A DNA stretch of 64,000 nucleotides, from assembly GCF_000242915.1 (NCBI RefSeq), contig NZ_AFRZ01000001.1, positions 992,001 through 1,056,000 on the forward strand, given 5' to 3'. Under the pieces are notes generated by a model. That model had not been told where the DNA came from and searched no databases. It saw only the letters and a list, made by a program, of their open reading frames with translations. This document shows positions 1 to 64,000 of this stretch, one piece after another (position 1 is the stretch's first letter; every line of letters begins with the position of its first letter). Origin of the DNA: Sulfurimonas gotlandica GD1. Its GTDB lineage: Bacteria; Campylobacterota; Campylobacteria; Campylobacterales; Sulfurimonadaceae. The translations under genes were made by a program, and so were the position numbers.

Positions 1-456
1 ATACAGCAAAATGGAGTCTGCTGTCTCTTCTCCGATGCCTAAAACTGAAAGTAGTTCATGTCTAGTTGGAATTCTACCATCAAGTCCTTCAAAAAAAGAG
101 ATAAATTCTAAAATATATTTAGCCTTTTGATTATGATAACCAGATGGTTTCATCGCAAATTTAAACACATTTATATCTAGCTCTTTTATAGCTTCTGGTG
201 TAAGGGCATCTATCTCTTTAAGATTATGAAGAGATTTAACTACTGATGTAAATGTGGTGTTTTGAGTAAGGATAGAGCCTAAGCAGACCTCAAACACTTC
301 ATTTACATCTTGAGGGAAAGAGTAGTCTAGTATATGGTATCCCTTGGAATTTCCATTTTTGGACTCATTTTCTCCATCGTAGTTTGTAAACGGCCACCAA
401 CCTTGAGGTCCATAACTAGAATAAAGTAGTTTATAAATCTCATATATTTTATTCAT
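1..456 (-). CDS. DNA glycosylase of the endonuclease III / 3-methyladenine glycosylase family (C-terminus beyond window edge)
   Basis: A helix-hairpin-helix DNA glycosylase, expected to remove damaged (probably alkylated) bases. The frame opens at ATG 456 and runs off the window edge, so only about 152 N-terminal residues are present. Seen: WWP at residues 20-22, SILTQNT at 61-67, and the hairpin LGIGEETADSILLY at the edge. The WWP plus ILTQNT pattern resembles the MagIII branch known from Helicobacter; the catalytic Asp and any Fe-S cysteines lie outside the window. The start overlaps the end of ogt by 8 nt (an in-frame ATG at 462 would give 14 nt) and has no clear Shine-Dalgarno, which suggests translational coupling with ogt. 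Substrate is inferred. Confidence 0.8.
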   Translation of the reverse strand, partial: MNKIYEIYKLLYSSYGPQGWWPFTNYDGENESKNGNSKGYHILDYSFPQDVNEVFEVCLGSILTQNTTFTSVVKSLHNLKEIDALTPEAIKELDINVFKFAMKPSGYHNQKAKYILEFISFFEGLDGRIPTRHELLSVLGIGEETADSILLY

Positions 457-1003
457 TTTCATCTATTTCGTTCAAAGCTTCGTATGCCAATATTATTTTT
501 TTCCTATCTATTCCCCATCTATAACCACTCATCGCACCGGACTTTGCTATAACTCTATGACATGGGATAAGATAGGCAATGTTGTTTGATCCGATTGCAC
601 TAGCAACTGCCCTAACCGCTTTTGGCTTATTTATTGAGTTTGCAATATCTTGATAAGTTGTCACTGCTGCATCTGGAATGCTTAAAAGTGCTCTCCAGAC
701 ATTTATCTGAAAGTTTGTACCCTTTACAAACATATTTACCTTCGTTTTATGAAGAAATATATTTTTCAGATACTCGTGTACTTTTTCATCATCTCTTACT
801 AGGTAAGCTTTTTGCCATGTTTTTTCTAGCTCGTAAAGTAATTTTTCTTCATCTTCTTCAAAAGCTAAAAAACATACACCTTGCTTAGTGAAGGCCAAAA
901 TAGATCTTCCAAAAGGCGTAAAACCATAACCATAAACTATCTCTAATCTTTTTTCTAGTTTTTTATACTCTTGTGGAGTAATAATATCAAAACTTTTTTT
1001 CAT
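449..1003 (-). CDS. ogt: Methylated-DNA--protein-cysteine S-methyltransferase (Ogt)
   Basis: Suicide repair protein that moves the alkyl group from O6-alkylguanine or O4-alkylthymine onto its own cysteine. The acceptor motif IPCHRVIA is present with Cys at about residue 148, preceded by the DNA-binding stretch around KAVRAVASAIGSN. The usual trailing SGYRWG loop follows. A TTG start at 1015 is possible, but GGAG at 1010-1013 sits 6 nt before ATG 1003, so ATG 1003 (184 aa) is preferred. The gene shares its last bases with a downstream DNA glycosylase, making a two-gene alkylation-repair unit. It is transcribed divergently from the Mla operon. Confidence 0.93.
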   Translation of the reverse strand: MKKSFDIITPQEYKKLEKRLEIVYGYGFTPFGRSILAFTKQGVCFLAFEEDEEKLLYELEKTWQKAYLVRDDEKVHEYLKNIFLHKTKVNMFVKGTNFQINVWRALLSIPDAAVTTYQDIANSINKPKAVRAVASAIGSNNIAYLIPCHRVIAKSGAMSGYRWGIDRKKIILAYEALNEIDENE

Positions 1004-1097
1004 ATCTAGCTCCAACTAAGCTAATTAAAATTAACAAAATTATACCTAACACTAAGGCAAATTATAGGATAATAACGCAAAATTAGGAGTCTGACTA

Positions 1098-1886
1098 GTG
1101 GTTTTAAGATTTATAGAAGGTATTGGCGATAAAACAATCAGCATGATGTCTTCATTCTATGAAGCATTAAGATTTACTTCCCTCTGCTTACTACATATGA
1201 TTCAGCCAAGTAGCTACAATCCTGCAATGAGAATGGTTCTTACAAAACAAATATATTTCACAACAGTTCAGATTATTCCTCTTTTTATGACCATGGCTAT
1301 TCTTTTTGGTTCTGTAATTATTGGAGTTGTCATTGCCCTTGCCACACAGTACAATTTACAAGATGAGATAGGTTCTATTATTATTACTTTTGTAATAGAT
1401 GAGTTTTCCCCATTTTTTACAGCTCTGCTTATATCTCTGCGCTCTGGTGCTGCAGTAAACACCGAGATAGCAGTGATGAATGTGAACAAAGAACTAAACA
1501 CCTTAGAAAAGTATAAAATCGATTTGATTGACTACCTATTTTTACCAAGAATAATTAGTGGCATGATTAGTGCCGTATCACTATCTATATTGTTCGCGGT
1601 GATTATGCTTAGCAGTGGTTATATTTTTACTCTTTTTTATATGAATATGGATTTTCACACATATAAATATATACTTATAAGCGCCATCGAGTTTAAAGAT
1701 CTAGTTGTTTTGCTTATTAAGAGTATGGCTTTTGGATTTGTAACTATGCTTATCCCAATATACAGCGGTCTTAAAACTACTAGTGCTTACACGGCAATTC
1801 CAGTATCTGTTTTAAATGGAATGGTGAAGCTTTTTATCGCATTATTTTTTATCGAGGTGTTATCATTACTACTACAATCACTGTAA
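1098..1886 (+). CDS. MlaE/YrbE-type ABC transporter permease (IamB-like)
   Basis: Inner-membrane permease of the MCE/Mla lipid transport family, likely moving phospholipids between inner and outer membrane. The 262-residue product has about five hydrophobic segments (roughly 55-80, 95-115, 145-175, 195-215, 235-260) and the family core ISLRSGAAVNTEIAVMNV around residue 112-130. The start is GTG at 1098, supported by AGGAG at 1085-1089. It is the first gene of an operon with a degenerate ATPase, an MCE protein and a lipoprotein; Campylobacter iamB-iamA-Cj1648-Cj1649 has the same order. The stop codon region overlaps the coding sequence of the next gene if that gene uses a non-standard start. 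Confidence 0.88.
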   Translation: MVLRFIEGIGDKTISMMSSFYEALRFTSLCLLHMIQPSSYNPAMRMVLTKQIYFTTVQIIPLFMTMAILFGSVIIGVVIALATQYNLQDEIGSIIITFVIDEFSPFFTALLISLRSGAAVNTEIAVMNVNKELNTLEKYKIDLIDYLFLPRIISGMISAVSLSILFAVIMLSSGYIFTLFYMNMDFHTYKYILISAIEFKDLVVLLIKSMAFGFVTMLIPIYSGLKTTSAYTAIPVSVLNGMVKLFIALFFIEVLSLLLQSL

Positions 1887-2338
1887 AACTATTTGATCGG
1901 TACTATGAGATAGGTGATTACCTGATAACAGCAGATGAGCACTCTCTAATCTCTAAAAAAACACCTTTAATATCAAACCTTGATATGCTTGAAAATATTG
2001 CTCTTATAAAAGAGGTACATGAGCATCTACCGACCAAAGAAGCACAAGAGCAAGCTAAAGAGCTTCTTGAAAAGATAGATCTTGGAAATATAGCTTTATA
2101 CAGGTTAAACCAATGTGACTCTTTTGAAATATTTTGCGTATCTCTTATCCGTGCACTGATGACTAAAGAGATGAATGTTATAATAGTTTCACCATTTCAT
2201 CTGGTAGATAACCTAAGAGATATAGATATAATTTTAACAACTATAACGAAATTAGAAACTGAGAAAAATATTTTAATCTTAGATACTATCTCAAACGAAA
2301 CTCACTATAAGGGGTCCTCATGCAATATAGTAAAATGA
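1865..2338 (+). CDS. Degenerate MlaF/IamA-like ABC ATPase subunit lacking nucleotide-binding motifs
   Basis: Occupies the ATPase position of the Mla operon and still aligns with the second half of MlaF: DMLENIALIKEVHEHLP, then AKELLEKIDLG, then LIRALMTKEMNVIIVSPF. However the P-loop is absent, the signature LSGG is replaced by LNQCD, and the Walker B DEPF is SPF with the catalytic Glu missing; no switch His is seen. The frame is open upstream of the first ATG (1985) to beyond 1862, and that upstream part (TITVKLFDRYYEIGDYLI) also resembles MlaF. No ATG, GTG or TTG occurs there; an ATT at 1865 has GAGG 7 nt before it, so I give 1865 as start. The conservative alternative is 1985-2338 (117 aa). 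Confidence 0.6.
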   Translation: MTTTITVKLFDRYYEIGDYLITADEHSLISKKTPLISNLDMLENIALIKEVHEHLPTKEAQEQAKELLEKIDLGNIALYRLNQCDSFEIFCVSLIRALMTKEMNVIIVSPFHLVDNLRDIDIILTTITKLETEKNILILDTISNETHYKGSSCNIVK

Positions 2339-3255
2339 AACTTGCAGTAGGTATTTTTGTAATTTCACTTTTCATAACTATAATCACATTTCTTTACCTT
2401 GTCCTTGAAGATAAAGGAACATTTAACAAAAGATATAACTATCACTTCACAACAGATAGTGCTTCATTTTTCAGTGTTGGAATGCCTTTGAAATTTTCCG
2501 GTTTTGATATTGGTGTTATTGATAATATTTCACTAAACGATGACGGCACAGTTTACATGACCTTTTCAGTAGATGAGCACAATAGAAGATGGATGACTGA
2601 TGGAACAGTTTTAATGATCATAAAACCGCTTATAGGTTCGGCTCACATCGAAGTCTACTCCGTAATTGACAATGAAGTACTTGAAGCTGATGCAGAACTG
2701 CAGATGCTTCAAAATGATGATATTAACGATATGATTTCTAAGCTTGAACCTGCCGTAAATAAAATCATTAGCATTATAAATAATATAGATGCCATTACTG
2801 CTTATATTGCAAAAGACGATTCAGACCTCATGCTAACTTTGCAAAATATCAAAAAATTTACAGCTGATTTATCAAATAGCGATTCACTTCTAACCAGCAT
2901 TACAGGGGACAAGAAATCTACACAAAGTATAATAGCTTCACTGAACAAAACTACAGAGATAATGAAAGAACTTCAGAAGATAAGTAAAGATATCAGTAAA
3001 ACAACATCTACTCTTGATTCAAGTATTGTTACACCTGCCTCTTCAGCCATAAAAGAGCTTGATAAAATCATGAAAGATGTTAAACAAAAACTTGACGCTT
3101 TAGATGGCACCGTTAAGGCTGTTGGAACTTATGATAAAGACTTAGTTGATTTAAAAGAACAGATATCTGTAAGTGTTCAAAAATCTAATCAGATTATGGA
3201 CAAGGTAGATGCTCTGATGCAAGATGAACAAAAGCAGGAGGTAACTCTACCATGA
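2320..3255 (+). CDS. MCE-domain (MlaD-like) periplasmic substrate-binding protein
   Basis: Single-span inner-membrane protein whose periplasmic MCE domain would form a hexameric ring carrying lipids for the Mla transporter. Seen: a transmembrane anchor at about residues 9-28, an MCE domain at about 38-118 containing VGMPLKFSGFDIGVIDNISL, and a long helical C-terminal region (about 135-305) rich in Lys, Asp and Ser, as in other MlaD/PqiB relatives. AAGGGG before ATG 2320 supports this start. It overlaps the preceding ATPase gene by 19 nt and the next lipoprotein gene by 4 nt, so the operon is tightly coupled. Confidence 0.88.
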   Translation: MQYSKMKLAVGIFVISLFITIITFLYLVLEDKGTFNKRYNYHFTTDSASFFSVGMPLKFSGFDIGVIDNISLNDDGTVYMTFSVDEHNRRWMTDGTVLMIIKPLIGSAHIEVYSVIDNEVLEADAELQMLQNDDINDMISKLEPAVNKIISIINNIDAITAYIAKDDSDLMLTLQNIKKFTADLSNSDSLLTSITGDKKSTQSIIASLNKTTEIMKELQKISKDISKTTSTLDSSIVTPASSAIKELDKIMKDVKQKLDALDGTVKAVGTYDKDLVDLKEQISVSVQKSNQIMDKVDALMQDEQKQEVTLP

Positions 3256-3911
3256 TAAGAATAACTATTTTATCTCTTAGTTTACTGTTTTTATCTGCTT
3301 GTTCATTTAAGTCTCCACCAAACCAGTGGCAGTACAAAAGTACAGCTGCATTTGACTCTTATACAAAGAACTTTCTAAGCTCAAACGATTCGTTAGCAAG
3401 AAATGATTTAAATAGGGCCATAGAGCATGCGAAACAAAGCGCAGACTTAACAATGCTTGCTCGTGTATACTTAGGAAAATGTGCTCTGAATATCAGCGTT
3501 GGCGTAAAAGACAGTTGCCAAGAGTATCAGAATATTTCTACTCTTGTAGATGATAAATCACTATATGCTTACTATAGTTTTATTACACTTATGCCAAATG
3601 CTTCGCTAGTAGATCTAAATGCTCAATATAAAGATTTTGCATTGCATCTGAATAAAAAAGATTTTACTAAAGCCAATAATGAACTATTGAAAATCTCTAA
3701 ACATACTTCTAAACTTTTGTGTGCTTCGCTAATGAAAGAAAAACTTAGTAACACAACAAGAGATGAAATGATAAAAACAGCATCTTTTTACGGCTATAAA
3801 AAAAGTGTACTCTTTTGGTTAAATGAACTAAAAACAAATACAACAGATGAAGAGACACGTAAAAATATATCTAAAAAAATGTTTATATTGGAATCAAAGG
3901 ATGAAAAATAA
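3252..3911 (+). CDS. Putative lipoprotein at the end of the Mla/MCE operon
   Basis: A 219-residue protein with a lipoprotein signal: basic N-terminus, hydrophobic stretch and lipobox LSAC with the modified Cys at residue 16. After it comes an alpha-helical sequence reading like tandem helix pairs (DLNRAIEHAKQSADLTMLARVYLGKCAL), but no catalytic motif. Position and size match the lipoprotein that follows the MCE gene in Campylobacter (Cj1649-like). It overlaps the MCE gene by 4 nt. A role as outer-membrane partner of the lipid transporter is inferred from context; I do not recognise a defined family. Confidence 0.72.
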   Translation: MIRITILSLSLLFLSACSFKSPPNQWQYKSTAAFDSYTKNFLSSNDSLARNDLNRAIEHAKQSADLTMLARVYLGKCALNISVGVKDSCQEYQNISTLVDDKSLYAYYSFITLMPNASLVDLNAQYKDFALHLNKKDFTKANNELLKISKHTSKLLCASLMKEKLSNTTRDEMIKTASFYGYKKSVLFWLNELKTNTTDEETRKNISKKMFILESKDEK

Positions 3912-4108
3912 TCAATCCCAAGGAGAATGGGATTGAAGCATGGGCTTAGAGTCAAGTTAAGACCATACATGGAGAATCGTAAAAGTATTATATATCTTAA
4001 TAGTTACTAAAGTGTTAACAAAGTCTTATCTCTTTTTAGATAACATTGCTTATATTAAAAAAAAGCAAAAAAATCTTTAAAGAAAAAACAATAATTGAGG
4101 AAATAAAT
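3912..4108 (+). other. Structured leader-like region with hairpin and a 27-codon reading frame
   Basis: Gene-free stretch between the Mla operon and the chorismate mutase-like gene. A perfect 9-bp hairpin (3912-3920 with 3928-3936) presents the loop AGGAGAA; no T-run follows, so it is not a standard terminator. An ATG at 3927 inside the hairpin opens a 27-codon basic frame ending at 4010, but the AGGAG is only 1-2 nt from that ATG, so translation is doubtful. A second GGAGAAT occurs at 3971-3977. A 6-bp hairpin (4026-4031 with 4038-4043) lies further on. Function unknown. Confidence 0.35.
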
Positions 4109-4402
4109 ATGATTAAATGTAATTCACTAGAAGAAGTTAGAACAGAAATAGACATGCTAGACGATAAAATCGTAGAGTTAATATCAGAGCGTAGCCATTT
4201 GATTCGTCAGGCTGCTGCATTTAAAGAGAGTGTTGATGAAGTTAAAGCAGAAGATCGTATAGATTTTATATTGCAAAAAGTTCGTCACAAGGCAATACAA
4301 TTAGATGTATCTCCAAATATGATTTCTGATCTTTTCACTATTATGATTAATGAAATGGTAGAAACAGAAATATCAGAATTTAGAAATAAACAAACATTTT
4401 AA
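4109..4402 (+). CDS. Chorismate mutase-like protein (AroQ fold)
   Basis: A 97-residue all-helical protein of the AroQ/PchB superfamily, expected to convert chorismate to prephenate or act as a related lyase. The family pattern is visible: an Arg in EEVRTEIDMLDDKIVELI (N-terminal helix), SERSHLIRQAAAFK giving the second Arg and the Lys, then AEDRIDFIL giving the third Arg, and a C-terminal ETEIS helix. ATG 4109 is chosen because GAGG lies 8 nt upstream; a longer frame from 4046 adds a poor, lysine-rich extension. It stands alone rather than fused to prephenate dehydratase (PheA). Substrate specificity cannot be told from sequence. Confidence 0.75.
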   Translation: MIKCNSLEEVRTEIDMLDDKIVELISERSHLIRQAAAFKESVDEVKAEDRIDFILQKVRHKAIQLDVSPNMISDLFTIMINEMVETEISEFRNKQTF

Positions 4403-4410
4403 AGATTAGC

Positions 4411-5292
4411 ATGAAATACCTTTTATTACTTAGCTTAGGCTTTTTCACACTTCTTGCATCTGATGCTTTTATAACTCCAAGCGAGCTTAAAAACTCACTT
4501 AAAGATAAAAACATCATTATCATCGATGTAGCTGATGACACTATATATAAGACTAGTCACATCAAAGGAGCAATTAACTCTGATGTAACTAAGTTTATAA
4601 ATCAAGATCCTCAAAATATATACTCTCTTATGAACTCACCAGAAATAATCCAAAAGGAATTAAGATTACTTGGGATTAATCAAGACTCAAAAGTAATTAT
4701 ATATTCTCACAATACAAATAAAGGTGTACTACATTCTAGCTATTTAGCGTTTATACTGCTTTTTAGTGGCTTTGACAATATAACTATCTTAGATGGTGGC
4801 TACATGGCTTGGATATTTGAACATGAACTACTAACATCTTCAATAGTTCCAGATGCTAAAGATATTGGAAATATCGTTGTAAAACCAAATAAATATCTTT
4901 TAGTATCTCGTGACAAAGTGCAAGATAATCTTGCTTCAACTTTAATGCTGGATGCAAGATCTTCTCAAATGTACTATGGGACTGAGCGCTCTGAAAAAGT
5001 TGCTTCTATCGGTCATATTTCATATTCTAAAAGTAGTTTTTATAAAGATAAGTTTTTAAGAGATGGTCTTTTAAGAGATCAAAGTGAGTTAGATGAGATT
5101 TATATATATGGATATGGGCTTAAAAGCAGTGATCATGTAATAGTTTATGCTGATAATGCTTTAAATGCAAGTATGGAGTTTTATATATTGTATAAACATA
5201 TGGGATTTAAAAATACAAAATTATATGAAGCTTCTCTTTTAGAGTGGGGAAATGCTTTGAATTTACCTATGACAAGGTTTAAGTGGGAGTAG
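4411..5292 (+). CDS. Exported tandem-rhodanese protein without active-site cysteine
   Basis: A 293-residue protein with a signal peptide (hydrophobic residues 3-16, ending near LASDAF) and two rhodanese-like halves (about 20-145 and 160-290), the arrangement of thiosulfate and mercaptopyruvate sulfurtransferases. Landmarks include VIIYSHNT and TILDGGYMAWI in the first half, LDARSSQMYYG and VIVYADNALNAS in the second. The loop that should carry the catalytic Cys reads ADNALNAS, and there is no cysteine in the whole protein, so sulfur transfer by the standard mechanism is impossible. It lies 8 nt after the chorismate mutase-like gene. A binding or structural role is likely but unknown. Confidence 0.78.
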   Translation: MKYLLLLSLGFFTLLASDAFITPSELKNSLKDKNIIIIDVADDTIYKTSHIKGAINSDVTKFINQDPQNIYSLMNSPEIIQKELRLLGINQDSKVIIYSHNTNKGVLHSSYLAFILLFSGFDNITILDGGYMAWIFEHELLTSSIVPDAKDIGNIVVKPNKYLLVSRDKVQDNLASTLMLDARSSQMYYGTERSEKVASIGHISYSKSSFYKDKFLRDGLLRDQSELDEIYIYGYGLKSSDHVIVYADNALNASMEFYILYKHMGFKNTKLYEASLLEWGNALNLPMTRFKWE

Positions 5293-5323
5293 AGGTTTGT
5301 CGGCATCTAATGCCAAAACCTCT
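5291..5323. terminator. Bidirectional hairpin between convergent genes
   Basis: Stem AGAGGTTT (5291-5298) pairs with AAACCTCT (5316-5323), and an inner stem GGCAT/ATGCC (5302-5306 with 5310-5314) continues it. T-rich sequence follows on the plus strand. It separates the rhodanese gene from the end of the large ribosomal operon and fits termination of both. Confidence 0.7.
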
Positions 5324-5328
5324 TCTCT

Positions 5329-5547
5329 TTATTTGTAACGATATGTGATACGTCCCTTATCAAGACTATATGGTGTTAGCTCTAATTTAACTTTATCACC
5401 TGGAAGTATTTTAATATAGTGCATACGCATTTTTCCTGCAATATGACATAAAATAATATGTCCATTTTCTAATTCAACACGAAATGTTGCGTTTGGCAAA
5501 GCCTCTATAATCTTGCCATCTACTTCGATAACATCTGATTTAGCCAT
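5329..5547 (-). CDS. infA: Translation initiation factor IF-1
   Basis: Small S1-fold (OB) protein that binds the A site of the 30S subunit during initiation together with IF-2 and IF-3. The 72 residues are the standard length, with the typical opening [19 protein letters not shown] and the core [20 protein letters not shown], then [13 protein letters not shown]. It is the last gene of the S10-spc-secY-map operon, 18 nt after map. A hairpin follows directly, so rpmJ, rpsM, rpsK, rpsD, rpoA and rplQ, which often continue this cluster, are not adjacent here. Confidence 0.97.
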
Positions 5548-5565
5548 TTTAATCCTTCTTCTTCT

Positions 5566-6324
5566 CTAAGCTTGAGATAAAATTTCAGCTTTACCGTTGA
5601 TAACTGCAACAGTATGCTCATAGTGTGAACCGCGTAAATTATCGGCACTAACAACATCCCACTTATTTTCTAAAATAATTGGTTTAGACTCTTTTTGACA
5701 AATCATTGGTTCAAGACAAAAAACCATTCCGTTTTTTATTTTTGGTCCTGATTTTGGATCTTTGCCATCAAGGTAATTTGGTATTTCAGGCTCTTCATGA
5801 GGCTTCTTACCAATTCCATGTCCACAAAAATTGTGCAGAGGAACAAAACCTCTACCTATAATAAACTCTTCCATAATAAGAGATAACTCTTTAAATCTCA
5901 TTCCCTCTTTTATCTCGCCAATAGCATGATATAAAGTATCTTTAGCACACGCTATTAACTCTTCATCTAGCTTTTGAACTTGACCTACAGGAACTGTGAT
6001 TGCAGCATCTCCAAACCAACCATCAAGCTCAGTCCCAATATCATAACCAATCACATCACCCTCTTGGAGCTTGTAATCTGTTGGTATACCATGGATAATA
6101 ACTTGATTAAGTGAAGTACATACTGCATTAGGAAAGCCGTAGAGACCTTTAAAAGATGGCTTAGCACCATGAGAGCGGATATAATCCTCAGCCATAGCAT
6201 CTAGTTCTTTTAAAGAAATCCCTACTTTTGTATTTTGAGCAAGAAGGTCTAACGCACCACCAACAATTTTGTTAGCAGCACGCAGTTTCTCAATTTCTTG
6301 AGGTTTTCTAAGCGCAATGGCCAT
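5566..6324 (-). CDS. map: Methionine aminopeptidase, type I
   Basis: Removes the initiator methionine from nascent proteins in the cytosol. The 252-residue length is typical for the bacterial type I enzyme. Metal-ligand segments are visible: the two Asp in GYDIGTELDGWFGDAA, the His in NFCGHGIG, the Glu in CLEPMI and the final Glu in SHYEHTVAV. It follows secY by 3 nt and precedes infA, the usual order in this part of the spc operon. ATG 6324 is the only sensible start. Confidence 0.96.
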   Translation of the reverse strand: MAIALRKPQEIEKLRAANKIVGGALDLLAQNTKVGISLKELDAMAEDYIRSHGAKPSFKGLYGFPNAVCTSLNQVIIHGIPTDYKLQEGDVIGYDIGTELDGWFGDAAITVPVGQVQKLDEELIACAKDTLYHAIGEIKEGMRFKELSLIMEEFIIGRGFVPLHNFCGHGIGKKPHEEPEIPNYLDGKDPKSGPKIKNGMVFCLEPMICQKESKPIILENKWDVVSADNLRGSHYEHTVAVINGKAEILSQA

Positions 6325-6327
6325 TAT

Positions 6328-7590
6328 TTATAAACCAACAGCACTTAGTGTCTCATATTTACTCATGTAAACTTGAGCCTCAATTTTTCTCATAGTATCT
6401 AGAGCAACTTGAACAACGATCAGAACCGCTGTTCCACCAAAGAAGAAAGGTACACCCATCCCCTTGATAATCATAAATGGCAAAGTCGCAACAAGACCAA
6501 GATATAAAGCACCTGTAAAAGTTAATCTACTTGCAGTTTCATTTAAAAACTCCATTGTAGCATTACCAGTACGGATACCTGGGATAAATCCACCTTGTCT
6601 TTTTAGATTATCAGCAATATCTTTTGCGTTAAATGTAATCGAAGCATAAAAGAATGCAAAGAAAACAACAAAAGCAAATGTTAAAAAGTTAAAAAAGTAA
6701 CTATTCGGATTTAACAAGTCAGCGATTCCCTGAATAGTAGGGTTAGTACTACTTGATAAAACTGTCATTGGAAACATTAAGATCGCAGAAGCGAAAATTA
6801 CTGGAATAACACCAGCTAAGTTAACTTTGATAGGAATATAGTTCATTACTCTTTTGTTTTGATTTTGCATCATAACTTTTTTAGCGTATGTAACAGGCAC
6901 ACGACGCTCACCAAGTTCAACGTAAATAATAATTGCGACAGTACTTAATATAAGAGCAAGAATAGCAATTACAGTTAAGAAACTCATAGCACCCGTATTT
7001 ACCATTGTAATAGTTTGACCTATTGCACCTGGAATAGCAGAAACGATACCAGCAAAGATAATAAGAGAGATACCATTACCAATACCACTCTGAGTAATCT
7101 GCTCACCAATCCACATTAGTAACATAGTTCCAGCTAGCATTGAAACTGCAGAAAGTATGATAAATGTATTGTGATCAGCCAAAATTGCACTATTGCCATT
7201 TGGACCAGTTAAACTTTGAAGTCCTACACTAATACCGATTGCTTGAATAATAGTTATTACAATAGTCGCATAACGAATAATTTGCATATACTTAACCATA
7301 CCGTCACGTTCTTTTTTCATTTGACCTAAAGGAGCGAAAGTAGCAGCTAGTAGTTCCATGATGATTGAAGCAGTGATGTAAGGCATAATACCAAGAGCGA
7401 TAATAGACATTCTCTCAACAGCATTTCCACTAAACATATTAAATAAACCTAGTGCATCGGCTTGGTGTGAATCGAAGAATGAAGCAATAACAGCAGTATC
7501 TACGCCTGGTACTGGCACATAAGCCAGTAGGCGGTAGATGAATAAAAACCCGATAGTAATAAGTATCTTATTAACTAGATTTTTATTCAC
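6328..7590 (-). CDS. secY: Preprotein translocase subunit SecY
   Basis: Central pore subunit of the Sec translocon in the inner membrane. The 420-residue product has ten hydrophobic segments and family landmarks: the N-terminal VNKILITIGFLFIYRL, the plug-containing ALGLFNMFSGNAVERMSI, GIGNGISLIIFAGIVS and the cytosolic loop YVELGERRVPVTYAKKV. It follows rplO by 2 nt and precedes map by 3 nt inside the spc operon, so it is co-expressed with ribosomal proteins. Length and motifs are complete. Confidence 0.97.
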   Translation of the reverse strand: MNKNLVNKILITIGFLFIYRLLAYVPVPGVDTAVIASFFDSHQADALGLFNMFSGNAVERMSIIALGIMPYITASIIMELLAATFAPLGQMKKERDGMVKYMQIIRYATIVITIIQAIGISVGLQSLTGPNGNSAILADHNTFIILSAVSMLAGTMLLMWIGEQITQSGIGNGISLIIFAGIVSAIPGAIGQTITMVNTGAMSFLTVIAILALILSTVAIIIYVELGERRVPVTYAKKVMMQNQNKRVMNYIPIKVNLAGVIPVIFASAILMFPMTVLSSSTNPTIQGIADLLNPNSYFFNFLTFAFVVFFAFFYASITFNAKDIADNLKRQGGFIPGIRTGNATMEFLNETASRLTFTGALYLGLVATLPFMIIKGMGVPFFFGGTAVLIVVQVALDTMRKIEAQVYMSKYETLSAVGL

Positions 7591-7592
7591 GA

Positions 7593-7991
7593 CTATTTAC
7601 CTGTTGTAGTAACGTTGTCGTCTTTAATTTTTGATGCTAGATCTTTAGCAGATGCACCAACTAATTTAATTTTAGAAACAGAAGCACTAATTTTATGAAC
7701 ACCACGGATAGATTCCACAGTTATTTCAGCTAATTCAGTAATTGCTACAATTTTCTCAACATTAATTACATAAGGTTTCACATTACGAGAAAAGAATCCA
7801 ATTTTAGGAAGTCTTTTTGAAAGTGGCTGTTGTCCACCCTCAAAGTTTCTTTTTCTCTTGTAACCTGAACGAGATTTCTGACCTTTTTGACCACGTGCTG
7901 CAGTCTTACCAGTTCCAGAACCTTGTCCACGACCAACTCTTTTACGGTTCTTTGTTGAACCTTCTGCTGGTGATAAATTTTCAATACCCAT
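7593..7991 (-). CDS. rplO: 50S ribosomal protein L15
   Basis: Late-assembling large-subunit protein. The N-terminal basic glycine-rich region [20 protein letters not shown] and the core [17 protein letters not shown] identify it; 132 residues is normal for this group. It lies directly after rpsE with a 3-nt gap: the rpmD gene (L30) found between them in many bacteria is missing, as is usual in Campylobacterota. secY follows after 2 nt. Confidence 0.97.
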
Positions 7992-7994
7992 TCT

Positions 7995-8438
7995 CTATCC
8001 TTTTATACGAGTAAGTGCTTCAACTGTAGCACGAACAAGTGTTCCTGGATTGTTTGAGCCAATTGATTTAGTAAGTACATCTTTAATACCTGCAAGCTCA
8101 AGAACGTGACGAGCTGCTCCACCTGCGATAACACCTGTACCTTCAGATGCTGGCTTTAAAAGGATACGACTTGCATTGTATTTATGCTCAATATCATGTG
8201 CGATTGTTGTACCTTTGATACTAATTGTAGTAAGGTTTTTAAAAGCGTTATCAACACCTTTACGGATAGCGTCTGGAACTTCCTTCGCTTTACCCATACC
8301 ATAACCTACAGTACCATTTTTGTTACCAACTACGATAAGTGCAGTAAAACGAAATCTTCTACCACCCTTAACAACTTTAGTAACACGACCAATATTTACA
8401 ATTGATTCTTCAAAATCTTCTCTATTGATTTCCATCAT
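7995..8438 (-). CDS. rpsE: 30S ribosomal protein S5
   Basis: Small-subunit protein with a double-stranded RNA-binding N-terminal domain, important for decoding accuracy. Seen: [21 protein letters not shown] followed by [11 protein letters not shown] and [17 protein letters not shown], then the C-terminal [19 protein letters not shown]. The 147 residues match the family. It starts as MMEINRED; the second Met would also be acceptable. It follows rplR by 5 nt in the spc operon. Confidence 0.96.
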
Positions 8439-8443
8439 AGCCC

Positions 8444-8800
8444 CTAAAACTTAATTTCGTTAGCACGAAGTGCGTCACCAAATGCAGCTATAACACCGTG
8501 ATATTGGTAACCATTACGATCAAATACAACTTCAGAAATGTTAGCTTTTTTAAGTGTTGCAGCAAATGCCTCACCTAGTGCAGCTGCACCTTCTTTATTC
8601 GATTTGTGACCTGTTGACTTTGAGTTAAGTGCCGCTAATGTTGTTGCAGTTGCATCATCAATAGCCTGTACACTTAAATAACGATTTGAACGAAATACAG
8701 AAACACGAGGAAGTGAAGCACAACCAGATATTTTTGCACGAATACGACGCTTACGCTTTAAACGATTAGCAACTTTCGATTTTAATACTTTAGCATTCAT
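8444..8800 (-). CDS. rplR: 50S ribosomal protein L18
   Basis: Binds 5S rRNA and helps to dock it in the central protuberance with L5 and L25. The 118-residue product shows the basic N-terminus [14 protein letters not shown], the [19 protein letters not shown] strand and the C-terminal [20 protein letters not shown]. Position between rplF and rpsE is standard. No truncation. Confidence 0.97.
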
Positions 8801-8813
8801 TTATACTCCTCCC

Positions 8814-9350
8814 TTATTTCTTAGAAGTTTTACCGGCTTTACGCACGATATGCTCTTCTATGTATTTAACACCCTTACCTTTATAAGGCTCTGGTGGACG
8901 GAATGATCTAATCTCAGCAGCAACTTGACCAAGTTTTTGCTTGTCATGGCTTTTAAGAGTAATAACATTCTTTTCAACGCTTGCTTCTAAACTTTCTGGT
9001 AATTCATAATTAATATCATGAGAAAAACCAAGTTGAAGATTAAGTACTTGACCTTGAACGGCAGCACGGTAACCAACACCGTTAATCTCTAATTGCTTAG
9101 TATAACCAGTAGTTAAACCAACAACGATATTTTGAGCTAATGCTCTATATGTTCCCCAGAAAGCTCTATGAGCTTTTGCTTCTGATAAAGTAGCAAAATT
9201 TAAAATATTACCTTCTAAAGTGAAAGCAACATTTCCTTTTGTATCTAAATCAACACTATTTTTGCCTTTAGCAAAAGTTATAACATTTCCATTTGCACTA
9301 ACATTAATGTCAGCTGCAAATTCTACAGGTAATTTACCAATTCTTGACAT
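8814..9350 (-). CDS. rplF: 50S ribosomal protein L6
   Basis: Two-domain protein near the sarcin-ricin loop of 23S rRNA, needed for late 50S assembly. The 178 residues start [15 protein letters not shown] and end with the signature region [20 protein letters not shown] plus a basic tail. [10 protein letters not shown] marks the second domain. It lies between rpsH (9-nt gap) and rplR (13-nt gap). Confidence 0.97.
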
Positions 9351-9359
9351 GCTATCTCC

Positions 9360-9758
9360 CTACCAAACTGTACACATAACTTCGCCACCAATGCCAAGCT
9401 CATAAGCTTTGTCATTAGCAAGTACGCCATGTGATGTACTAACAATAATAGTTCCGTAACCATTTTTGAAACGTTTGATATCTTCTTTACCTTTGTAAAC
9501 ACGTCTACCAGGCTTAGAAACTCTTTGAATCTCATTAATTACACATTTTTCATTTTCATCGTACTTAAGTACAACTTTGATCGTCTTCTTAACGCCGTCT
9601 TCAACAACGTTACAACTCTCAATATAACCTTTATCTACTAAGATATTTGCTACAGCTTCAACACTCTTAGAGTGAACTAAAGTAGTAACTGGTAATCTTC
9701 TCATACCTGCATTACGTACACGCGTTAACGCATCTGATACTAGATCATTTATTGCCAT
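9360..9758 (-). CDS. rpsH: 30S ribosomal protein S8
   Basis: Primary 16S rRNA-binding protein; in other bacteria it also represses the spc operon by binding its mRNA. Seen: [17 protein letters not shown] at the start, and the C-terminal RNA-binding motif [20 protein letters not shown] with GGEVMCTVW at the end. The 132-residue length is normal. A 74-nt gap separates it from rpsN, one of the longest inside this operon. Confidence 0.97.
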
Positions 9759-9832
9759 TATTTTTCCTTGACTTTGTAATTACTTTAGTCTAAACCAAAG
9801 TAAAAACTAATAATTAGAAGTTTCCTCTTGGA

Positions 9833-10018
9833 TTACCAAGAAGACTTTCTAACACCTGGGATTAATCCCTCGTTTGCCATCTTTCTAAAACAGATACGGC
9901 AGATTCCGAAGTCACGTAGTACTGAATGTGGACGTCCACAGATTTGACATCTAGTATATCCACGTACTTTAAACTTAGGTTCTCTTTTCGCTTTAGCGAT
10001 CATAGACTTCTTAGCCAT
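9833..10018 (-). CDS. rpsN: 30S ribosomal protein S14, zinc-binding type
   Basis: Compact 61-residue S14 that carries a zinc ribbon: CQIC at residues 24-27 and CRIC at 40-43 give the CxxC-x12-CxxC pattern of the C+ (type Z) form. The start [16 protein letters not shown] and end GVRKSSW are typical. It overlaps rplE by one base at 10018 (stop/start TAATG arrangement), which recurs in this operon. Confidence 0.97.
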
Positions 10019-10563
10019 TAGTTGCTCCCTTTACTAAAAGGCATACCAATTTTCTCTAAAAGAGCAAATCCCGCCTTATCTGAATCAGCAGTTGTTACAA
10101 CTGTGATATTCATACCATGAATTTGCATGATTGAATCATAATTAATCTCTGGAAAAATTAGTTGCTCTTGAAGACCGAAGTTATAGTTACCACGACCATC
10201 AAAACCATTTCTTGGAACACCACGGAAATCTTTTACACGTGGAAGTGCAATAGATATTAGACGATCAAGAAAGTTATACATGTTTTCACCACGAAGTGTA
10301 ACACGTATACCAACTGGCATACCTTCACGAACTTTAAAACCAGCAACTGATTTCTTAGCGATTACAGTAGTTGCTTTTTGACCAGCAATTTTAGTAATTG
10401 TATCTTCAATGTTTTGGATAAGTTTATTATCTTTCATTGCAAAACCAGCACCAACAGAGATAATGATTTTATCTACTTTTGGAGTTTGCATTGGATTAGC
10501 AATACTTAAATCAGCTTGTAATTCAGATTTTAAACCTAAATATTTTTCTTTTAAACGAGCCAT
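10018..10563 (-). CDS. rplE: 50S ribosomal protein L5
   Basis: Binds 5S rRNA and contacts the P-site tRNA. The 181 residues include [20 protein letters not shown], the family signature region [20 protein letters not shown] and the C-terminal [19 protein letters not shown] followed by [12 protein letters not shown]. Complete. It starts 4 nt after rplX and shares one base with rpsN. Confidence 0.97.
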
Positions 10564-10567
10564 CTAA

Positions 10568-10798
10568 TTATGCCTCCACTTTACGTACATTTGAAACATC
10601 TATTGGCATCTCTTTATTGATATGTCCGCCCTTAGTGTTATCTTCTGTTGGTTTGATTGCTTTCTTAGCTACTTTACAACCCTCAACTATCACCTTATTT
10701 TTCTTAGGTAATACTTCAAGTACAGTAGCTTTAGTTCCGCGATCATCACCAGCGATAATTTCTACAGTATCGCCTTTTTTGAAATTAAACTTTGCCAT
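10568..10798 (-). CDS. rplX: 50S ribosomal protein L24
   Basis: Assembly initiator protein of the 50S subunit with an SH3-like KOW motif, seen here as [20 protein letters not shown] near the N-terminus. At 76 residues it is shorter than the E. coli protein (about 104) but close to other Campylobacterota proteins. It shares base 10798 with rplN and precedes rplE by 4 nt. Confidence 0.96.
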
Positions 10799-11166
10799 TA
10801 AACAACCTCCGGTGCAAGAGATACGATTTTCATAAATCCAGCATAACGAACTTCACGACCAACAGGTCCGAAGATACGAGTACCGATAGGCTCTCTCTTG
10901 TCATCAAGTATTACAGCAGCATTGTCATCAAAACGAATAAGAGAACCATTTTCACGGTGAACCTCTTTTGCAGTTCTAACGATAACAGCTTTAACAACTT
11001 TGCCTTTTTTAACTTTAGCAGTTGGTGTCGCTTTTTTCACAGAAGCAACGATAACGTCACCTATTGAAGCGTAACGACGCTTTGAACCACCAAGTACCTT
11101 AATACACATAATCTCTTTTGCACCTGTATTATCAGCTACAACTAAACGAGTAAAACCTTGTATCAT
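10798..11166 (-). CDS. rplN: 50S ribosomal protein L14
   Basis: Conserved 122-residue beta-barrel protein at the subunit interface. Seen: [20 protein letters not shown], the basic loop [19 protein letters not shown] and the C-terminal [20 protein letters not shown]. It overlaps rpsQ by one base at 11166 and rplX by one base at 10798. Confidence 0.98.
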
Positions 11167-11414
11167 TAGTTAACTCCTGATACAACTGTTTTAAGTCTAA
11201 AAGATTTAGTCTTAGAAAGTGGACGACATTCGATTGCGATAATCTCGTCTCCAACTTTTACTTCGTTACGCTCATCATGTACTAAGTACTTTTTGAAACG
11301 TTTTACAACTTTGTGGTAACGAGGATGCATTACACGACGCTCAACAACCATAGAGACTGTTTTATCGCCTGCAATTGTAACTACTTTACCTTGAATTTCA
11401 CGCTTATGTGTCAT
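11166..11414 (-). CDS. rpsQ: 30S ribosomal protein S17
   Basis: OB-fold 16S rRNA-binding protein. The 82 residues begin [19 protein letters not shown] and include [20 protein letters not shown] and [19 protein letters not shown], all typical. It follows rpmC by 9 nt and shares one base with rplN. Confidence 0.97.
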
Positions 11415-11423
11415 ACCAAGCCC

Positions 11424-11612
11424 CTAGTTTGCCACTGCATTAAGCGCAGTGTTGATTTTAGCAATATCTTTTTTAGCAACACGAAGTTCGCTAGTATTAT
11501 TTAATTGCATCATCTTCTGTTTAATTTTTAAAGTAAACAGTTGTGTTTTCTTTTCTTTCAGCATAACATTAAGTTCTGCTGAATTTTTATCTGCTAAATC
11601 AGAATATTTCAT
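11424..11612 (-). CDS. rpmC: 50S ribosomal protein L29
   Basis: Small helical protein at the exit tunnel, near the trigger factor and SRP docking site. The 62 residues show [20 protein letters not shown] and the helix ending [17 protein letters not shown]. It overlaps the end of rplP by 14 nt, as in many spc-type operons. Confidence 0.96.
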
Positions 11613-12024
11613 TGCTCATCTCCGCAGTAATTATTTTAGTTTTGAATGGTAACTTGTGCATAGCAAGAGTTAGCGCTTCACGAGCTAAATCATGTGGAAC
11701 ACCAGCCATTTCAAAAATTATACGACCTGGTTTAATGTTCATAACCCATTGGTCAACTGAACCTTTACCCTTACCCATACGAGTTTCAAGAGGCTTAGCA
11801 GTTAACGGTTTAGCAGGGAATACACGAATCCAAATCTTACCATTTCTTTTAATGTGACGAGTAGCTGAAATACGAGCTGACTCAATCTGACGTGAGTTAA
11901 TACGACCTGCTTCAACCGCTTTAAATGCGATATCACCAAATGCTAATGTATAACCTGAACGAGCGTAACCACGGTTACGACCCTTCATTACTTTACGATA
12001 TTTTGTTCTCTTTGGCATTAACAT
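11599..12024 (-). CDS. rplP: 50S ribosomal protein L16
   Basis: Binds near the A site and peptidyl transferase centre. Seen: [19 protein letters not shown] at the start, [19 protein letters not shown], the signature region [13 protein letters not shown] and the tail [16 protein letters not shown]. The 141 residues are complete. The start lies 2 nt after rpsC and the gene overlaps rpmC by 14 nt. Confidence 0.97.
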
Positions 12025-12026
12025 GA

Positions 12027-12736
12027 TTAATCAGCCTTTCTCGGAGCACGCTTTCTTGGGCGCTCTTGTTTCTCTTGTTTCTCTTCTTTTGCTTCTGCAG
12101 GGATACCTTTAGTAAGTACCTCACCTTTGAAAATCCATACTTTTACACCGATAATTCCGTATGTAGTATGAGCTTCTGCAAAACCATAATCAATTTTTGC
12201 ACGAAGTGTATGTAAAGGAACACGTCCCTCTAAGTACCACTCAGTACGAGCCATTCAGCTCCACCAAGACGACCAGAAACTGAAACTTTAATACCTTTAG
12301 CACCTGAACGTTGTGCACCTTGCATAACTTTCTTCATAGCACGACGGAAAGCAACACGACGCTCTAGTTGTGTAGCAACATTCTCAGCAACAAGTTGTGC
12401 TGAAGTTTGAGCTTTCTTTTCTTCTTTGATATTAACAGCAACTGTTTTACCAATAAGCTTTTGAAGAGAATCTTTAAGTTTCTCGATGTCCGCACCTTTT
12501 TTACCAATAATGATACCAGGGCGAGCTGCAACGATAGTTACGCGAAGTCTCTTGATTGTTCTTTCTATAATAATGTTAGCAACACCAGCATAGTAAAGCT
12601 CTTTTTTCAAATATGTACGAATCTTGTGATCTTCACCTAAACTCTCTGCAGCAGTTTTAAAATTAGGGAACCAACGGCTCTCCCAATTGCGGTTTATACC
12701 AAGACGTAAACCAATAGGATTAACTTTTTGACCCAT
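12027..12736 (-). CDS. rpsC: 30S ribosomal protein S3, interrupted by a one-base frameshift
   Basis: S3 lies at the mRNA entry tunnel. Here it is split: [20 protein letters not shown] to [10 protein letters not shown] is read from 12736, then the frame turns to WLVLSGT and stops at 12230; the rest ([19 protein letters not shown] to the basic tail) continues in another frame from 12254 to 12027. Adding one T to the TT at 12254-12255 (plus strand) restores GGAEMARTEWY, the conserved junction, and a normal 236-residue protein. S3 is essential and single-copy, so a homopolymer sequence error is much more likely than a real mutation. Confidence 0.9.
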
Positions 12737-12737
12737 A

Positions 12738-13055
12738 TTATTTACCCTCTACTTCTACTAAGATATGTGCTGTTGGCTTTCTGATTCCAGATGCCATACC
12801 ACGTGCTCTTGGACGGAATCTCTTAAGAACTGGACCATTATCAACACGACATGATGTAATAGTACAATCTTCAGCTTCACTACCACTGTTAGCAACTGCA
12901 GATGCAATTACTTTAGCGATAATTTTAGCTGCCTTATTTGGAGTAAATTCTAAAGATGCTAATGCAAGTTCTGCATTCATCCCTTGAACTTCTCTTGCGA
13001 TAAGACGAGATTTAATTGGCGAAACACGGATAAATTTCAATAATGCTCTAGCCAT
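12738..13055 (-). CDS. rplV: 50S ribosomal protein L22
   Basis: Lines the polypeptide exit tunnel with a long beta hairpin. The 105 residues begin [20 protein letters not shown], contain [18 protein letters not shown] and the hairpin region [20 protein letters not shown], and end ILVEVEGK. Length fits the ordinary bacterial protein (about 110) without the C-terminal extension seen in Campylobacter. It overlaps rpsS by 8 nt and ends 1 nt before rpsC. Confidence 0.97.
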
Positions 13056-13335
13056 GATTACCCCTTCTTCTGAACTGAGCCCTTATGGCCCTTAAAAATG
13101 TACGAGTTGGTGCGAATTCACCAAGTTTATATCCAATATGATTCTCTGTAACATGTACAGGAATAAATTGACGTCCGTTGTGAACATTTAATGTAAAACC
13201 AACCATCGCAGGAATAATCATAGATCTTCTTGACCAAGTTTTAATAGGTTTTTTGTTGCCTTCAGCTTTAGCTGTTTCAACTTTTTTCATTAAATGGTCA
13301 TCAACAAATGGACCTTTTTTTACTGAACGAGCCAT
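13048..13335 (-). CDS. rpsS: 30S ribosomal protein S19
   Basis: Small-subunit head protein in complex with S13. The 95 residues start [20 protein letters not shown] and carry the family pattern [40 protein letters not shown] and GEFAPTRTF. It overlaps rplV by 8 nt and follows rplB by 1 nt. Confidence 0.98.
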
Positions 13336-13336
13336 A

Positions 13337-14182
13337 TTAGCCTACCCTTTTTGCATTTGGTTTACGGCGAGTAATAATTAATTTATCACTAGCTTTCTTA
13401 CGACGAGTTTTAGCACCCTTCGTTGGTTTACCCCATGGAGTAACTGGATGACGACCTGAGTTCGTTTTACCTTCACCACCACCATGCGGGTGATCAATAG
13501 GATTCATTGCTGAACCACGAGTTTGAGGACGAATACCTAAGTGACGTTGACGACCAGCTTTTGCGATAACAATGTTACCAAACTCTTCGTTACCAACTAT
13601 ACCAACAGTAGCTAAACACTCACCTAATACTAAACGCATTTCAGATGAAGGCATACGAAGTGAAACATACTTACCGTCACGACCCATAATCTGAGCAGAA
13701 GTTCCAGCAGCACGACACATTTGTCCACCTTTACCAGTCTTAAGCTCAATGTTGTGTACAGTTGTACCAACCGGAATATTCATAAGTTTCATTGTATTAC
13801 CAGCTTTAACATCCAAACCAGATGCAGCTGATTCAATTGTATCACCAACATTTAAACCTTTTGGTTGAAGAATATATCTCTTCTCACCATCAGCATAGTT
13901 GATAAGTGCAATTCTACAGTTACGGTATGGATCATACTCGATAGCTGCTACAGTACCTGGGATATCAAATTTATTTCTTTTGAAATCAATAATACGATAA
14001 AGTTTTTTAGCACCAGCTTGTCTATGACGAGACGTGATACGACCATTGTTGTTACGACCTGCATGAGTAGGTAACTTAACTAGTAATGAACGAACACTTG
14101 CTTTTGCAGTAATGTCTGACGAATCAACATTAGTGAAAAAACGACGAGATGGAGTTACCGGTTTATAAGTTTTAATTGCCAT
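13337..14182 (-). CDS. rplB: 50S ribosomal protein L2
   Basis: One of the core 23S rRNA-binding proteins, needed for subunit association and peptidyl transfer. The 281 residues include [20 protein letters not shown], the [20 protein letters not shown] region and the C-terminal signature [20 protein letters not shown] with the catalytically important His. Tight junctions with rplW (1 nt) and rpsS (1 nt). Confidence 0.98.
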
Positions 14183-14183
14183 C

Positions 14184-14465
14184 TTATACCGCCAAACTTT
14201 CTATTTGTGCACCCTCTGGTAACTTAACATAAAACTTTTTAAAGTCATTTTGTTTACCAGCAACACCACGGAAACGTTTAACTTTTCCGCTTTGATTAAG
14301 TGAGTTAATATTACTTGGAACGATTCCAAAATACTCACGAAAAACCTCTTTAAGACCTGTTTTAGTCATACGTGGTGAAGTTTGTACAACGATAACGTTG
14401 TCTTCTTGCATACCTAATGTCTTCTCTGTATATAGTATAGATTTAATATCTGTAATATCTGCCAT
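14184..14465 (-). CDS. rplW: 50S ribosomal protein L23
   Basis: Exit-tunnel protein that docks trigger factor and SRP. The 93 residues include [36 protein letters not shown] and [19 protein letters not shown]. Its ATG at 14465 shares one base with the TAA that would end rplD once the rplD frameshift is corrected, matching the one-base stop/start overlap used elsewhere in this operon. Confidence 0.96.
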
Positions 14466-15071
14466 TATTTAGCCTCACCTACAAGAATTTCCCATATCGA
14501 TCACTATTGAACGATAATTCGCAGCTAAATAAGCATTTAATTCATTTGCTTCTACTACATAAGTAGGTGCAAGATTCTCAAACGCTAAATAAGTTTTTTC
14601 ATCTAATATAGATTTTACTATCAATACATCTCTTTGGTTTAAAGCTTTAAAGATTGCCGCAGCATCTTTTGTTTTACCAGATGTAACTTCTAGTGTATCT
14701 ACGATGAATAGACTACCATTTTGAGCATGTTCATTCAAAGCAAAGTTTAAAGCAAGTTTTTTCTGCTTTTTATTTACTTTTAAATCGTAGTTACGGTTAT
14801 TGCTAGGACCAAATGCCTGACCACCACCTACGAATATAGGAGAACGACGAGAACCAGCACGAGCACGTCCGCCACCTTTTTGAGCCCATGGCTTCTTACC
14901 ACCACCTCTTACTTCACTTCTACCTTTAGCAGTCGCAGAGTTTGCACGTTGTGCAGCTTGAGCAGACTTAACATATAGGTATAGGTTATGAGGATTGATT
15001 CCTGAAAAACTCTCAGGTAATGCTAACTCAGAAGCTTTTTCCATTTTTTCATTTAAAACGATTGCGCTCAT
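14465..15071 (-). CDS. rplD: 50S ribosomal protein L4, C-terminus disturbed by a one-base frameshift
   Basis: Tunnel protein and, in enterobacteria, regulator of the S10 operon. Body is typical: [59 protein letters not shown]. As read, it ends [11 protein letters not shown] at 14475 (198 aa), an unusual tail. Removing one C from the CCC at 14491-14493 gives [12 protein letters not shown] and a TAA ending at 14465, with the one-base overlap to rplW typical of this operon and 201 residues, near the family length. I therefore call a single-base insertion, probably a sequence error. Confidence 0.85.
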
Positions 15072-15646
15072 TATTTAGTTACCTCCACACGACCTAGAGA
15101 ACCGTTAGCACCAGAAACTGAACCAACAACCACAAGGATCTTGTTTTCAGCGTCATAAGAAACTATCTCATTCTTTACACAATTTTGTGTATTTCCATAT
15201 TGTCCAGGCATTTTCTTACCCTTCATTACACGACCTGGCCACTCTGCATTACCGATTGAACCTGTTCTACGACCAAATCTATGACCGTGAGATGCAGGAC
15301 CACCAGAGAAATTCCAACGCTTCATTGCTCCAGAAAAACCGCGACCTTTAGTAGTGAATCTTGATTTTACAACACTAGCTTCTGCTAATGGAGCAAAGTC
15401 TAAATCACCAGCTTCAGTGTTAGCTACTTCTAAAGTAACTAAACGGTTAAACTCAGATGAAAGATTGTATTTCTTTTGCTGACCTTCAATTGACTTGTTC
15501 ATTTTTTTACCGCTGTTGTAAGCTACAATTGCAGTACCTTCATTAACTTCACATACTTTAGCATCTAGTACTCTTAAAAGAGTAACAGGCTTACTTGGTA
15601 CTGTGATTGTACGGCTCATACCGATTTTTTCAACAATATATTCCAC
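15071..15646 (-). CDS. rplC: 50S ribosomal protein L3
   Basis: Early-assembling protein near the peptidyl transferase centre. The 191 residues start [20 protein letters not shown] and carry [40 protein letters not shown] and the [10 protein letters not shown] motif whose Gln is the methylation site in E. coli. It shares base 15071 with rplD and follows rpsJ by 9 nt. Confidence 0.97.
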
Positions 15647-15655
15647 GACCTACTC

Positions 15656-15966
15656 CTACTTATCCATAGAGCGAACTTCAACGTCCACTTCCGGTGCAAG
15701 ATCAAGCTTCATTAGAGAATCTACTGTTTCTGGCGTTGCAGAAACGATATCAATAACTCTAGCGTGCATACGGATCTCAAACTGCTCACGAGCTTTTTTG
15801 TTACGTGAACTGATTTCAATACTGTGTATTTACGAATCTTTGTTGGTAAAGGGATTGGACCACATATTACGGCACCTGTACGCTTTACAGCCTCAACTAT
15901 TGATGCTACTGATCTATCTAATACACGATGATCGTAAGCTTTCAATTTTAAACGAATTTTTTCCAT
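15656..15966 (-). CDS. rpsJ: 30S ribosomal protein S10, interrupted by a one-base frameshift
   Basis: S10 is a 30S head protein and, as NusE, part of antitermination complexes. The frame starts [20 protein letters not shown] and is normal to SVHVTKK, then shifts and stops early at 15721 (81 aa). Adding one T to the run of six T at 15794-15799 (plus strand) restores [19 protein letters not shown] through [10 protein letters not shown], ending at 15656, and exactly the usual 103 residues. Since the gene is essential, a homopolymer error is the best explanation. It is the first gene of the operon, with AAGGAA before the ATG. Confidence 0.9.
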
Positions 15967-15987
15967 GTTTTTCCTTCTAAAGAACTC

Positions 15988-16004
15988 GTCAGGTCTAGCC
16001 TAAC
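15988..16004 (-). promoter_or_regulatory. Hairpin in the S10 operon leader
   Basis: In the leader of rpsJ, GTTAGG and CCTGAC (minus strand) form a 6-bp stem with loop CTAGA. It lies about 20 nt before the Shine-Dalgarno. It could influence initiation or operon feedback, but it is far smaller than the E. coli L4 target, so a role is only a guess. Confidence 0.3.
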
Positions 16005-16021
16005 TATATTAAGGGAGTGGA

Positions 16022-16050
16022 ATTGTATCGAAATGAACTATGATATTCAA
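16022..16050 (-). promoter_or_regulatory. Sigma-70-type promoter of the S10 operon
   Basis: On the minus strand TTGAAT (16050-16045) and TACAAT (16027-16022) are 17 nt apart, close to the TTGACA/TATAAT consensus. It would give a leader of about 50 nt before rpsJ. No competing promoter of similar quality is seen in the gap. Confidence 0.6.
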
Positions 16051-16087
16051 GGTTTTAGGGGACAAAAGTTGAAATTCCCTAAAATTT

Positions 16088-16108
16088 ATTTCCTTTAAGA
16101 AAGGAAAT
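16088..16108 (+). promoter_or_regulatory. Perfect hairpin just before the ATPase gene
   Basis: ATTTCCTTT (16088-16096) and AAAGGAAAT (16100-16108) form a 9-bp stem with a 3-nt loop, ending 14 nt before the ATG at 16123. The AGGA that could serve as ribosome binding site is inside the stem, so the hairpin may limit translation of the ATPase gene. No T-run follows it. Confidence 0.4.
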
Positions 16109-16122
16109 GGTAAAATAGCTTT

Positions 16123-17187
16123 ATGGAAATTTTACTACAAGAACTTTACAAAACTGATATTCATATGGATAAATTTCATTTTAGAAAAGTTTATTTAGAA
16201 GAATTAAGTTATCAAATAAACGGTATTTCTCAGAGTGGGAAGTCAAAACTAGTTAAGAATCATCTTCTTGGACTTAAAAAAAATTCTTATTTATATATAG
16301 ACTGTAATGATATTAGAATAAATATAGATGAATTGAATAAGACTCTTACAAGATTTTGTAATTTAAATAAAATAGATGTATTAGCTTTAGACAACTACAA
16401 AGAAGAGATTAAGATTCCAAATGTATCTCAGCTAATTATCTGTAGTGAGACTCATTTTGACATAGACTATCTAACATCAATACAACTCTACCCTCTAGAC
16501 TATGAAGAGTTTTTAGCTTATGAGCATAAGCATGACTCTACTGCACTAAATCACTTTTTCCAGCTTGGCGGTTTTCCCTCAATGCATAAGGTTCACAGTG
16601 ATGAGAGAAACATCTATATACAGAAGACATTAAAGTATGCACTTGATGAAATGGAGTTTGATATACTTGTTTTATGTGCGAAGATGATGGCACAAAAATT
16701 ATCTCCTTACTCTATATATGAAAGACTCAAGCAAACAAGAAAAATATCTAAAGACAAATTATATAAAGCCTATGAGAGTCTAGGCGAAAAAAACTACATA
16801 CATCTTTTAGAAAAGAACAATCATCCAAAAGCTACTAAAAAAATATATTTATGCGATATATCTCTAAAGTCTGCACTTAGTATTGATAAGCATTTTGGAA
16901 GACTTTTTGAAAATATGATTTTCTTAGAACTATTAAAATCAAATGTTAAATGTTTTTATGATGACGGTATTGATTTTTACATTCCGAATCAAGATGAAGT
17001 CATACTTGGAATGCCGTTTGCAGATGAAAGAACGCTCTTTAAAAAGATGGAAGCTATTGAAGCATTTATCTTTGGTTACGGTATAAAAAAAGTTACAGCA
17101 ATTACAATGAATAAAGAAGGGAAGGTAAGTCATCCGTTTTCAAAGGTAGAAATGATACCATTTGATATATGGGCGATAGGGGATTAG
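16123..17187 (+). CDS. AAA-type ATP-binding protein (AAA_14/DUF4143-like)
   Basis: A 354-residue protein with a P-loop GISQSGKSK at about residues 34-42, a Walker B-like hydrophobic strand DVLALDNY near 86-93 and LIICSETH as a sensor strand, then a C-terminal half (about 180-354) with a winged-helix-like part and a nuclease-like fold. This layout matches the large family of ATPases with a DUF4143-type C-terminus, whose cellular role is not defined. It is followed by rnhB after 3 nt, so the two are probably co-transcribed. The P-loop has Ser-Gln-Ser before GKS where family members often have Arg-Gln-Val. Confidence 0.65.
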   Translation: MEILLQELYKTDIHMDKFHFRKVYLEELSYQINGISQSGKSKLVKNHLLGLKKNSYLYIDCNDIRINIDELNKTLTRFCNLNKIDVLALDNYKEEIKIPNVSQLIICSETHFDIDYLTSIQLYPLDYEEFLAYEHKHDSTALNHFFQLGGFPSMHKVHSDERNIYIQKTLKYALDEMEFDILVLCAKMMAQKLSPYSIYERLKQTRKISKDKLYKAYESLGEKNYIHLLEKNNHPKATKKIYLCDISLKSALSIDKHFGRLFENMIFLELLKSNVKCFYDDGIDFYIPNQDEVILGMPFADERTLFKKMEAIEAFIFGYGIKKVTAITMNKEGKVSHPFSKVEMIPFDIWAIGD

Positions 17188-17190
17188 GAT

Positions 17191-17742
17191 ATGGGTAAAT
17201 TATGTGGAATAGATGAAGCGGGACGCGGGCCGATTGCCGGAGACTTAGTTATAGCTGGATGTATACTCAACTCGAATATTGAAGGTTTGAATGATTCCAA
17301 AAAATTAACAGAAAAAAAGAGAGAAACTCTTTATGAGTTAATTATCAAAGATTCTGATTATCATATAGTAAAAATATCTCCTCAAGCTATAGATGCTGAT
17401 GGTTTATCAATATGCATCAAAAGAGGTCTTGAGGAAATTATGCAAAATTTAGAAGTTGATGAGTATCTATTTGACGGTAACTCAAACTTTGGAATCTCTA
17501 GACTTCCAACCATGATAAAAGCTGATGGCAAAGTTGCAGAGGTTAGTGCTGCATCTATACTTGCCAAAGTAACACACGATAGAGATATATTAATAGAAGC
17601 AAAAAAATATCCAGAGTATCAGTTTGAAAAACATAAAGGTTATGGAACAGCTCTTCATGTTGAAATGATTAAGAAATATGGATACTGTGATATTCATAGA
17701 AGAAGTTATAAACTTAAGGCTCTACAAGCAACTCTCTTTTAA
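17191..17742 (+). CDS. rnhB: Ribonuclease HII
   Basis: Endonuclease that cuts RNA in RNA/DNA hybrids and removes misincorporated ribonucleotides. Active-site acidic residues are visible: Asp and Glu in GIDEAGRGPIAG at the N-terminus, Asp in DEYLFDGNSNF and Asp at the later AKVTHDRDI segment. The 183 residues are normal length. Start ATG 17191 follows the ATPase gene by 3 nt with GGGGATTAGG upstream. Confidence 0.96.
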   Translation: MGKLCGIDEAGRGPIAGDLVIAGCILNSNIEGLNDSKKLTEKKRETLYELIIKDSDYHIVKISPQAIDADGLSICIKRGLEEIMQNLEVDEYLFDGNSNFGISRLPTMIKADGKVAEVSAASILAKVTHDRDILIEAKKYPEYQFEKHKGYGTALHVEMIKKYGYCDIHRRSYKLKALQATLF

Positions 17743-17803
17743 TATCTATATATAATACTTTTTTATAATTATAAGTGTTAATATCATACTGGAAGGAAAA
17801 ACA

Positions 17804-18295
17804 ATGAAGTTTTTATTTCCAATACTATTTCTTTTAGTATCTCTCTTAGCACAAGACAGTTTTGAAAACTGGGATAAACAATACAAGCTCACACCTACAA
17901 CAATAGACTCACATGCTCATAGAGCATATATAGATATATTCACAAATAAAAAAGCGACTAAAGCATATATAAATAAAGCCAAAACGTATCCTATAGGCTC
18001 AATCGTATACAAACCACTCTATAAAGATAAAAATAAAAAGATATTGGTACGCGTGGTTATAATGGAGAAGATGTACAAGGGCTACGATAGCCAAAATGGG
18101 GACTGGTTCTACGCTGTAACAAATCCAAAAGGTGATGATGTATACGAAAAAGGAAGAATCCAACACTGCATCTCATGTCATAATTTAGCAAAAGAAACTG
18201 ATTATATGTTTAGCGAAAGTGTTATGAAAAAGATAGATGATGCAAACTTTGCGTTTGAGAAAGTTGTTCCTGATTTAGAGCTATATGAAGAATAG
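17804..18295 (+). CDS. Cytochrome P460-family c-type heme protein
   Basis: Exported 163-residue protein: signal peptide at residues 1-16 (FLFPILFLLVSLLAQ), a beta-rich domain with YPIGSIVYKPLY, MEKMYKGYDSQNGDWFYAV, and a single heme site CISCH at about residues 125-129. This order (strand PxGS, then GDWxY, then a C-terminal CxxCH followed by TDY) is that of the cytochrome P460/c'-beta fold. In known P460 a Lys cross-link to heme allows hydroxylamine oxidation; c'-beta relatives bind NO. Which applies here cannot be told. A good ribosome site (GGAAGG) precedes the ATG. Confidence 0.75.
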   Translation: MKFLFPILFLLVSLLAQDSFENWDKQYKLTPTTIDSHAHRAYIDIFTNKKATKAYINKAKTYPIGSIVYKPLYKDKNKKILVRVVIMEKMYKGYDSQNGDWFYAVTNPKGDDVYEKGRIQHCISCHNLAKETDYMFSESVMKKIDDANFAFEKVVPDLELYEE

Positions 18296-18300
18296 CTCTA
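18276..18300. terminator. Hairpin at the convergent ends of the P460 gene and the molybdopterin operon
   Basis: TAGAGCTAT (18276-18284) and ATAGCTCTA (18292-18300) pair perfectly over 9 bp with a 7-nt loop. The left arm lies inside the last codons of the cytochrome gene. Only a weak T-rich tail follows, so termination efficiency is uncertain. Confidence 0.45.
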
Positions 18301-18305
18301 TTAAA

Positions 18306-18857
18306 CTATTGATTAGCTGTTGCATTTAGAGCTAGTATTGCCATATTTTGCATATATATTGCAATATCTTTTTTAGCATCTACAGCTTTTTCAAGCTCAG
18401 CTATAAAATACTCTTTAGTTCTATCATCAGCCATATTAAAAACATAGAGCACCCATTCAGTATTTAACTTGATGTCCTCTTGCTCTTGTGTAACTTCAAA
18501 TACTCTGTAAAGATTTATATCACTATCTTTCAAAAGATTCAAAACATTTTTATAAAAAGGTGTAATATCATAATTCACAAGTGACTCTAAATCATCCTTT
18601 GGAATTGAAGCATCTACGTCAAACAAACCGTTTTTTCCAACTATAAGTGCATTTCCAATTATAAGTTGCCCACCAATGAAAAATGGTACTTTGTTTTGAG
18701 ATATAGCATTGGAATCAGTATGAATTGTATGCTTATCAATAGTATTTAGTTCATCTGTTAAAATAGAGTTGAAAAAACTGTAGACTGTATTAGCCTGCAT
18801 CTCTATATCTATCTCTTTTACTTCTTGTGTTGTTGAGTCAATCGAATAAGCTTTCAT
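18306..18857 (-). CDS. Conserved-looking protein of unknown function in the molybdopterin operon
   Basis: A 183-residue soluble acidic protein with no signal peptide or membrane segment. I do not recognise a family. A glycine-rich strand region (FFIGGQLIIGNALIVGKNG) lies around residues 59-77, followed by alternating helices and an Ala-rich C-terminus. It begins directly after the moeA stop (no gap), so it should be co-translated with moeA and moaE. A link with molybdenum cofactor synthesis or delivery is suggested only by this position. A few Met and no Cys are present. Confidence 0.55.
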   Translation of the reverse strand: MKAYSIDSTTQEVKEIDIEMQANTVYSFFNSILTDELNTIDKHTIHTDSNAISQNKVPFFIGGQLIIGNALIVGKNGLFDVDASIPKDDLESLVNYDITPFYKNVLNLLKDSDINLYRVFEVTQEQEDIKLNTEWVLYVFNMADDRTKEYFIAELEKAVDAKKDIAIYMQNMAILALNATANQ

Positions 18858-20075
18858 TTAAAAATTCTCCAATAAAATTACATTTACAAAAGTGCCCTCT
18901 TCCAGGTCACCATCATCTTCGCCGGTTACCATTAAAGCACTGCCATTTAACATGTTAGTTAGTATTGCAGAACTTCCTACTTTTTTGTCTTTGAAGTTTA
19001 CAAAGTATTCTCCATCGACAACTTCAACGTTACATGCTGTAAATTCTGTTAGACGGCTTCGTTTTGTAAATCTCTCGCTTAGTTTTGCTTCTACTCGTTT
19101 ATATGGTTCACTTTTACCTAACATCTTAGATATAAGAGGTAGTCCGTAAAGTATAGAAACCACAGTTGACGAGTATGCAAAACCAGGTAGAGCTAAGATG
19201 AACTTTCCTTCTCTTTGCGCAACCATAATATGCTTTCCTGGCTTAATAGCCACACCCTTGTAAACTACTTCAGCGCCAAGACGCGGAACTATATCTTTTA
19301 CAAAGTCATAATCACCAACACTTACACCACCTGTACTGATAAGTATATCAGCAGATGCAAGCGCATTTTCAAAAGTCTGCATTATCTCGTCTCTGTCATC
19401 AGGAGCAGTTCCAAGCTGTATAGCATCTGCTCCGGCTTGCTCAAACAAAGCACATAGAGTATAGTTGTTTGAACTTCTGATCTGTGCCGGATTATCACTC
19501 TGCTCACCAAGGTCTAAAATTTCACTACCAGTAGAGATAACAGCGACTCTAGGTTTAAGAGCAACTTTAACCATCACCTTGTTCAGACCAGCCATTACAC
19601 CAATCTCAGCAAAGCCGATTTTCGTACCTTTTTTTATTAGTACATCTCCAGCTTTATATCCTTCACCGATAGGACGAACTGAAGATCCAAAATTAACTTT
19701 TTCATCTATATAAATTTTATCACTGTTCTCGCTCACACTAACGTTTTCTATTTGAATAAGAGTATCTGCACCCTCTGGCATCATAGAACCTGTAAAAGTC
19801 TTAATACACTCTCCGTCTGCTAGAACTCTTCGCTCATCGTTTCCTGCTGGGTTATATCCAAGTATTGAGATGCTATCACTGTCTAAGTCTGCGTGCTTAA
19901 CGGCATAACCATCCATAGATGCTGTTGGAAACTGAGGATCATTGTACTCTGCTACGATATCATCAGCTAGAATTCTTCCAAGAGTAGAACTCAGCGGTAA
20001 GTTTTCACTTCTAAAACTTCCTATATCTAGCAGGTCTAACATGTTTTGGCTTGTTTCATAAGATAGTAATTTCAT
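18858..20075 (-). CDS. moeA: Molybdopterin molybdenumtransferase MoeA
   Basis: Inserts molybdate into adenylylated molybdopterin, the last common step of Moco synthesis. The 405 residues have the expected order: N-terminal DDIVAEYNDPQFPTASMDGY region, the MoCF-binding domain with VAVISTGSEILD and ISTGGVSVGDYDFV, then VAIKPGKHIMVAQ, ALPGFAYSS and a C-terminal beta domain (domain IV). The usual ALPGNPVS loop reads ALPGFAYS, a common variant. It overlaps moaE by 4 nt and is followed directly by the unknown gene. Confidence 0.95.
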   Translation of the reverse strand: MKLLSYETSQNMLDLLDIGSFRSENLPLSSTLGRILADDIVAEYNDPQFPTASMDGYAVKHADLDSDSISILGYNPAGNDERRVLADGECIKTFTGSMMPEGADTLIQIENVSVSENSDKIYIDEKVNFGSSVRPIGEGYKAGDVLIKKGTKIGFAEIGVMAGLNKVMVKVALKPRVAVISTGSEILDLGEQSDNPAQIRSSNNYTLCALFEQAGADAIQLGTAPDDRDEIMQTFENALASADILISTGGVSVGDYDFVKDIVPRLGAEVVYKGVAIKPGKHIMVAQREGKFILALPGFAYSSTVVSILYGLPLISKMLGKSEPYKRVEAKLSERFTKRSRLTEFTACNVEVVDGEYFVNFKDKKVGSSAILTNMLNGSALMVTGEDDGDLEEGTFVNVILLENF

Positions 20076-20509
20076 TTTAAAATTCCACTCCCTTTTATAG
20101 CTGTTGATCTATCTAATGCATAGATTCTTTTTCCATCTCGAAGATCATACTTCCAGATTGGAGCAGATGCCTTGAAGTCTTCAACAAATTCATCTATAAA
20201 TTCTAATGCAACACGTCTTTTTGGAGAAAAGACAGCAGCTATGTAAGATGATTCATGAAGCATTACATCTCCCTTAGAGTGTGCCATTTTTATTACTGCA
20301 CCTTTTTCTTTTGCTTTGTCTTGCCAGTCGCTAAACCACTTCTTTAAAATAGGTTCATAAATATCAAAACTAAGACCATCTATATCATCTTCACTTCTTA
20401 CAGTTCCAACAAAAGGGATGTAAGCACCATAGTTGCTGGTTGCTTCTTGTTCATACCACTCTTTTAAAATAGTCGCTACATCTAAAGGTCCCTCATAAAG
20501 ATATAGCAT
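20072..20509 (-). CDS. moaE: Molybdopterin synthase catalytic subunit MoaE
   Basis: Large subunit of molybdopterin synthase, which uses the MoaD thiocarboxylate to add the dithiolene sulfurs to cyclic pyranopterin monophosphate. The 145 residues include AYIPFVGTVRSEDDIDGLSF, MAHSKGDVML (place of HRxGxL) and the terminal region PIWKYDLRDGKRIYAL with the catalytic Lys in the IWK motif. It lies 3 nt after moaD and overlaps moeA by 4 nt. Confidence 0.93.
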   Translation of the reverse strand: MLYLYEGPLDVATILKEWYEQEATSNYGAYIPFVGTVRSEDDIDGLSFDIYEPILKKWFSDWQDKAKEKGAVIKMAHSKGDVMLHESSYIAAVFSPKRRVALEFIDEFVEDFKASAPIWKYDLRDGKRIYALDRSTAIKGSGILK

Positions 20510-20512
20510 CTA

Positions 20513-20734
20513 TCAGCCTCCGCAAACTGGTGGAAGAAGGGCTACTCTATCACCATCTTTTAATGCAAAATCTCTACTACTTACTAATGTATCATTTACA
20601 GCCACTGCTGAGTTTTCTAACCACTCACGCATTTGCTCATCACCTTGCAATATTGTCGCTAATTCACTTAAATTTGTAATCTCTAACTCTAAGGGCTCTT
20701 TTTGTATAGGGCCTAAAAACTCTACTTTAACCAT
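20513..20734 (-). CDS. moaD: Molybdopterin synthase sulfur carrier subunit MoaD
   Basis: Ubiquitin-like sulfur carrier of 73 residues ending in the double glycine (PPVCGG) that is adenylylated and thiocarboxylated by MoeB-type enzymes. Seen: VKVEFLGPIQKEPLELEITN, the WLENSAVAVNDTLVS core and LKDGDRVALLPPVCGG. It is the first gene of the moaD-moaE-moeA operon, transcribed away from mqnA. Confidence 0.93.
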   Translation of the reverse strand: MVKVEFLGPIQKEPLELEITNLSELATILQGDEQMREWLENSAVAVNDTLVSSRDFALKDGDRVALLPPVCGG

Positions 20735-20828
20735 AACGTAGACTCCAAAATTATATTATTTACCAGCGATTATATCTAAGATAAGTTAAGTCATGTATAA
20801 TTTCAATCAATTTATTTTGGAGTTACAT

Positions 20829-21476
20829 TTGGTATTTGGAAAAATTGAGTATTTAAATTTACTACCTTTTCATGTTTTTATGAAACGCTTTACTAAGAGT
20901 TCTCAGCAGAGTATGAGTATGCATTATAAGCGTGGAGTACCTGCAAAAATCAACGAAAAATTTCTATCTCACAGGGTGGATGCAGCTTTCATCTCAAGCA
21001 TCAGTGCAAAAAAATATAGACATGTAAATCTTGGGATTATTGCAAAAAAAGAGGTTCTTAGTGTTCTTGTTGTTCCAGATGTAAAAAACGAAGCTGATAT
21101 TGAGTCTGCTAGCTCAAATGCATTAGCTAAGATTTTAAATATCAAAGGTAAAGTTCTCATTGGTGACAAAGCTCTAAAACACTATTTACAAAAGAAGCCA
21201 TACATTGATTTAGCTGCCCAGTGGAACGCTAGATATAAACTGCCATTTGTTTTTGCTCTACTTTGTTATCATAAAGATCAACATCTCTATAAGAACATAG
21301 AGAAACAGTTTTTAAAACAAAAAATTAAAATCCCACAATACCTTCTCACTTCAGCATCACTCAGAACAGAAATATCAAAAAAAGACATACTCAACTATCT
21401 CTCGTATATATCTTACGATTTAGACCATAAAGCGAAGAAAGGTCTCTCACTTTTCTATAAAAGTGTCAAAAACTGA
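20829..21476 (+). CDS. mqnA: Chorismate dehydratase of the futalosine menaquinone pathway (MqnA)
   Basis: Catalyses chorismate to 3-enolpyruvyl-benzoate, the first step of futalosine-dependent menaquinone synthesis, the route used by Campylobacterota. The periplasmic-binding-protein-like fold is recognised from FGKIEYLNLLPFHVF at the start, VDAAFISSISAKKY and GKVLIGDKALKHYL. TTG at 20829 is preferred as start because GGAG (20819-20822) lies 6 nt upstream and the product then begins at the conserved strand; an ATG at 20793 would add 12 residues without a ribosome site. Product 215 aa. Confidence 0.82.
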   Translation: MVFGKIEYLNLLPFHVFMKRFTKSSQQSMSMHYKRGVPAKINEKFLSHRVDAAFISSISAKKYRHVNLGIIAKKEVLSVLVVPDVKNEADIESASSNALAKILNIKGKVLIGDKALKHYLQKKPYIDLAAQWNARYKLPFVFALLCYHKDQHLYKNIEKQFLKQKIKIPQYLLTSASLRTEISKKDILNYLSYISYDLDHKAKKGLSLFYKSVKN

Positions 21477-21499
21477 CAATTTTATGTTAAAATGTCCTT

Positions 21500-22423
21500 A
21501 TGATAAAGACATTTTTATTACCTATTATTACTCTTACACTTTTTGCAAATGAACCAATATCACCAATTCCTACTAAAGTGGAATTCAATCTTGAAAAAGC
21601 AAGACTTGGCAAAAAATTATTTTTTGATACTATTTTATCTAAAGATAACTCAACAGCATGTGTTAGTTGCCACAATGTTTTTCATGGCGGGGCAGATTCA
21701 AATGTTGTCTCAAGCGGTTATGCAAACAAAAAAGGCAATATACAGTCTCCAACAGTTTTGAACTCTAGATATAACTTTAAACAGTTTTGGAACGGACGAG
21801 CAAGAAACCTGACACAACAAGCTGATGGCCCTATAAATAACCCGGCTGAACATAACATGGATGCAAAAACTGTTGAGGATAGAATAAATGATTCTACAGA
21901 GTATAAAAGACTCTTCGAATCAGTATACAGTACTTCACATATTTCTTACACGCAAGTTCTTGAAGCTATAGTTGAGTTTGAAAATTCTCTAACAACACCA
22001 AACTCAAAATTCGATAGATTTTTAAGAGATGAAATCCAACTCACAAAAGATGAAAAAGAGGGGTACATACTTTTTAAACAAAATGGCTGTATTACCTGCC
22101 ATAACGGAATAAATGTCGGTGGAAATTCATTTCAAAAAATGGGTACGTTTTTAGAATATGAGGTTAAAAATGACTATCCTGATCGAAGTAAAATAACAGA
22201 TAATCCCAATCACAAAAATGTATTTAAAGTTCCGACACTAAGAAATATAAGCCAAACTGCTCCATACTTTCATGATGGCAGTGCGAAAACCCTAAAAGAA
22301 GCACTGAGTGTTATGGCAAAACATAATTTGGGCATCAAACTTGAAGATGAAGAAGTTGACAAAATAATAGCTTTTTTGAAAACACTTGATGGTGACCTAC
22401 CTGAAATATTGGAAGAGAAATGA
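21500..22423 (+). CDS. Periplasmic diheme cytochrome c peroxidase (CcpA/MauG family)
   Basis: Reduces hydrogen peroxide to water in the periplasm with electrons from cytochrome c. A signal peptide (residues 1-16, FLLPIITLTLFA) precedes two heme c sites, CVSCH at about 52-56 and CITCH at about 198-202. Family segments are present: ARLGKKLFFDTILS, PTVLNSRYNFKQFWNGR, FKVPTLRNISQTAPYFHDG. The 307 residues suit the classic diheme enzymes. Its last 4 nt overlap the start of the GGDEF-EAL gene, so both are co-translated. Confidence 0.92.
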   Translation: MIKTFLLPIITLTLFANEPISPIPTKVEFNLEKARLGKKLFFDTILSKDNSTACVSCHNVFHGGADSNVVSSGYANKKGNIQSPTVLNSRYNFKQFWNGRARNLTQQADGPINNPAEHNMDAKTVEDRINDSTEYKRLFESVYSTSHISYTQVLEAIVEFENSLTTPNSKFDRFLRDEIQLTKDEKEGYILFKQNGCITCHNGINVGGNSFQKMGTFLEYEVKNDYPDRSKITDNPNHKNVFKVPTLRNISQTAPYFHDGSAKTLKEALSVMAKHNLGIKLEDEEVDKIIAFLKTLDGDLPEILEEK

Positions 22424-24507
22424 AACTGAAACAACTTATGTTTCTCGTACTCGGGGTTGGCATAATCTCATCTATTGCTATAGTTTATTTTTACATAATC
22501 CAAAAAGATTTTACTAAACAACACAGAGAATTTCTTCTATCTGTAAATGCACTGGAAAATGCCCACATTGATTTAGAGCATCAAATATTGCAAAACTCTA
22601 TTTATTCTTATCACAATCAAGATGAGATATCAGCAACTATAAATCAAGTTGAAAACACTTATATAGAGTTAGCGGGGTCTAAAATATTAAATAATAAGAC
22701 CTATTTACAAACTAAAAATAATTTACTATCACTTCAAGCAGATATAAGACTCAATCTGCAAAACATAGAAGAGTATATCATGCTAAATGCAGGTATTAAG
22801 AACTCTTTGGTATTTCTAAGCAGACGTATAGAAAACGCAAGCTTTTTAGAAAAAGATGACAGAGCCCTTTTCATTCAATCTATAAAGATTTTAAAACACT
22901 TCAACGATGCAAAAAGAATGCAGGACCTTGATTATATAAATCACAATAATTTTTTACTAAAATCTGATTCAAAAAATCCAAAGACTCAAAGCTTTGTAGA
23001 GAATTTTAACCTTCACTCTAAATATCTTATTAACAGATATCCAATATTTGTACAGACAACAAAAACTGTCCTTAACAGTGATATTCATAACTACTTAGAA
23101 AAAGTAAAAAAAGAGTTCTCGGCAGTTTCTGTAAATGATTTCAAAGCACTTGATATGTTTGCTTTTATATTATTTAGTCTATTTATTTCTTCACTTTCAC
23201 TTGTAGTTGTACTATTCATTAAATATATAAAAGAGAATCAAAAACTAGAAGAGACTACAGCCTCACTAGAGCACTCCCTCTCTTATGATCATTTGACAGA
23301 TTTACATAACAGAAGAGCTTTTGAGATTCAGCTGAAAAAAATCACAGAACCGCACCTTCTTATTATAAATATTGACGGATTTAAATACATCAATGATATC
23401 TACGGGAATGATGTTGGAAATGTCATCCTTCAAGAGTTAGCACAGATTTTAAAAGATGAATTTTCAAATCGTCCAAATACATGCATCTACCGTCTCGGCG
23501 GTGATGAGTTTGGAATACTTTTTAACAAAATCTCAAGCGAAAACGCGTTAGAAATAGCAAAAAAACTTGAGAAAAAAATATCTAATTATGACTTTATAGT
23601 TTATGACTTGACTCTGCATCTACTAGTAAGTATTGCAAGTAACTCTACTGTACCTATTTTAGAAAATACCGACTTAGCACTAAAACTACTTAAAAAAGAC
23701 CATACACTGAGAATTTTAGAGTATAACGATAACCTAAATATTAAAACAGATGTAAAAGATAATATGAACACTATTGAGCTAATAAAAACTGCTGTAAGCA
23801 ATGATAGAATAGTTCCTTTTTTCCAACCGATTATTAATCTTAAGACATCTAAAATAGAAAAATATGAAGCTCTTGTCAGGCTAAAACTAGAAAACGGTAC
23901 ATTTCTGCCACCGTTTAAATTTTTAGATATATCTAAAAAGAGTTCTTACTATCACTTCATAACCAAAACTATGATAGAAAAAACTCTTAAAATGGCGCAA
24001 GAGTTTCCTCAATATAGATTTTCTATAAATATCTCAATGATAGATATACTAGATGCTAAACTGACACACATGCTATTTGAGATCTTAAACGCCAACCCTG
24101 AAGTAGCAAAAAGATTAGATATAGAACTACTAGAATCAGAAAATCTACAAAACTTACAGGTTGTTCAAGATTTCATCACTAAACTACATGCTTTTGGTTC
24201 AAAAATACTGGTAGATGATTTTGGTACTGGTTATTCTAACTTCTCATACTTCTCAAATTTAGATATAGACTTGGTTAAAATTGACGGATCAATCGTCAGT
24301 GAAATTGAGACAGATAATAAAAAACTTCATATGGTAACTAGTATACATAAGTTTTCAAATGGAATGAATATGAAAAATGTTGCAGAGTTTGTTGAGACCA
24401 GAGAGGTGGCACTTCTACTAAAAGAAATAGGTATAGAGTATGCACAAGGGTACTACTTCAGTCAACCTCTGGAGAGACCTCTAGAGAATGATGAAGTAGT
24501 TATCTAA
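22420..24507 (+). CDS. Membrane-bound GGDEF-EAL c-di-GMP signalling protein
   Basis: A 695-residue protein: transmembrane helix at about 7-27, a mostly helical periplasmic sensor (about 30-240), a second transmembrane helix at about 246-266, a GGDEF domain with intact GGDEF at about 360-364, and an EAL domain with intact EAL at about 483-485, then DDFGTGYSN. Both cyclase and phosphodiesterase motifs look functional, so the net activity is open. It overlaps the diheme peroxidase gene by 4 nt, hinting that the periplasmic sensor reports on peroxide or redox state. It ends exactly where the convergent malic enzyme gene ends. Confidence 0.9.
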   Translation: MKLKQLMFLVLGVGIISSIAIVYFYIIQKDFTKQHREFLLSVNALENAHIDLEHQILQNSIYSYHNQDEISATINQVENTYIELAGSKILNNKTYLQTKNNLLSLQADIRLNLQNIEEYIMLNAGIKNSLVFLSRRIENASFLEKDDRALFIQSIKILKHFNDAKRMQDLDYINHNNFLLKSDSKNPKTQSFVENFNLHSKYLINRYPIFVQTTKTVLNSDIHNYLEKVKKEFSAVSVNDFKALDMFAFILFSLFISSLSLVVVLFIKYIKENQKLEETTASLEHSLSYDHLTDLHNRRAFEIQLKKITEPHLLIINIDGFKYINDIYGNDVGNVILQELAQILKDEFSNRPNTCIYRLGGDEFGILFNKISSENALEIAKKLEKKISNYDFIVYDLTLHLLVSIASNSTVPILENTDLALKLLKKDHTLRILEYNDNLNIKTDVKDNMNTIELIKTAVSNDRIVPFFQPIINLKTSKIEKYEALVRLKLENGTFLPPFKFLDISKKSSYYHFITKTMIEKTLKMAQEFPQYRFSINISMIDILDAKLTHMLFEILNANPEVAKRLDIELLESENLQNLQVVQDFITKLHAFGSKILVDDFGTGYSNFSYFSNLDIDLVKIDGSIVSEIETDNKKLHMVTSIHKFSNGMNMKNVAEFVETREVALLLKEIGIEYAQGYYFSQPLERPLENDEVVI

Positions 24508-25773
24508 TTATTTTAATATCTTAGCCAACTCTTTTCTGTAAGCTTTAATATCAAAACCTTTCATATCTGACGCACCACTATCTATAGCAGCCTGAGCTAC
24601 AGCACTAGAAATCTCAACTATAAGTCTTTTATCAAATGGTTTTGGAATAAGATAATCTTTACCAAACTTAATCTCTTTACCATATAGTTCACAAATATCT
24701 TTTGGTACTTCTGTACGAGCTAAATCAGCAAGTGCATGTGCAGCTGCAAGTTTCATCTCGTCATTTATCTTTCTTGCACGAACATCCATCGCACCTCTAA
24801 AAATAAATGGGAAACCTAGAACATTGTTTACTTGGTTATCAAAGTCACTTCTACCAGTTGCGACAACAGCATCTGGTCTAGCTTCAATAACATCGTTAGG
24901 GAAAACTTCAGGTGTTGGGTTTGCCAACGTAAATACAATCGGTTCATTCGCCATAGTCATAATATCTTCTATGGTAAATGTTCCTGGCTTAGAGAGTCCT
25001 ACAACAACATCAGCGCACTCAAACACTTCTGAGTGAGTCATGTATCCACCTGCACAGAACTCTCTCTTATAAGCGTTTAAATCACTTCTTCCATTGTGAA
25101 TAACGCCTTTTGAATCAAGCATATAAATCTCTCTAGCACCAAGTTTTCTATAAAGTCTTGCACATGAAATAGCTGCTGCACCAGCCCCAACAACAACTAT
25201 TTTAAGATCTTCTATCTTTCGATGTGTAACTTTACAAGCATTTATTATCCCAGCAGCAGAAATAACAGCCGTTCCATGTTGATCATCATGCATAACAGGG
25301 ATATTTAACTCTTCTACTAGACGTCTCTCTATCTCAAAGCACTCGGGTGCTTTTATATCTTCTAGGTTAATTCCACCAAAAGTAGGAGCTATAGCCATAA
25401 CAACAGAACAAAATCTATCTACGCTCTCAGTATCTACTTCAATATCAAAACAATCAAGTCCTGAGAAATTTTTAAATAGAACTCCCTTACCTTCCATAAC
25501 GGGCTTAGATGCCAAAGCACCAATATTTCCAAGTCCTAAAACAGCAGTTCCGTTTGAGATAACGGCTACAAGATTCTTTTTTGAAGTATATCTATAAGCA
25601 TTTTCAGGATTTTTCTCAATTTCCAAACATGGTACAGCAACACCTGGAGTATATGCTAATGATAAATCTTTTTGAGTTAACACCGGTTTCGTAGTCTCAA
25701 CTGATATTTTTCCAGGTTGTGGAAATTCATGATAATCAAGAGCTTCTTGATCTGTTGTAGATGTTTTAGACAT
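24508..25773 (-). CDS. Malic enzyme (malate dehydrogenase, oxaloacetate-decarboxylating)
   Basis: Converts malate to pyruvate and CO2 with NAD(P). The 421 residues form a short-type enzyme without the phosphotransacetylase domain found in MaeB. Seen: LSLAYTPGVAVPCLEIEKNP, GNIGALASKPVMEGKGVLFK with the catalytic Lys, the metal site in DIEVDTES and VMHDDQHGTAV, and the Rossmann motif VVGAGAAAISCARLY. Cofactor preference cannot be judged. The stop codon abuts that of the convergent GGDEF-EAL gene with no intergenic base. Confidence 0.93.
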   Translation of the reverse strand: MSKTSTTDQEALDYHEFPQPGKISVETTKPVLTQKDLSLAYTPGVAVPCLEIEKNPENAYRYTSKKNLVAVISNGTAVLGLGNIGALASKPVMEGKGVLFKNFSGLDCFDIEVDTESVDRFCSVVMAIAPTFGGINLEDIKAPECFEIERRLVEELNIPVMHDDQHGTAVISAAGIINACKVTHRKIEDLKIVVVGAGAAAISCARLYRKLGAREIYMLDSKGVIHNGRSDLNAYKREFCAGGYMTHSEVFECADVVVGLSKPGTFTIEDIMTMANEPIVFTLANPTPEVFPNDVIEARPDAVVATGRSDFDNQVNNVLGFPFIFRGAMDVRARKINDEMKLAAAHALADLARTEVPKDICELYGKEIKFGKDYLIPKPFDKRLIVEISSAVAQAAIDSGASDMKGFDIKAYRKELAKILK

Positions 25774-25845
25774 AAGATAAAATCCTCAATTTTTATTTTT
25801 GGAATTATATCTTATTATAAATTTATATATACTTTGTTATAAGCT

Positions 25846-26034
25846 ATGATAATTATGATAACTCAATACAAATACAGTAACTATACAATTTTACTTCATA
25901 AGCAAAATATCATAACTGGAGTAATAGCGGATGCTAAAAACTTAGAGAGTTAAAGTTTCAAAAAATTAAAAGAATTTTTAACAGAGAATTTGATATTATA
26001 CGATTATATAAACTTATACAAAATAGGAAATTAG
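25846..26034 (+). pseudogene. Possible small degenerate reading frame interrupted by one stop
   Basis: The 261-nt gap between the malic enzyme and PAS-GGDEF-EAL genes contains a frame from ATG 25846 (or 25855) that reads to TAA 25951-25953 and stays open in the same frame to TAG 26032-26034. The joined sequence (ITGVIADAKNLES, stop, SFKKLKEFLTEN) reads like one small protein with a nonsense codon. No clear ribosome site is seen and I know no relative, so it may be chance in AT-rich DNA. Confidence 0.22.
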
Positions 26035-28443
26035 TTGGATTACAAGATTGACAATAACTTAATACTCAATTCTTTAGAGCAGAATATTTTTGTCAAAGAT
26101 CTAAATTCCAACTATCTTTTTGTAAATAGTACTTATGCCAAACTAGTTGGAAAAGAAGCAACAGCCATTATTGGTAAAAATGATTTAGACTTTTTTCCAG
26201 AAGAGATCGCTTTTAAATACCAAAATGACGATTCTCTAGTTATCAAAAATAAGCAAATTATAGACACTGTTGAATCTATACTAATTGATGGAAAATATAA
26301 AACTATCAGAACAGTAAAAAAGCCTCTATATTTCAATGGTGAAGTAAGCGCTGTGCTTGGAATATTTTGGGATATTACAGAATTTAATGAAGAAAAAGAA
26401 CATTTTAAAAAACTGGAATATGGTCTAAGTAAAGCTCAAGAGCTTGCTAACATCGGTCACTGGGAATTAAATTTAGTTACTAATGATCTTTTTTGGTCGG
26501 ATGAAGTCTACCGTATATTTGGATTGAAGCCTCAGGAGTTTGGTGCTACCTATGAAGCATTTTTAGAACATATTCATCCTGATGATGTTGAGCTTGTAAA
26601 TTCAAGCTATAGTGATTCTATAACAAACAGATGCGGTTATCATGTTACACACCGTATAGTACGTAAAAATGGTGAAGTAGGTTTTGTAGAAGAGAGATGC
26701 GAACACGAGTTTGACAACGATGGTAATGTTCTTAGATCCATAGGAACTGTTCATGATATTACAAAACAAAAAATTGCGCAAAATGAGCTAATGCTTGCAT
26801 CTGAAGTTTTTTCTAAAATGAGTGATGGAGTTGTTATCACAGATGCCAATCAATCTATCATTAAAATTAATGAGTCTTTTACAAAAATAACCGGTTACAC
26901 AAATGAAGAACTAATAGGAATGACTCCAAAAGCATTTAGTTCCGGTTGGCATGATGAAGCATTTTACAAAAAGATGTGGGATGATATAAAACAAAATGGG
27001 CAATGGAGCGGTGAAATAATAGATCGTAAAAAAAGCTCTGAGAGATATATTGCAGAGATGAATATTATCGCTCTTCATAATGATGACGGTATATTGACAA
27101 ACTACATATCAATTACAAATGATATAAGCAAGAAAAAAGAGCAGGAAAAACTAATACACAATCTGGCATACTTTGACTCACTAACAGATTTGCCAAATAG
27201 AGTTCTTTTTGAAGAGCGTGTAGTCAGCAGGATTCCATTTTCAAAACGCCATGATAAAAAAATGGCTCTTTTATTTATTGATATGGATAACTTCAAAAAT
27301 GTCAATGATACACTTGGACACTTTATGGGTGACATGTTCTTAATTGAAGTTTCAAATATTATAAAAAATAGTATTAGAGAACAAGACACTCTAGCTCGCT
27401 TAGGCGGAGATGAGTTTACAGTTTTACTTGAAGATATTAATTCAATAATGGATATAGTACCAATTGCTGAAAAAATAATTGCTGCTTTTAATAATCCAGT
27501 ACTTATAGAAAGTAAAGAGTTATATACCGGCATTAGTATGGGAATAAGCTTATATCCTGATGATGGGAAAAGCTACAATGAATTGTTTAAGGCAGCAGAT
27601 ACTGCGATGTATCAAGTAAAAGCTTCTGGAAAAAACAACTTTCAATTTTTCAAACAATCTATGAATGAAAAAATCACTGAACGACTGTTTCTAGAAAATA
27701 GTTTACGTAACGCTATTGGTAATAACGAGCTGTTTCTAGTTTATCAGCCAAAAATAAACCTTGAAACAAAAAGAGTTTATGGGATGGAAGCTCTCATTCG
27801 TTGGAGACATCCAGAAATAGGCCTTATAAGACCAGATAAATTTATTAGCATATCAGAAGAAACAGGACAGATATATAATATTGGGCTGTGGGTTGCTAAG
27901 CAAGCTATAATTGATACAAAAGCACTACATGAAGCAGGTCATATACTAACCGTATCTATAAACGTATCTAGCAAGCAGCTAGAGAATGAAAAATTTATAG
28001 ATGACATCTGTTGTGTAGTGAATGAAATCGGTATTGATAAAAGTTATGTTGAGCTCGAGATTACAGAATCTCATATTATGAGCAACATAGACAAAGCGCT
28101 AAAAATATTAAATGAACTCTCAGATAAAGGTTTTAAACTTTCCATAGATGATTTTGGAACTGGTTATTCATCACTGAGTTATCTTAAAAAACTACCCGCT
28201 CAGACTATTAAAATTGATCGTAGCTTTGTACTGGATATTTATAAAGATGAAGATGACCGTTCAATTGTAGCTACTATAATTGCAATGGCTAAAGCTTTAG
28301 GAAAAGATGTAATTGCTGAGGGTTCTGAGACACAAGAGCATATTGATACTCTAAAATACTTACACTGTAACAAAGTACAAGGATATTTTTTCTCTAAACC
28401 TATAGAGATAGATGAATTTAAAGAGTTTGTTGATAATTTTTAA
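26035..28443 (+). CDS. Cytoplasmic PAS-PAS-PAS-GGDEF-EAL protein
   Basis: An 802-residue sensor for c-di-GMP metabolism without membrane segments. Order: PAS at about 8-120 (IFVKDLNSNYLFVNSTYAKL), PAS/PAC with GHWELNLVTNDLFWSDEVY at about 135-245, PAS at about 250-370 (DGVVITDANQSIIKIN), GGDEF at about 375-540 with intact GGDEF near 458-462, and EAL at about 560-800 with EAL near 585-587 and DDFGTGYSS. The start is TTG 26035, supported by AGGAAA 7 nt upstream. It stands alone. PAS ligands cannot be deduced. Confidence 0.9.
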   Translation: MDYKIDNNLILNSLEQNIFVKDLNSNYLFVNSTYAKLVGKEATAIIGKNDLDFFPEEIAFKYQNDDSLVIKNKQIIDTVESILIDGKYKTIRTVKKPLYFNGEVSAVLGIFWDITEFNEEKEHFKKLEYGLSKAQELANIGHWELNLVTNDLFWSDEVYRIFGLKPQEFGATYEAFLEHIHPDDVELVNSSYSDSITNRCGYHVTHRIVRKNGEVGFVEERCEHEFDNDGNVLRSIGTVHDITKQKIAQNELMLASEVFSKMSDGVVITDANQSIIKINESFTKITGYTNEELIGMTPKAFSSGWHDEAFYKKMWDDIKQNGQWSGEIIDRKKSSERYIAEMNIIALHNDDGILTNYISITNDISKKKEQEKLIHNLAYFDSLTDLPNRVLFEERVVSRIPFSKRHDKKMALLFIDMDNFKNVNDTLGHFMGDMFLIEVSNIIKNSIREQDTLARLGGDEFTVLLEDINSIMDIVPIAEKIIAAFNNPVLIESKELYTGISMGISLYPDDGKSYNELFKAADTAMYQVKASGKNNFQFFKQSMNEKITERLFLENSLRNAIGNNELFLVYQPKINLETKRVYGMEALIRWRHPEIGLIRPDKFISISEETGQIYNIGLWVAKQAIIDTKALHEAGHILTVSINVSSKQLENEKFIDDICCVVNEIGIDKSYVELEITESHIMSNIDKALKILNELSDKGFKLSIDDFGTGYSSLSYLKKLPAQTIKIDRSFVLDIYKDEDDRSIVATIIAMAKALGKDVIAEGSETQEHIDTLKYLHCNKVQGYFFSKPIEIDEFKEFVDNF

Positions 28444-28489
28444 TCATTTAAGAATACACAAATATTTATAAAGTTTTTATTGATAAGTT

Positions 28490-28963
28490 TTATACTATTT
28501 TTAAAAGCTCTGTTTTAATTTTAACAACCACTTTTTTTACAACTTCTTCTTTATCATCAATCATCAAACCAGCCATATGTGCATCATGTGGAAATAGCAT
28601 TACAAATGTTCCAGGAATTACATTAACACTAGTATGTCCTGTGGTAATTCGCTTATACAATTCTAGATCTTTTGATTTATCATATGGCATATCAACTGCA
28701 AGAGAATCTCTAAAAGAGCATTCAAAACACTCTCTACCAACTATAACTGTCTGAATGTCTACATACTCTCTATGTGACTCAAGTATTGCTGTTTGCGGCA
28801 GTGTAGTCTTATAGCTCATCACGATGGCGAAGATATCATCGCCTTGTATGTTGTATCTCATATCTTCTGAATCTGGAGTCAATGAACTCAAAAAATCAAA
28901 TGCAATTTTCCATGCTTCTCCAAAATTATACATATTAGAGTTTTCTAACTTGTCAATTATCAT
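28490..28963 (-). CDS. YhcH/YjgK/YiaL-family protein (cupin-like sugar anomerase)
   Basis: A 157-residue beta-sandwich protein of the DUF386 family. Family signs are EAWKIAFDFL, the conserved SHREYVDIQTVIVGRE and the metal-binding region PGTFVMLFPHDAHMAGL. Studied members (NanQ/YhcH) accelerate anomerisation of sialic acids, others belong to sugar uptake loci. Here it stands alone between a c-di-GMP gene and the tRNA operon, so the substrate is unknown; nonulosonic acid made from the locus at the window's end would be one candidate. Confidence 0.8.
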   Translation of the reverse strand: MIIDKLENSNMYNFGEAWKIAFDFLSSLTPDSEDMRYNIQGDDIFAIVMSYKTTLPQTAILESHREYVDIQTVIVGRECFECSFRDSLAVDMPYDKSKDLELYKRITTGHTSVNVIPGTFVMLFPHDAHMAGLMIDDKEEVVKKVVVKIKTELLKIV

Positions 28964-29077
28964 AATAAAAGTCCTTATTGTAGAAATTATATAGCTATTT
29001 GAATTGGTGTTTTTAGTTTTCTTAAAGTATTTGAATGTTTGTTATTAAGATAGTTTTGAGAGATTATTTGTTGTATG

Positions 29078-29162
29078 TGGTGCGGATGAGAGGACTTGAA
29101 CCTCCACGCCTTGCGGCACCAGATCCTAAGTCTGGCGTGTATACCAATTTCACCACATCCGC
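29078..29162 (-). tRNA. tRNA-Leu (UAG), copy 1
   Basis: Complete class II tRNA of 85 nt with encoded CCA. Acceptor stem GCGGATG/CATCCGC, anticodon stem CCAGA/TCTGG with loop CTTAGGA, giving anticodon TAG (CUN codons). It differs from copy 2 at one base in the variable arm (GCGGC against GCAGC in plus-strand view). Last gene of the tRNA operon; no clear terminator hairpin follows. Confidence 0.95.
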
Positions 29163-29184
29163 ATGTGATTGTTAAAAAAAATAC

Positions 29185-29322
29185 TAATGTTATGAATTCT
29201 GCTTTATAAATGGTGCGGATGAGAGGACTTGAACCTCCACGCCTTGCAGCACCAGATCCTAAGTCTGGCGTGTATACCAATTTCACCACATCCGCGTAAA
29301 TAAAGCAGAATTCATAACATTA
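29185..29322. repeat. Perfect 23-bp inverted repeat enclosing tRNA-Leu copy 2
   Basis: Arms 29185-29207 and 29300-29322 are exact reverse complements over 23 nt, each containing GAATTC. The left arm ends 3 nt from the CCA end and the right arm begins 4 nt from the 5' end of the tRNA, so the transcript would form a long stem closed by the tRNA itself. It may serve precursor processing, or be a scar of tRNA duplication. Confidence 0.9.
29211..29295 (-). tRNA. tRNA-Leu (UAG), copy 2
   Basis: Near-identical to copy 1 (one base difference), 85 nt with encoded CCA, anticodon TAG in loop CTTAGGA. Flanked on both sides by the arms of a perfect 23-bp inverted repeat, unlike copy 1. The two copies are 48 nt apart in the same operon. 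Confidence 0.95.
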
Positions 29323-29327
29323 ATAAA

Positions 29328-29404
<77 letters not shown>

Positions 29405-29468
29405 ATGTGAGTCATAAATGACTAAAATTTTCTTGTATTTTCAATTTCTTGATTTTATTAAAAATCAA

Positions 29469-29492
29469 AGCTTCAGTGCCCAAGCGGCTAGC
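29469..29492. repeat. 24-nt dispersed repeat, copy A
   Basis: Shares 22 of 24 positions with 34099-34122. Common core AGCTTCAGTGCC followed by AAGCGGC. It lies in the spacer between tRNA-Arg(UCU) and tRNA-Arg(UCG). Minus-strand reading gives a small hairpin GCC-GCTTG-GGC. Confidence 0.7.
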
Positions 29493-29505
29493 CTATGTAA
29501 AAAGG

Positions 29506-29582
29506 TGGTACGCCCGATAGGATTCGAACCTATAACCCTCGGAGCCGAAATCCGAAACTCTATCCAGTTGAGCCACGAACGC
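29506..29582 (-). tRNA. tRNA-Arg (UCG)
   Basis: 77-nt tRNA with encoded CCA. Acceptor GCGTTCG/CGGGCGT, anticodon stem TCGGA/TCCGA with loop TTTCGGC, so anticodon TCG (CGN codons). It follows tRNA-His in the operon. Confidence 0.94.
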
Positions 29583-29637
29583 TTCTAATTAATTTTATTT
29601 GTTATTTTAAAAAGTTTTTATATTTATGATTATTGAA

Positions 29638-29715
29638 TGGGGTGAGATACGGGATTCGAACCCGCGACCCCCGGCACCACAAACCAGTGCTCTAACCAAC
29701 TGAGCTAATCTCACC
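29638..29715 (-). tRNA. tRNA-His (GUG)
   Basis: Acceptor GTGAGAT/ATCTCAC with discriminator C73 and an encoded extra G at position -1 (29715), both hallmarks of tRNA-His. Anticodon loop TTGTGGT gives GTG. CCA is encoded at 29638-29640. Confidence 0.95.
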
Positions 29716-29739
29716 ATACGAAAGTTATAAATATAAAAG

Positions 29740-29817
29740 TGGTCGGGGTGAAAGGACTCGAACCTTCGGCCCCCTGGTCCCAAACCAGGTACTCTAACCA
29801 TACTGAGCTACACCCCG
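29740..29817 (-). tRNA. tRNA-Pro (UGG)
   Basis: 78-nt tRNA, acceptor CGGGGTG/CACCCCG, anticodon stem CCTGG/CCAGG with loop TTTGGGA giving anticodon TGG. CCA encoded. It is the first gene of the operon, about 44 nt below the -10 box. Confidence 0.95.
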
Positions 29818-29860
29818 ACCTTCACAAGAACCAAGCGATAGTGCTGATTAATGAGGCGAA

Positions 29861-29889
29861 ATTATAGTCAATAATGTTTTGAATGTCAA
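29861..29889 (-). promoter_or_regulatory. Near-perfect sigma-70 promoter of the tRNA operon
   Basis: Minus strand: TTGACA (29889-29884), 17-nt spacer, TATAAT (29866-29861). Both boxes equal the consensus. A GC-rich run (TTTCGCC) follows the -10 box, as in stable-RNA promoters under stringent control, though that control is inference. Confidence 0.85.
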
Positions 29890-29962
29890 TGCTTTTTTGA
29901 CATTTCTTTCATATCTTTTAATTTTCTAGTATAATTACTTCGATTTAAGGGGATAAATACGT

Positions 29963-31300
29963 ATGAAAATAGCTAGATTTAGTAGGATTGGGTTCATATT
30001 GGCAGCAGCTGGAAGCGCTGTTGGGCTTGGTAATATATGGAAATTTCCATATATTGCAGGTGAATATGGTGGTGGAGCTTTTGTTCTTATATATCTTGTT
30101 ACCGTTTTACTCATAGGTTTTTCTATTATGATAGCAGAGATGTTAATTGGATATATGGGAAGAAAAGATGGAGTTACATCTTTTGAGAATTTGGCACCTA
30201 AACATAAACATATTTGGAAATATGGTGGCTTTCAAGGGCTAGCCGGTCTTTTTATTATGATTTTTTACTCTGTCGTTATTGGATGGATATTTCACTATAT
30301 AGTTACATCCCTATCTTATCTTCCTGCTACAGTAAAAGAAGCCGAAACAACATTCAACGCTATGCTTCACACGGACATCTGGACACAACTTTTTTATCAT
30401 ACAATTGCATTTATATGGATAACTCACGTTTTAACAAGAGGTATTAAAGGCGGGATTGAAAAAGTAAATATGGTTTTAATGCCAACTCTTATGATTATTT
30501 TACTAGGAATGTTTGCTTATGCTACTACGCTTGATTCATTTGGCAGAGCAGTTAATTTTATGTTTGAACCTGATTGGTCTAAAATAGATTCTGAAGCTTT
30601 CGTAACTGCGGTAGGTCATGCCTTCTTCACTCTCTCTCTTGGTATGGGTGCTATCATGACCTATTCAGCTTCTATGGAGAAAAATTCAAATCTTGTCCAA
30701 AATGCTTTTTGGGTAGTGTTTTTAGATACAACAATAGCCATTGTTGCAGGGCTTATGTTATTTACTTTTCTTTATCAATATGGAGCAGGTCCCGCAAAAG
30801 GTCCAGGCCTAGTTTTCATCTCTCTTCCTGCAGCATTTTATGAAATGGGAATTATTGGTAATTTCTTTGCCGTCTTATTCTTCTTAGCTCTTGCCTTTGC
30901 GGGTCTTACATCTTCCGTATCTCTAGTTGAGCCTATGGTTCAGTATTTCATAGACAGATTTAGCTGGAGTAGAGTAAAGGCTTCTGTTGCAATGGGTCTA
31001 TTCTTCTATCTTATAGGTATAATCGCCCTACTTTCAAACATAGATGGATATAAAGAAGCTCTTACATTCGGAGATAAAAACTTCTTTGACTGGGTTGATC
31101 ATGTAACAGCTGCTATCATGCTTCCTCTTGGTGGACTCATAATGGCACTCTTTGTAGGATTTGTAATAGAGAAGCAGAGAGTTGAATCAATCCTTAGACC
31201 TCAGTTGGGCTTTGCATTTGAGGCTTGGTATTTTTCACTTCGATACATAACTCCAGTTGCAATGTTTATAGTTATGTTATCTTTAATGGGAGTTTTATAA
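29963..31300 (+). CDS. Sodium-dependent transporter of the NSS (SNF) family
   Basis: Inner-membrane Na+-coupled symporter for amino acids or related amines (LeuT fold). The 445-residue product has about 11-12 hydrophobic segments and the family opening RIGFILAAAGSAVGLGNIWK, the sodium-site region, then FPYIAGEYGGGAF. FFTLSLGMGAIMTYSASM in the middle corresponds to TM6-TM7. Substrate not predictable. TATAAT at 29930-29935 is a possible -10 box. The last codons are 2 nt from the next small gene. Confidence 0.92.
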   Translation: MKIARFSRIGFILAAAGSAVGLGNIWKFPYIAGEYGGGAFVLIYLVTVLLIGFSIMIAEMLIGYMGRKDGVTSFENLAPKHKHIWKYGGFQGLAGLFIMIFYSVVIGWIFHYIVTSLSYLPATVKEAETTFNAMLHTDIWTQLFYHTIAFIWITHVLTRGIKGGIEKVNMVLMPTLMIILLGMFAYATTLDSFGRAVNFMFEPDWSKIDSEAFVTAVGHAFFTLSLGMGAIMTYSASMEKNSNLVQNAFWVVFLDTTIAIVAGLMLFTFLYQYGAGPAKGPGLVFISLPAAFYEMGIIGNFFAVLFFLALAFAGLTSSVSLVEPMVQYFIDRFSWSRVKASVAMGLFFYLIGIIALLSNIDGYKEALTFGDKNFFDWVDHVTAAIMLPLGGLIMALFVGFVIEKQRVESILRPQLGFAFEAWYFSLRYITPVAMFIVMLSLMGVL

Positions 31301-31302
31301 TT

Positions 31303-31578
31303 ATGAATCATATTACAAGAGAGTGTAAACAGATACTAATAGACGAAGGTATAGATGCGAACTCTACTATAGACTTTGATGTAAACGGAGAAGTTCATAC
31401 AATGACTTTTGAATATATTATAGATACATTTATGCAAGCATCTGATGAGTCTCAGTTGGTTTTCTATGCTGCCCTGCAAAAAGCACTGGATGCTAAAGAT
31501 ATGGGAGTTGATAAATTCTTTGAAGGCATGGGACAACTTCTGCTAATGACACATTTGTCAAAGAATATTGAAATTTAA
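31303..31578 (+). CDS. Small conserved-looking protein of unknown function
   Basis: A 91-residue acidic helical protein without signal or membrane segment; motif-like parts are INDFDV-type strand IDFDVNGEVHTMTFEYIID and EGMGQLLLMTHLSKNI at the end. ATG 31303 is chosen because it follows the NSS transporter stop by 2 nt with GGGAG upstream; a longer frame from 31225 only repeats transporter DNA in another frame. Probably co-transcribed with the transporter. I do not recognise it. Confidence 0.6.
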   Translation: MNHITRECKQILIDEGIDANSTIDFDVNGEVHTMTFEYIIDTFMQASDESQLVFYAALQKALDAKDMGVDKFFEGMGQLLLMTHLSKNIEI

Positions 31579-31614
31579 GAAGAAGTGATTTAACTATTTG
31601 TTAAAATTAGTCTA

Positions 31615-33234
31615 ATGAGTAATTTTAACAAATATATAGCACTTGGTGCTCTTTTTATCGTATCTGTATTTTCTCTATTCTACCCTATAGATGTTTTTAG
31701 TGAAAAGGGTGTAGAGTTACAAAAACATATACTTGTGAATCAAGCCCAAACACACTTTCAAGACCAAGTAAATACTAGAAAATGGGTTGCAAAATATGGG
31801 GGTGTTTATGTCAAGCCTCTAGAGGGTGAAAAACCAAACCAGTATCTCCCTGACAACACTCTGTATGTAGATGAAAATCTGACACTTTTTAAAGTAAACC
31901 CAGCATGGATGACTAGACAACTATCAGAGATAGCAGATATTAAAGATTTTCACTTCCGCATAACAAGCCTAATACCAATAAACCCAAATAACAAAGCGAC
32001 TCCATTTGAAGAAAGAGCATTAAAGCATATTGATAGAACAGGACAAAAAGAGTACTATGAAATAAGTGAAGGATCCAACTTTGAGTATATGGGAGCATTA
32101 GTCACCACTAAAGCCTGTCTTCCATGTCACGAACATCAAGGCTATAAACTTGGTGATGTAAGAGGTGGAATTAGTGTCAGTTTAAGTAGTGCAGAGTTTA
32201 GAACTGTTACATCATCAATAAAAAATAGAGCGATAATTTTAAAAATATTTGTACTGTTTTTCCTACTAAGTATTACGCTACTTATATATAAACAATTAAA
32301 ACACAGTGAAAAACTGCAAAGTGAAGTTAACCGTAGAACAAAAGAGATAGAGTCTACTAAACAACTTCTACAACAGATCATTGATACAGATGCCAGCTTT
32401 ATCGTACTTGCCGATGGTAAAAATGTTATCTATGCTAACAAAACTATACTTGAGTTTGCCGGTTATACTTCTGTAGAAGAGTTCAGAGAGAAGCATGAAT
32501 ACCTGTCTGATATGTTTGAGAAAGTAGAAGACAACGATAGCTTCATCCAAACATACAATGATGGTGTTCACTGGATTGAATATGTAAGAAGAGAACAAGA
32601 CTCTAAACAGCTAAAAGTTCGTATAGAAAAGGATGGAGAACATAGATACTTCAGACCTTATGCTAAAGATATAAAAACAGATGATAGAGTACTCTATCTA
32701 GTCACTTTCGATGAAATCACAAATGAGTATGTAAAAATTAAAGAACTTGAGCATATGGCTTCAACTGATGTTTTAACAAAATTATTTAACAGAAGTAAGT
32801 TAAACGATGTTTTAGAAAAAGAGATTGCACTCTCAAATGCTATCTCATCACCTTTATCTATCATTTTTATTGATATAGACCATTTTAAAGATGTAAATGA
32901 CACCTATGGACATGATGTTGGAGACAAAGTACTAATTGATATCGCGAATATTATCAGCTCTAGCACTAGAGCAAGTGATATTGCAGCCAGATGGGGTGGA
33001 GAAGAGTTTATGATTACACTGCAATCTACAGATACTGCTCACGCTTCAATCCTTGCAGAAAAGCTCAGAGCTACCGTAGAAGAGTACATTTTTGCAATTG
33101 TTGGAAACCTTACTATATCACTTGGTGTTACAGAATATATGAATAATGAAAGTGAAGAGACATTTATTAAAAGAGTTGACAAAGCACTTTATGAAGCAAA
33201 AGAAAGCGGTAGGAATAGAGTGGTTATTAAGTAA
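31615..33234 (+). CDS. Heme-binding sensor diguanylate cyclase (DUF3365-PAS-GGDEF)
   Basis: A 539-residue membrane protein. A transmembrane helix at about 7-24, a periplasmic DUF3365/Tll0287-like domain (about 30-195) with a c-type heme motif CLPCH at about 167-171, a second transmembrane helix at about 205-223, a coiled linker, a PAS domain (about 245-365) and a GGDEF domain with GGEEF at about 461-465. The domain makes c-di-GMP when active; heme outside the membrane suggests redox or gas sensing. ATG 31615 follows a weak ribosome site. It converges with thiG. Confidence 0.88.
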   Translation: MSNFNKYIALGALFIVSVFSLFYPIDVFSEKGVELQKHILVNQAQTHFQDQVNTRKWVAKYGGVYVKPLEGEKPNQYLPDNTLYVDENLTLFKVNPAWMTRQLSEIADIKDFHFRITSLIPINPNNKATPFEERALKHIDRTGQKEYYEISEGSNFEYMGALVTTKACLPCHEHQGYKLGDVRGGISVSLSSAEFRTVTSSIKNRAIILKIFVLFFLLSITLLIYKQLKHSEKLQSEVNRRTKEIESTKQLLQQIIDTDASFIVLADGKNVIYANKTILEFAGYTSVEEFREKHEYLSDMFEKVEDNDSFIQTYNDGVHWIEYVRREQDSKQLKVRIEKDGEHRYFRPYAKDIKTDDRVLYLVTFDEITNEYVKIKELEHMASTDVLTKLFNRSKLNDVLEKEIALSNAISSPLSIIFIDIDHFKDVNDTYGHDVGDKVLIDIANIISSSTRASDIAARWGGEEFMITLQSTDTAHASILAEKLRATVEEYIFAIVGNLTISLGVTEYMNNESEETFIKRVDKALYEAKESGRNRVVIK

Positions 33235-33236
33235 AT

Positions 33237-33274
33237 ATATTTAGAAAAAGAAATTACTTTCTTTTTCTAAATAT
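33237..33274. terminator. Strong bidirectional terminator hairpin
   Basis: A perfect 17-bp stem (33237-33253 with 33258-33274) with loop TTAC between the convergent diguanylate cyclase and thiG genes. Arms are A/T-rich with T runs on both strands, so it can act in both directions. The right arm touches the thiG stop codon. Confidence 0.8.
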
Positions 33275-34053
33275 TAAAACTGTATCATTCCGTCTATTGG
33301 AGAAGATGCTGTTGCATATGGACGTTTAGGTATCCTACCAGACAAATAAGACATACGACCGGCTATAACAGCATGTTTCATAGCCTGAGCCATAATCATA
33401 GGGTTTTGAGCTTGAGCGATCGCTGTGTTAGTTAAAACACCTGCAGCTCCTAACTCCATTGCATAAGCCGCATCTGAAGCACAACCGATTCCTGCATCTA
33501 CGATTACAGGTACACTTACAGCTTCACGAATGAAAACTATATTGTAAGGATTTTGAATACCAAGACCAGAACCAATAGGAGCAGCAAGAGGCATGATAGC
33601 ATGCGCACCAGCATCCTCAAGTCTCTTAGCCATAATCGGGTCATCAGAAGTATAAGCCATGATAGTAAAACCATCACGAGCTAAAATTTCACAAGCTTTG
33701 ATAGTCTCTATAACATCAGGGTAAAGAGTTTTTTGTGTGTCTCCAATTACCTCAAGCTTGATTAAATCAATCCCTGTTGCCTCACGCATCAAACGAAATG
33801 TCGTAATTGCTTCTTCTGCAGTCACACATCCAGCAGAGTTTGGTAAAAATTTTACATTTGTTCCAGCAAAAGTATCACGAAGATTCTCTTTATCTGGGTC
33901 TGTAATATTCAGACGACGAACTGCAACAGTGATAAGTTCACTTCCAGATGCAAGAGTAGCTTCTCTTGTAGTTTCAAAAGAGTCATATTTTCCACTACCA
34001 ACTATTAGGCGAGAACCCAGTTCATATTTTCCAATTTTTAAAATGTTATCCAT
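33274..34053 (-). CDS. thiG: Thiazole synthase ThiG
   Basis: Forms the thiazole phosphate ring of thiamine from deoxyxylulose phosphate, dehydroglycine and ThiS thiocarboxylate. The 259-residue TIM barrel is complete: [53 protein letters not shown] with the catalytic Lys, [20 protein letters not shown] and [19 protein letters not shown]. No thiS, thiH, thiF or thiO is adjacent, so it stands alone. No TPP riboswitch consensus is visible upstream. Confidence 0.95.
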
Positions 34054-34098
34054 CAGTAATTTTCCTATATTCTATATTTATCTGGCTCGATAGAGCCT

Positions 34099-34122
34099 AG
34101 CTTCAGTGCCTAAGCGGCAAGC
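34099..34122. repeat. 24-nt dispersed repeat, copy B
   Basis: Matches 29469-29492 at 22 of 24 positions. It lies in the 117-nt gap upstream of thiG. On the minus strand it is followed by the hairpin GGCTC-TATC-GAGCC (34084-34097), which may end transcription from the upstream yjeF-type gene. Confidence 0.7.
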
Positions 34123-34170
34123 GTAACTAAATGAGTTTTGCTTATTTGGCGTTATTATAATGAAATTATC

Positions 34171-35532
34171 TTATAGCTTACCTATCTCATCTATTAAATC
34201 ATCTGGAGTAAGAGAAAAATCAGCGCCCTTGTAACTTTGTGCTAATTTTGTGTGTGCTAAAGATGCATTTTTTGCAGCTTGGAGAGGTTCATATCCCTGT
34301 GCTAAGAGTGCTCCTATTAAGCCACTTAGCACATCACCGCTTCCACCTTTTGCAAGAGCAGATGTACCATGTGGGTTTATAAAATATTCTTCGCTTTGAG
34401 CAATGATTACATTAGCACCCTTTAAGATAAGCGTGATATTTGGATAAGCTTTTGTAAAAAGTTCTACATATTTAAAACGATTTTTTTGTAACTCTTTTAC
34501 ACTTATATCTGCAAGATTTGCACGTTTTAAAAGAGCTACAAACTCTTTTGCATGTGGAGTTAAAACCACATCTTTTCTTTTTAATATCTTTTTTACTATT
34601 GCCATATGAAAGATATCTGCATCTGCAACTAATGGCAGTGAGTTGTTTAAAAATTTATCTAGCTCTTTTTCACTAAACTCATTTCCTAAACCCATCCCTA
34701 TCGCTAAAGCAGTTGTGTTGTGCGGCAGTTCATGAGAGTACATAATACTATGAGGAATCTGCTCATTTTCATATCCCATAAGTGTAACCAGACCACTTCC
34801 AAATCTAAGTGCTGCTTTTGCACTTAAGATGCTGGCACCACTCTTGTCCCCACAAGCAAGAGTCAAGTGCCCAAAACTACCCTTATGAGTATTCTTTTTA
34901 CTTCTATTTGGTAGTTGCAAGTCTTCTAAATCAAGGAGATGCCAATTTGTTGCAGTCTCATAGATATCTCTGGTAACACCTAAATCCAAAACTATAATCT
35001 CTCCGACAAACTCTTTAGCTTCATCTAAAAACATAGATTTTTTCAAAGCACCCATAGTCAATGTCACATCAGCAAGAAAACCAACCGATGGAACATCACA
35101 GGCCATTTTAAATGCATCTGAATCATTCATTTTTTGAACAAGTCCTTTTAGCTCTAAACTAAATTCACCGCAAAACCCTGTTCCAACTATTGCATCTATC
35201 AAGACATCAGAGACTTCTATTTCAAAGCACTCTTGTACACCGATTGCCTCTGCACGTTTTTGCTGAAGAAGTGCCATTTGGGATTTTGGTTTTTTTGCGT
35301 AGTAGATGCTGGCTTGATAGTCACCATTAAGAAGTCTTGCAAGTGCGATGCCATCGGCACCGTTATTTCCACTTCCACAGACTACTATTACTTTAGAGTT
35401 TTTAGCAAAATTACTACGGATGTAAGTTGCCATTCCATTTGCAGCATGCTCCATTAAGATATCTTCACTTAATCCAAACTGCTCATAACATCTCTTATCC
35501 AGTGAACCTACTTCATCAAACAGCTTTTGCAT
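34171..35532 (-). CDS. nnr: Bifunctional NAD(P)HX epimerase / ADP-dependent dehydratase (Nnr/YjeF)
   Basis: Repairs hydrated NAD(P)H. The N-terminal epimerase domain (about 1-200) shows VVCGSGNNGADGIALARLL and VDVLIDAIVGTGF; the C-terminal ribokinase-like dehydratase domain (about 205-453) shows HKGSFGHLTLACGDKSGA, VLTPHAKEF and the terminal HGTSALAKGGSGDVLSGLIG with the catalytic Asp. The 453 residues are normal for the fused form. It follows purN by 2 nt. Confidence 0.94.
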   Translation of the reverse strand: MQKLFDEVGSLDKRCYEQFGLSEDILMEHAANGMATYIRSNFAKNSKVIVVCGSGNNGADGIALARLLNGDYQASIYYAKKPKSQMALLQQKRAEAIGVQECFEIEVSDVLIDAIVGTGFCGEFSLELKGLVQKMNDSDAFKMACDVPSVGFLADVTLTMGALKKSMFLDEAKEFVGEIIVLDLGVTRDIYETATNWHLLDLEDLQLPNRSKKNTHKGSFGHLTLACGDKSGASILSAKAALRFGSGLVTLMGYENEQIPHSIMYSHELPHNTTALAIGMGLGNEFSEKELDKFLNNSLPLVADADIFHMAIVKKILKRKDVVLTPHAKEFVALLKRANLADISVKELQKNRFKYVELFTKAYPNITLILKGANVIIAQSEEYFINPHGTSALAKGGSGDVLSGLIGALLAQGYEPLQAAKNASLAHTKLAQSYKGADFSLTPDDLIDEIGKL

Positions 35533-35534
35533 CC

Positions 35535-36089
35535 CTAGTCCCTTAAAACTTCCACTATTGCTTGTGGCATTATTTCATACTCTATGTTTTTAATTTTAGC
35601 AGAAAAACTCTCTAAAGTCTCGTTATCTTCTTTCTTAAAACTCTTTTGCAAAATCACATTTCCACCATCTAGCTCGCTGCTTACGTAGTGAACACTTACT
35701 CCACATTCAGTGTCATGACTCTCAAAACTTCTCTCAATAGCTCTAGCACCTTTAAACTTTGGAAGAAGTGATGGATGCAGATTTATGGCTTTTACATTTG
35801 ATGTAAAAACATCACTAAGTATTCTCATAAAACCACTCAAAACTACCAAATCAGGTTCGTATGAGTTTACAAGCTTAACAAGCTCTTCATCAAACTCTTC
35901 TCTAGAGTTAAAATTTAGATGCTCTAAAACTTCAGTTTTTACTGAGAGTTCTTGAAGTTTATCAAGACCTTTTGCATCTTTTTTATTTGTGATTCCACAG
36001 ACTACAAAGCACTCTTTTTCATGCAACTTTTTTACAATGTTTTGAGCGTTAAAACCATCACCGCTAAATAATATAACTATTTTTTTCAT
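35535..36089 (-). CDS. purN: Phosphoribosylglycinamide formyltransferase PurN
   Basis: Third step of purine synthesis, moving a formyl group from 10-formyl-THF to GAR. The 184 residues contain VILFSGDGFNAQNIVKKL (GAR phosphate loop), VVLSGFMRILSD, NLHPSLLPKFKGARAIERS with the catalytic His and the CGVSVHYVSSELDGGNVI region with the catalytic Asp. First gene of a two-gene operon with nnr. Confidence 0.93.
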   Translation of the reverse strand: MKKIVILFSGDGFNAQNIVKKLHEKECFVVCGITNKKDAKGLDKLQELSVKTEVLEHLNFNSREEFDEELVKLVNSYEPDLVVLSGFMRILSDVFTSNVKAINLHPSLLPKFKGARAIERSFESHDTECGVSVHYVSSELDGGNVILQKSFKKEDNETLESFSAKIKNIEYEIMPQAIVEVLRD

Positions 36090-36216
36090 AAGCGAATTAT
36101 ATCTTATGAAAATAAGAAAAAAACATTAGGATTTTATAATCTCGAAATTCATACAGACAAACTTAATGAAAAATGTGTACAATTATTTCAAATTATTATA
36201 AAAGAAAAGGAAAAAC

Positions 36217-36720
36217 ATGAAAATTACAAAGACAATCACACTTTTACTGATGAATACATCTCTTCTTTTTGGCGGAGATATTGTTAAGATTGAGCGTATG
36301 AGTATGGGACTTGCGATGGAAGTAGCAAAGCGCTCAGTAGAAGCTTGCCGTGAAAAAGGCTATTGGGTAAGTGCTGTAGTCGTTGACCGTAGTGCAAATG
36401 TGCAAGTCATTCTCCGTGATACTCATGCAGCGCGTTTTACTATGGATATTGCAAACCAAAAAGCAAATCTAGTAATTATGTCAGGACTTAATACTGAGGC
36501 TTTTGTTCCTGCACGGGCTGATATTCGCAATGAATTAAATAATATAGATGGTCTAATCATGATGAAGGGTGGTATTGCTGTTAAGTCTGGTGATACGATG
36601 CTTGGAGCGGTAGGTGTTAGCGGTGCCCCTGGTGGTGACATAGATGCTGATTGTGCAAAAAAAGCATTAAAATCACTTGAAGAAAGACTTGCTTTTGCTG
36701 CCATGTCTGATGGTGATTAA
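36217..36720 (+). CDS. Exported GlcG/HbpS-family (DUF336) protein
   Basis: A 167-residue protein with a signal peptide at about 1-19 (LLLMNTSLLFGG) followed by a single GlcG/HbpS domain: MSMGLAMEVAKRSVEACREK, VVVDRSANVQVILRDTHAA, and GGIAVKSGDTMLGAVGVSGA with the terminal GGDIDADCAKKAL. Members bind heme or cobalamin-type ligands or are of unknown role. GAAAAGGAA provides a good ribosome site. Monocistronic as far as can be seen. Confidence 0.82.
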   Translation: MKITKTITLLLMNTSLLFGGDIVKIERMSMGLAMEVAKRSVEACREKGYWVSAVVVDRSANVQVILRDTHAARFTMDIANQKANLVIMSGLNTEAFVPARADIRNELNNIDGLIMMKGGIAVKSGDTMLGAVGVSGAPGGDIDADCAKKALKSLEERLAFAAMSDGD

Positions 36721-36776
36721 AAGAGTTCTCTTCATATAAAAATGCCGTTATAAGATAAAAAAGGTATAATCACGTT

Positions 36777-37739
36777 ATGAATTATAAAGAGATTGCACAA
36801 GAAACTTTAAATATTGAAGCGCAAACACTATTACTAGCCTCAAAAAACATGGGTGATGTATTTGACAAAGCCGTTGAAATGGTTCTTGCATGTAAAGGTA
36901 AACTCGTAGTTACAGGTGTTGGCAAAAGTGGATTAATCGGTGCTAAAATGGCAGCGACATTCGCTTCAACAGGAACACCTAGCTTTTTCCTGCATCCTAC
37001 TGAAGCACTTCACGGTGACTTGGGTATGATTAGTCAAAATGATGTAGTTATAGCGATTAGTTACAGTGGAGAGAGTGAAGAACTTAGCTCTATCTTACCT
37101 CATATAAAAAGGTTTAAAACACCTCTAATCGGTATGACAAGAGATAGAAACTCAACTCTTGGGAAATACAGTGATTTAGTTATTGATGTAGTTGTTGAAA
37201 AAGAAGCCTGTCCGCTTGACATAGCTCCTACAAGTTCAACAACCCTTACATTGGCACTTGGCGATGCATTGGCAGTTTGTCTGATGAGAGCAAGAAACTT
37301 TAAAAAGAGCGACTTTGCTTCTTTTCATCCTGGTGGAGCACTTGGTAAAAAGCTTTTTGTAAAAGTCAGTGATTTGATGAAAAAAGACAACTTACCAATA
37401 ATTTCTAAAGATACAAAAGTAAAAGAAGCAATCATTGAGATCAGCCATGGAAGACTTGGTACTGTACTTATTGCAGATGAAAACAACTCTCTCATTGCAC
37501 TTGTAAGTGACGGTGATATTCGTCGTGCTCTTTTAGCAGATGATTTCTCGCTTGAAGAAAATGTTTTAAAGTATGCAACTCAAAATCCAAGAACTCTAGA
37601 TGATGAAAATATTCTTGCAAGTGAAGCACTTGTAATTATCGAAGAGATGAAGATACAACTTTTAGTAGTAACAGACAAAAATAAAAAGATAAAAGGCGTA
37701 CTACATATTCATACGCTTATTGAAAAAGGCATATCATGA
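36777..37739 (+). CDS. kdsD: Arabinose-5-phosphate isomerase KdsD (KpsF/GutQ family)
   Basis: Makes D-arabinose 5-phosphate for KDO and so for lipopolysaccharide. SIS domain at about 25-165 with VVTGVGKSGLIGAKMAATFA and HPTEALHGDLGMI, then APTSSTTLTLALGDALAVC, and two CBS repeats at about 200-320 (GRLGTVLIADENNSLIALVS). The 320 residues match the family. It overlaps the next gene by 4 nt, forming an operon kdsD - pseudouridine synthase - rarA. Confidence 0.93.
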   Translation: MNYKEIAQETLNIEAQTLLLASKNMGDVFDKAVEMVLACKGKLVVTGVGKSGLIGAKMAATFASTGTPSFFLHPTEALHGDLGMISQNDVVIAISYSGESEELSSILPHIKRFKTPLIGMTRDRNSTLGKYSDLVIDVVVEKEACPLDIAPTSSTTLTLALGDALAVCLMRARNFKKSDFASFHPGGALGKKLFVKVSDLMKKDNLPIISKDTKVKEAIIEISHGRLGTVLIADENNSLIALVSDGDIRRALLADDFSLEENVLKYATQNPRTLDDENILASEALVIIEEMKIQLLVVTDKNKKIKGVLHIHTLIEKGIS

Positions 37740-38527
37740 TGATGCGATTAAACAAATATATAGCACACCACTCAAGCTACTCTCGTCGTGAGGCGGACAA
37801 AGCAATACTAGATGGTTATGTAAGAATAAACGGAGAGATTCAAGACAATCCAGCAACACAAGTAGATGAAAAAGATGACATCGTCTATGTAAGCGGGAAA
37901 CAAATCACTCCAAAAGACAAATATACAGTTATAGTTTACAACAAACCGAAGGGTGAACTTGTAACAAAAAGTGACCCAAAAGGTAGAAGAACTATCTATG
38001 ACGGCTTAGAGAAAAAATACAAGCACTACATTCCGGTTGGAAGACTTGACTATGCAACTGAAGGTGTTTTACTTCTTACTGACGCGTCAAAAATAGCATC
38101 AGCTCTAATGAATTCTAACCTTGAACGAATCTACAAAGTAAAAATCAAAGGTGAAGTAACTCCAGAGATTGAAGCTGCTATGATGAACGGGCTTGAACTT
38201 TTAGATGCAACTGCAGGCGGTCACTCCCACTCTAAAGTAACAAGCATGACTTTTGCACCTTTTCTAGGTTACAAAATTCAAAAAAATGAACATAATTACT
38301 CAGTCCTTAAAATAGCAATTTCTGAAGGTCAAAATAGAGAAATCAGAAGATTCTTTGCACACTTTGGAACTGAAGTAGCTGACCTCAAACGTATTAGTTT
38401 TGCAGAAGTTGAACTCAATAATCTTCCAACAGGTAAGGTTAGATTTTTAAGTAGAAGTGAATATTCTGCTCTATTTACATTTATGAAAGCAGAAGAGAAG
38501 TTAGCGAGAGAAAAAGGAAAAAAATAG
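37736..38527 (+). CDS. rRNA pseudouridine synthase of the RsuA/RluB/E/F family
   Basis: Modifies a uridine in rRNA. An S4 RNA-binding domain at about 2-60 (MRLNKYIAHHSSYSRREAD, ILDGYVRINGE) precedes the catalytic domain with the signature VGRLDYATEGVLLLTD carrying the catalytic Asp, and GQNREIRRFFAHFGTEV. The 263-residue size fits the small RluB-type protein of Campylobacterota. Exact target base is inferred at best. It starts inside the kdsD stop and ends 1 nt before rarA. Confidence 0.9.
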   Translation: MMMRLNKYIAHHSSYSRREADKAILDGYVRINGEIQDNPATQVDEKDDIVYVSGKQITPKDKYTVIVYNKPKGELVTKSDPKGRRTIYDGLEKKYKHYIPVGRLDYATEGVLLLTDASKIASALMNSNLERIYKVKIKGEVTPEIEAAMMNGLELLDATAGGHSHSKVTSMTFAPFLGYKIQKNEHNYSVLKIAISEGQNREIRRFFAHFGTEVADLKRISFAEVELNNLPTGKVRFLSRSEYSALFTFMKAEEKLAREKGKK

Positions 38528-38528
38528 C

Positions 38529-39716
38529 TTGGACTTCACGCATCTACTACGGCCAAACTCTTTTGATGACTTAGTAGGTCAAGAGCACTTAAGTGCTCAA
38601 AATGCTCCGCTTAGAGTTCTTTGCGAAAAGTACACATTAGGACACAGCTTTTTCTATGGTCCTGCCGGTTGTGGAAAGACTTCCATCGCCAGAATCATCG
38701 CCAAAACAATGGATCTGCCATTTTATGAGTTCAATGCAACTTCCATAAAGATTGAACAACTTCGAAAAATATTTGAGCAATATAAGAATGCTCTTCAAAA
38801 ACCACTTTTATTCATAGATGAAGTTCACAGACTTGCTAAGAACCAGCAAGAAGTTCTGCTTCCGGTAATGGAAAACAACTCTGTTTTAATCATTGGCGCA
38901 TCTACAGAAAACCCTTTTTTCTCTTTAACATCAGCTATCCGTTCCCGCTCTATGCTTTTTGAGCTAAAGCACATTAAAAACGAAGCACTTTTATCTCTTT
39001 TAGATAAAGCTCTAAAATATGCAGATTTAGATTGCGAAACAGATGCGAAAGAGTATCTTATAGCCAGTAGTGGCGGCGACGCTCGTGCAATGCTAAAACT
39101 TTTAGAGTTTGCTTCTAGTATAGATACTACGATAACTATGCATCTTTTAAAGTCCCTTCGACCAAATGCACTTAGTGCAGGAAGCAGTGAAGCCGGTGTT
39201 CACTATGATCTTGCTAGTGCTTTGATAAAGTCCATACGGGGTTCAGATGCAGATGCGGCTATATACTATCTCGCACGTCTGATAGATGGCGGGGAAAGTG
39301 CTGATTTTATTGCAAGAAGACTTGTTATTTTAGCCAGTGAAGATGTAGGTAATGCTAATCCTCAGGCTCTGACACTTACGACATCTGCTCTTACTAGTGT
39401 CTCTAAAATTGGTTATCCTGAAGCTAGAATCATATTAGCTCAAGCAGTAATTTATCTCTGTGCATCTCCAAAATCAAACTCTGCATACCTAGCAATCAAC
39501 TCTGCTCTAAAAGCTGTTAATGACGGTGTAATGCTAGAAATTCCTAACAATATCACCCAAAAAAATGAAAACTATCTCTATCCTCATGACTTTGGTGGTT
39601 ATATAAAACAAACTTATCTCTCAAAGCCATTGAAATTTGTAGATTTAAAAGAGATTGGCTATGAGAAAAAGATGAAAGAATGGATGCTAAACATCAAGGG
39701 TTTTATAAAAGATTAA
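38529..39716 (+). CDS. rarA: Replication-associated recombination ATPase RarA (MgsA)
   Basis: AAA+ clamp-loader-like ATPase acting at stalled replication forks. Seen: LRPNSFDDLVGQEHL, P-loop FFYGPAGCGKTSIAR, Walker B PLLFIDEVHRLAK, sensor IIGASTENPFF, and the C-terminal GGESADFIARRLVILASEDV plus the final FVDLKEIGYEKKMKEW. The 395 residues are close to family length. Start is TTG 38529, 1 nt after the preceding stop; upstream GGAAAAAAA could act as a weak ribosome site. Confidence 0.93.
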   Translation: MDFTHLLRPNSFDDLVGQEHLSAQNAPLRVLCEKYTLGHSFFYGPAGCGKTSIARIIAKTMDLPFYEFNATSIKIEQLRKIFEQYKNALQKPLLFIDEVHRLAKNQQEVLLPVMENNSVLIIGASTENPFFSLTSAIRSRSMLFELKHIKNEALLSLLDKALKYADLDCETDAKEYLIASSGGDARAMLKLLEFASSIDTTITMHLLKSLRPNALSAGSSEAGVHYDLASALIKSIRGSDADAAIYYLARLIDGGESADFIARRLVILASEDVGNANPQALTLTTSALTSVSKIGYPEARIILAQAVIYLCASPKSNSAYLAINSALKAVNDGVMLEIPNNITQKNENYLYPHDFGGYIKQTYLSKPLKFVDLKEIGYEKKMKEWMLNIKGFIKD

Positions 39717-39763
39717 TCATTAACGTAATAAAATATAGCGTACAACAATAAGGAGTTCTACCT

Positions 39764-40051
39764 ATGGAAATCACATCATCTTCGAACACTATTAACATCA
39801 CAGGCAATATAAAAAGTATTAATGATTTTTCTCAAATTAAAAATCTGGTTGACAGTGTAGTGACTCAACACAAAAATATAACAATAAACATAATAGATTC
39901 TCTCTCTATCACATCTTCTGTTATAGGTTATTTTAATAAACTTATTTTAAAAGACAATATTAATATAGAGATGCGTGTAGGAAACGAACAACTTATGCAT
40001 CTGCTTGCGGATCTTAATCTAGCTTCAACTTTCAAGGCAAGGAGAGCATAA
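39764..40051 (+). CDS. STAS-domain protein (anti-sigma factor antagonist-like)
   Basis: A 95-residue single-domain protein whose alternation of strands and helices, with [19 protein letters not shown] at about 44-62, matches STAS antagonists; the Ser-Ser pair sits where SpoIIAA-type proteins are phosphorylated. It starts after AAGGAG and is followed 1 nt later by a chemoreceptor gene and then by a gene with PP2C phosphatase and HATPase domains. That set suggests partner switching in which this protein is the switch substrate. Confidence 0.68.
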
Positions 40052-40052
40052 A

Positions 40053-42029
40053 ATGAGCATAAAATTCAAACTTAATCTAATTGCTGCGATTGTTGTCTCT
40101 TTTGCTTTAATTATTATTGCACTTACTACAAGCAAGGCGATTCATGACAGATCAGTAATATCTCAAGCACAAGAGTTAAACATACTCTCTCAAAAGCTAT
40201 CTTTATTAATTCATGAGACGCAAAAAGAGAGAGGTGCGAGTGCAGGTTTTCTTGGTTCAAAAGGTACTAAGTTTGCAGACATTCTTCCAAAGCAAAGATT
40301 ACTGACTACACAAAGAAATGACGAGTTTACAGCTTATGCTTCAACACTTGATCTAAGTTCATTTCCTATAGAGCTACAAGATGATATTGCAGCTTTAAAT
40401 CTTGATATGAGCAAAATTAACAATATTCGCGCAAGTGTTGATTCTCTTAGTATTAGCGTAAAAGATGAAGTAGCTTACTATACTAAAATGAATAAAAAAA
40501 TCTTAGATATAGTTTCTCTTACTGCTAAACTAGCTGATACACAAGAGTTGGTTAAATCTCTAGATGCATATACTAACTTTTTAAAGTCAAAAGAGAGAGC
40601 CGGAATCGAAAGAGCCGTACTTAGTGGAACATTTGCAGCAGATAAGTTTGGTCCTGGAATGTTTTCTAAATGGATAACTCTAGTTGCTGAACAAGATGCT
40701 TATATGGACTCATTTTTAGCAATGGCTACTGAGAGTTCTAAAGCATTTTACAAATCTCAAATGAACTCTCCTGTAATTGCTGAAGTAAACGGCATGAGAA
40801 ATATTGCAAGAGATAAAGCATCTGAAGGCGGATTTGGGGTTGACAGTGTTGTTTGGTTTCAAACAATAACTAAAAAAATAAACCTTTTAAAACAGGTTGA
40901 TGATGAACTTGCAAAACAAAATAACGCACTACTAGCAGAGGTAGAATCTGCTTCAAAAATGACTACAACTATTACACTTGCAAGCTATATTATCTTCGCT
41001 GTAGTAATTTTTATTATTATTTTTATAATATCTAAAGGTATAAATATAAGTGTTAAAAGCTCACTTGAAAAAATTAGCTGTGTTTCTGATAATCTTGATT
41101 TAACATGTGACATCATTGTTGAAGGTAAGGATGAGATATCTCAGATATCAAAAGCCATAAATGTTATGATTATTGCATTTAAACAGAGTGTGCATCAAGC
41201 AAAAGCTGTATCAGCAGCTACAACCGCAGAAAGTCAAAAACTAAATAATGTTGTTGAAGACTTAACTAAAAATGGTGAAATAGCAGACACTAAAATAACA
41301 AATATCAATACGCTGGTTTCTGAAGTTGGTCAGAGACTTGATGCGGTTGAAGAAGCTTCTATTACGGTAACAGAGGACTTAGATAAAACATTTAACGTTT
41401 TAGATAGTTTTGTGTCAAAACTAGATTCTGTTGTACATGCTATTGATGAGGGAAGTGAACATCAACAGGACTTAGTACAAAAAGTATCATCACTTACTGA
41501 ACAAGCAAAAAATATTAAAGATGTACTAGCTATTATCTCAGACATTGCAGACCAGACAAACTTACTTGCTCTTAACGCAGCTATTGAAGCAGCACGTGCA
41601 GGTGAACACGGACGTGGCTTTGCCGTTGTTGCTGATGAAGTAAGAAAACTTGCAGAGAGAACACAAAAATCTCTTAGTGAGATCAGTGCAAATGTAAATT
41701 TAATCACACAAAATGTTATTGAGATAGCAGAAGAAACTGACAAGACATCAAGAAACATGCAGGATATATCTGGTTCAGCACAAGAGCTTATAGCTGATTC
41801 TCAAGAGACAAAAGACAATCTATCTGTAACAACCGATAAATCAAAAGATGTTATGCATCAAAGTACATATATTGCAACAAAAACAAAAGAGTTAATTACT
41901 TATATGGATGAGATTATAGAACTATCAAATGAAAATATTGAACATAGGACTAAAGTAGAAAGCAGTGTTAACAAACTATCTAGTGACTCAGATAAACTGC
42001 AGCATGAACTTAGTAAGTTTAGAGTTTAG
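40053..42029 (+). CDS. Methyl-accepting chemotaxis protein with NIT sensor domain
   Basis: A 658-residue chemoreceptor. Transmembrane helix at about 7-27, a periplasmic NIT (nitrate/nitrite-sensing) domain at about 40-295 with [18 protein letters not shown], second transmembrane helix at about 305-325, HAMP-like segment, and a signalling domain with the hairpin tip [20 protein letters not shown] and [17 protein letters not shown] domains with KERG are known from nitrate-responsive regulators, so nitrate or a related anion is a plausible ligand. It lies 1 nt after the STAS gene and 12 nt before the REC-PP2C gene. Confidence 0.9.
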
Positions 42030-42041
42030 TACAACCAATAT

Positions 42042-43748
42042 ATGCTAAAAGAACCTATTGAGTTGGACGACAACGTTTTAGAAAGTATGAAGTCGTTAAC
42101 ACTCTTATGTGTTGATGATGATGCTACCACGCGAATTTTGTATGAAGCTATTTTCGAAAGTTACATCAAAGAGATAGTCTTTGCCAGAGATGGGGAAGAG
42201 GGATATGAAAAATATATCTCTGAAAAGATAGACATTATTATTACTGATTACAACATGCCAAAACTCAATGGTTTGGATATGATCGAGAGAGTTAGAATAT
42301 CAAATAAAGATATTCCAATCATCTTGGTTAGCGCGATTACAGAAGTCGACGTAATTGTAAAAGCACTACAACTTCACGTAAATAACTTCATTAAAAAACC
42401 TATAATTGAACAAGAAGTTCTCACTGCTCTTGAATCAGTTTCAAAATTAACAATCGCTAATAAATACTTAGAAAATAAAAAAAATTCTAAGATGCAAGAC
42501 TTAGAAGCAAAAGAAAAGTATAGTTCGTATCAAGAAGATTTAGCATTTGCCAAAGAGTTAAATATACTACGAAATGATTTTTACTACCAAATGCTTGATG
42601 GGACATGTACAGCACTTGTAGATTTTTCATATCAGCCTCTAGATATTTTAAGTGGTGATTCATACAGTGCAAGAAAAATAGATAAATATAGAACGTTTTA
42701 CCTCGTAGTTGATGGAATGGGTAAAGGTCTATCTGCCTCTCTTAGCTCTATGCTCGTCACATCATTCATCAATCACATAATAGACAAGATGAAATATCTA
42801 GATAATTTTGATCTTTATAGACTTGTACATGAATCATTAGAATATATTAAACCAATACTACTAGACGAAGAAGCATTATCAATTGACTATATAATTCTTG
42901 ACTGCATGAACTCCAATATGCACTATGCAAAATTTGCTATGCCAGCAATACTATTACAAAATAAAGAGAATGAGATAATAAAAATAAAGTCAAACAATGG
43001 CCCTATTAGTAAGTATATGAGAGATTTTCAGATATCAACTTATGACATTTTCAATATTGATAAATTTCTTTTTTACAGTGATGGAATGGTTGAAAATTCC
43101 ACAAGATTTAAAGATAAACTATATATAGATTATATAGAAGAAGACTTCTTGAATTCTTTTACGAAAGAGGAAATGAGAGAAAGACTTATTTGGAAAATTA
43201 ATATAGCTGAAGATGACATTACGTTTATATTTATTAATAAACTAGACTTAGTAAACACTGTTATTGCTCAGAAAAGTTTTAGCACAAATATGGATGAGAT
43301 TGAGAATGCCGGTGTATGGAATGCTAATGTATGGGATACTATAACAAATGATGTAAAACTAATATACAATGCTAGTGTAGTGTTTACAGAATTATTTATG
43401 AATGCTTACGAACATGGTAATTTGGGTCTTGATTCAGCCACTAAACATAGACTTATAGAAGAAGATACATATTTAAAAACTCTGCAAAGAAAGCAAGAAT
43501 CATGTGATAAAAAGATTCATGTTACTATAAATAAAATCACATACAATTCATCTGACTATATTATAACAAGAATTAAAGATGATGGGGAAGGTTTCGACAC
43601 TAAAATATTAAGTGAAATATTTAGAAATGTTAAATCTTTTAATGGAAGAGGTGTTTTTGTATCTAGAAGTGCTTCAATGGGAATCTACTATAATAGTAAA
43701 GGAAATTCAGTACTGTATTTACATAAAATCAAGACTTCCAACATATAG
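42042..43748 (+). CDS. Response regulator with PP2C (SpoIIE-type) phosphatase and HATPase anti-sigma-like domain
   Basis: A 568-residue three-domain regulator. REC at about 15-130 with LCVDDDATTRI, phospho-acceptor Asp in IIITDYNMPKLNG (about 68) and the conserved Lys in NFIKKP. A PP2C domain at about 190-395 carries GDSYSARKI and LVVDGMGKGLSASL with metal-binding Asp. A GHKL/HATPase domain at about 420-565 shows ELFMNAYEHGN and IKDDGEGFD. Kinase and phosphatase activities in one protein would act on a STAS antagonist, here probably the product at 39764. Third gene of the set. Confidence 0.83.
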   Translation: MLKEPIELDDNVLESMKSLTLLCVDDDATTRILYEAIFESYIKEIVFARDGEEGYEKYISEKIDIIITDYNMPKLNGLDMIERVRISNKDIPIILVSAITEVDVIVKALQLHVNNFIKKPIIEQEVLTALESVSKLTIANKYLENKKNSKMQDLEAKEKYSSYQEDLAFAKELNILRNDFYYQMLDGTCTALVDFSYQPLDILSGDSYSARKIDKYRTFYLVVDGMGKGLSASLSSMLVTSFINHIIDKMKYLDNFDLYRLVHESLEYIKPILLDEEALSIDYIILDCMNSNMHYAKFAMPAILLQNKENEIIKIKSNNGPISKYMRDFQISTYDIFNIDKFLFYSDGMVENSTRFKDKLYIDYIEEDFLNSFTKEEMRERLIWKINIAEDDITFIFINKLDLVNTVIAQKSFSTNMDEIENAGVWNANVWDTITNDVKLIYNASVVFTELFMNAYEHGNLGLDSATKHRLIEEDTYLKTLQRKQESCDKKIHVTINKITYNSSDYIITRIKDDGEGFDTKILSEIFRNVKSFNGRGVFVSRSASMGIYYNSKGNSVLYLHKIKTSNI

Positions 43749-43772
43749 TTGAAAGTCTAATTTTAACAAAAA

Positions 43773-44132
43773 TTATTTGTTAAGTGCTGCTTTAGATGCC
43801 TCTGCAACTGCTGTGAAAGCTGCTGCGTCATTCATCGCCATATCAGCAAGAATTTTACGGTCAAGCTCGATGCCAGATTTGTGAAGACCATTTATAAAAG
43901 TAGAATAATTCATCCCATTTAAACGACAAGCAGCATTGATACGAACAATCCATAATTTACGGAAATCACGTTTCTTTTGCTTGCGGTCACGGTGAGCATA
44001 TACCCATGATCTTTCAATTTGTTCTTTAGCCTTTCTAAAGTGTTTACGACGACCACTATAGAAACCTTTTGCTAATTTTAATATCTTTTTGTGTCTTCTT
44101 CTACGAACAACACCTGTTTTTACTCTTGGCAT
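43773..44132 (-). CDS. rplT: 50S ribosomal protein L20
   Basis: Early 50S assembly protein; in other bacteria it represses its own mRNA. The 119 residues begin [20 protein letters not shown] and contain [20 protein letters not shown] and [20 protein letters not shown]. It follows rpmI with a 108-nt spacer, longer than usual, that has several short palindromes. infC is not adjacent. Confidence 0.98.
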
Positions 44133-44240
44133 TTTTTTCCTTTTTTCTTTACCCGGTCACTTTTTGTGATAAGGTGCCACATCAATTGGTGGTCTTGCCC
44201 AGTTAATTAACTGGAGATTTATAATTTACTAATTTTTAAA
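44133..44240 (-). promoter_or_regulatory. Palindrome-rich spacer between rpmI and rplT
   Basis: Contains a perfect 16-nt palindrome CCAGTTAATTAACTGG (44199-44214), an imperfect CCAC/GTGG hairpin around 44177-44192 and a GTCAC/GTGAT stem around 44156-44170. These may form an RNA structure before the rplT start, where L20 autoregulation acts in other bacteria. No direct evidence for it here. Confidence 0.4.
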
Positions 44241-44432
44241 TTAGTTAATCATAGCCTTAATGTTTGCTTCGTCAGCTTTAGAAACAACTTTTGGGCTGTT
44301 TTGCTTGCTACGAGTATCTGAATCTTGTTTAGTTAAAATATGACTTCTGAACGCTGTACCACGTTTAACAGAACCGTTTTTCTTAACTTTAAAACGCTTA
44401 ACAGCGCCTTTTACCGATTTCATTTTTGGCAT
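44241..44432 (-). CDS. rpmI: 50S ribosomal protein L35
   Basis: Small basic 63-residue protein: [20 protein letters not shown], then [20 protein letters not shown], matching L35. It is the first gene of an rpmI-rplT pair on the minus strand. The infC and thrS genes that precede it in Helicobacter are absent; a small gene is transcribed divergently from 44514. Confidence 0.96.
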
Positions 44433-44513
44433 CGATGGCTCCTTTGTAAAATTCTCATAATTTGAGAGTGGGATTATACCAAAAAATTTCTAAATTTTAG
44501 CTACAATAACCGC

Positions 44514-44741
44514 ATGAATTCAATTAAACACATAGATAACGCACTAAAAGAGCTAGATGACGAAGTACAGAAAATACTTTTAAATTGGGATATTCCTCTT
44601 AATGAGAAAGATAATCTAATGCTTCCAATACTTCAACAGAAGAAAGTTTTATCGCAGACACTAGAAGACTTAACATACTTAAAAAATAATCCACCAAAAC
44701 CGAATCAGCCGTGTGGAATAAGTAAATATAGAGAAGATTAA
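44514..44741 (+). CDS. Small protein of unknown function
   Basis: A 75-residue acidic helical protein: KHIDNALKELDDEVQKILLN and LQQKKVLSQTLEDLTYLKNN suggest two helices in a hairpin, followed by a Pro-rich tail ending GISKYRED. No signal or membrane segment. The ATG at 44514 has no strong ribosome site. Divergent from rpmI and convergent with the SRP RNA gene. Coding is likely from amino-acid composition, but the function is unknown. Confidence 0.5.
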   Translation: MNSIKHIDNALKELDDEVQKILLNWDIPLNEKDNLMLPILQQKKVLSQTLEDLTYLKNNPPKPNQPCGISKYRED

Positions 44742-44767
44742 TTTTTTTGATTGTTTATTTAAGAAGT

Positions 44768-44872
44768 ACCCTTCTCCAGATACCTGCGGCACATAACACT
44801 TTTGGGTGTGCTGCTGTATTCCTACCCTGACACATTGTCCTAAAACACCATTGCACAGGTCTAAAGAAGAGC
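44768..44872 (-). ncRNA. ffs: Signal recognition particle RNA, small bacterial type
   Basis: Minus-strand RNA of about 105 nt. The SRP54/Ffh-binding apex is visible as GTCAGGGTAGGAATACAGCAG: the GGAA tetraloop, its short stem and the symmetric and asymmetric loops. The ends pair: CTTCTTTAGA and CCTGTG at the 5' side with CGCAGG and TCTGGAGAAG at the 3' side. A perfect -10 box lies just upstream (44879-44884). Ends are estimated from pairing and promoter distance. Confidence 0.85.
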
Positions 44873-44878
44873 GGTGGA

Positions 44879-44884
44879 ATTATA
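44879..44884 (-). promoter_or_regulatory. -10 box of the SRP RNA gene
   Basis: TATAAT on the minus strand, placing the start near 44872 where the RNA stem begins. The -35 region (TTTGCT at 44907-44902, 17-nt spacer) is a weak match. Confidence 0.65.
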
Positions 44885-44926
44885 GCTAAAATATCTCAAA
44901 TAGCAAAGCTTTGTAAAAATAACTCT

Positions 44927-45268
44927 CTAAACAGCGGAAATAGTTGCTATTGCATCTTTAATAGCTTGCAAATAAGCTTCATACTCAAAATCTTCTTTTG
45001 CATCTGAACCTGCAAACTCTAGCTCTTTTGACATCTCATATATTTCATCAAATCTCAAATTGCCGGCACTACCTTTTATGGCATGGGCATGTGCTTTTAT
45101 ATTGGAATAATTTCTATCTTTTATTCCCTCCTCCAATACTATCAATATTGGAGGAGTCTCATTTAAAAAACTATTTATTAAAATAGGTATATGCTTTATC
45201 TTTAGCCCTATTGCACTTGCCATCTCTTCATGATTTATAGTTGAATAGTCAGGTGTTAAAATTGGCAT
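44927..45268 (-). CDS. Histidine-containing phosphotransfer (HPt) domain protein
   Basis: A 113-residue single HPt domain that would relay phosphoryl groups between response regulators. The phospho-acceptor site is in AHAHAIKGSAGNLRFDEIYE (second His in AHAIKGSAGN, about residue 63). Helices before and after fit the four-helix bundle. No partner histidine kinase is adjacent; the REC-PP2C protein at 42042 is the nearest REC domain. It is divergent from the nucleosidase gene. Confidence 0.85.
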   Translation of the reverse strand: MPILTPDYSTINHEEMASAIGLKIKHIPILINSFLNETPPILIVLEEGIKDRNYSNIKAHAHAIKGSAGNLRFDEIYEMSKELEFAGSDAKEDFEYEAYLQAIKDAIATISAV

Positions 45269-45315
45269 GACTTATTTCCTATCTTTTTTGTACAATTGTA
45301 ACACAGGATTCTAAA

Positions 45316-45792
45316 ATGTTATACATCATATGTGCTTTAAAATCAGAAGCTCAAGCTTTTGTAGATAAATATAAACTTTCAAAAAACAAACAAAACTCTC
45401 AAGTCACTCTTATTGTAAGTGGTATAGGCACAGAGAATATGTTTGAAGCAACTTCAAATATCGTAAATTCAATGAGTAAAAGTGACACTATCATCAACGT
45501 TGGTATTTGCGGTGGAGACAAAAAGTTTAAAATAGGCCAACTAATTGATGCTTTTGAAGAAAATCTTACATGTTTAGACTATGAGGTCACATATAGTGGC
45601 AAATATGAACTTGCTGACATGGAGTCTGAAGGTTTCTTAAGAGCCACACAAAACATAAAAAACAGATATATTTTTAAAGTTGTAAGTGACCATTTTGAAC
45701 CGCAAATGGTGACAAAAGAAAAGACAAAATCACTTATCTTTAATGTTATAGATGATATAAACAATAAAATTAATTTTAAGGCTGATAATTGA
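45316..45792 (+). CDS. Short nucleoside phosphorylase-like protein
   Basis: A 158-residue protein of the PNP/MTAN superfamily: LYIICALKSEAQAFVDKYKL at the start, LIVSGIGTENMFEATSNI, INVGICGG, and the ribose-binding LADMESEGFLRA followed by VVSDHF. It is much shorter than MTAN (about 230 aa): the segment between the INVGICGG strand and DMES is reduced. It overlaps the NagZ-amidase gene by 4 nt, so it heads the cell-wall recycling operon. Whether it is catalytically active is open. Confidence 0.65.
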   Translation: MLYIICALKSEAQAFVDKYKLSKNKQNSQVTLIVSGIGTENMFEATSNIVNSMSKSDTIINVGICGGDKKFKIGQLIDAFEENLTCLDYEVTYSGKYELADMESEGFLRATQNIKNRYIFKVVSDHFEPQMVTKEKTKSLIFNVIDDINNKINFKADN

Positions 45793-47456
45793 GATATATT
45801 TTAATACTCTTACTAACTTTTTTAACACTAGATGCTAAAGATGCAGAACTAAAAAAACAAATAGGTCGAATGCTCGTTGTTGGATTTGAAAACCAAAGCG
45901 TTAACAACAATACTGAGATTGTAGAATATATTCAGCAATATGAACTAGGAGGAGTGGTTTTATTTGATAGATTTTATAAAAAAAGAAGCCAAATTAAAAA
46001 TATAGATACACCAGAACAACTTCAAGAGCTAACTGCCAAACTTCAAAAATTTTCACGTAAACCACTTTTAATATCAGTTGATCAAGAAGGTGGAAATATT
46101 GCACGACTGAAACATTACTACGGGTTTGACAGATTTCCATCTGCTAAAGAAGTTTCATACCTTTCACTAACTCAAGCCAAAGACATATATAACAGACAAT
46201 CAAAAATGCTCAGTAATAATAATATCAACTGTAACTTTGCTCCTGTCGTTGACTTAGACATTAATCCTAAAAACAAAGTTATATCAGAACTGGAACGTTC
46301 ATTTGGTAAAGATAGCGAAAAAGTAACTCACTACGCAAAAATCGTCATAGATTCTCAAACAAAACATAATGTAATAAGTGTATTAAAGCATTTTCCAGGA
46401 CATGGTTCTTCACTGGGAGATTCACATAAAGGTTTTGTAGATATTTCAAATACTTGGAGTCAAAAAGAGTTAGTACCATATCAAAACCTTATAAATTCAA
46501 AAGAAGCAGATATGATAATGAGTGCTCATGTTTTTAACTCCAATCTAGATGCACTATATCCTGCAACACTTTCATACAGCACTAACACTAAACTTCTTCG
46601 CCAAAAAATGGGATTTACAGGTGTATTGATTAGCGATGATTTACAAATGAAAGCTATTACAGATCACTACAATCTAAAAGAGAGTGTTACTCTAGCCATA
46701 AACTCTGGTGTAGACATTCTTCTTTTTGGAAATCAACTAGCATCAAACGACGTAAAAGAGTTAGTAGAGATAATCTACGCACAGGTAAAGAGTGGAGCAA
46801 TTTCAAAGAAAAGAATCATAGAGTCAAATAGAAGAATTGAAAACTTGCACACAAAAAATTCTATAGTTCACAGACCAATAGATTTTGGACAAGAACGTAT
46901 AGATATGAGTAAGGCTTACATAGAACAACACTATGGTTTTGATGTGCAAAACATAAACATCAAACCTAAGGCTATAGTTCTTCACTGGACTGCCGTTATG
47001 GATTTTGAAGATTGTTTTAAAAGGCTAAAAGGAAACACACTCTACAGCGACAGAGGCGACATAGCAGATGCCGGAGCACTCAATGTCTCTTCGCACTTTT
47101 TAGTAGCCCGTGATGGAACTATATATCAACTTATGCCGGATAATTGGATGGCAAGACATGTTATAGGACTTAACTATTCTAGTATAGGCATAGAAAATGT
47201 TGGTGGTGAAGATAATGTTAAAGATGATTTAACTCCTGAACAAGTAGATGCAAATATCAAACTTGTAAAATATCTAAAAGCAAAGTATCCAAATATAGAA
47301 TACCTCATCGGTCATCATGAATATACTCAGATGGAAAAAACTCCTCTTTGGCTAGAAAAAGATGCTGAGTATAGAACAAAAAAAGCTGATCCTGGGGAAA
47401 AATTTATGAATAGAGTTAGAAAACATGTAGCAGAGTTAGGACTAAAGAAACCATAG
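45789..47456 (+). CDS. Exported beta-N-acetylglucosaminidase (NagZ, GH3) fused to N-acetylmuramoyl-L-alanine amidase
   Basis: A 555-residue two-enzyme fusion. Signal peptide at about 1-15 (ILILLLTFLTLDA). GH3 domain at about 20-345: KHFPGHGSSLGDSHKGF (about 199-215) has the NagZ Asp-His general acid pair, and ISDDLQMKAIT the nucleophile Asp near 281-282. Amidase_2 domain at about 385-555: zinc ligands in VLHWTAV (about 399), IGHHEYTQ (about 509) and ADPGEKF (about 536). It would split GlcNAc from anhydroMurNAc and peptide from MurNAc. Start TTG 45789 overlaps the preceding stop. Both enzymes are cytosolic in E. coli, so export is notable. Confidence 0.88.
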   Translation: MRYILILLLTFLTLDAKDAELKKQIGRMLVVGFENQSVNNNTEIVEYIQQYELGGVVLFDRFYKKRSQIKNIDTPEQLQELTAKLQKFSRKPLLISVDQEGGNIARLKHYYGFDRFPSAKEVSYLSLTQAKDIYNRQSKMLSNNNINCNFAPVVDLDINPKNKVISELERSFGKDSEKVTHYAKIVIDSQTKHNVISVLKHFPGHGSSLGDSHKGFVDISNTWSQKELVPYQNLINSKEADMIMSAHVFNSNLDALYPATLSYSTNTKLLRQKMGFTGVLISDDLQMKAITDHYNLKESVTLAINSGVDILLFGNQLASNDVKELVEIIYAQVKSGAISKKRIIESNRRIENLHTKNSIVHRPIDFGQERIDMSKAYIEQHYGFDVQNINIKPKAIVLHWTAVMDFEDCFKRLKGNTLYSDRGDIADAGALNVSSHFLVARDGTIYQLMPDNWMARHVIGLNYSSIGIENVGGEDNVKDDLTPEQVDANIKLVKYLKAKYPNIEYLIGHHEYTQMEKTPLWLEKDAEYRTKKADPGEKFMNRVRKHVAELGLKKP

Positions 47457-48926
47457 ATGCATAGTGCTTTTTCTTTTCTTGATTGGTCTGTTTTTGGAGC
47501 TTATTTTCTTATATTAGCGATTACTTCATACATCTTAGCACAGACAAAAATCAAAACATCACGAGAGTACTTTGTAAGTGCAAACTCCATGCCTATGTTT
47601 GCCGTTGCCATCTCTGTTTTAGCCACTTCTCAATCAGCCGCAACATTCTTAGGAGCACCTGAGTTTTCATACAAAAACGACTTTACATTTATAGGTTTTT
47701 ATCTCTCAGGTTTAGTCGCTGTTATCTTTGTAGCCTATGTTCTTATTCCTAAGTTTTACGCAATGAGAGCAGTAACTGTTTATGAACTCCTTGAAACTAG
47801 ATATGGAGAATCTGCAAAGAAACAAGCGGGAATCATGTTTCTCATCGGTCGTGTTCTTGCAAGTGGAGCGAGACTCTATATCGGTGCCTTAGCTATTTCA
47901 ATGATTCTTTTTGGAGATATAATCTTTCTTCATGTAATGCTCTCCATAACAATTTTAATGCTTGGGGCTTTGGTATATACATATTTTGGCGGTATAAAAT
48001 CTGTCATTTTAAGTGATATCATCCAAGCCATAACCTATGTCGGAGCAGGTATTGTTGTTCTTGTTTATCTCTACTACTCGCTTGATAGTGTAAACATTAT
48101 GCAAGTGCTTAGTGAGAACAATAAACTCCGTCTTTTTGACACTTCTCTTGATGGCAAATTCAGTGTTATTGGCCTTCTTAGCGGCTGGCTGCTACTAAAC
48201 ATTGCCGCTTTTGGTATGGATCAGGATATGACGCAAAGAGTTCTCAGCTGTAAAAATAAAGAAGATGCTGCAAAGTCTCTTATAGTCTCAATCTTGCTTA
48301 CTATTCCTGTAGTTTTACTCTTTCTTGCCATCGGTGCCCTGCTCTTTGTCTTTTACCACAAAGCATCTGTAGTACAGAGTTTTGACGGAGAAAATATCAC
48401 TATCTTTATGTACTACATTTTAAATGAGATGCCAGACGGTCTTCGCGGTTTAGTAACTGTTGGGGCAATCGCTGCAGCACTCTCTAGTACAAACTCAGTC
48501 TTAGGAGCTATGGCATCTGTAGCCATCGAAGACCTCTACAAACCGTGGAAACTAAAACAAGGTGAGATAGATGAGATGCACTTTGTAAAAGCTTCACGAA
48601 ATGCAGTAGTTTTTTTTGCCCTTGTTTTATCTCTTATGGCAATGGTAAGTTATTTTTGGCAGAGATATAGCGACCTCTCACTCATCAGTTTTGCTCTTGG
48701 TGTTATGGCTTTTGCCTACACTGGTCTTTTAGGTGTTTTCTTCTCTGCTATATTTACTTCAAGGGGAAATTATAAACTAGTTCCTTTTGCACTCGTGGGT
48801 GGCTTTGTAACTGTACTCTCACTTCAACCTTACACTTTTGGAATCAGCCTTGGTTTTTCGTGGCAGATAGTTATTGGGACGATTGTTGCTTTTGGAGTTA
48901 TGCAATTAAAATCTTCTAAGGCTTAA
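47457..48926 (+). CDS. Sodium:solute symporter (SSS family)
   Basis: Inner-membrane Na+ symporter of 489 residues with about 13 hydrophobic segments. Family landmarks: KTSREYFVSANSMPMFAVAI, FIGFYLSGLVAVIFVAY, RVLASGARLYIGALAI, FGMDQDMTQRVLSCKN and TVGAIAAALSSTNSVLGAMA. ATG follows the NagZ-amidase stop with no gap and ends 1 nt before anmK. Placement between a muropeptide hydrolase and anhydroMurNAc kinase suggests it imports anhydroMurNAc or a related sugar; this substrate is inference. Confidence 0.88.
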   Translation: MHSAFSFLDWSVFGAYFLILAITSYILAQTKIKTSREYFVSANSMPMFAVAISVLATSQSAATFLGAPEFSYKNDFTFIGFYLSGLVAVIFVAYVLIPKFYAMRAVTVYELLETRYGESAKKQAGIMFLIGRVLASGARLYIGALAISMILFGDIIFLHVMLSITILMLGALVYTYFGGIKSVILSDIIQAITYVGAGIVVLVYLYYSLDSVNIMQVLSENNKLRLFDTSLDGKFSVIGLLSGWLLLNIAAFGMDQDMTQRVLSCKNKEDAAKSLIVSILLTIPVVLLFLAIGALLFVFYHKASVVQSFDGENITIFMYYILNEMPDGLRGLVTVGAIAAALSSTNSVLGAMASVAIEDLYKPWKLKQGEIDEMHFVKASRNAVVFFALVLSLMAMVSYFWQRYSDLSLISFALGVMAFAYTGLLGVFFSAIFTSRGNYKLVPFALVGGFVTVLSLQPYTFGISLGFSWQIVIGTIVAFGVMQLKSSKA

Positions 48927-48927
48927 A

Positions 48928-50010
48928 ATGAGTGAACTATATATCGGTGTTATGTCAGGGACAAGTATGGATGGCATCGACATTGCTCTTTGTGGGATAG
49001 ATGATACAAAATGCTCCCTCATATCTTCTGCTGAATATCCTTTTGATAATGAACTAGAAGCTGAGATACTTAGCGTAATAAATGGGTCTACTACACTAGA
49101 GCAAATCGGCACTATTGATAACAAACTCGGAACTATGTTTGCAGATGCAATCAATGCCTTTATAACAAAAGAATCTATAGATGCAACAAGCATAAAAGCT
49201 ATCGGTCTTCACGGTCAAACTCTTTGGCACGCTCCTGATGCCGAGTTTGGATTCTCGATGCAATTAGGCGATGCAAATGTTGTAAGTGCAAAAACAAACA
49301 TTCAAGTCGTAGCTGACTTTAGAAGAATGGATATTGCAAATGGTGGTCAAGGCGCTCCTTTTGCTCCCGCTTTTCACCAAGAGATATTTAAGCATCTTGA
49401 TAAAAAAACAGCTGTTTTAAACATTGGTGGTATGGCGAATATTACAATCTTAGGTGAAGAACTTAAAGGTTGGGATACTGGTTGTGGAAATGTTTTGATG
49501 GATTATTGGAGTTCTGTATATATAAACAAAAACTACGACAAAGATGCTCTTTTTGCTCTTAAGGGCGAAGTTAAAGAAGAACTTCTTGAGAGTTTTTTAA
49601 AAGATGAATATTTTTCTAAACTTCCTCCAAAGAGTACTGGACGAGAGTATTTTAACCCTACTTGGCTTGCAAACCATCTTCCGCTTTTTGATACCATCAA
49701 AGCAGAAGATATTCAGCGTACCTTACTTGAACTTACAGCCAAAAGCATCGCAGATGATGCCAATAAAATATACTCACAGCTTCTGATAGTTTGTGGCGGT
49801 GGAGCAAAGAATCCACTTTTGATGCAAAGACTAAAAGAACTGTGTAAGGCAGAGGTAAAAGTGAGTGATGAGTTTGGAGTTAGCAGTGACTATATGGAAG
49901 CGATGGCTTTTGCTTGGCTGGCTTACAAGAGAGTTCATAGAGAAGTTGTAGAGTTATCGAGTGTAACAGGTGCTTCAAAAGACTCTATTTTAGGCGGGAT
50001 ATATGGATAA
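48928..50010 (+). CDS. anmK: Anhydro-N-acetylmuramic acid kinase AnmK
   Basis: Opens the 1,6-anhydro ring of anhydroMurNAc while phosphorylating it to MurNAc 6-phosphate. The 360 residues fit. Seen: YIGVMSGTSMDGIDIALCGI at the start, ADFRRMDIANGGQGAPFAPA, NIGGMANITIL, WDTGCGNVLMDYWS and CGGGAKNPLLMQRL, all typical ASKHA-fold AnmK segments. It overlaps the AmgK-like gene by 8 nt. No murQ is nearby, which is consistent with the AmgK-MurU route rather than the etherase route. Confidence 0.95.
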   Translation: MSELYIGVMSGTSMDGIDIALCGIDDTKCSLISSAEYPFDNELEAEILSVINGSTTLEQIGTIDNKLGTMFADAINAFITKESIDATSIKAIGLHGQTLWHAPDAEFGFSMQLGDANVVSAKTNIQVVADFRRMDIANGGQGAPFAPAFHQEIFKHLDKKTAVLNIGGMANITILGEELKGWDTGCGNVLMDYWSSVYINKNYDKDALFALKGEVKEELLESFLKDEYFSKLPPKSTGREYFNPTWLANHLPLFDTIKAEDIQRTLLELTAKSIADDANKIYSQLLIVCGGGAKNPLLMQRLKELCKAEVKVSDEFGVSSDYMEAMAFAWLAYKRVHREVVELSSVTGASKDSILGGIYG

Positions 50011-50941
50011 GATAAAGGCGTGGTTAAAGACAACTCCCTATAAAGAGTATGAGATAAGCATAGCATCTGCAGATGCAAGTTTTAGAAAGTATTATAGACT
50101 TACAGATGCAGACAAAACTTTTCTGCTTATGGACTCCTCACTTGAAAAAGACTCCCTTGCTCCATTTATAGATGTAACTTCAAGACTTTTAAAAGTTGGT
50201 GTTAATGCACCTGAGATTTTAGAGAAAAATCTAAAAGACGGTTTTTTGATAATCAAAGACTTTGGAAATACTCATTATCTCAATGTTTTAGATGCCAATA
50301 ACTTCAATGTACTATATTCAAAAGCTATAGATACAATCATAACAATGCAAAACGCAGACACAAAAGACCTGCCACTTTATGATAAAGCTTTTTTACATTT
50401 TGAAATGGATTTAATGAAGGATTGGTACTTAGATAAAAATCTAAATGTTACTCTTAGTGAAGCTCAAAAAAGCATCATAGAGAGTTCACTGGATGCTATC
50501 TCAGATGTAGTTCTTTCTCAGCCGCAAGATGTTTTTGTCCACAGAGATTATCACTCACGAAACATTATGATAACACCAGAAAATGAGATAGGCGTGATTG
50601 ACTATCAAGATGCAATGAGTGGAGCGATTACTTATGATTTGGTTTCACTTTTAAAAGATTGTTACATAGCTTATGAGAGAGAAGAAGTTGAAAAACTAGT
50701 TTTAGAGTTTCGTGATAAAAAAGGCTTAGATACAAGTGATGCAGAGTTTTTAAAATGGTTTGATTTTATGGGGATGCAAAGACACATCAAGGTTCTTGGC
50801 ATCTTCAGTCGTCTTTACCTTCGTGATGGTAAAGATGGATATTTAAAAGATATACCGCTAACTCTAAAGTACACTATAGATGCAGCAAGCAGATATGAAG
50901 AAACAAAAGAGCTCTCATATCTTTTAAAAGAAGTTCAATGA
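50003..50941 (+). CDS. amgK: AmgK-like anomeric MurNAc/GlcNAc kinase (APH fold)
   Basis: A 312-residue aminoglycoside-phosphotransferase-fold kinase. The catalytic loop VFVHRDYHSRNIMI (Asp near 180) and the metal motif GVIDYQDAMSGAITYDLVSL match AmgK of Pseudomonas closely; the N-terminal FRKYYRLTDADKTFLLMDSS carries the ATP strand. AmgK phosphorylates MurNAc at C1. Overlap with anmK (8 nt) and with the MurU-like gene (4 nt) supports this over an antibiotic-modifying role. Confidence 0.88.
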   Translation: MDKIKAWLKTTPYKEYEISIASADASFRKYYRLTDADKTFLLMDSSLEKDSLAPFIDVTSRLLKVGVNAPEILEKNLKDGFLIIKDFGNTHYLNVLDANNFNVLYSKAIDTIITMQNADTKDLPLYDKAFLHFEMDLMKDWYLDKNLNVTLSEAQKSIIESSLDAISDVVLSQPQDVFVHRDYHSRNIMITPENEIGVIDYQDAMSGAITYDLVSLLKDCYIAYEREEVEKLVLEFRDKKGLDTSDAEFLKWFDFMGMQRHIKVLGIFSRLYLRDGKDGYLKDIPLTLKYTIDAASRYEETKELSYLLKEVQ

Positions 50942-51591
50942 AAGCGATGATTCTCGCAGCTGGTCGCGGAGAGAGAATGCGACCACTAACTGATACACTT
51001 CCTAAACCTCTTTTAGAAGTTCATGGTAAACCTCTTATACTCTGGCATCTGGAGAGACTTGTTGCGTCCGGCTTTAAAGAAGTCATCATTAACATAGCTC
51101 ACCTAGGTCATAAGATACCCAAAGCTCTCGGTGACGGCTCAAACTACGGCATAAGTATAACTTACTCTGACGAGCAGGATGAAGGTGCTCTTGAGAGTGC
51201 CGGTGGAATTGTAAAAGCACTGCCTCTTTTAGGAGATGAACCTTTTTTAGTTGTAAATGGCGATGTTTTTTGTGACTATGTTTTTGATGCTAATTTTGAC
51301 TTAGGAGATAAGCTGGCTCACCTTATCTTAGTCCCTAATCCTGAGCATAATTTAAAAGGTGATTTTGGCTTAAATGGAACTTCTGTTTTAAATGAAGACA
51401 AAATAAAATATACTTTTTCAGGCATAGGATACTATAGTCCTAAACTTTTTAATAACTTAGAATATGGAAAGTCTGCTCTGTCTCCATTACTTAGGGATGC
51501 AATAGCAAAAAATGAAGTCAGTGGTGAGTTGTTTAATAACATCTGGCATGATATAGGAACACCACAAAGATTGGAAGATATAAACAAATGA
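50938..51591 (+). CDS. murU: MurU-like N-acetylmuramate alpha-1-phosphate uridylyltransferase
   Basis: Nucleotidyltransferase of 217 residues with AMILAAGRGERMRPLTDTLP and KPLLEVHGKPLILWHLERL, then GGIVKALPLLGDEPFLVVNG with D as metal ligand and NIWHDIGTPQRLEDI at the end. Size and sequence fit MurU, which makes UDP-MurNAc from MurNAc 1-phosphate. The gene overlaps amgK by 4 nt and the transglycosylase by 4 nt. A role with other sugar phosphates is possible but less likely in this setting. Confidence 0.87.
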   Translation: MKAMILAAGRGERMRPLTDTLPKPLLEVHGKPLILWHLERLVASGFKEVIINIAHLGHKIPKALGDGSNYGISITYSDEQDEGALESAGGIVKALPLLGDEPFLVVNGDVFCDYVFDANFDLGDKLAHLILVPNPEHNLKGDFGLNGTSVLNEDKIKYTFSGIGYYSPKLFNNLEYGKSALSPLLRDAIAKNEVSGELFNNIWHDIGTPQRLEDINK

Positions 51592-52559
51592 TTAGACTAC
51601 TACTTTTTTTAGCACTTACAACAATTCTCTCAGCTAAATATACAAACTGTGAATTTCAAAACACACACTATATAGATATCTGTAAAAAGGCTGTAAAGAA
51701 TGGCGTCACTTATAAGTACGCCAACAAATTTTTACTCTCATATTTCAAAACTCAGAAATTTGATGAAGTCAGCTGGAAATATTTGCAGCCACGCCATATA
51801 GAAACTCATAAAAAGAGTGAGAAAAAAGCCAATAATGTCTTAGTAAGACATGTTCCAAAGATAGTTGAGCATCTAAAAAAATACGAAGAAGTCTATAACT
51901 ATAGTGAGAAAAAGTATGGTGTGAATCGTGAAATAATTGCAGCTATACTAATGAAAGAGACAAAGCTTGGAAAGATAAAACCAACTCATGATGCGTTTAT
52001 AGTTTTTAATACTATTGTTGTAAGAACTAAGCCAGAGAGTTCCCGCCAAAAATGGTTACTTAATATGGGCAAGACAAATATGGTATCCATTATCACGCAC
52101 TGCTATAAAAAAGGTGTTACTCCTGAGTCATGCAATCTGCCAAGCTCTTATGCCGGAGCTATAGGAATTCCTCAGTTTATGCCAAACAGCTTTGTATATA
52201 CACAGGGATACAAAAATAAACATGCTGATCTGACTAAGATGGAAGATGCTATTGTCTCTGCTAGTAAATTTCTTCACAAAAAAGCAGATTTCTCCAAGCT
52301 TATAGAGTGGGATAAAATGCCTAATTTGCCAATGATAGAATCAGATTGGTACGATTACGAGCATAAGTATGAAAATGCTTCACTTGTTTACACAGAGAAC
52401 AAGCATGGGAAAAAGTATAAGTGCTTTACATGTGAGAAAAAAGATTTTGATTATTTAAAAGAGTATGCTAAAAAGATCATGAGGTATAACAACTCATCTA
52501 ACTACGCTATAGGTGTAATGAGACTGGCATACGACTCACACTATCTGCTCAGTAAATAG
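51588..52559 (+). CDS. MltB-type lytic murein transglycosylase
   Basis: Cleaves glycan strands and yields 1,6-anhydroMurNAc ends. The 323-residue protein has a signal peptide (about 1-16, LLLFLALTTILSA), the catalytic Glu in AAILMKETKLGK (about 124), SSYAGAIGIPQFMPNSF, and the C-terminal helical SLT region. No lipobox is present, so it should be soluble in the periplasm. It ends the plus-strand operon and overlaps the convergent mutarotase gene by 11 nt. It supplies the substrate handled by the upstream genes. Confidence 0.88.
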   Translation: MIRLLLFLALTTILSAKYTNCEFQNTHYIDICKKAVKNGVTYKYANKFLLSYFKTQKFDEVSWKYLQPRHIETHKKSEKKANNVLVRHVPKIVEHLKKYEEVYNYSEKKYGVNREIIAAILMKETKLGKIKPTHDAFIVFNTIVVRTKPESSRQKWLLNMGKTNMVSIITHCYKKGVTPESCNLPSSYAGAIGIPQFMPNSFVYTQGYKNKHADLTKMEDAIVSASKFLHKKADFSKLIEWDKMPNLPMIESDWYDYEHKYENASLVYTENKHGKKYKCFTCEKKDFDYLKEYAKKIMRYNNSSNYAIGVMRLAYDSHYLLSK

Positions 52560-53352
52560 TAGCTTTTAGTGTATGAGATTCACCTGGTTCTATAAGTCTA
52601 AAATCTTCAAATGCATTGGCAGATTCGATGCAGACAAAGTCGTTGTAAGCGTCATCTCTCATAGCACTCATTCTTTTACCCTTTTCTATCCAAGGATTCC
52701 AAACTACAACTGAAGATGAACCTTCATTTTGTATATGAATAGTTCTATCTCTGTCTACAAGTAAGACTTCGCTATTTACTTCTTGGTAGACTCTATCAAC
52801 TTCCTCTTCAAAGATTACATCTCCACTTTGAGTTAATTGTTCAGATGTTAAAGCGTCTAGATATGGCTTATTATTTAGGCCTTTTATTTTTGCATCTGAG
52901 ATATGTGAAACAGGAAAATAAGTATGAAGAGCCTGTGTGATTTTAAAAACTTTATCATCAATGTTTTTTGTGATCAGTTCCATTGTCAGCTTGTCCGAGA
53001 CAGTTACTTTTAACTCCAGTTCAAACTTGTATGGCCATAGAGTCAGTGTCTCTTGTGAGTAACTTAGAGTGAGTATAACTTCTGTTGTGTTGGCATCTAT
53101 CTCTTTAGTGGATTGATGCTCAAACAATGCTGTTCTTGCAAAGCCGTGCTGTGGTAGATTAGGATTGTTCATCCCAAATGATGGCCAGCACACAGGAACT
53201 CCTCCACGAATGGCTTTGCCATCTTGGAAGTCACTTATATCACTAAGCCATAAAAGAGGTTTTTCACCTTTACGAGCGTAGTGAAAAATATGTGCTCCCT
53301 GAAGAGCTATCTTTGCAGATGCAGAGTTGTTATTTACTTCGATAATTACCAT
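52549..53352 (-). CDS. D-hexose-6-phosphate mutarotase / aldose 1-epimerase (YeaD-like)
   Basis: Interconverts alpha and beta anomers of sugar phosphates. The 267-residue beta-sandwich shows IALQGAHIFHYARKGEKPLL, GGVPVCWPSFGMNNPNLPQH, the catalytic His in ALHTYFPVSHI and the catalytic Glu in YNDFVCIESANA. It overlaps the transporter gene by 7 nt and is the last gene of the convergent three-gene operon. Anomer control would suit AmgK, which needs a defined anomer; that link is inference. Confidence 0.88.
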   Translation of the reverse strand: MVIIEVNNNSASAKIALQGAHIFHYARKGEKPLLWLSDISDFQDGKAIRGGVPVCWPSFGMNNPNLPQHGFARTALFEHQSTKEIDANTTEVILTLSYSQETLTLWPYKFELELKVTVSDKLTMELITKNIDDKVFKITQALHTYFPVSHISDAKIKGLNNKPYLDALTSEQLTQSGDVIFEEEVDRVYQEVNSEVLLVDRDRTIHIQNEGSSSVVVWNPWIEKGKRMSAMRDDAYNDFVCIESANAFEDFRLIEPGESHTLKATIY

Positions 53353-54614
53353 GATGATTTTTTATGCCAAAAAATTGCATACATAAATATAAAGAAATAA
53401 CAGACTATACCAACTAAATATGCTGATTGCATATCACCAGTAATTTGCGCAACTTTACCAAAGGCAAGTGGAAGAATCGCTCCACCTGCTATTGCCATTA
53501 TAAGTAAAGCACTTCCCTGAGCTGTGTATTTACCAAGTCCTTCCAGTGCTAGAGGCCAGATGGTAGGCCATACAAGAGCGTTTGCAAAACCAAGAAGTGC
53601 AACAAAAGTAACTGTGTCTGGAAGTGTAGGTATGGAACTCCAACCCCATAAAATCTCAGATATCTCATGAGAAGTGTTTGAGCTGTAAGCAACTCCAAGT
53701 AAAAACAAAATCCCAACAAGAGCAGAACCTATAAGTGCTTTTTCTTGGGAGAGCAACTTAGGAATAAAAGCCACACCAACCAAATAACCAAAGACCATAA
53801 ATACCATCGTGTATGAAGTTAAAGCTGTTGCATTTTCAACTCCAAGACCTTGTGCATAAAGACCGATAGTATCACCTGCAATAACTTCTATACCTACATA
53901 GAAAAAGAGAGCTACAGCACCTAATACGACACGAGGAAAATGAAAAATCGTATCTTTATCGTAAGAGTCCTCTTTTTCAAATTCCAACTCAGGAATAAAT
54001 GAAAACTTCACGAAAATCATAAGTCCGATAAGAACCATTGCCATAATAAGATATGGGGCTATCAGCCTAGATGCAAGCTCTTTTGTGTCAACTAATGCCA
54101 GATTTTCTGATGAAAAAGATGTGATGTCTGAGAGGATTAAAGATGTAAAAAGTATAGGAACTAAGACTCCTGCACTCTTGTTTATAAGCCCCATGATAGA
54201 GATTCTCATAGCAGCGCTCTCTAATGGGCCAATCAAAACAACATAAGGATTTGAGGCTGTTTGAAGGATTGTAAGTCCAGTTCCCAAAGTAAAAAGTGCT
54301 ACTAAGAATATGATGAAGTTTGCACTAAGTGCCGCGGGAATAAAGAGTAGACTTCCTACAGCCATAACAGCTAAACCTATCACCATCCCATTTTTGTAAC
54401 CTGTTTTCTCCAGCACATGAGCCATTGGAAGAGCCATTACCGTGTAAGCTATATAAAAAGCAAATGTTACAAAGAGAGCTTGAAATTCATTTAAATCGCA
54501 GATGACTTTTAAAAATGGAATAAGTGAACCGTTTAACCAAGTTACAAAACCAAATATAAAAAATAAAATGCCGATTATTATCATTGCAAACGAATTAGTG
54601 TGATTTCTACGCAA
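53346..54614 (-). CDS. MFS sugar transporter, FHS family (FucP/GluP-like)
   Basis: A 422-residue inner-membrane proton- or sodium-linked sugar symporter with about 12 segments. FHS landmarks are FGFVTWLNGSLIPFLKVIC, FYIAYTVMALPMAHVLEKTG, LQTASNPYVVLIGP and AITLIQ-type region replaced by NALVWPTIWPLALEGLGKYT. Family members import fucose, glucose/galactose or GlcNAc. The gene overlaps the HAD phosphatase by 8 nt and the mutarotase by 7 nt, so the three are one operon. Confidence 0.88.
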   Translation of the reverse strand: MRRNHTNSFAMIIIGILFFIFGFVTWLNGSLIPFLKVICDLNEFQALFVTFAFYIAYTVMALPMAHVLEKTGYKNGMVIGLAVMAVGSLLFIPAALSANFIIFLVALFTLGTGLTILQTASNPYVVLIGPLESAAMRISIMGLINKSAGVLVPILFTSLILSDITSFSSENLALVDTKELASRLIAPYLIMAMVLIGLMIFVKFSFIPELEFEKEDSYDKDTIFHFPRVVLGAVALFFYVGIEVIAGDTIGLYAQGLGVENATALTSYTMVFMVFGYLVGVAFIPKLLSQEKALIGSALVGILFLLGVAYSSNTSHEISEILWGWSSIPTLPDTVTFVALLGFANALVWPTIWPLALEGLGKYTAQGSALLIMAIAGGAILPLAFGKVAQITGDMQSAYLVGIVCYFFIFMYAIFWHKKSSW

Positions 54615-55434
54615 ATTTTAATCCTTCGAGATATTTAGCAACTCCGTCTTCATCATTTGTGTGGGGAAGGATTATGTCTGCCTCACTTTTAACTTCCTCT
54701 TGTGCATTCGCCATTGCAACAGAAGTCGCCGCCAATTCAAACATACCCAAATCATTAAAATTATCACCAAATACAGTTAGCCTAGATAGATCAAATCCGC
54801 TGTACTCACTAACGCTTCTAATGCCATGAGCTTTGTCAGCATCTTTATGAAGAATAGTTAAAAAATAGCAGCCGACATAAGCCTCAGGTGCTAGGATAAA
54901 CTTCAAAGAATTTCCAAATATTTTCTCTAAAAGAGCTGCCAATTGACGAAGCAGTTTCTCTTCACCCATATAGACTATTTTAAAGTTATCATTCATTGCT
55001 CTGATATCTTTACATTCTTGCAAATTATCATCTTTTGCGTAGCGAGTAAGAACCTCTTTTTGATGTTCATTTAAAATGCTAGAATAAAGGAAAGCCTCAT
55101 TTAGATTATTATCTGCAAGTGCCAATACAAATGGATAGATGCCAAACTTTCCGCCCTCGTTTATAATAATATCGGCTACTTCTTTACTTATAAACTTAGT
55201 ATCTATTATCTTTTTATCCATAGTTGCAATCAGCGCGCCATCGAGAAGTATCATCGGAGCATTAATATGAATATTTTTTAAAAATTGTGCAGTTTTTTTG
55301 TATGTTCTTGCAGTTGCAACGCTCAAAATAGAATCTGTAGATTTTGAATTCCAAATAGTTTGAGTATAATCACTTATTGATAAATCAGTTTTCAAAAAAG
55401 TGTGGTCAAGGTCAGTTATATAAATATTTTTCAT
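54607..55434 (-). CDS. HAD-superfamily phosphatase, Cof/IIB type
   Basis: A 275-residue haloacid dehalogenase-type phosphatase. Motif I is ITDLDHTFL (nucleophile and acid Asp near residues 7 and 9), motif II the Thr/Ser in SVATAR, motif IV GDNFNDLGMFE. The IIB cap lies between. It is the first gene of the operon with a sugar transporter and mutarotase. A candidate for MurNAc 6-phosphate phosphatase (the MupP step of Pseudomonas), though MupP belongs to another HAD subgroup. Divergent from the SDR gene with a 32-nt gap. Confidence 0.82.
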   Translation of the reverse strand: MKNIYITDLDHTFLKTDLSISDYTQTIWNSKSTDSILSVATARTYKKTAQFLKNIHINAPMILLDGALIATMDKKIIDTKFISKEVADIIINEGGKFGIYPFVLALADNNLNEAFLYSSILNEHQKEVLTRYAKDDNLQECKDIRAMNDNFKIVYMGEEKLLRQLAALLEKIFGNSLKFILAPEAYVGCYFLTILHKDADKAHGIRSVSEYSGFDLSRLTVFGDNFNDLGMFELAATSVAMANAQEEVKSEADIILPHTNDEDGVAKYLEGLKFA

Positions 55435-55466
55435 GTTGAGATTATAACCAAAATAGGAAGAAATAG

Positions 55467-56162
55467 ATGAAAAGAGCAGTAGTAACGGGTGCGAGCAGCG
55501 GTATAGGCAAAGAGATAACTTTAAGGCTTTTAAAACTTGATTACGAAGTCATTGGCATCAGCAGAAGCATAACAGATGAAGATTTCAACAACCCATATTT
55601 CAAAGCTATGCAAGCAAATCTAGCAGATGAAAGCTCTACACTTGAAGTATGTAATTATCTAAAAAAAGAGAGTGTTGATATACTAATTAATTGTGCAGGT
55701 TTTGGCCGCTTTGAGCCACATGAAGAACTAAGTGCCAATACTATAACAAGTATGACATTCTTAAACCTTACAGCACCAATGCTTTTGACAAATGCCCTTC
55801 TTCGCTCTCTTAAAAAGAATGATGGATATCTTATAAATATCAACTCCATAGAAGCTATCAAAACTAGTAAATTTGCCGGAGTTTACTCTTCTACTAAAGC
55901 TGGTTTAAAAGCATTTAGCGATTCTCTTTTTGAAGAGACTAGAAAGAGCGGACTTAGTGTTACAAACATAAACCCGGATATGACTCAGACATCTTTTTAT
56001 GATGAACTGCGTTTTGATACAAGTGATAAAGAAGAAGAGAGATTACTGGCTTCTGATATAGCAGATGCTGTTGAGCACATCCTGACTATGAGAAAAGGTG
56101 CAGTCATAAGCGACTACACTATAAGAAGTTTAAAGTTTGGGATTTCTAAAAAAAGATTATGA
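55467..56162 (+). CDS. Short-chain dehydrogenase/reductase
   Basis: Classical SDR of 231 residues: dinucleotide motif TGASSGIGK at about 7-15, NCAGFGRF in place of NAG, catalytic Ser in NINSIEA and YSSTKAG with the Tyr and Lys of the active site. Substrate unknown. It starts after AGGAAG and is divergent from the HAD gene, converging with the flagellar genes. Confidence 0.88.
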   Translation: MKRAVVTGASSGIGKEITLRLLKLDYEVIGISRSITDEDFNNPYFKAMQANLADESSTLEVCNYLKKESVDILINCAGFGRFEPHEELSANTITSMTFLNLTAPMLLTNALLRSLKKNDGYLININSIEAIKTSKFAGVYSSTKAGLKAFSDSLFEETRKSGLSVTNINPDMTQTSFYDELRFDTSDKEEERLLASDIADAVEHILTMRKGAVISDYTIRSLKFGISKKRL

Positions 56163-56169
56163 TTTATTT

Positions 56170-56424
56170 CTAAAGTTTAATGTCTAGTTTATTTATTTTT
56201 TGTCGTTCAGTTGAGCGTAAAAAAGCTATGTTCTTCTTGATTTTACCCATAGAAATTTTAGTTTCATCTTGAAGTGTATGCAACATCTCTGTTGCTTCTC
56301 TTAAAAGATATATAGCTTGTTCAATATCTTTAGCATCACTAAGCTCTGGAATATCATTCATAAGCATATCCAGAGAGTCTGTATTTTTCTCTATTATAGC
56401 TATTTTAAGACTAGTGAGCCACAT
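56170..56424 (-). CDS. Small protein downstream of fliS, possible flagellar chaperone
   Basis: An 84-residue helical protein (LKIAIIEKNTDSLDMLMNDI, EATEMLHTLQDETKISMGKI). It overlaps the end of fliS by 14 nt, the position held by fliT in many genomes, and has a similar size and helix content, but no certain FliT signature can be seen. FliT is a chaperone for FliD, so the context is suggestive only. Confidence 0.5.
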   Translation of the reverse strand: MWLTSLKIAIIEKNTDSLDMLMNDIPELSDAKDIEQAIYLLREATEMLHTLQDETKISMGKIKKNIAFLRSTERQKINKLDIKL

Positions 56425-56785
56425 CGTTAGTTTCTCTCCATGCTTCTAAAAGAGCTTTGAAGACATTACTTACTTCATCTAGTTTATCTATATTATTCTC
56501 AGCACCCGCAGACGCTAAAAGTTGAATCTCATAGTTGTAAAGACCTTCTAAATACTCGGAAACGTCACCCTGCTCTGGATCTAGAATAGTAATAAGTTCT
56601 GTGATGATTGCAGTGGAACGATTAATCCAATAAACACGTTTTTCAATATTAAACTCTTTTATAGACTTTTTAGCCTGAGCATTAAAACGAAGAACACCCT
56701 CATAAAGCATCTCTATAAGTTTTGCCGGAGATTCAATTCCTACGTTGTTTTGTGCATAAATATTATGAGCGTTATTACCATACAT
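56411..56785 (-). CDS. fliS: Flagellar export chaperone FliS
   Basis: Binds flagellin and keeps it unfolded before export. The 124-residue helical bundle shows NNVGIESPAKLIEMLYEGVL and VYWINRSTAIITELITILDP. ATG 56785 is preferred: AGGA lies 6 nt upstream and the product begins at the family N-terminus. An in-frame ATG at 56824 lies near the predicted sigma-28 start point and has no ribosome site. It follows fliD. Confidence 0.92.
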   Translation of the reverse strand: MYGNNAHNIYAQNNVGIESPAKLIEMLYEGVLRFNAQAKKSIKEFNIEKRVYWINRSTAIITELITILDPEQGDVSEYLEGLYNYEIQLLASAGAENNIDKLDEVSNVFKALLEAWRETNDVAH

Positions 56786-56831
56786 GTCAGATCCTTTTAT
56801 ACCATCTTTGTTAATTTCTTTCATGGTAAAT

Positions 56832-56858
56832 ATATCGACAATTCAGATACTATGTTTA
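56832..56858 (-). promoter_or_regulatory. Sigma-28 (FliA) type promoter before fliS
   Basis: Minus strand TAAA (56858-56855), 15 nt, then GT plus CGATAT (56837-56832), against the consensus TAAA-N15-GCCGATAA. Start point expected near 56825, giving a leader of about 40 nt before ATG 56785. Confidence 0.65.
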
Positions 56859-56875
56859 GCTATTTTCTTATAAAT

Positions 56876-58252
56876 TTAACTATTTTGTGCTGCTGTTTGA
56901 GCATTTGCCATCTGAACGAACATTGATGAAGCAGAATTGATTCTACTTATCATTAAATCGTACGCAATAAACTGTTTTTTAAGAATTTCATACTTAGCAT
57001 CCAGTCTCTCAGTTGCTTTTGCTTTTCTGTCTTCAAGAGAGCTAATAGTTTCAGATATAGAATCTTTAAATTGATCAAGAGTTGCATTATATTTTGTATA
57101 CTCTTCAACTTTTGCAGAGAACTCTGTAAAAGCACCATCAACAGTAGTTGTAGTTCCATCACCGTTATCAAAGTCTCCACCAGCAAAGAAAATCTCTACA
57201 TTTGAAGAATTTTCATCCATTTTAGTTTCTAAAACAGTCTTATCAAGTGTCATTGTCCCAGATTTATCAACATCAAATCCATAATCAAGCAAACTGCCTA
57301 CACCACCGCCAATACTACCTATCATATCTTCGATTGCTCTTTTCATATTCTTGATAGTACTCTCACCAGAGAAGATTCCTCTCTCGTCACTGTCAGTACT
57401 AGGTTTTGTCATCTTATCTAGTTCTGTTATAGTAGCATTATATTTTTCTACAAAACTATCAAACTTAGACAGAATATTTTCACGATCTTGTTGAACACTA
57501 ACATCTGTTGAACCTGTTGCTTGCAGGGTGATTTTCAAACCTGTGATCAAATCATCTACTTGATTACTAGTTCTGGAAATTGCCTGACCATTAAATGTAA
57601 AAGCTGCATTCACGCCGCTTTGAATAGCAACTGCATCAAAATCAGTACTTAATTTTGAATCAATTGTACCTGTTACATCGGTAATGGTAATATTTTGTGT
57701 TGTACCTGTATCTGCTGAACTTATAAATAGTCTAAAATCACTTGCTCCAATTTGTACAACAGTAGCATCAACCTTATCTCCCGCCACATCATTTATCAGA
57801 TTTTTTAACTCTTTTAATGTAGTAGTAGCAGTATAATCAATCGCAAAGTCTTGACCATCGATATTTAAGTTAATCTGTCCAGCTCCGCCAGAGACTAAAT
57901 CATCTTCACTACCAAATGATCCAGATTGTTCTATTTGCTTTGTAGCTAATGTCGTAACATTTAAAGTAAAATCCTGAATATCACTATTTGCAGCTGCTGT
58001 TACAGCAACGGATGAACCGGTAAGGGTTGTTTTTCTCTCATCATAAAGCGACTGACTTTTAATCTCATTAATACTGTCAATAAGGTTTGTCATACTCGCA
58101 TCTATAAGTGCTAAAGCATCTTTTTTATCACCCTCATTAGCTAAGCTCAATGTTATCGGTGTAATCTGCCCTCCCTCATCAGCAGCTCTAAGTTGGTCTA
58201 AGACATCCTGAGTTAAAATACTTGAACCCACACCTACTGAACTAATACCCAT
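56876..58252 (-). CDS. fliD: Flagellar hook-associated protein 2 (filament cap) FliD
   Basis: Caps the growing flagellar filament and guides flagellin folding. The 458 residues start MGISSVGVGSSILTQDVLDQ and follow the FliD plan: N-terminal coiled region, a central variable domain (about 75-250), and a C-terminal coiled region (about 380-458) ending SRINSASSMFVQMANAQT. N- and C-terminal coiled coils pair in the capping pentamer. No flaG precedes it. fliS follows after a 51-nt gap (to its own promoter). Confidence 0.93.
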   Translation of the reverse strand: MGISSVGVGSSILTQDVLDQLRAADEGGQITPITLSLANEGDKKDALALIDASMTNLIDSINEIKSQSLYDERKTTLTGSSVAVTAAANSDIQDFTLNVTTLATKQIEQSGSFGSEDDLVSGGAGQINLNIDGQDFAIDYTATTTLKELKNLINDVAGDKVDATVVQIGASDFRLFISSADTGTTQNITITDVTGTIDSKLSTDFDAVAIQSGVNAAFTFNGQAISRTSNQVDDLITGLKITLQATGSTDVSVQQDRENILSKFDSFVEKYNATITELDKMTKPSTDSDERGIFSGESTIKNMKRAIEDMIGSIGGGVGSLLDYGFDVDKSGTMTLDKTVLETKMDENSSNVEIFFAGGDFDNGDGTTTTVDGAFTEFSAKVEEYTKYNATLDQFKDSISETISSLEDRKAKATERLDAKYEILKKQFIAYDLMISRINSASSMFVQMANAQTAAQNS

Positions 58253-58306
58253 GACAAATCCTTTTTGACCAATAATCTTTCATTATTATAATATTTCTTA
58301 ACTATT

Positions 58307-58333
58307 AAATCGGCAAATAATATTATTTATTTA
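58307..58333 (-). promoter_or_regulatory. Sigma-28 (FliA) type promoter before fliD
   Basis: Minus strand TAAA (58333-58330), 15 nt, then GCCGATTT (58314-58307), a close match to TAAA-N15-GCCGATAA. It would start transcription about 50 nt before the fliD ATG. A TATAAT (rc at 58288-58293 region) could serve as an alternative -10 box. Confidence 0.7.
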
Positions 58334-58380
58334 GTAAAAATTATAAGATTTTCACTGGTACTATTTTTGCTAGTCTTTCC

Positions 58381-58407
58381 TAAAGAAAAGGCTCATTAAG
58401 TCGATAT
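58381..58407 (+). promoter_or_regulatory. Sigma-28 (FliA) type promoter before the legionaminic acid genes
   Basis: Plus strand TAAA (58381-58384), 15 nt, then GT plus CGATAT (58402-58407). Start near 58414 gives a 24-nt leader to ATG 58438. A TATAAT at 58418-58423 would give an almost leaderless message and is a poorer choice. Confidence 0.65.
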
Positions 58408-58437
58408 GCTAACAATATATAATCATAAAGTTAAATA

Positions 58438-59478
58438 ATGCACGAAATAAGTATTGAAAATAGAAAAATTGGCATTAGCTATCCCCCTCTGGTCATTGTC
58501 GAGATAGGTATTAACCACAAAGGTAATTTGAATACTGCTTTTGAGATGGTTGATGCTGCTTACGGTGCCGGTGCTGAAATAATAAAACATCAAACTCATA
58601 TAGTCGAAGATGAGATGAGCAAAGAAGCAAAAAAAGTCATACCTGCTAATGCAGACATTTCAATCTATGACATAATGAAAGAGTGTGCTCTAAGTGAAGA
58701 AGATGAGATAAAATTAAAAGATTATGTTGAATCAAAAGGTATGATATTTATCAGTACTCCATTTTCAAGAGCAGCTGCAGATAGACTAGAGAGAATGGGT
58801 GTAAAAGCATATAAAATAGGCTCAGGAGAGTGTAATAACTATCCATTGATTGAACATATCGCTTCATTTGGAAAGCCTATGATAGTCAGCACAGGGATGA
58901 ATGACATTAGCTCTATAAGAAAAACTGTTGAGATTCTACAAAACAATAAAATCCCTTTTGCTCTGCTTCACACAACCAACCTCTACCCTACTCCATCACA
59001 CTTAGTAAGACTTGGAGCAATGCAAGAACTTATGAAAGAGTTTCCAGAAACTATAATAGGACTTTCAGATCATACTACTTCAAACTTGGCATGTTTTGCT
59101 GCAACAGCACTTGGTGCTTCTATCTTAGAGAGGCACTTTACAGACAGTATGAGCAGAACTGGTCCTGATATTGTGAATTCTATGGATCCTAAAGCTCTTA
59201 GTGAGTTGATTGAGGGAAGTGCTGAGATAGTAAAAATGCGTGGCGGAAAGAAAGAAGCTGCTGCAGAAGAACAGGTCACTATAGACTTTGCATTTGCAAC
59301 TGTCGTTACAATTAAGCCTGTAAAAAAAGGTGAGACTTTTACAAAAGACAATATTTGGGTAAAAAGACCTGGTACAGGGGAAATAAGAGCTGAACACTAC
59401 AATGATGTACTTGGCAAGACAGCAACAAGTGACATAAACTTTGATGAGCATCTCTCATGGAGTGATATTAATGAGTAA
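58438..59478 (+). CDS. legI: N-acetylneuraminate/legionaminic acid synthase (NeuB/LegI family)
   Basis: Condenses a 6-carbon amino sugar with phosphoenolpyruvate to form a nonulosonic acid. The 346 residues hold a TIM barrel at about 15-280 ([65 protein letters not shown]) and a C-terminal SAF domain at about 285-340 ([19 protein letters not shown]). Sialic, pseudaminic and legionaminic acid synthases are close; legG and ptmE nearby favour legionaminic acid. It opens the operon. Confidence 0.87.
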
Positions 59479-60661
59479 TATCTTAGAGTTGATAGGCAGG
59501 GAAAAAGAGCTTTTTTCATCTGACATATCAACCCATGAAGAGAAACTAAAATCTACAGTCTCGTCTTCAAGCTTTTTGGTAATCGGCGGAGCAGGTTCTA
59601 TCGGTCAGGCGGTTGTAAAAGAGATATTTAAAAGAAACCCTAAGAAACTTCATGTTGTAGATATAAGCGAGAACAACATGGTTGAACTGGTTCGTGATAT
59701 ACGAAGTTCTTTTGGTTATATTGATGGAGATTTTAGAACTTTTGCTCTTGATATTGGGAGTGTAGAGTATGATGCATTTATACACTCTGATGGAAAGTAT
59801 GATTATGTACTAAACCTATCTGCTCTCAAACATGTTAGAAGTGAAGAAGACCAGTACACACTTATGCGGATGATAGACGTAAACATCTTTAACACTGACA
59901 AAACACTAGCTCAAGCCATACAAAAACGCACTAAAAAATACTTCTGTGTCTCAACCGACAAAGCAGCTAACCCTGTAAATATGATGGGTGCAAGCAAAAG
60001 AATTATGGAGATGTTTTTGATGCGCAGAAGCAAATACATAAAAATCTCTACAGCAAGATTTGCGAATGTTGCATTTTCAGACGGAAGTCTGCTTCATGGC
60101 TTTAACCAACGCATCGAAAAAAGACAACCCATAGTAGCTCCAAATGATATTAAACGATACTTTGTTACTCCAAAAGAGAGTGGTGAGTTATGTTTGATGT
60201 CTTGTATCTTCGGTCAAAATCGTGATATATTTTTTCCTAAACTCAGTGAGGATCTGCATCTTATATCTTTTGCAGATATCGCAGTCAAATATCTAAAAGC
60301 TAAAGGCTATGAACCTTATCTTTGCTCTAGTGAAGATGAAGCTAGAGAGTTAGCTAAAACACTTCCAAGTGAAGGAAAGTGGCCCTGTATGTTTACATCT
60401 AGTGATACAACAGGTGAAAAAGATTTTGAAGAGTTTTATACTAAGAATGAAACTCTAGATATGGAGAAGTTTAACAACTTAGGCATCATCAAAAATGAAC
60501 CAATATTTGATGATATCAAACTAAACTACTTCACTCAAAAGATAAGAGAGTTTAAACAGAGATTATCTTGGTCAAAAGAGGATATTGTTGAAGAGTTTTT
60601 CAAACTGATTCCAGACTTTGCTCATAAAGAGATCGGTAAATACCTTGATTCAAAGATGTAA
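59471..60661 (+). CDS. Nucleotide-sugar 4,6-dehydratase, CapD/FlaA1-like
   Basis: NAD-dependent dehydratase/epimerase of 396 residues. Rossmann motif [29 protein letters not shown] and the active-site region [20 protein letters not shown] (Met where Tyr of classical SDRs sits, as usual in this subgroup) are present, and [15 protein letters not shown] follows. A C-terminal extension (about 300-396) is longer than in PseB. It could make the 4-keto-6-deoxy sugar for legionaminic acid. ATG 59471 is preferred, overlapping the legI stop by 8 nt; a frame from 59441 reads back into legI. Confidence 0.8.
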
Positions 60662-60679
60662 GAAAAGGAAAACTACAAA

Positions 60680-61813
60680 ATGAAAATATTAACACTTGTT
60701 GAGAGACGAGCAGACTACTCTAGAATGAGGCCAATACTAAAAGAGCTATACATAGATCCTTTCTTTGATGTACACTTGGTAGTTACTGGCATCTGTCTTC
60801 TTGATATTCATGGTAGTGATATTGATTACATCAAAGAAGATGGATTTAAGATAAACGCACAGCTTGAAATGTTCGAGCCAAACACGAGAAATACAAATGC
60901 TTCTATGGTTAAAGCCCTAAGCAAAATCATGAGTTCTATGACTGATGAACTTGAAAAAATCAAACCTGATCTAGTTCTTACAGGTTTTGACATAGGTGCG
61001 AACCTAGCTACAACTATTGCAGCAGCCCATATGAATATACCCGTAGCTCACATACAAGGCGGTGAGGTGACTGGAAGTATTGATGAAAGCATCAGACACG
61101 CAATGAGTAAATTTGCTCATATTCACTTTCCTGCGACTGAAGATGCAAGGCAAAGATTAATTAGACTAGGTGAAAACCCGGACTATGTTTTTAATGTCGG
61201 CTGTCCATCAATCGACACAATCGTGCAGACTCCTCTCATAGACAAAAGTATATTGGAGAAAAAATTTAATATTGACTTTTCAAAACCAACTATTTTACTT
61301 ATCCAGCATCCAGTAACAACTGAAAGTTCTGAATCAAAAAGACAGATTTTAAACACTATAGAAGTTATTAAAGACTTAGGTGTTCAAGCTCTTGTAGCTC
61401 TTCCCAACAATGATGCGGGATCTTCAGATATTATAGATGAAATTAAAAACTCTGGACTTAGCTGGTACCCTAGTCTCTCAACAGAGGAGTTCATAAATGT
61501 TTATAGAAACATCTGGGCGATTGTAGGAAACTCTAGCTCAGGGATTCATGAATCTTCTACATTTGGAATACCTGCTGTAAACATAGGTACAAGACAACAA
61601 GACAGGGAAAGAGCAGATAATGTAATAGACGTATCATACGACAAAGCAGATATCAAAGCAGGTATAGAAAAAGCACTCTTTGATGCTGATACAAGAGAAA
61701 AAGCTAAACATACGCATAATCCATACGGAGAAGGTGAGTCTGCGAAAGAGATAGTAAAGGTATTAAAAACTGTCTCACTTGAGGGCATAGTTCAAAAGAG
61801 ATTTTATGAGTAG
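60680..61813 (+). CDS. legG: Nucleotide-sugar 2-epimerase (hydrolysing), LegG/NeuC family
   Basis: Hydrolyses and epimerises a GDP- or UDP-linked diamino sugar to the free 2,4-diacetamido mannose derivative that LegI uses. The 377 residues of the GT-B fold show LTLVERRADYSRMRPILKEL, HIQGGEVTGSIDESIRHAMS, HFPATEDARQRL, the catalytic region VGNSSSGIHESSTFGIPAVN and GTRQQDRE. These closely match NeuC/LegG enzymes. AGAAAAGGAA gives a good ribosome site. It overlaps the next gene by 8 nt. Confidence 0.9.
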   Translation: MKILTLVERRADYSRMRPILKELYIDPFFDVHLVVTGICLLDIHGSDIDYIKEDGFKINAQLEMFEPNTRNTNASMVKALSKIMSSMTDELEKIKPDLVLTGFDIGANLATTIAAAHMNIPVAHIQGGEVTGSIDESIRHAMSKFAHIHFPATEDARQRLIRLGENPDYVFNVGCPSIDTIVQTPLIDKSILEKKFNIDFSKPTILLIQHPVTTESSESKRQILNTIEVIKDLGVQALVALPNNDAGSSDIIDEIKNSGLSWYPSLSTEEFINVYRNIWAIVGNSSSGIHESSTFGIPAVNIGTRQQDRERADNVIDVSYDKADIKAGIEKALFDADTREKAKHTHNPYGEGESAKEIVKVLKTVSLEGIVQKRFYE

Positions 61814-62648
61814 TATCCTAATTTTAGGAGCAAGTGGATTACTTGGTCGGACTTTAGTAGATTTTTTTAAAGATAAAAATCATACAATAGGTGTGCTAAG
61901 TAGAAATCCAATACACTATACAGAACCAAATATAGAAGTTCATAGTGTTGATATACTAGAGTATAACTCACTAGATTCTGTAATACAGAAGTATAAAACT
62001 ATCATCAACTGTACTGGTCAAATCACAAACCCTATCAACCTCTCTCTTTTATTAAATACAGATGGAATAAGCAATATCGTAAAAGCTGTAAAAAAGCATG
62101 ATAAAAGGCTAATACATATCTCTTCTGTAGCAGTTTACGGTGAAGCTGAGTATGTTAATGAAGAAAGCCACATAAACCCACAAACTCCTTATGGAAGCTT
62201 CAAATATTTCTCAGAGTATATAGTCAAAAGCAATTTAAAAAACTACTCTATTTTAAGAGTGTCAAATCTATTTGGAAAGCATCAGGAAAAAGGAATCATT
62301 AATTATCTAACAAAAAGTTATTTAAATAATACTCCTAATGTACATTTTAATAATGATGGCAGTTTAAAACGCTACTATTTGCATATAAAAGATTTATCGT
62401 CAATTATCAATGAAATAATGAAGATAAACCTTAGTGGTACTTATAATATTATTGGCAGTGAATGCTTAAATATAAAAGAGTTGGTTAAAAGATTTGAAGA
62501 TATTTTAAACTACAAATATTTTGTAAACTATTCAGAGGATTTGGCTATAGAGAACATAGACAAGATAGATGATTCTAAAATCAAAAGTATTACAGATACT
62601 ACGCCTAAAGTCGATATGAATAAGTACATAGAGGAGCTCAAGCGATGA
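61806..62648 (+). CDS. NAD-dependent epimerase/dehydratase (extended SDR)
   Basis: A 280-residue nucleotide-sugar-modifying SDR: LILGASGLLGRTLVDFF at the start, INCTGQITNP, SSVAVYGEAEYVNE, the YGSFKYFSE active-site Tyr and Lys, and LRVSNLFGKHQ. It lies between legG and ptmE with overlaps of 8 and 4 nt on the two sides. Its substrate is not obvious; a role in making a legionaminic acid derivative or a second sugar is inferred from position. Confidence 0.8.
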   Translation: MSSILILGASGLLGRTLVDFFKDKNHTIGVLSRNPIHYTEPNIEVHSVDILEYNSLDSVIQKYKTIINCTGQITNPINLSLLLNTDGISNIVKAVKKHDKRLIHISSVAVYGEAEYVNEESHINPQTPYGSFKYFSEYIVKSNLKNYSILRVSNLFGKHQEKGIINYLTKSYLNNTPNVHFNNDGSLKRYYLHIKDLSSIINEIMKINLSGTYNIIGSECLNIKELVKRFEDILNYKYFVNYSEDLAIENIDKIDDSKIKSITDTTPKVDMNKYIEELKR

Positions 62649-63706
62649 AATCTTTTGCGAAAGTAATACTTGGTAAAGACTCTAATATTAGAGATGTTTT
62701 AGAAATTATTGATAGCGGTGATATGAGGATAGCTCTAATAGTAGAGGCAAATAACAAGCTCATAGGAACCGTCTCAGATGGAGATATACGAAGAGCTTTC
62801 CTTAAGGGTGCTACACTAGATGACCCCATAGAAGGAATCATCTTCAAGGACTTCACCTATGCAAAAGCAGGCGATTCAAAAGACAAACTCATAAAACTTG
62901 CAAAGTACAATCAAATATATATCATTCCCATAATAGATGAAAATTTTATACTACTCGGGATAGAGGAAGTAAACGATTTAATAGATACTAAAGAGTATGC
63001 AAACAAGGTTGTCTTAATGGTCGGAGGACTTGGAACTAGACTTAGACCACTGACAGATGATATGCCAAAACCATTACTAAAGGTTGGTAATAAACCAATA
63101 CTTGAGACTATTATAGATAACTTCTCAAAATATGGGTTTAAAGACTTTATCCTAAGTGTGAACTATAAGTCTGAAATGATTAAAAAACATTTTGGAAATG
63201 GAAGTCGTTTTGGAGTAAATATAGAGTATGTTCAAGAAGACAAAAGAATGGGTACAGCTGGTGCTCTTTCACTTATGAGAGAGAAGTTAAAAGATGATTT
63301 TTTTGTGATGAACGGGGATCTTCTTACAAATGTAAACTATGAACACCTTCTAAACTATCATCTAAACGACAATGCAGTTGCTACTATGTGTGTAAAAGAG
63401 TATGACTTTCAAATACCCTACGGTGTTGTAAATATTGAGCATAATCATATCACATCGATTAGTGAAAAGCCTATACATAAGTTTTTTGTAAATGCTGGCA
63501 TATATATGTTAAGTCCAAGTACTTTAGAATTTATTCCAAACAATGAATTCTTTGATATGCCAACACTATTTGATAATTTAATCCAACATAAACAAAAAAG
63601 TATCTCATTTCCTATTCGAGAGTATTGGCTCGATATCGGTGAAATAGAAGAATACAAAAAAGCAAATATAGAATATCTAGATATTTTTGAAGGAAAAGAT
63701 GAATGA
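62645..63706 (+). CDS. ptmE: CBS-domain sugar-1-phosphate nucleotidyltransferase (PtmE-like)
   Basis: A 353-residue fusion: two CBS motifs at about 5-115 (IVEANNKLIGTVSDGDIRRA) and a nucleotidyltransferase domain at about 122-350 with VLMVGGLGTRLRPLTDDMPK, KPLLKVGNKPILET, the Asp in DDFFVMNGDLLTNV and EYWLDIGEIEEYKKA. PtmE of Campylobacter has this layout and makes GDP-glucosamine for legionaminic acid; its CBS part may sense pathway products. It overlaps the preceding gene by 4 nt and the following one by 4 nt. Confidence 0.87.
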   Translation: MKSFAKVILGKDSNIRDVLEIIDSGDMRIALIVEANNKLIGTVSDGDIRRAFLKGATLDDPIEGIIFKDFTYAKAGDSKDKLIKLAKYNQIYIIPIIDENFILLGIEEVNDLIDTKEYANKVVLMVGGLGTRLRPLTDDMPKPLLKVGNKPILETIIDNFSKYGFKDFILSVNYKSEMIKKHFGNGSRFGVNIEYVQEDKRMGTAGALSLMREKLKDDFFVMNGDLLTNVNYEHLLNYHLNDNAVATMCVKEYDFQIPYGVVNIEHNHITSISEKPIHKFFVNAGIYMLSPSTLEFIPNNEFFDMPTLFDNLIQHKQKSISFPIREYWLDIGEIEEYKKANIEYLDIFEGKDE

Positions 63707-64000
63707 AAGTATTATTAATCTCTTACGATAACGAATCACTTGTACAGTGGTTTCCTCAGTCAAACGCATACTTGGCAGGAACACTTTTAAAGCATGGCCA
63801 TGAGGTTGAGATTTATTCGCAAGATATCCATCACTATCCTGATGAGCATCTGACTCAGTTTCTCAATGAAAACAAGTTTGATATGGTTGGGCTTAGCTTT
63901 ATCGGTGGATATTACGAGTACGCTAAAGCGCTAAAAATATCTGAAGCTATAAACAACTCTTCGCAGAGACCTTTTTATGTAATAGGTGGATTTGGCCCTA
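63703..64000 (+). CDS. B12-binding domain protein, probably radical SAM (cut by window edge)
   Basis: Only the first 99 residues are present. They match the N-terminal cobalamin-binding domain that precedes radical SAM enzymes: KVLLISYDNESLVQWFPQSN, YLAGTLLKHGHEVEIYSQD, DMVGLSFIGGYYEYAKAL and RPFYVIGGFGP. The radical SAM CxxxCxxC site would lie beyond the edge. It overlaps ptmE by 4 nt, so it is part of the sugar locus; methylation of a sugar or of flagellin is a plausible but unproven role. Confidence 0.7.
   Translation, partial: MKVLLISYDNESLVQWFPQSNAYLAGTLLKHGHEVEIYSQDIHHYPDEHLTQFLNENKFDMVGLSFIGGYYEYAKALKISEAINNSSQRPFYVIGGFGP

Follow-up and report, generated by a model that had tools for sequence, protein, structure and literature searches.

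The window, a 64,000-nucleotide stretch of the closed, 2.95-Mb, Sulfurimonas-type genome of Sulfurimonas gotlandica GD1, carries at positions 45316 to 55434 an island of ten open reading frames. Seven overlapping or abutting genes form one run: a nucleosidase-like gene (nuc), an exported NagZ-amidase fusion (nagZ-ami), an SSS symporter, anmK, amgK, murU, and mltB. A three-gene operon on the opposite strand encodes a mutarotase, a NagP-like FHS transporter, and a Cof-type HAD phosphatase. The first-pass annotation had listed the same ten genes, correctly in order, orientation, and family matches.

45316..45792, + strand: nuc, compact MTAN/futalosine-hydrolase-like protein of 158 aa (NCBIfam fut_nucase, E=1.4e-4)
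45789..47456, + strand: nagZ-ami, fusion of a GH3 N-acetylglucosaminidase (NagZ) and an Amidase_2 N-acetylmuramoyl-L-alanine amidase (Pfam, NCBIfam)
45789..45839, + strand: predicted Sec signal peptide of nagZ-ami, MRYILILLLTFLTLDA, cut before K (sequence)
45849..46844, + strand: GH3 (NagZ) domain of nagZ-ami (family match)
46962..47396, + strand: Amidase_2 domain of nagZ-ami (family match; AF2 model pLDDT 92.2)
47457..48926, + strand: SSS sodium:solute symporter, proposed (anhydro)MurNAc importer (SSF match)
48928..50010, + strand: anmK, anhydroMurNAc kinase, predicted cytosolic (AnmK match, 1e-130)
50003..50941, + strand: amgK, anomeric MurNAc/GlcNAc kinase (NF045759, 1.2e-76)
50938..51591, + strand: murU, MurNAc-1-phosphate uridylyltransferase (NF045761, 304.7 bits, exceeding the cut-off of 250)
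51588..52559, + strand: mltB-like lytic transglycosylase with signal peptide, putative source of anhydromuropeptides (SLT_2, 3.8e-31)
52549..53352, - strand: aldose 1-epimerase-like mutarotase, predicted cytosolic (Aldose_epim, 1.6e-45)
53346..54614, - strand: FHS-family MFS transporter, NagP-like, proposed GlcNAc importer (NF046060 NagP, 8.1e-148)
54607..55434, - strand: Cof-type HAD-IIB phosphatase, proposed MurNAc-6-phosphate phosphatase replacing MupP (HAD-IIB Cof match)

Neighbors in the long run are tightly packed: nuc and nagZ overlap by 4 bp; nagZ and the SSS gene are spaced by 0 bp; the SSS gene and anmK are 1 bp apart; and anmK/amgK, amgK/murU, and murU/mltB overlap by 8, 4, and 4 bp, respectively. 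Genes of the opposite operon also overlap (mutarotase/FHS, 7 bp; FHS/HAD, 8 bp), and the convergent mltB and mutarotase genes overlap by 11 bp. Because more than 20 related genomes show this gene order, with the nagZ(-ami)-SSS-anmK-amgK-murU-mltB operon conserved, the arrangement is not a matter of chance.

The first gene, nuc, encodes a real but shortened MTAN-fold protein and is not a known peptidoglycan gene. Its AF2 model (pLDDT 94.6) finds MTANs as the best PDB folds, and E11, a DMES motif, and an SD motif are invariant in 22 orthologues.

The second gene, which has a TTG start, encodes a protein of 555 aa that matches the GH3 N-terminal (1e-65) and Amidase_2 (4e-21) families. The closest solved relative of its NagZ portion is the exported NagZ/YbbD of Bacillus subtilis (158 bits); Gram-negative NagZs score at most 98 bits. 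The GH3 NagZ loop KHFPGHGxxxxDSH with its Asp/His dyad and the Asp nucleophile are present, and D211/H213 and D283 are conserved in 52 aligned NagZ sequences. Likewise, the amidase zinc ligands H399, H509, and D534 and the catalytic K532, residues that we take to correspond to those of AmpD, are conserved in 43 sequences. Foldseek matched the amidase model to endolysin amidases, AmpD, AmiD, and AmpDh3; its scores do not separate endolysin amidases, PGRPs, AmpD, and AmiD, and a label of AmpD or AmiD drawn from the predicted fold was rejected. Against the NCBIfam AmpD model the domain reaches 31 bits (cut-off, 143).

Signal peptides were called solely by hydropathy. A 10-residue stretch with mean hydropathy of at least 2.0 is present in 38 of 41 NagZ orthologue amino termini, and all 29 MltB orthologues have hydrophobic amino termini; no such stretch begins the AnmK, AmgK, MurU, HAD, or mutarotase orthologues. 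The signals accompany NagZ and the amidase whether these are fused or split. Moreover, this genome has one NagZ-like gene and one Amidase_2 gene, both of them within the exported fusion, and no second, cytosolic copy of either was found. The earlier suggestion that both activities carry a signal peptide is thus borne out at the level of prediction. Since the sole copies reside in the exported protein, NagZ and amidase could not convert an intact imported muropeptide to the substrate of AnmK. (Exported NagZ by itself is no proof of recycling, because homologues occur in 16 of 34 genera, and AnmK in one. A single origin for the fusion was also rejected: the NagZ tree needs about five state changes, at least three of them forced by well-supported branches, so it must have arisen or disappeared on more than one occasion.)

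Named-family searches of the whole genome define what is missing. AmpG has no TIGR00901 match, either here or in the sampled congeners. The best match to the MurQ model TIGR00274 is a SIS-domain within a 609-aa frame, at 25 bits (cut-off, 302). The best protein on the MupP model reaches 87 bits, versus an equivalog cut-off of 359, and NagA was not found. With AmpG, a true MurQ, a MupP-level protein, and NagA all lacking, only the anabolic route is encoded. Moreover, the lack of AmpG together with the exclusively exported NagZ and Amidase_2 domains suggests that anhydroMurNAc, the AnmK substrate, should arise outside the membrane and then be carried in. The first-pass annotation had proposed that the system has no need for AmpG and had called for a search for murQ and a classical mupP; these absences accord with its proposal.

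That annotation had also recognized a Pseudomonas-type path through AnmK, AmgK, and MurU, and family models find all three. AnmK passes its NCBIfam equivalog cut-off (463 versus 367 bits), and its closest solved relatives are the AnmK structures 3CQY (1.7e-89), 8BRE, and 3QBW. AmgK is an APH-type kinase whose best model is the AmgK equivalog, at 258 bits and below the cut-off of 550. The closest solved relatives of MurU are 4Y7T (1.7e-61) and 8HHD, the latter itself named MurU.

How might the sugar enter? The closest solved structure to the SSS symporter is SiaT (5NV9, 1.9e-38). SiaT S60, T63, and the Na2 serines are kept, and SiaT likewise transports an N-acetylated acidic sugar (PMC5931594). 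However, SiaT is a distant relative, and its carboxylate-binding R135 is not matched at the aligned column (two invariant arginines flank that column, at three positions ahead of it and four positions past it), so no substrate can be concluded from the SiaT site. The symporter belongs to a discrete subfamily. Its closest plasmid-borne relatives come from six Sphingomonadales records (39-46% identity, 331-436 bits; the next plasmid SSS protein scores 148), and the signatures QSxATFLGxP and GRxxAxGARxY, the latter the subfamily's own, are common to both phyla. murQ adjoins the symporter gene in all six records, and three of them also carry anmK, which independently marks the subfamily as a putative (anhydro)MurNAc importer. 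Sulfurovum-type genomes have amidase-SSS pairs of this same proposed subfamily; its members thus lie with muramic-acid genes in independent lineages: Sulfurimonas-type operons, Sulfurovum-type pairs, and Sphingomonadales. We propose the subfamily, from this sequence context, as a concrete candidate for (anhydro)MurNAc import.

Alternatively, intact muropeptides could enter through another carrier, such as a YejBEF-YepA-like ABC system, and be processed in the cytosol, leaving the fusion as a periplasmic wall-remodeling hydrolase. Agrobacterium, which also lacks AmpG, uses YejBEF-YepA in this way (PMC9790009), and the S. gotlandica genome does encode one SBP_bac_5 protein, with Opp4A/NikA-like best models well below cut-off. 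However, this single gene (C1:1542617) is unlinked to the island and would have to carry all peptide import, no second NagZ-like or Amidase_2 gene is available for cytosolic action, and the SSS gene accompanies anmK across genomes and lies in its operon. YejBEF/YepA-type import was accordingly graded unlikely, and we regard entry of whole muropeptides as very improbable.

Distribution also supports the recycling route. In the set of 45 well-assembled congeners, AnmK occurs in 34, each of which encodes AmgK, the SSS symporter, NagZ, and the HAD phosphatase as well; five lack all five proteins. (These counts cover related genomes and are not corrected for shared ancestry.) In the sister genomes G037 and G100, MCP-rsbU-nuc-nagZ-mltB-SDR-fliD follows the order of the window, but the amidase domain, SSS, anmK, amgK, murU, mutarotase, FHS, and HAD are all absent together. 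In-frame stops had been reported for their NagZ genes; a pseudogene reading was rejected, with longest open frames of 367 aa.

Of all models, the FHS transporter best matches NagP (SO3503), at 493 bits and short of the equivalog cut-off of 625; several congeners dispense with the gene. This match and the murQ neighbors of the SSS subfamily argue against transporters tied to unrelated solutes, which would have undercut the first-pass reading. In many congeners (L108-L124) the mutarotase-FHS-HAD genes are separated from the nagZ operon, as might be expected of a generic hexose module that is a mere neighbor in a cluster devoted to using foreign peptidoglycan or GlcNAc as nutrients; the Sphingomonadales SSS relatives, moreover, belong to murQ/nagA clusters that are plainly catabolic and include TonB receptors. 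The present operon contains no TonB receptor, though, and the HAD gene tracks AnmK and AmgK even when unlinked, all being jointly missing in G037 and G100. Furthermore, AmgK and MurU lead to UDP-MurNAc, so in a genome without NagA or MurQ the sugars would feed wall synthesis. Scavenging for food is therefore an unlikely explanation.

The phosphatase itself retains the HAD motifs D8xD10, T41, K201, and GD224xxND228 in 31 orthologues. It persists without FHS beside it at four loci (L120, L123, L125, and L139) and adjoins murU in one of these (L139, in G083). Its presence in every AnmK-bearing, well-assembled congener makes it the strongest candidate for the MupP step that is otherwise missing, the candidate role that the first-pass annotation had offered it, while HAD-IIB sequence alone is silent on specificity. 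In Pseudomonas, MupP belongs to the HAD-IA group, and broad specificity is common among Cof-type HADs; the route could hold with a HAD-IA protein encoded elsewhere (C1:2828-3403 or C1:1545314-1545910) acting on MurNAc-6-phosphate, and the Cof-type HAD acting on another sugar phosphate. One such protein (L104) supplies the 87-bit match to the MupP model. However, it scores better, at 122 bits, as a phosphoglycolate phosphatase; both proteins stay below one quarter of the MupP cut-off, and neither is linked to the pathway. We hold this division of labor possible but the less probable assignment.

Together, these results make it likely that the island encodes an AmpG-less, anabolic system for recycling peptidoglycan sugars. 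In the periplasm, MltB and other lytic transglycosylases would release GlcNAc-anhydroMurNAc-peptides, from which the exported fusion would strip GlcNAc and the stem peptide. AnhydroMurNAc (probably also MurNAc) would be imported with Na+ by the SSS symporter, and GlcNAc by the FHS transporter where it is kept. In the cytosol, AnmK would form MurNAc-6-phosphate; the Cof-type HAD would remove the phosphate; AmgK would form MurNAc-1-phosphate; and MurU would form UDP-MurNAc. GlcNAc could take an equivalent path through AmgK and GlmU, and the anomer used by AmgK may come from the mutarotase. We infer each substrate, transport direction, and enzymatic step of this route; gene content, single-copy status, the absence of AmpG, MurQ, MupP, and NagA, export signals, conservation, and co-occurrence are observed. 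For the full proposal, in which Na+-coupled anhydroMurNAc/MurNAc SSS importers of Gram-negative bacteria, exported NagZ-amidase, and a non-orthologous HAD-IIB MurNAc-6-phosphate phosphatase constitute complete, AmpG-free, sugar-by-sugar recycling in much of Sulfurimonas, we judge the balance to tip slightly in favor.

Gram-negative recycling is taught as AmpG-mediated import of intact anhydromuropeptides. In the Pseudomonas-type pathway, AmpG is followed by cytosolic NagZ and AmpD and then AnmK, MupP, AmgK, and MurU (PMC5371407, PMC5371409). S. gotlandica shares AnmK, AmgK, MurU, the lack of MurQ, and UDP-MurNAc as an end product that by-passes MurA. It differs in lacking AmpG; in exporting NagZ and amidase as a fusion; in having a co-occurring Cof-type HAD-IIB enzyme and no MupP homologue; in sugars that would enter singly through SSS and FHS carriers; and in gathering the genes in one island. 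Agrobacterium likewise replaces AmpG and uses the AnmK/MupP/AmgK/MurU route, but its ABC carrier imports whole muropeptides, and its NagZ and AmpD are cytosolic (PMC9790009).

Two precedents are closer. Rhodothermus marinus has an exported NagZ, cytosolic AnmK, and no AmpG, AmpD, or intracellular NagZ, and its authors infer periplasmic cleavage (PMC6987092). Its signal-peptide NagZ also carries a fused second domain, but one of beta-lactamase-like type; the genes do not form a cluster, and no importer for the sugar was identified (PMC6987092). In S. gotlandica, genes for a candidate importer and for the full route to UDP-MurNAc lie together. In Bacillus subtilis, extracellular action of NagZ and amidase is established for murQRP-amiE-nagZ, and freed MurNAc is imported (PMC5061867). 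There, however, the proteins are separate, the host is Gram-positive, import is by the PTS transporter MurP with phosphorylation, and MurQ is catabolic. The first-pass annotation knew of no description of the arrangement. For Campylobacterota this stands, in that no paper was found in the open-licence literature; the general idea is not new, having been inferred in Rhodothermus and known in Bacillus, so novelty is only partial.

In Tannerella, the entry route of free anhydroMurNAc is not known (PMC7670621), and no paper naming an importer for it was found in the open-licence literature. The Sphingomonadales plasmid clusters (L148-L153; TonB receptor-SSS-murQ-(anmK)-nagA) place the same SSS subfamily beside muramic-acid enzymes, but they are catabolic (MurQ, NagA, and D-lactate dehydrogenase) and include an outer-membrane receptor; no amgK or murU is annotated in the stretches read. 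A subfamily that lies beside anmK-amgK-murU in one phylum and murQ in another is a testable importer candidate. If our reading is correct, a textbook pathway exists in a different layout, served by a family of cell-wall-sugar importers not assigned before. In other Gram-negatives a cytosolic anhydromuropeptide signal induces AmpC; if peptides and sugars are split outside the membrane, that signal presumably would not form.

The island at 45316-55434 comprises ten genes, and ORF checks and profile searches bore out the positions and families given in the first-pass annotation. On the forward strand lie nuc, nagZ-ami (a NagZ-amidase fusion), an SSS symporter gene, anmK, amgK, murU, and mltB; on the reverse strand lie genes for a mutarotase, an FHS transporter (NagP-like), and a Cof-type HAD-IIB phosphatase. 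Because gene ends overlap or abut among the seven forward genes and likewise among the three reverse genes, these are read as two convergent operons. AnmK and MurU score above NCBIfam equivalog cut-offs. For the amgK product and the FHS transporter, the AmgK and NagP models, respectively, match best, with scores below the cut-offs. The host genome is a single contig of 2,952,682 bases, of which the window covers C1:992001-1056000, and the fusion's nearest named relative (Sulfurimonas sp. GH10, 83% identity) has an identical gene order; on this ground, the congeners compared below are regarded as Sulfurimonas-type.

A quite likely overall route is splitting outside, followed by sugar import and cytosolic rebuilding: the fusion would remove GlcNAc and peptide outside the membrane, and anhydroMurNAc would then be carried in to AnmK. 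The substrate of AnmK is free anhydroMurNAc. Because both splitting enzymes reside in one exported protein, this sugar would be made outside and imported; the argument presupposes the signal peptide, and that no further hexosaminidase or amidase family does this work in the cytosol, the families searched being NagZ-like and Amidase_2, for each of which the fusion is the genome's only gene. AmpG, proposed earlier to be dispensable, gave zero matches (TIGR00901) in the host or its congeners when 79 genomes were searched. Nor did murQ or mupP emerge elsewhere in the host genome: the MurQ match reached 25 bits at most, inside a 609-residue frame (probably a SIS domain of GlmS), and the best score on the MupP model, 87 bits, fell short of its cut-off of 359. 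NagA gave zero matches there. Stem peptides may, as a guess, enter via the single Opp-like system.

The fusion begins MRYILILLLTFLTLDA-K, a predicted signal peptide, as first proposed. A strongly hydrophobic 10-residue N-terminal stretch occurs in 38 of 41 NagZ orthologues and 29/29 MltB proteins, and in none of the AnmK, AmgK, MurU, HAD, or mutarotase N-termini (20-34 each). Hydrophobic N-terminal segments also mark the congeners' split amidases and Sulfurovum-type amidases. Three of the latter carry a lipobox-like TAC (L009 9890-10618; L011 9890-10621; L012 3385-4188), suggesting that Sulfurovum-type amidases, in contrast to Sulfurimonas-type ones, may be lipoproteins. Among NagZ proteins of solved structure, the exported Bacillus subtilis enzyme comes closest, with Gram-negative NagZs far behind. 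Residues D211/H213 and D283 of NagZ, H399/H509/D534/K532 of the amidase, and the HAD motifs are conserved in all aligned orthologues. In another family of the order, genome G073 encodes three AmpG-like MFS proteins (L027, L029, L030; 121-159 bits, below the cut-off) and an exported NagZ homologue, without AnmK.

A six-frame search for the symporter across 72,556 plasmid records gave six matches of 331-436 bits, at 39-46% identity; no further SSS protein exceeded 148 bits. All six are from Sphingomonadales, with murQ and a TonB receptor gene adjoining the SSS gene; the same stretch holds nagA and a SIS protein gene (6/6), anmK (3/6), and D-lactate dehydrogenase or FAD-linked oxidase (5/6). D-lactate is the by-product of MurQ. 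Thus, one SSS subfamily accompanies two differing uses of muramic acid in two phyla, and mainly for this reason the symporter is assigned to these sugars: it is very probably the (anhydro)MurNAc importer. Both SSS groups share the motifs QSxATFLGxP and GRxxAxGARxY, at which the sialic acid symporter SiaT differs. A PP2C-like gene directly precedes anmK in three Sphingomonadales muramic-acid clusters (L148 4032-4889; L150 16906-17742; L151 4031-4879).

The order nagZ(-ami)-SSS-anmK-amgK-murU-mltB recurs across the genus. NagZ and the amidase are fused in some genomes and separate, with the amidase unlinked, in others, requiring about 5 changes on the tree; in Sulfurovum-type genomes, the amidase gene adjoins the SSS gene. 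NagZ, amidase, and symporter are thus joined repeatedly, in differing ways. Among 45 well-assembled congeners, AnmK is present in 34, all of which have AmgK, SSS, NagZ, and HAD; five have none of these proteins. In G098 (L062 13546-15428), a two-gene insertion separates anmK from amgK; the second gene's N-terminus resembles a DNA cytosine methyltransferase.

The mutarotase-FHS-HAD operon adjoins mltB, as here, or lies elsewhere, adjoining the same SDR gene. The following data link HAD with the MurNAc branch and not with the uptake of GlcNAc. HAD and AmgK co-occur (both, 36; neither, 7; HAD alone, 2; Fisher p = 8e-7, ignoring kinship). G037 and G100 keep the MCP, rsbU, nuc, nagZ, mltB, SDR, and fliD neighbourhood and lack exactly the amidase domain, SSS, anmK, amgK, murU, and this operon, with about 10 bp between the nagZ and mltB matches. 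In G083 (L139), HAD directly follows murU, convergently, without FHS or mutarotase. HAD also occurs without adjoining FHS in G002 (L125), G018 (L120), and G001 (L123). HAD is thus a reasonably likely MupP substitute; FHS is probably a GlcNAc importer, and the chances are about even that the mutarotase supplies the anomer to AmgK. In G093 (L114 7401-7875), short pieces of FHS adjoin an intact HAD gene.

The AnmK-MupP-AmgK-MurU route is already known (PMC5371407, PMC5371409). The arrangement had been thought undescribed, which holds in part: the open-licence literature yielded no description of the SSS importer subfamily, the NagZ-amidase fusion, HAD-IIB in the MupP position, or the linked operon. 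It does not hold for exported NagZ without AmpG, inferred in Rhodothermus marinus, where the importer was not found (PMC6987092), or for extracellular AmiE/NagZ, accompanied in B. subtilis by import via MurP (PMC5061867). In one known case, an ABC carrier of intact muropeptides replaces AmpG (PMC9790009). Escherichia coli MurP is able to admit anhydroMurNAc, and its entry route in Tannerella is unknown (PMC7670621).

Neighbouring genes show their own patterns. The nuc product (45316-45792) is a shortened MTAN-fold protein retaining the family's acidic active-site residues; we know of no link between this type and peptidoglycan. The gene overlaps nagZ and stays with it even in genomes without recycling genes (L128, L129). 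In most of the genus, the SDR gene (55467-56162) and HAD are divergently oriented, both where HAD lies close to the nagZ operon and where it does not; the SDR gene is retained where HAD is lost (L128, L129). Adjoining flagellar genes, 58438-62648 encodes a NeuB/PseI-like synthase, a nucleotide-sugar epimerase, and others, which look like genes for nonulosonic acid (flagellin glycan) synthesis.
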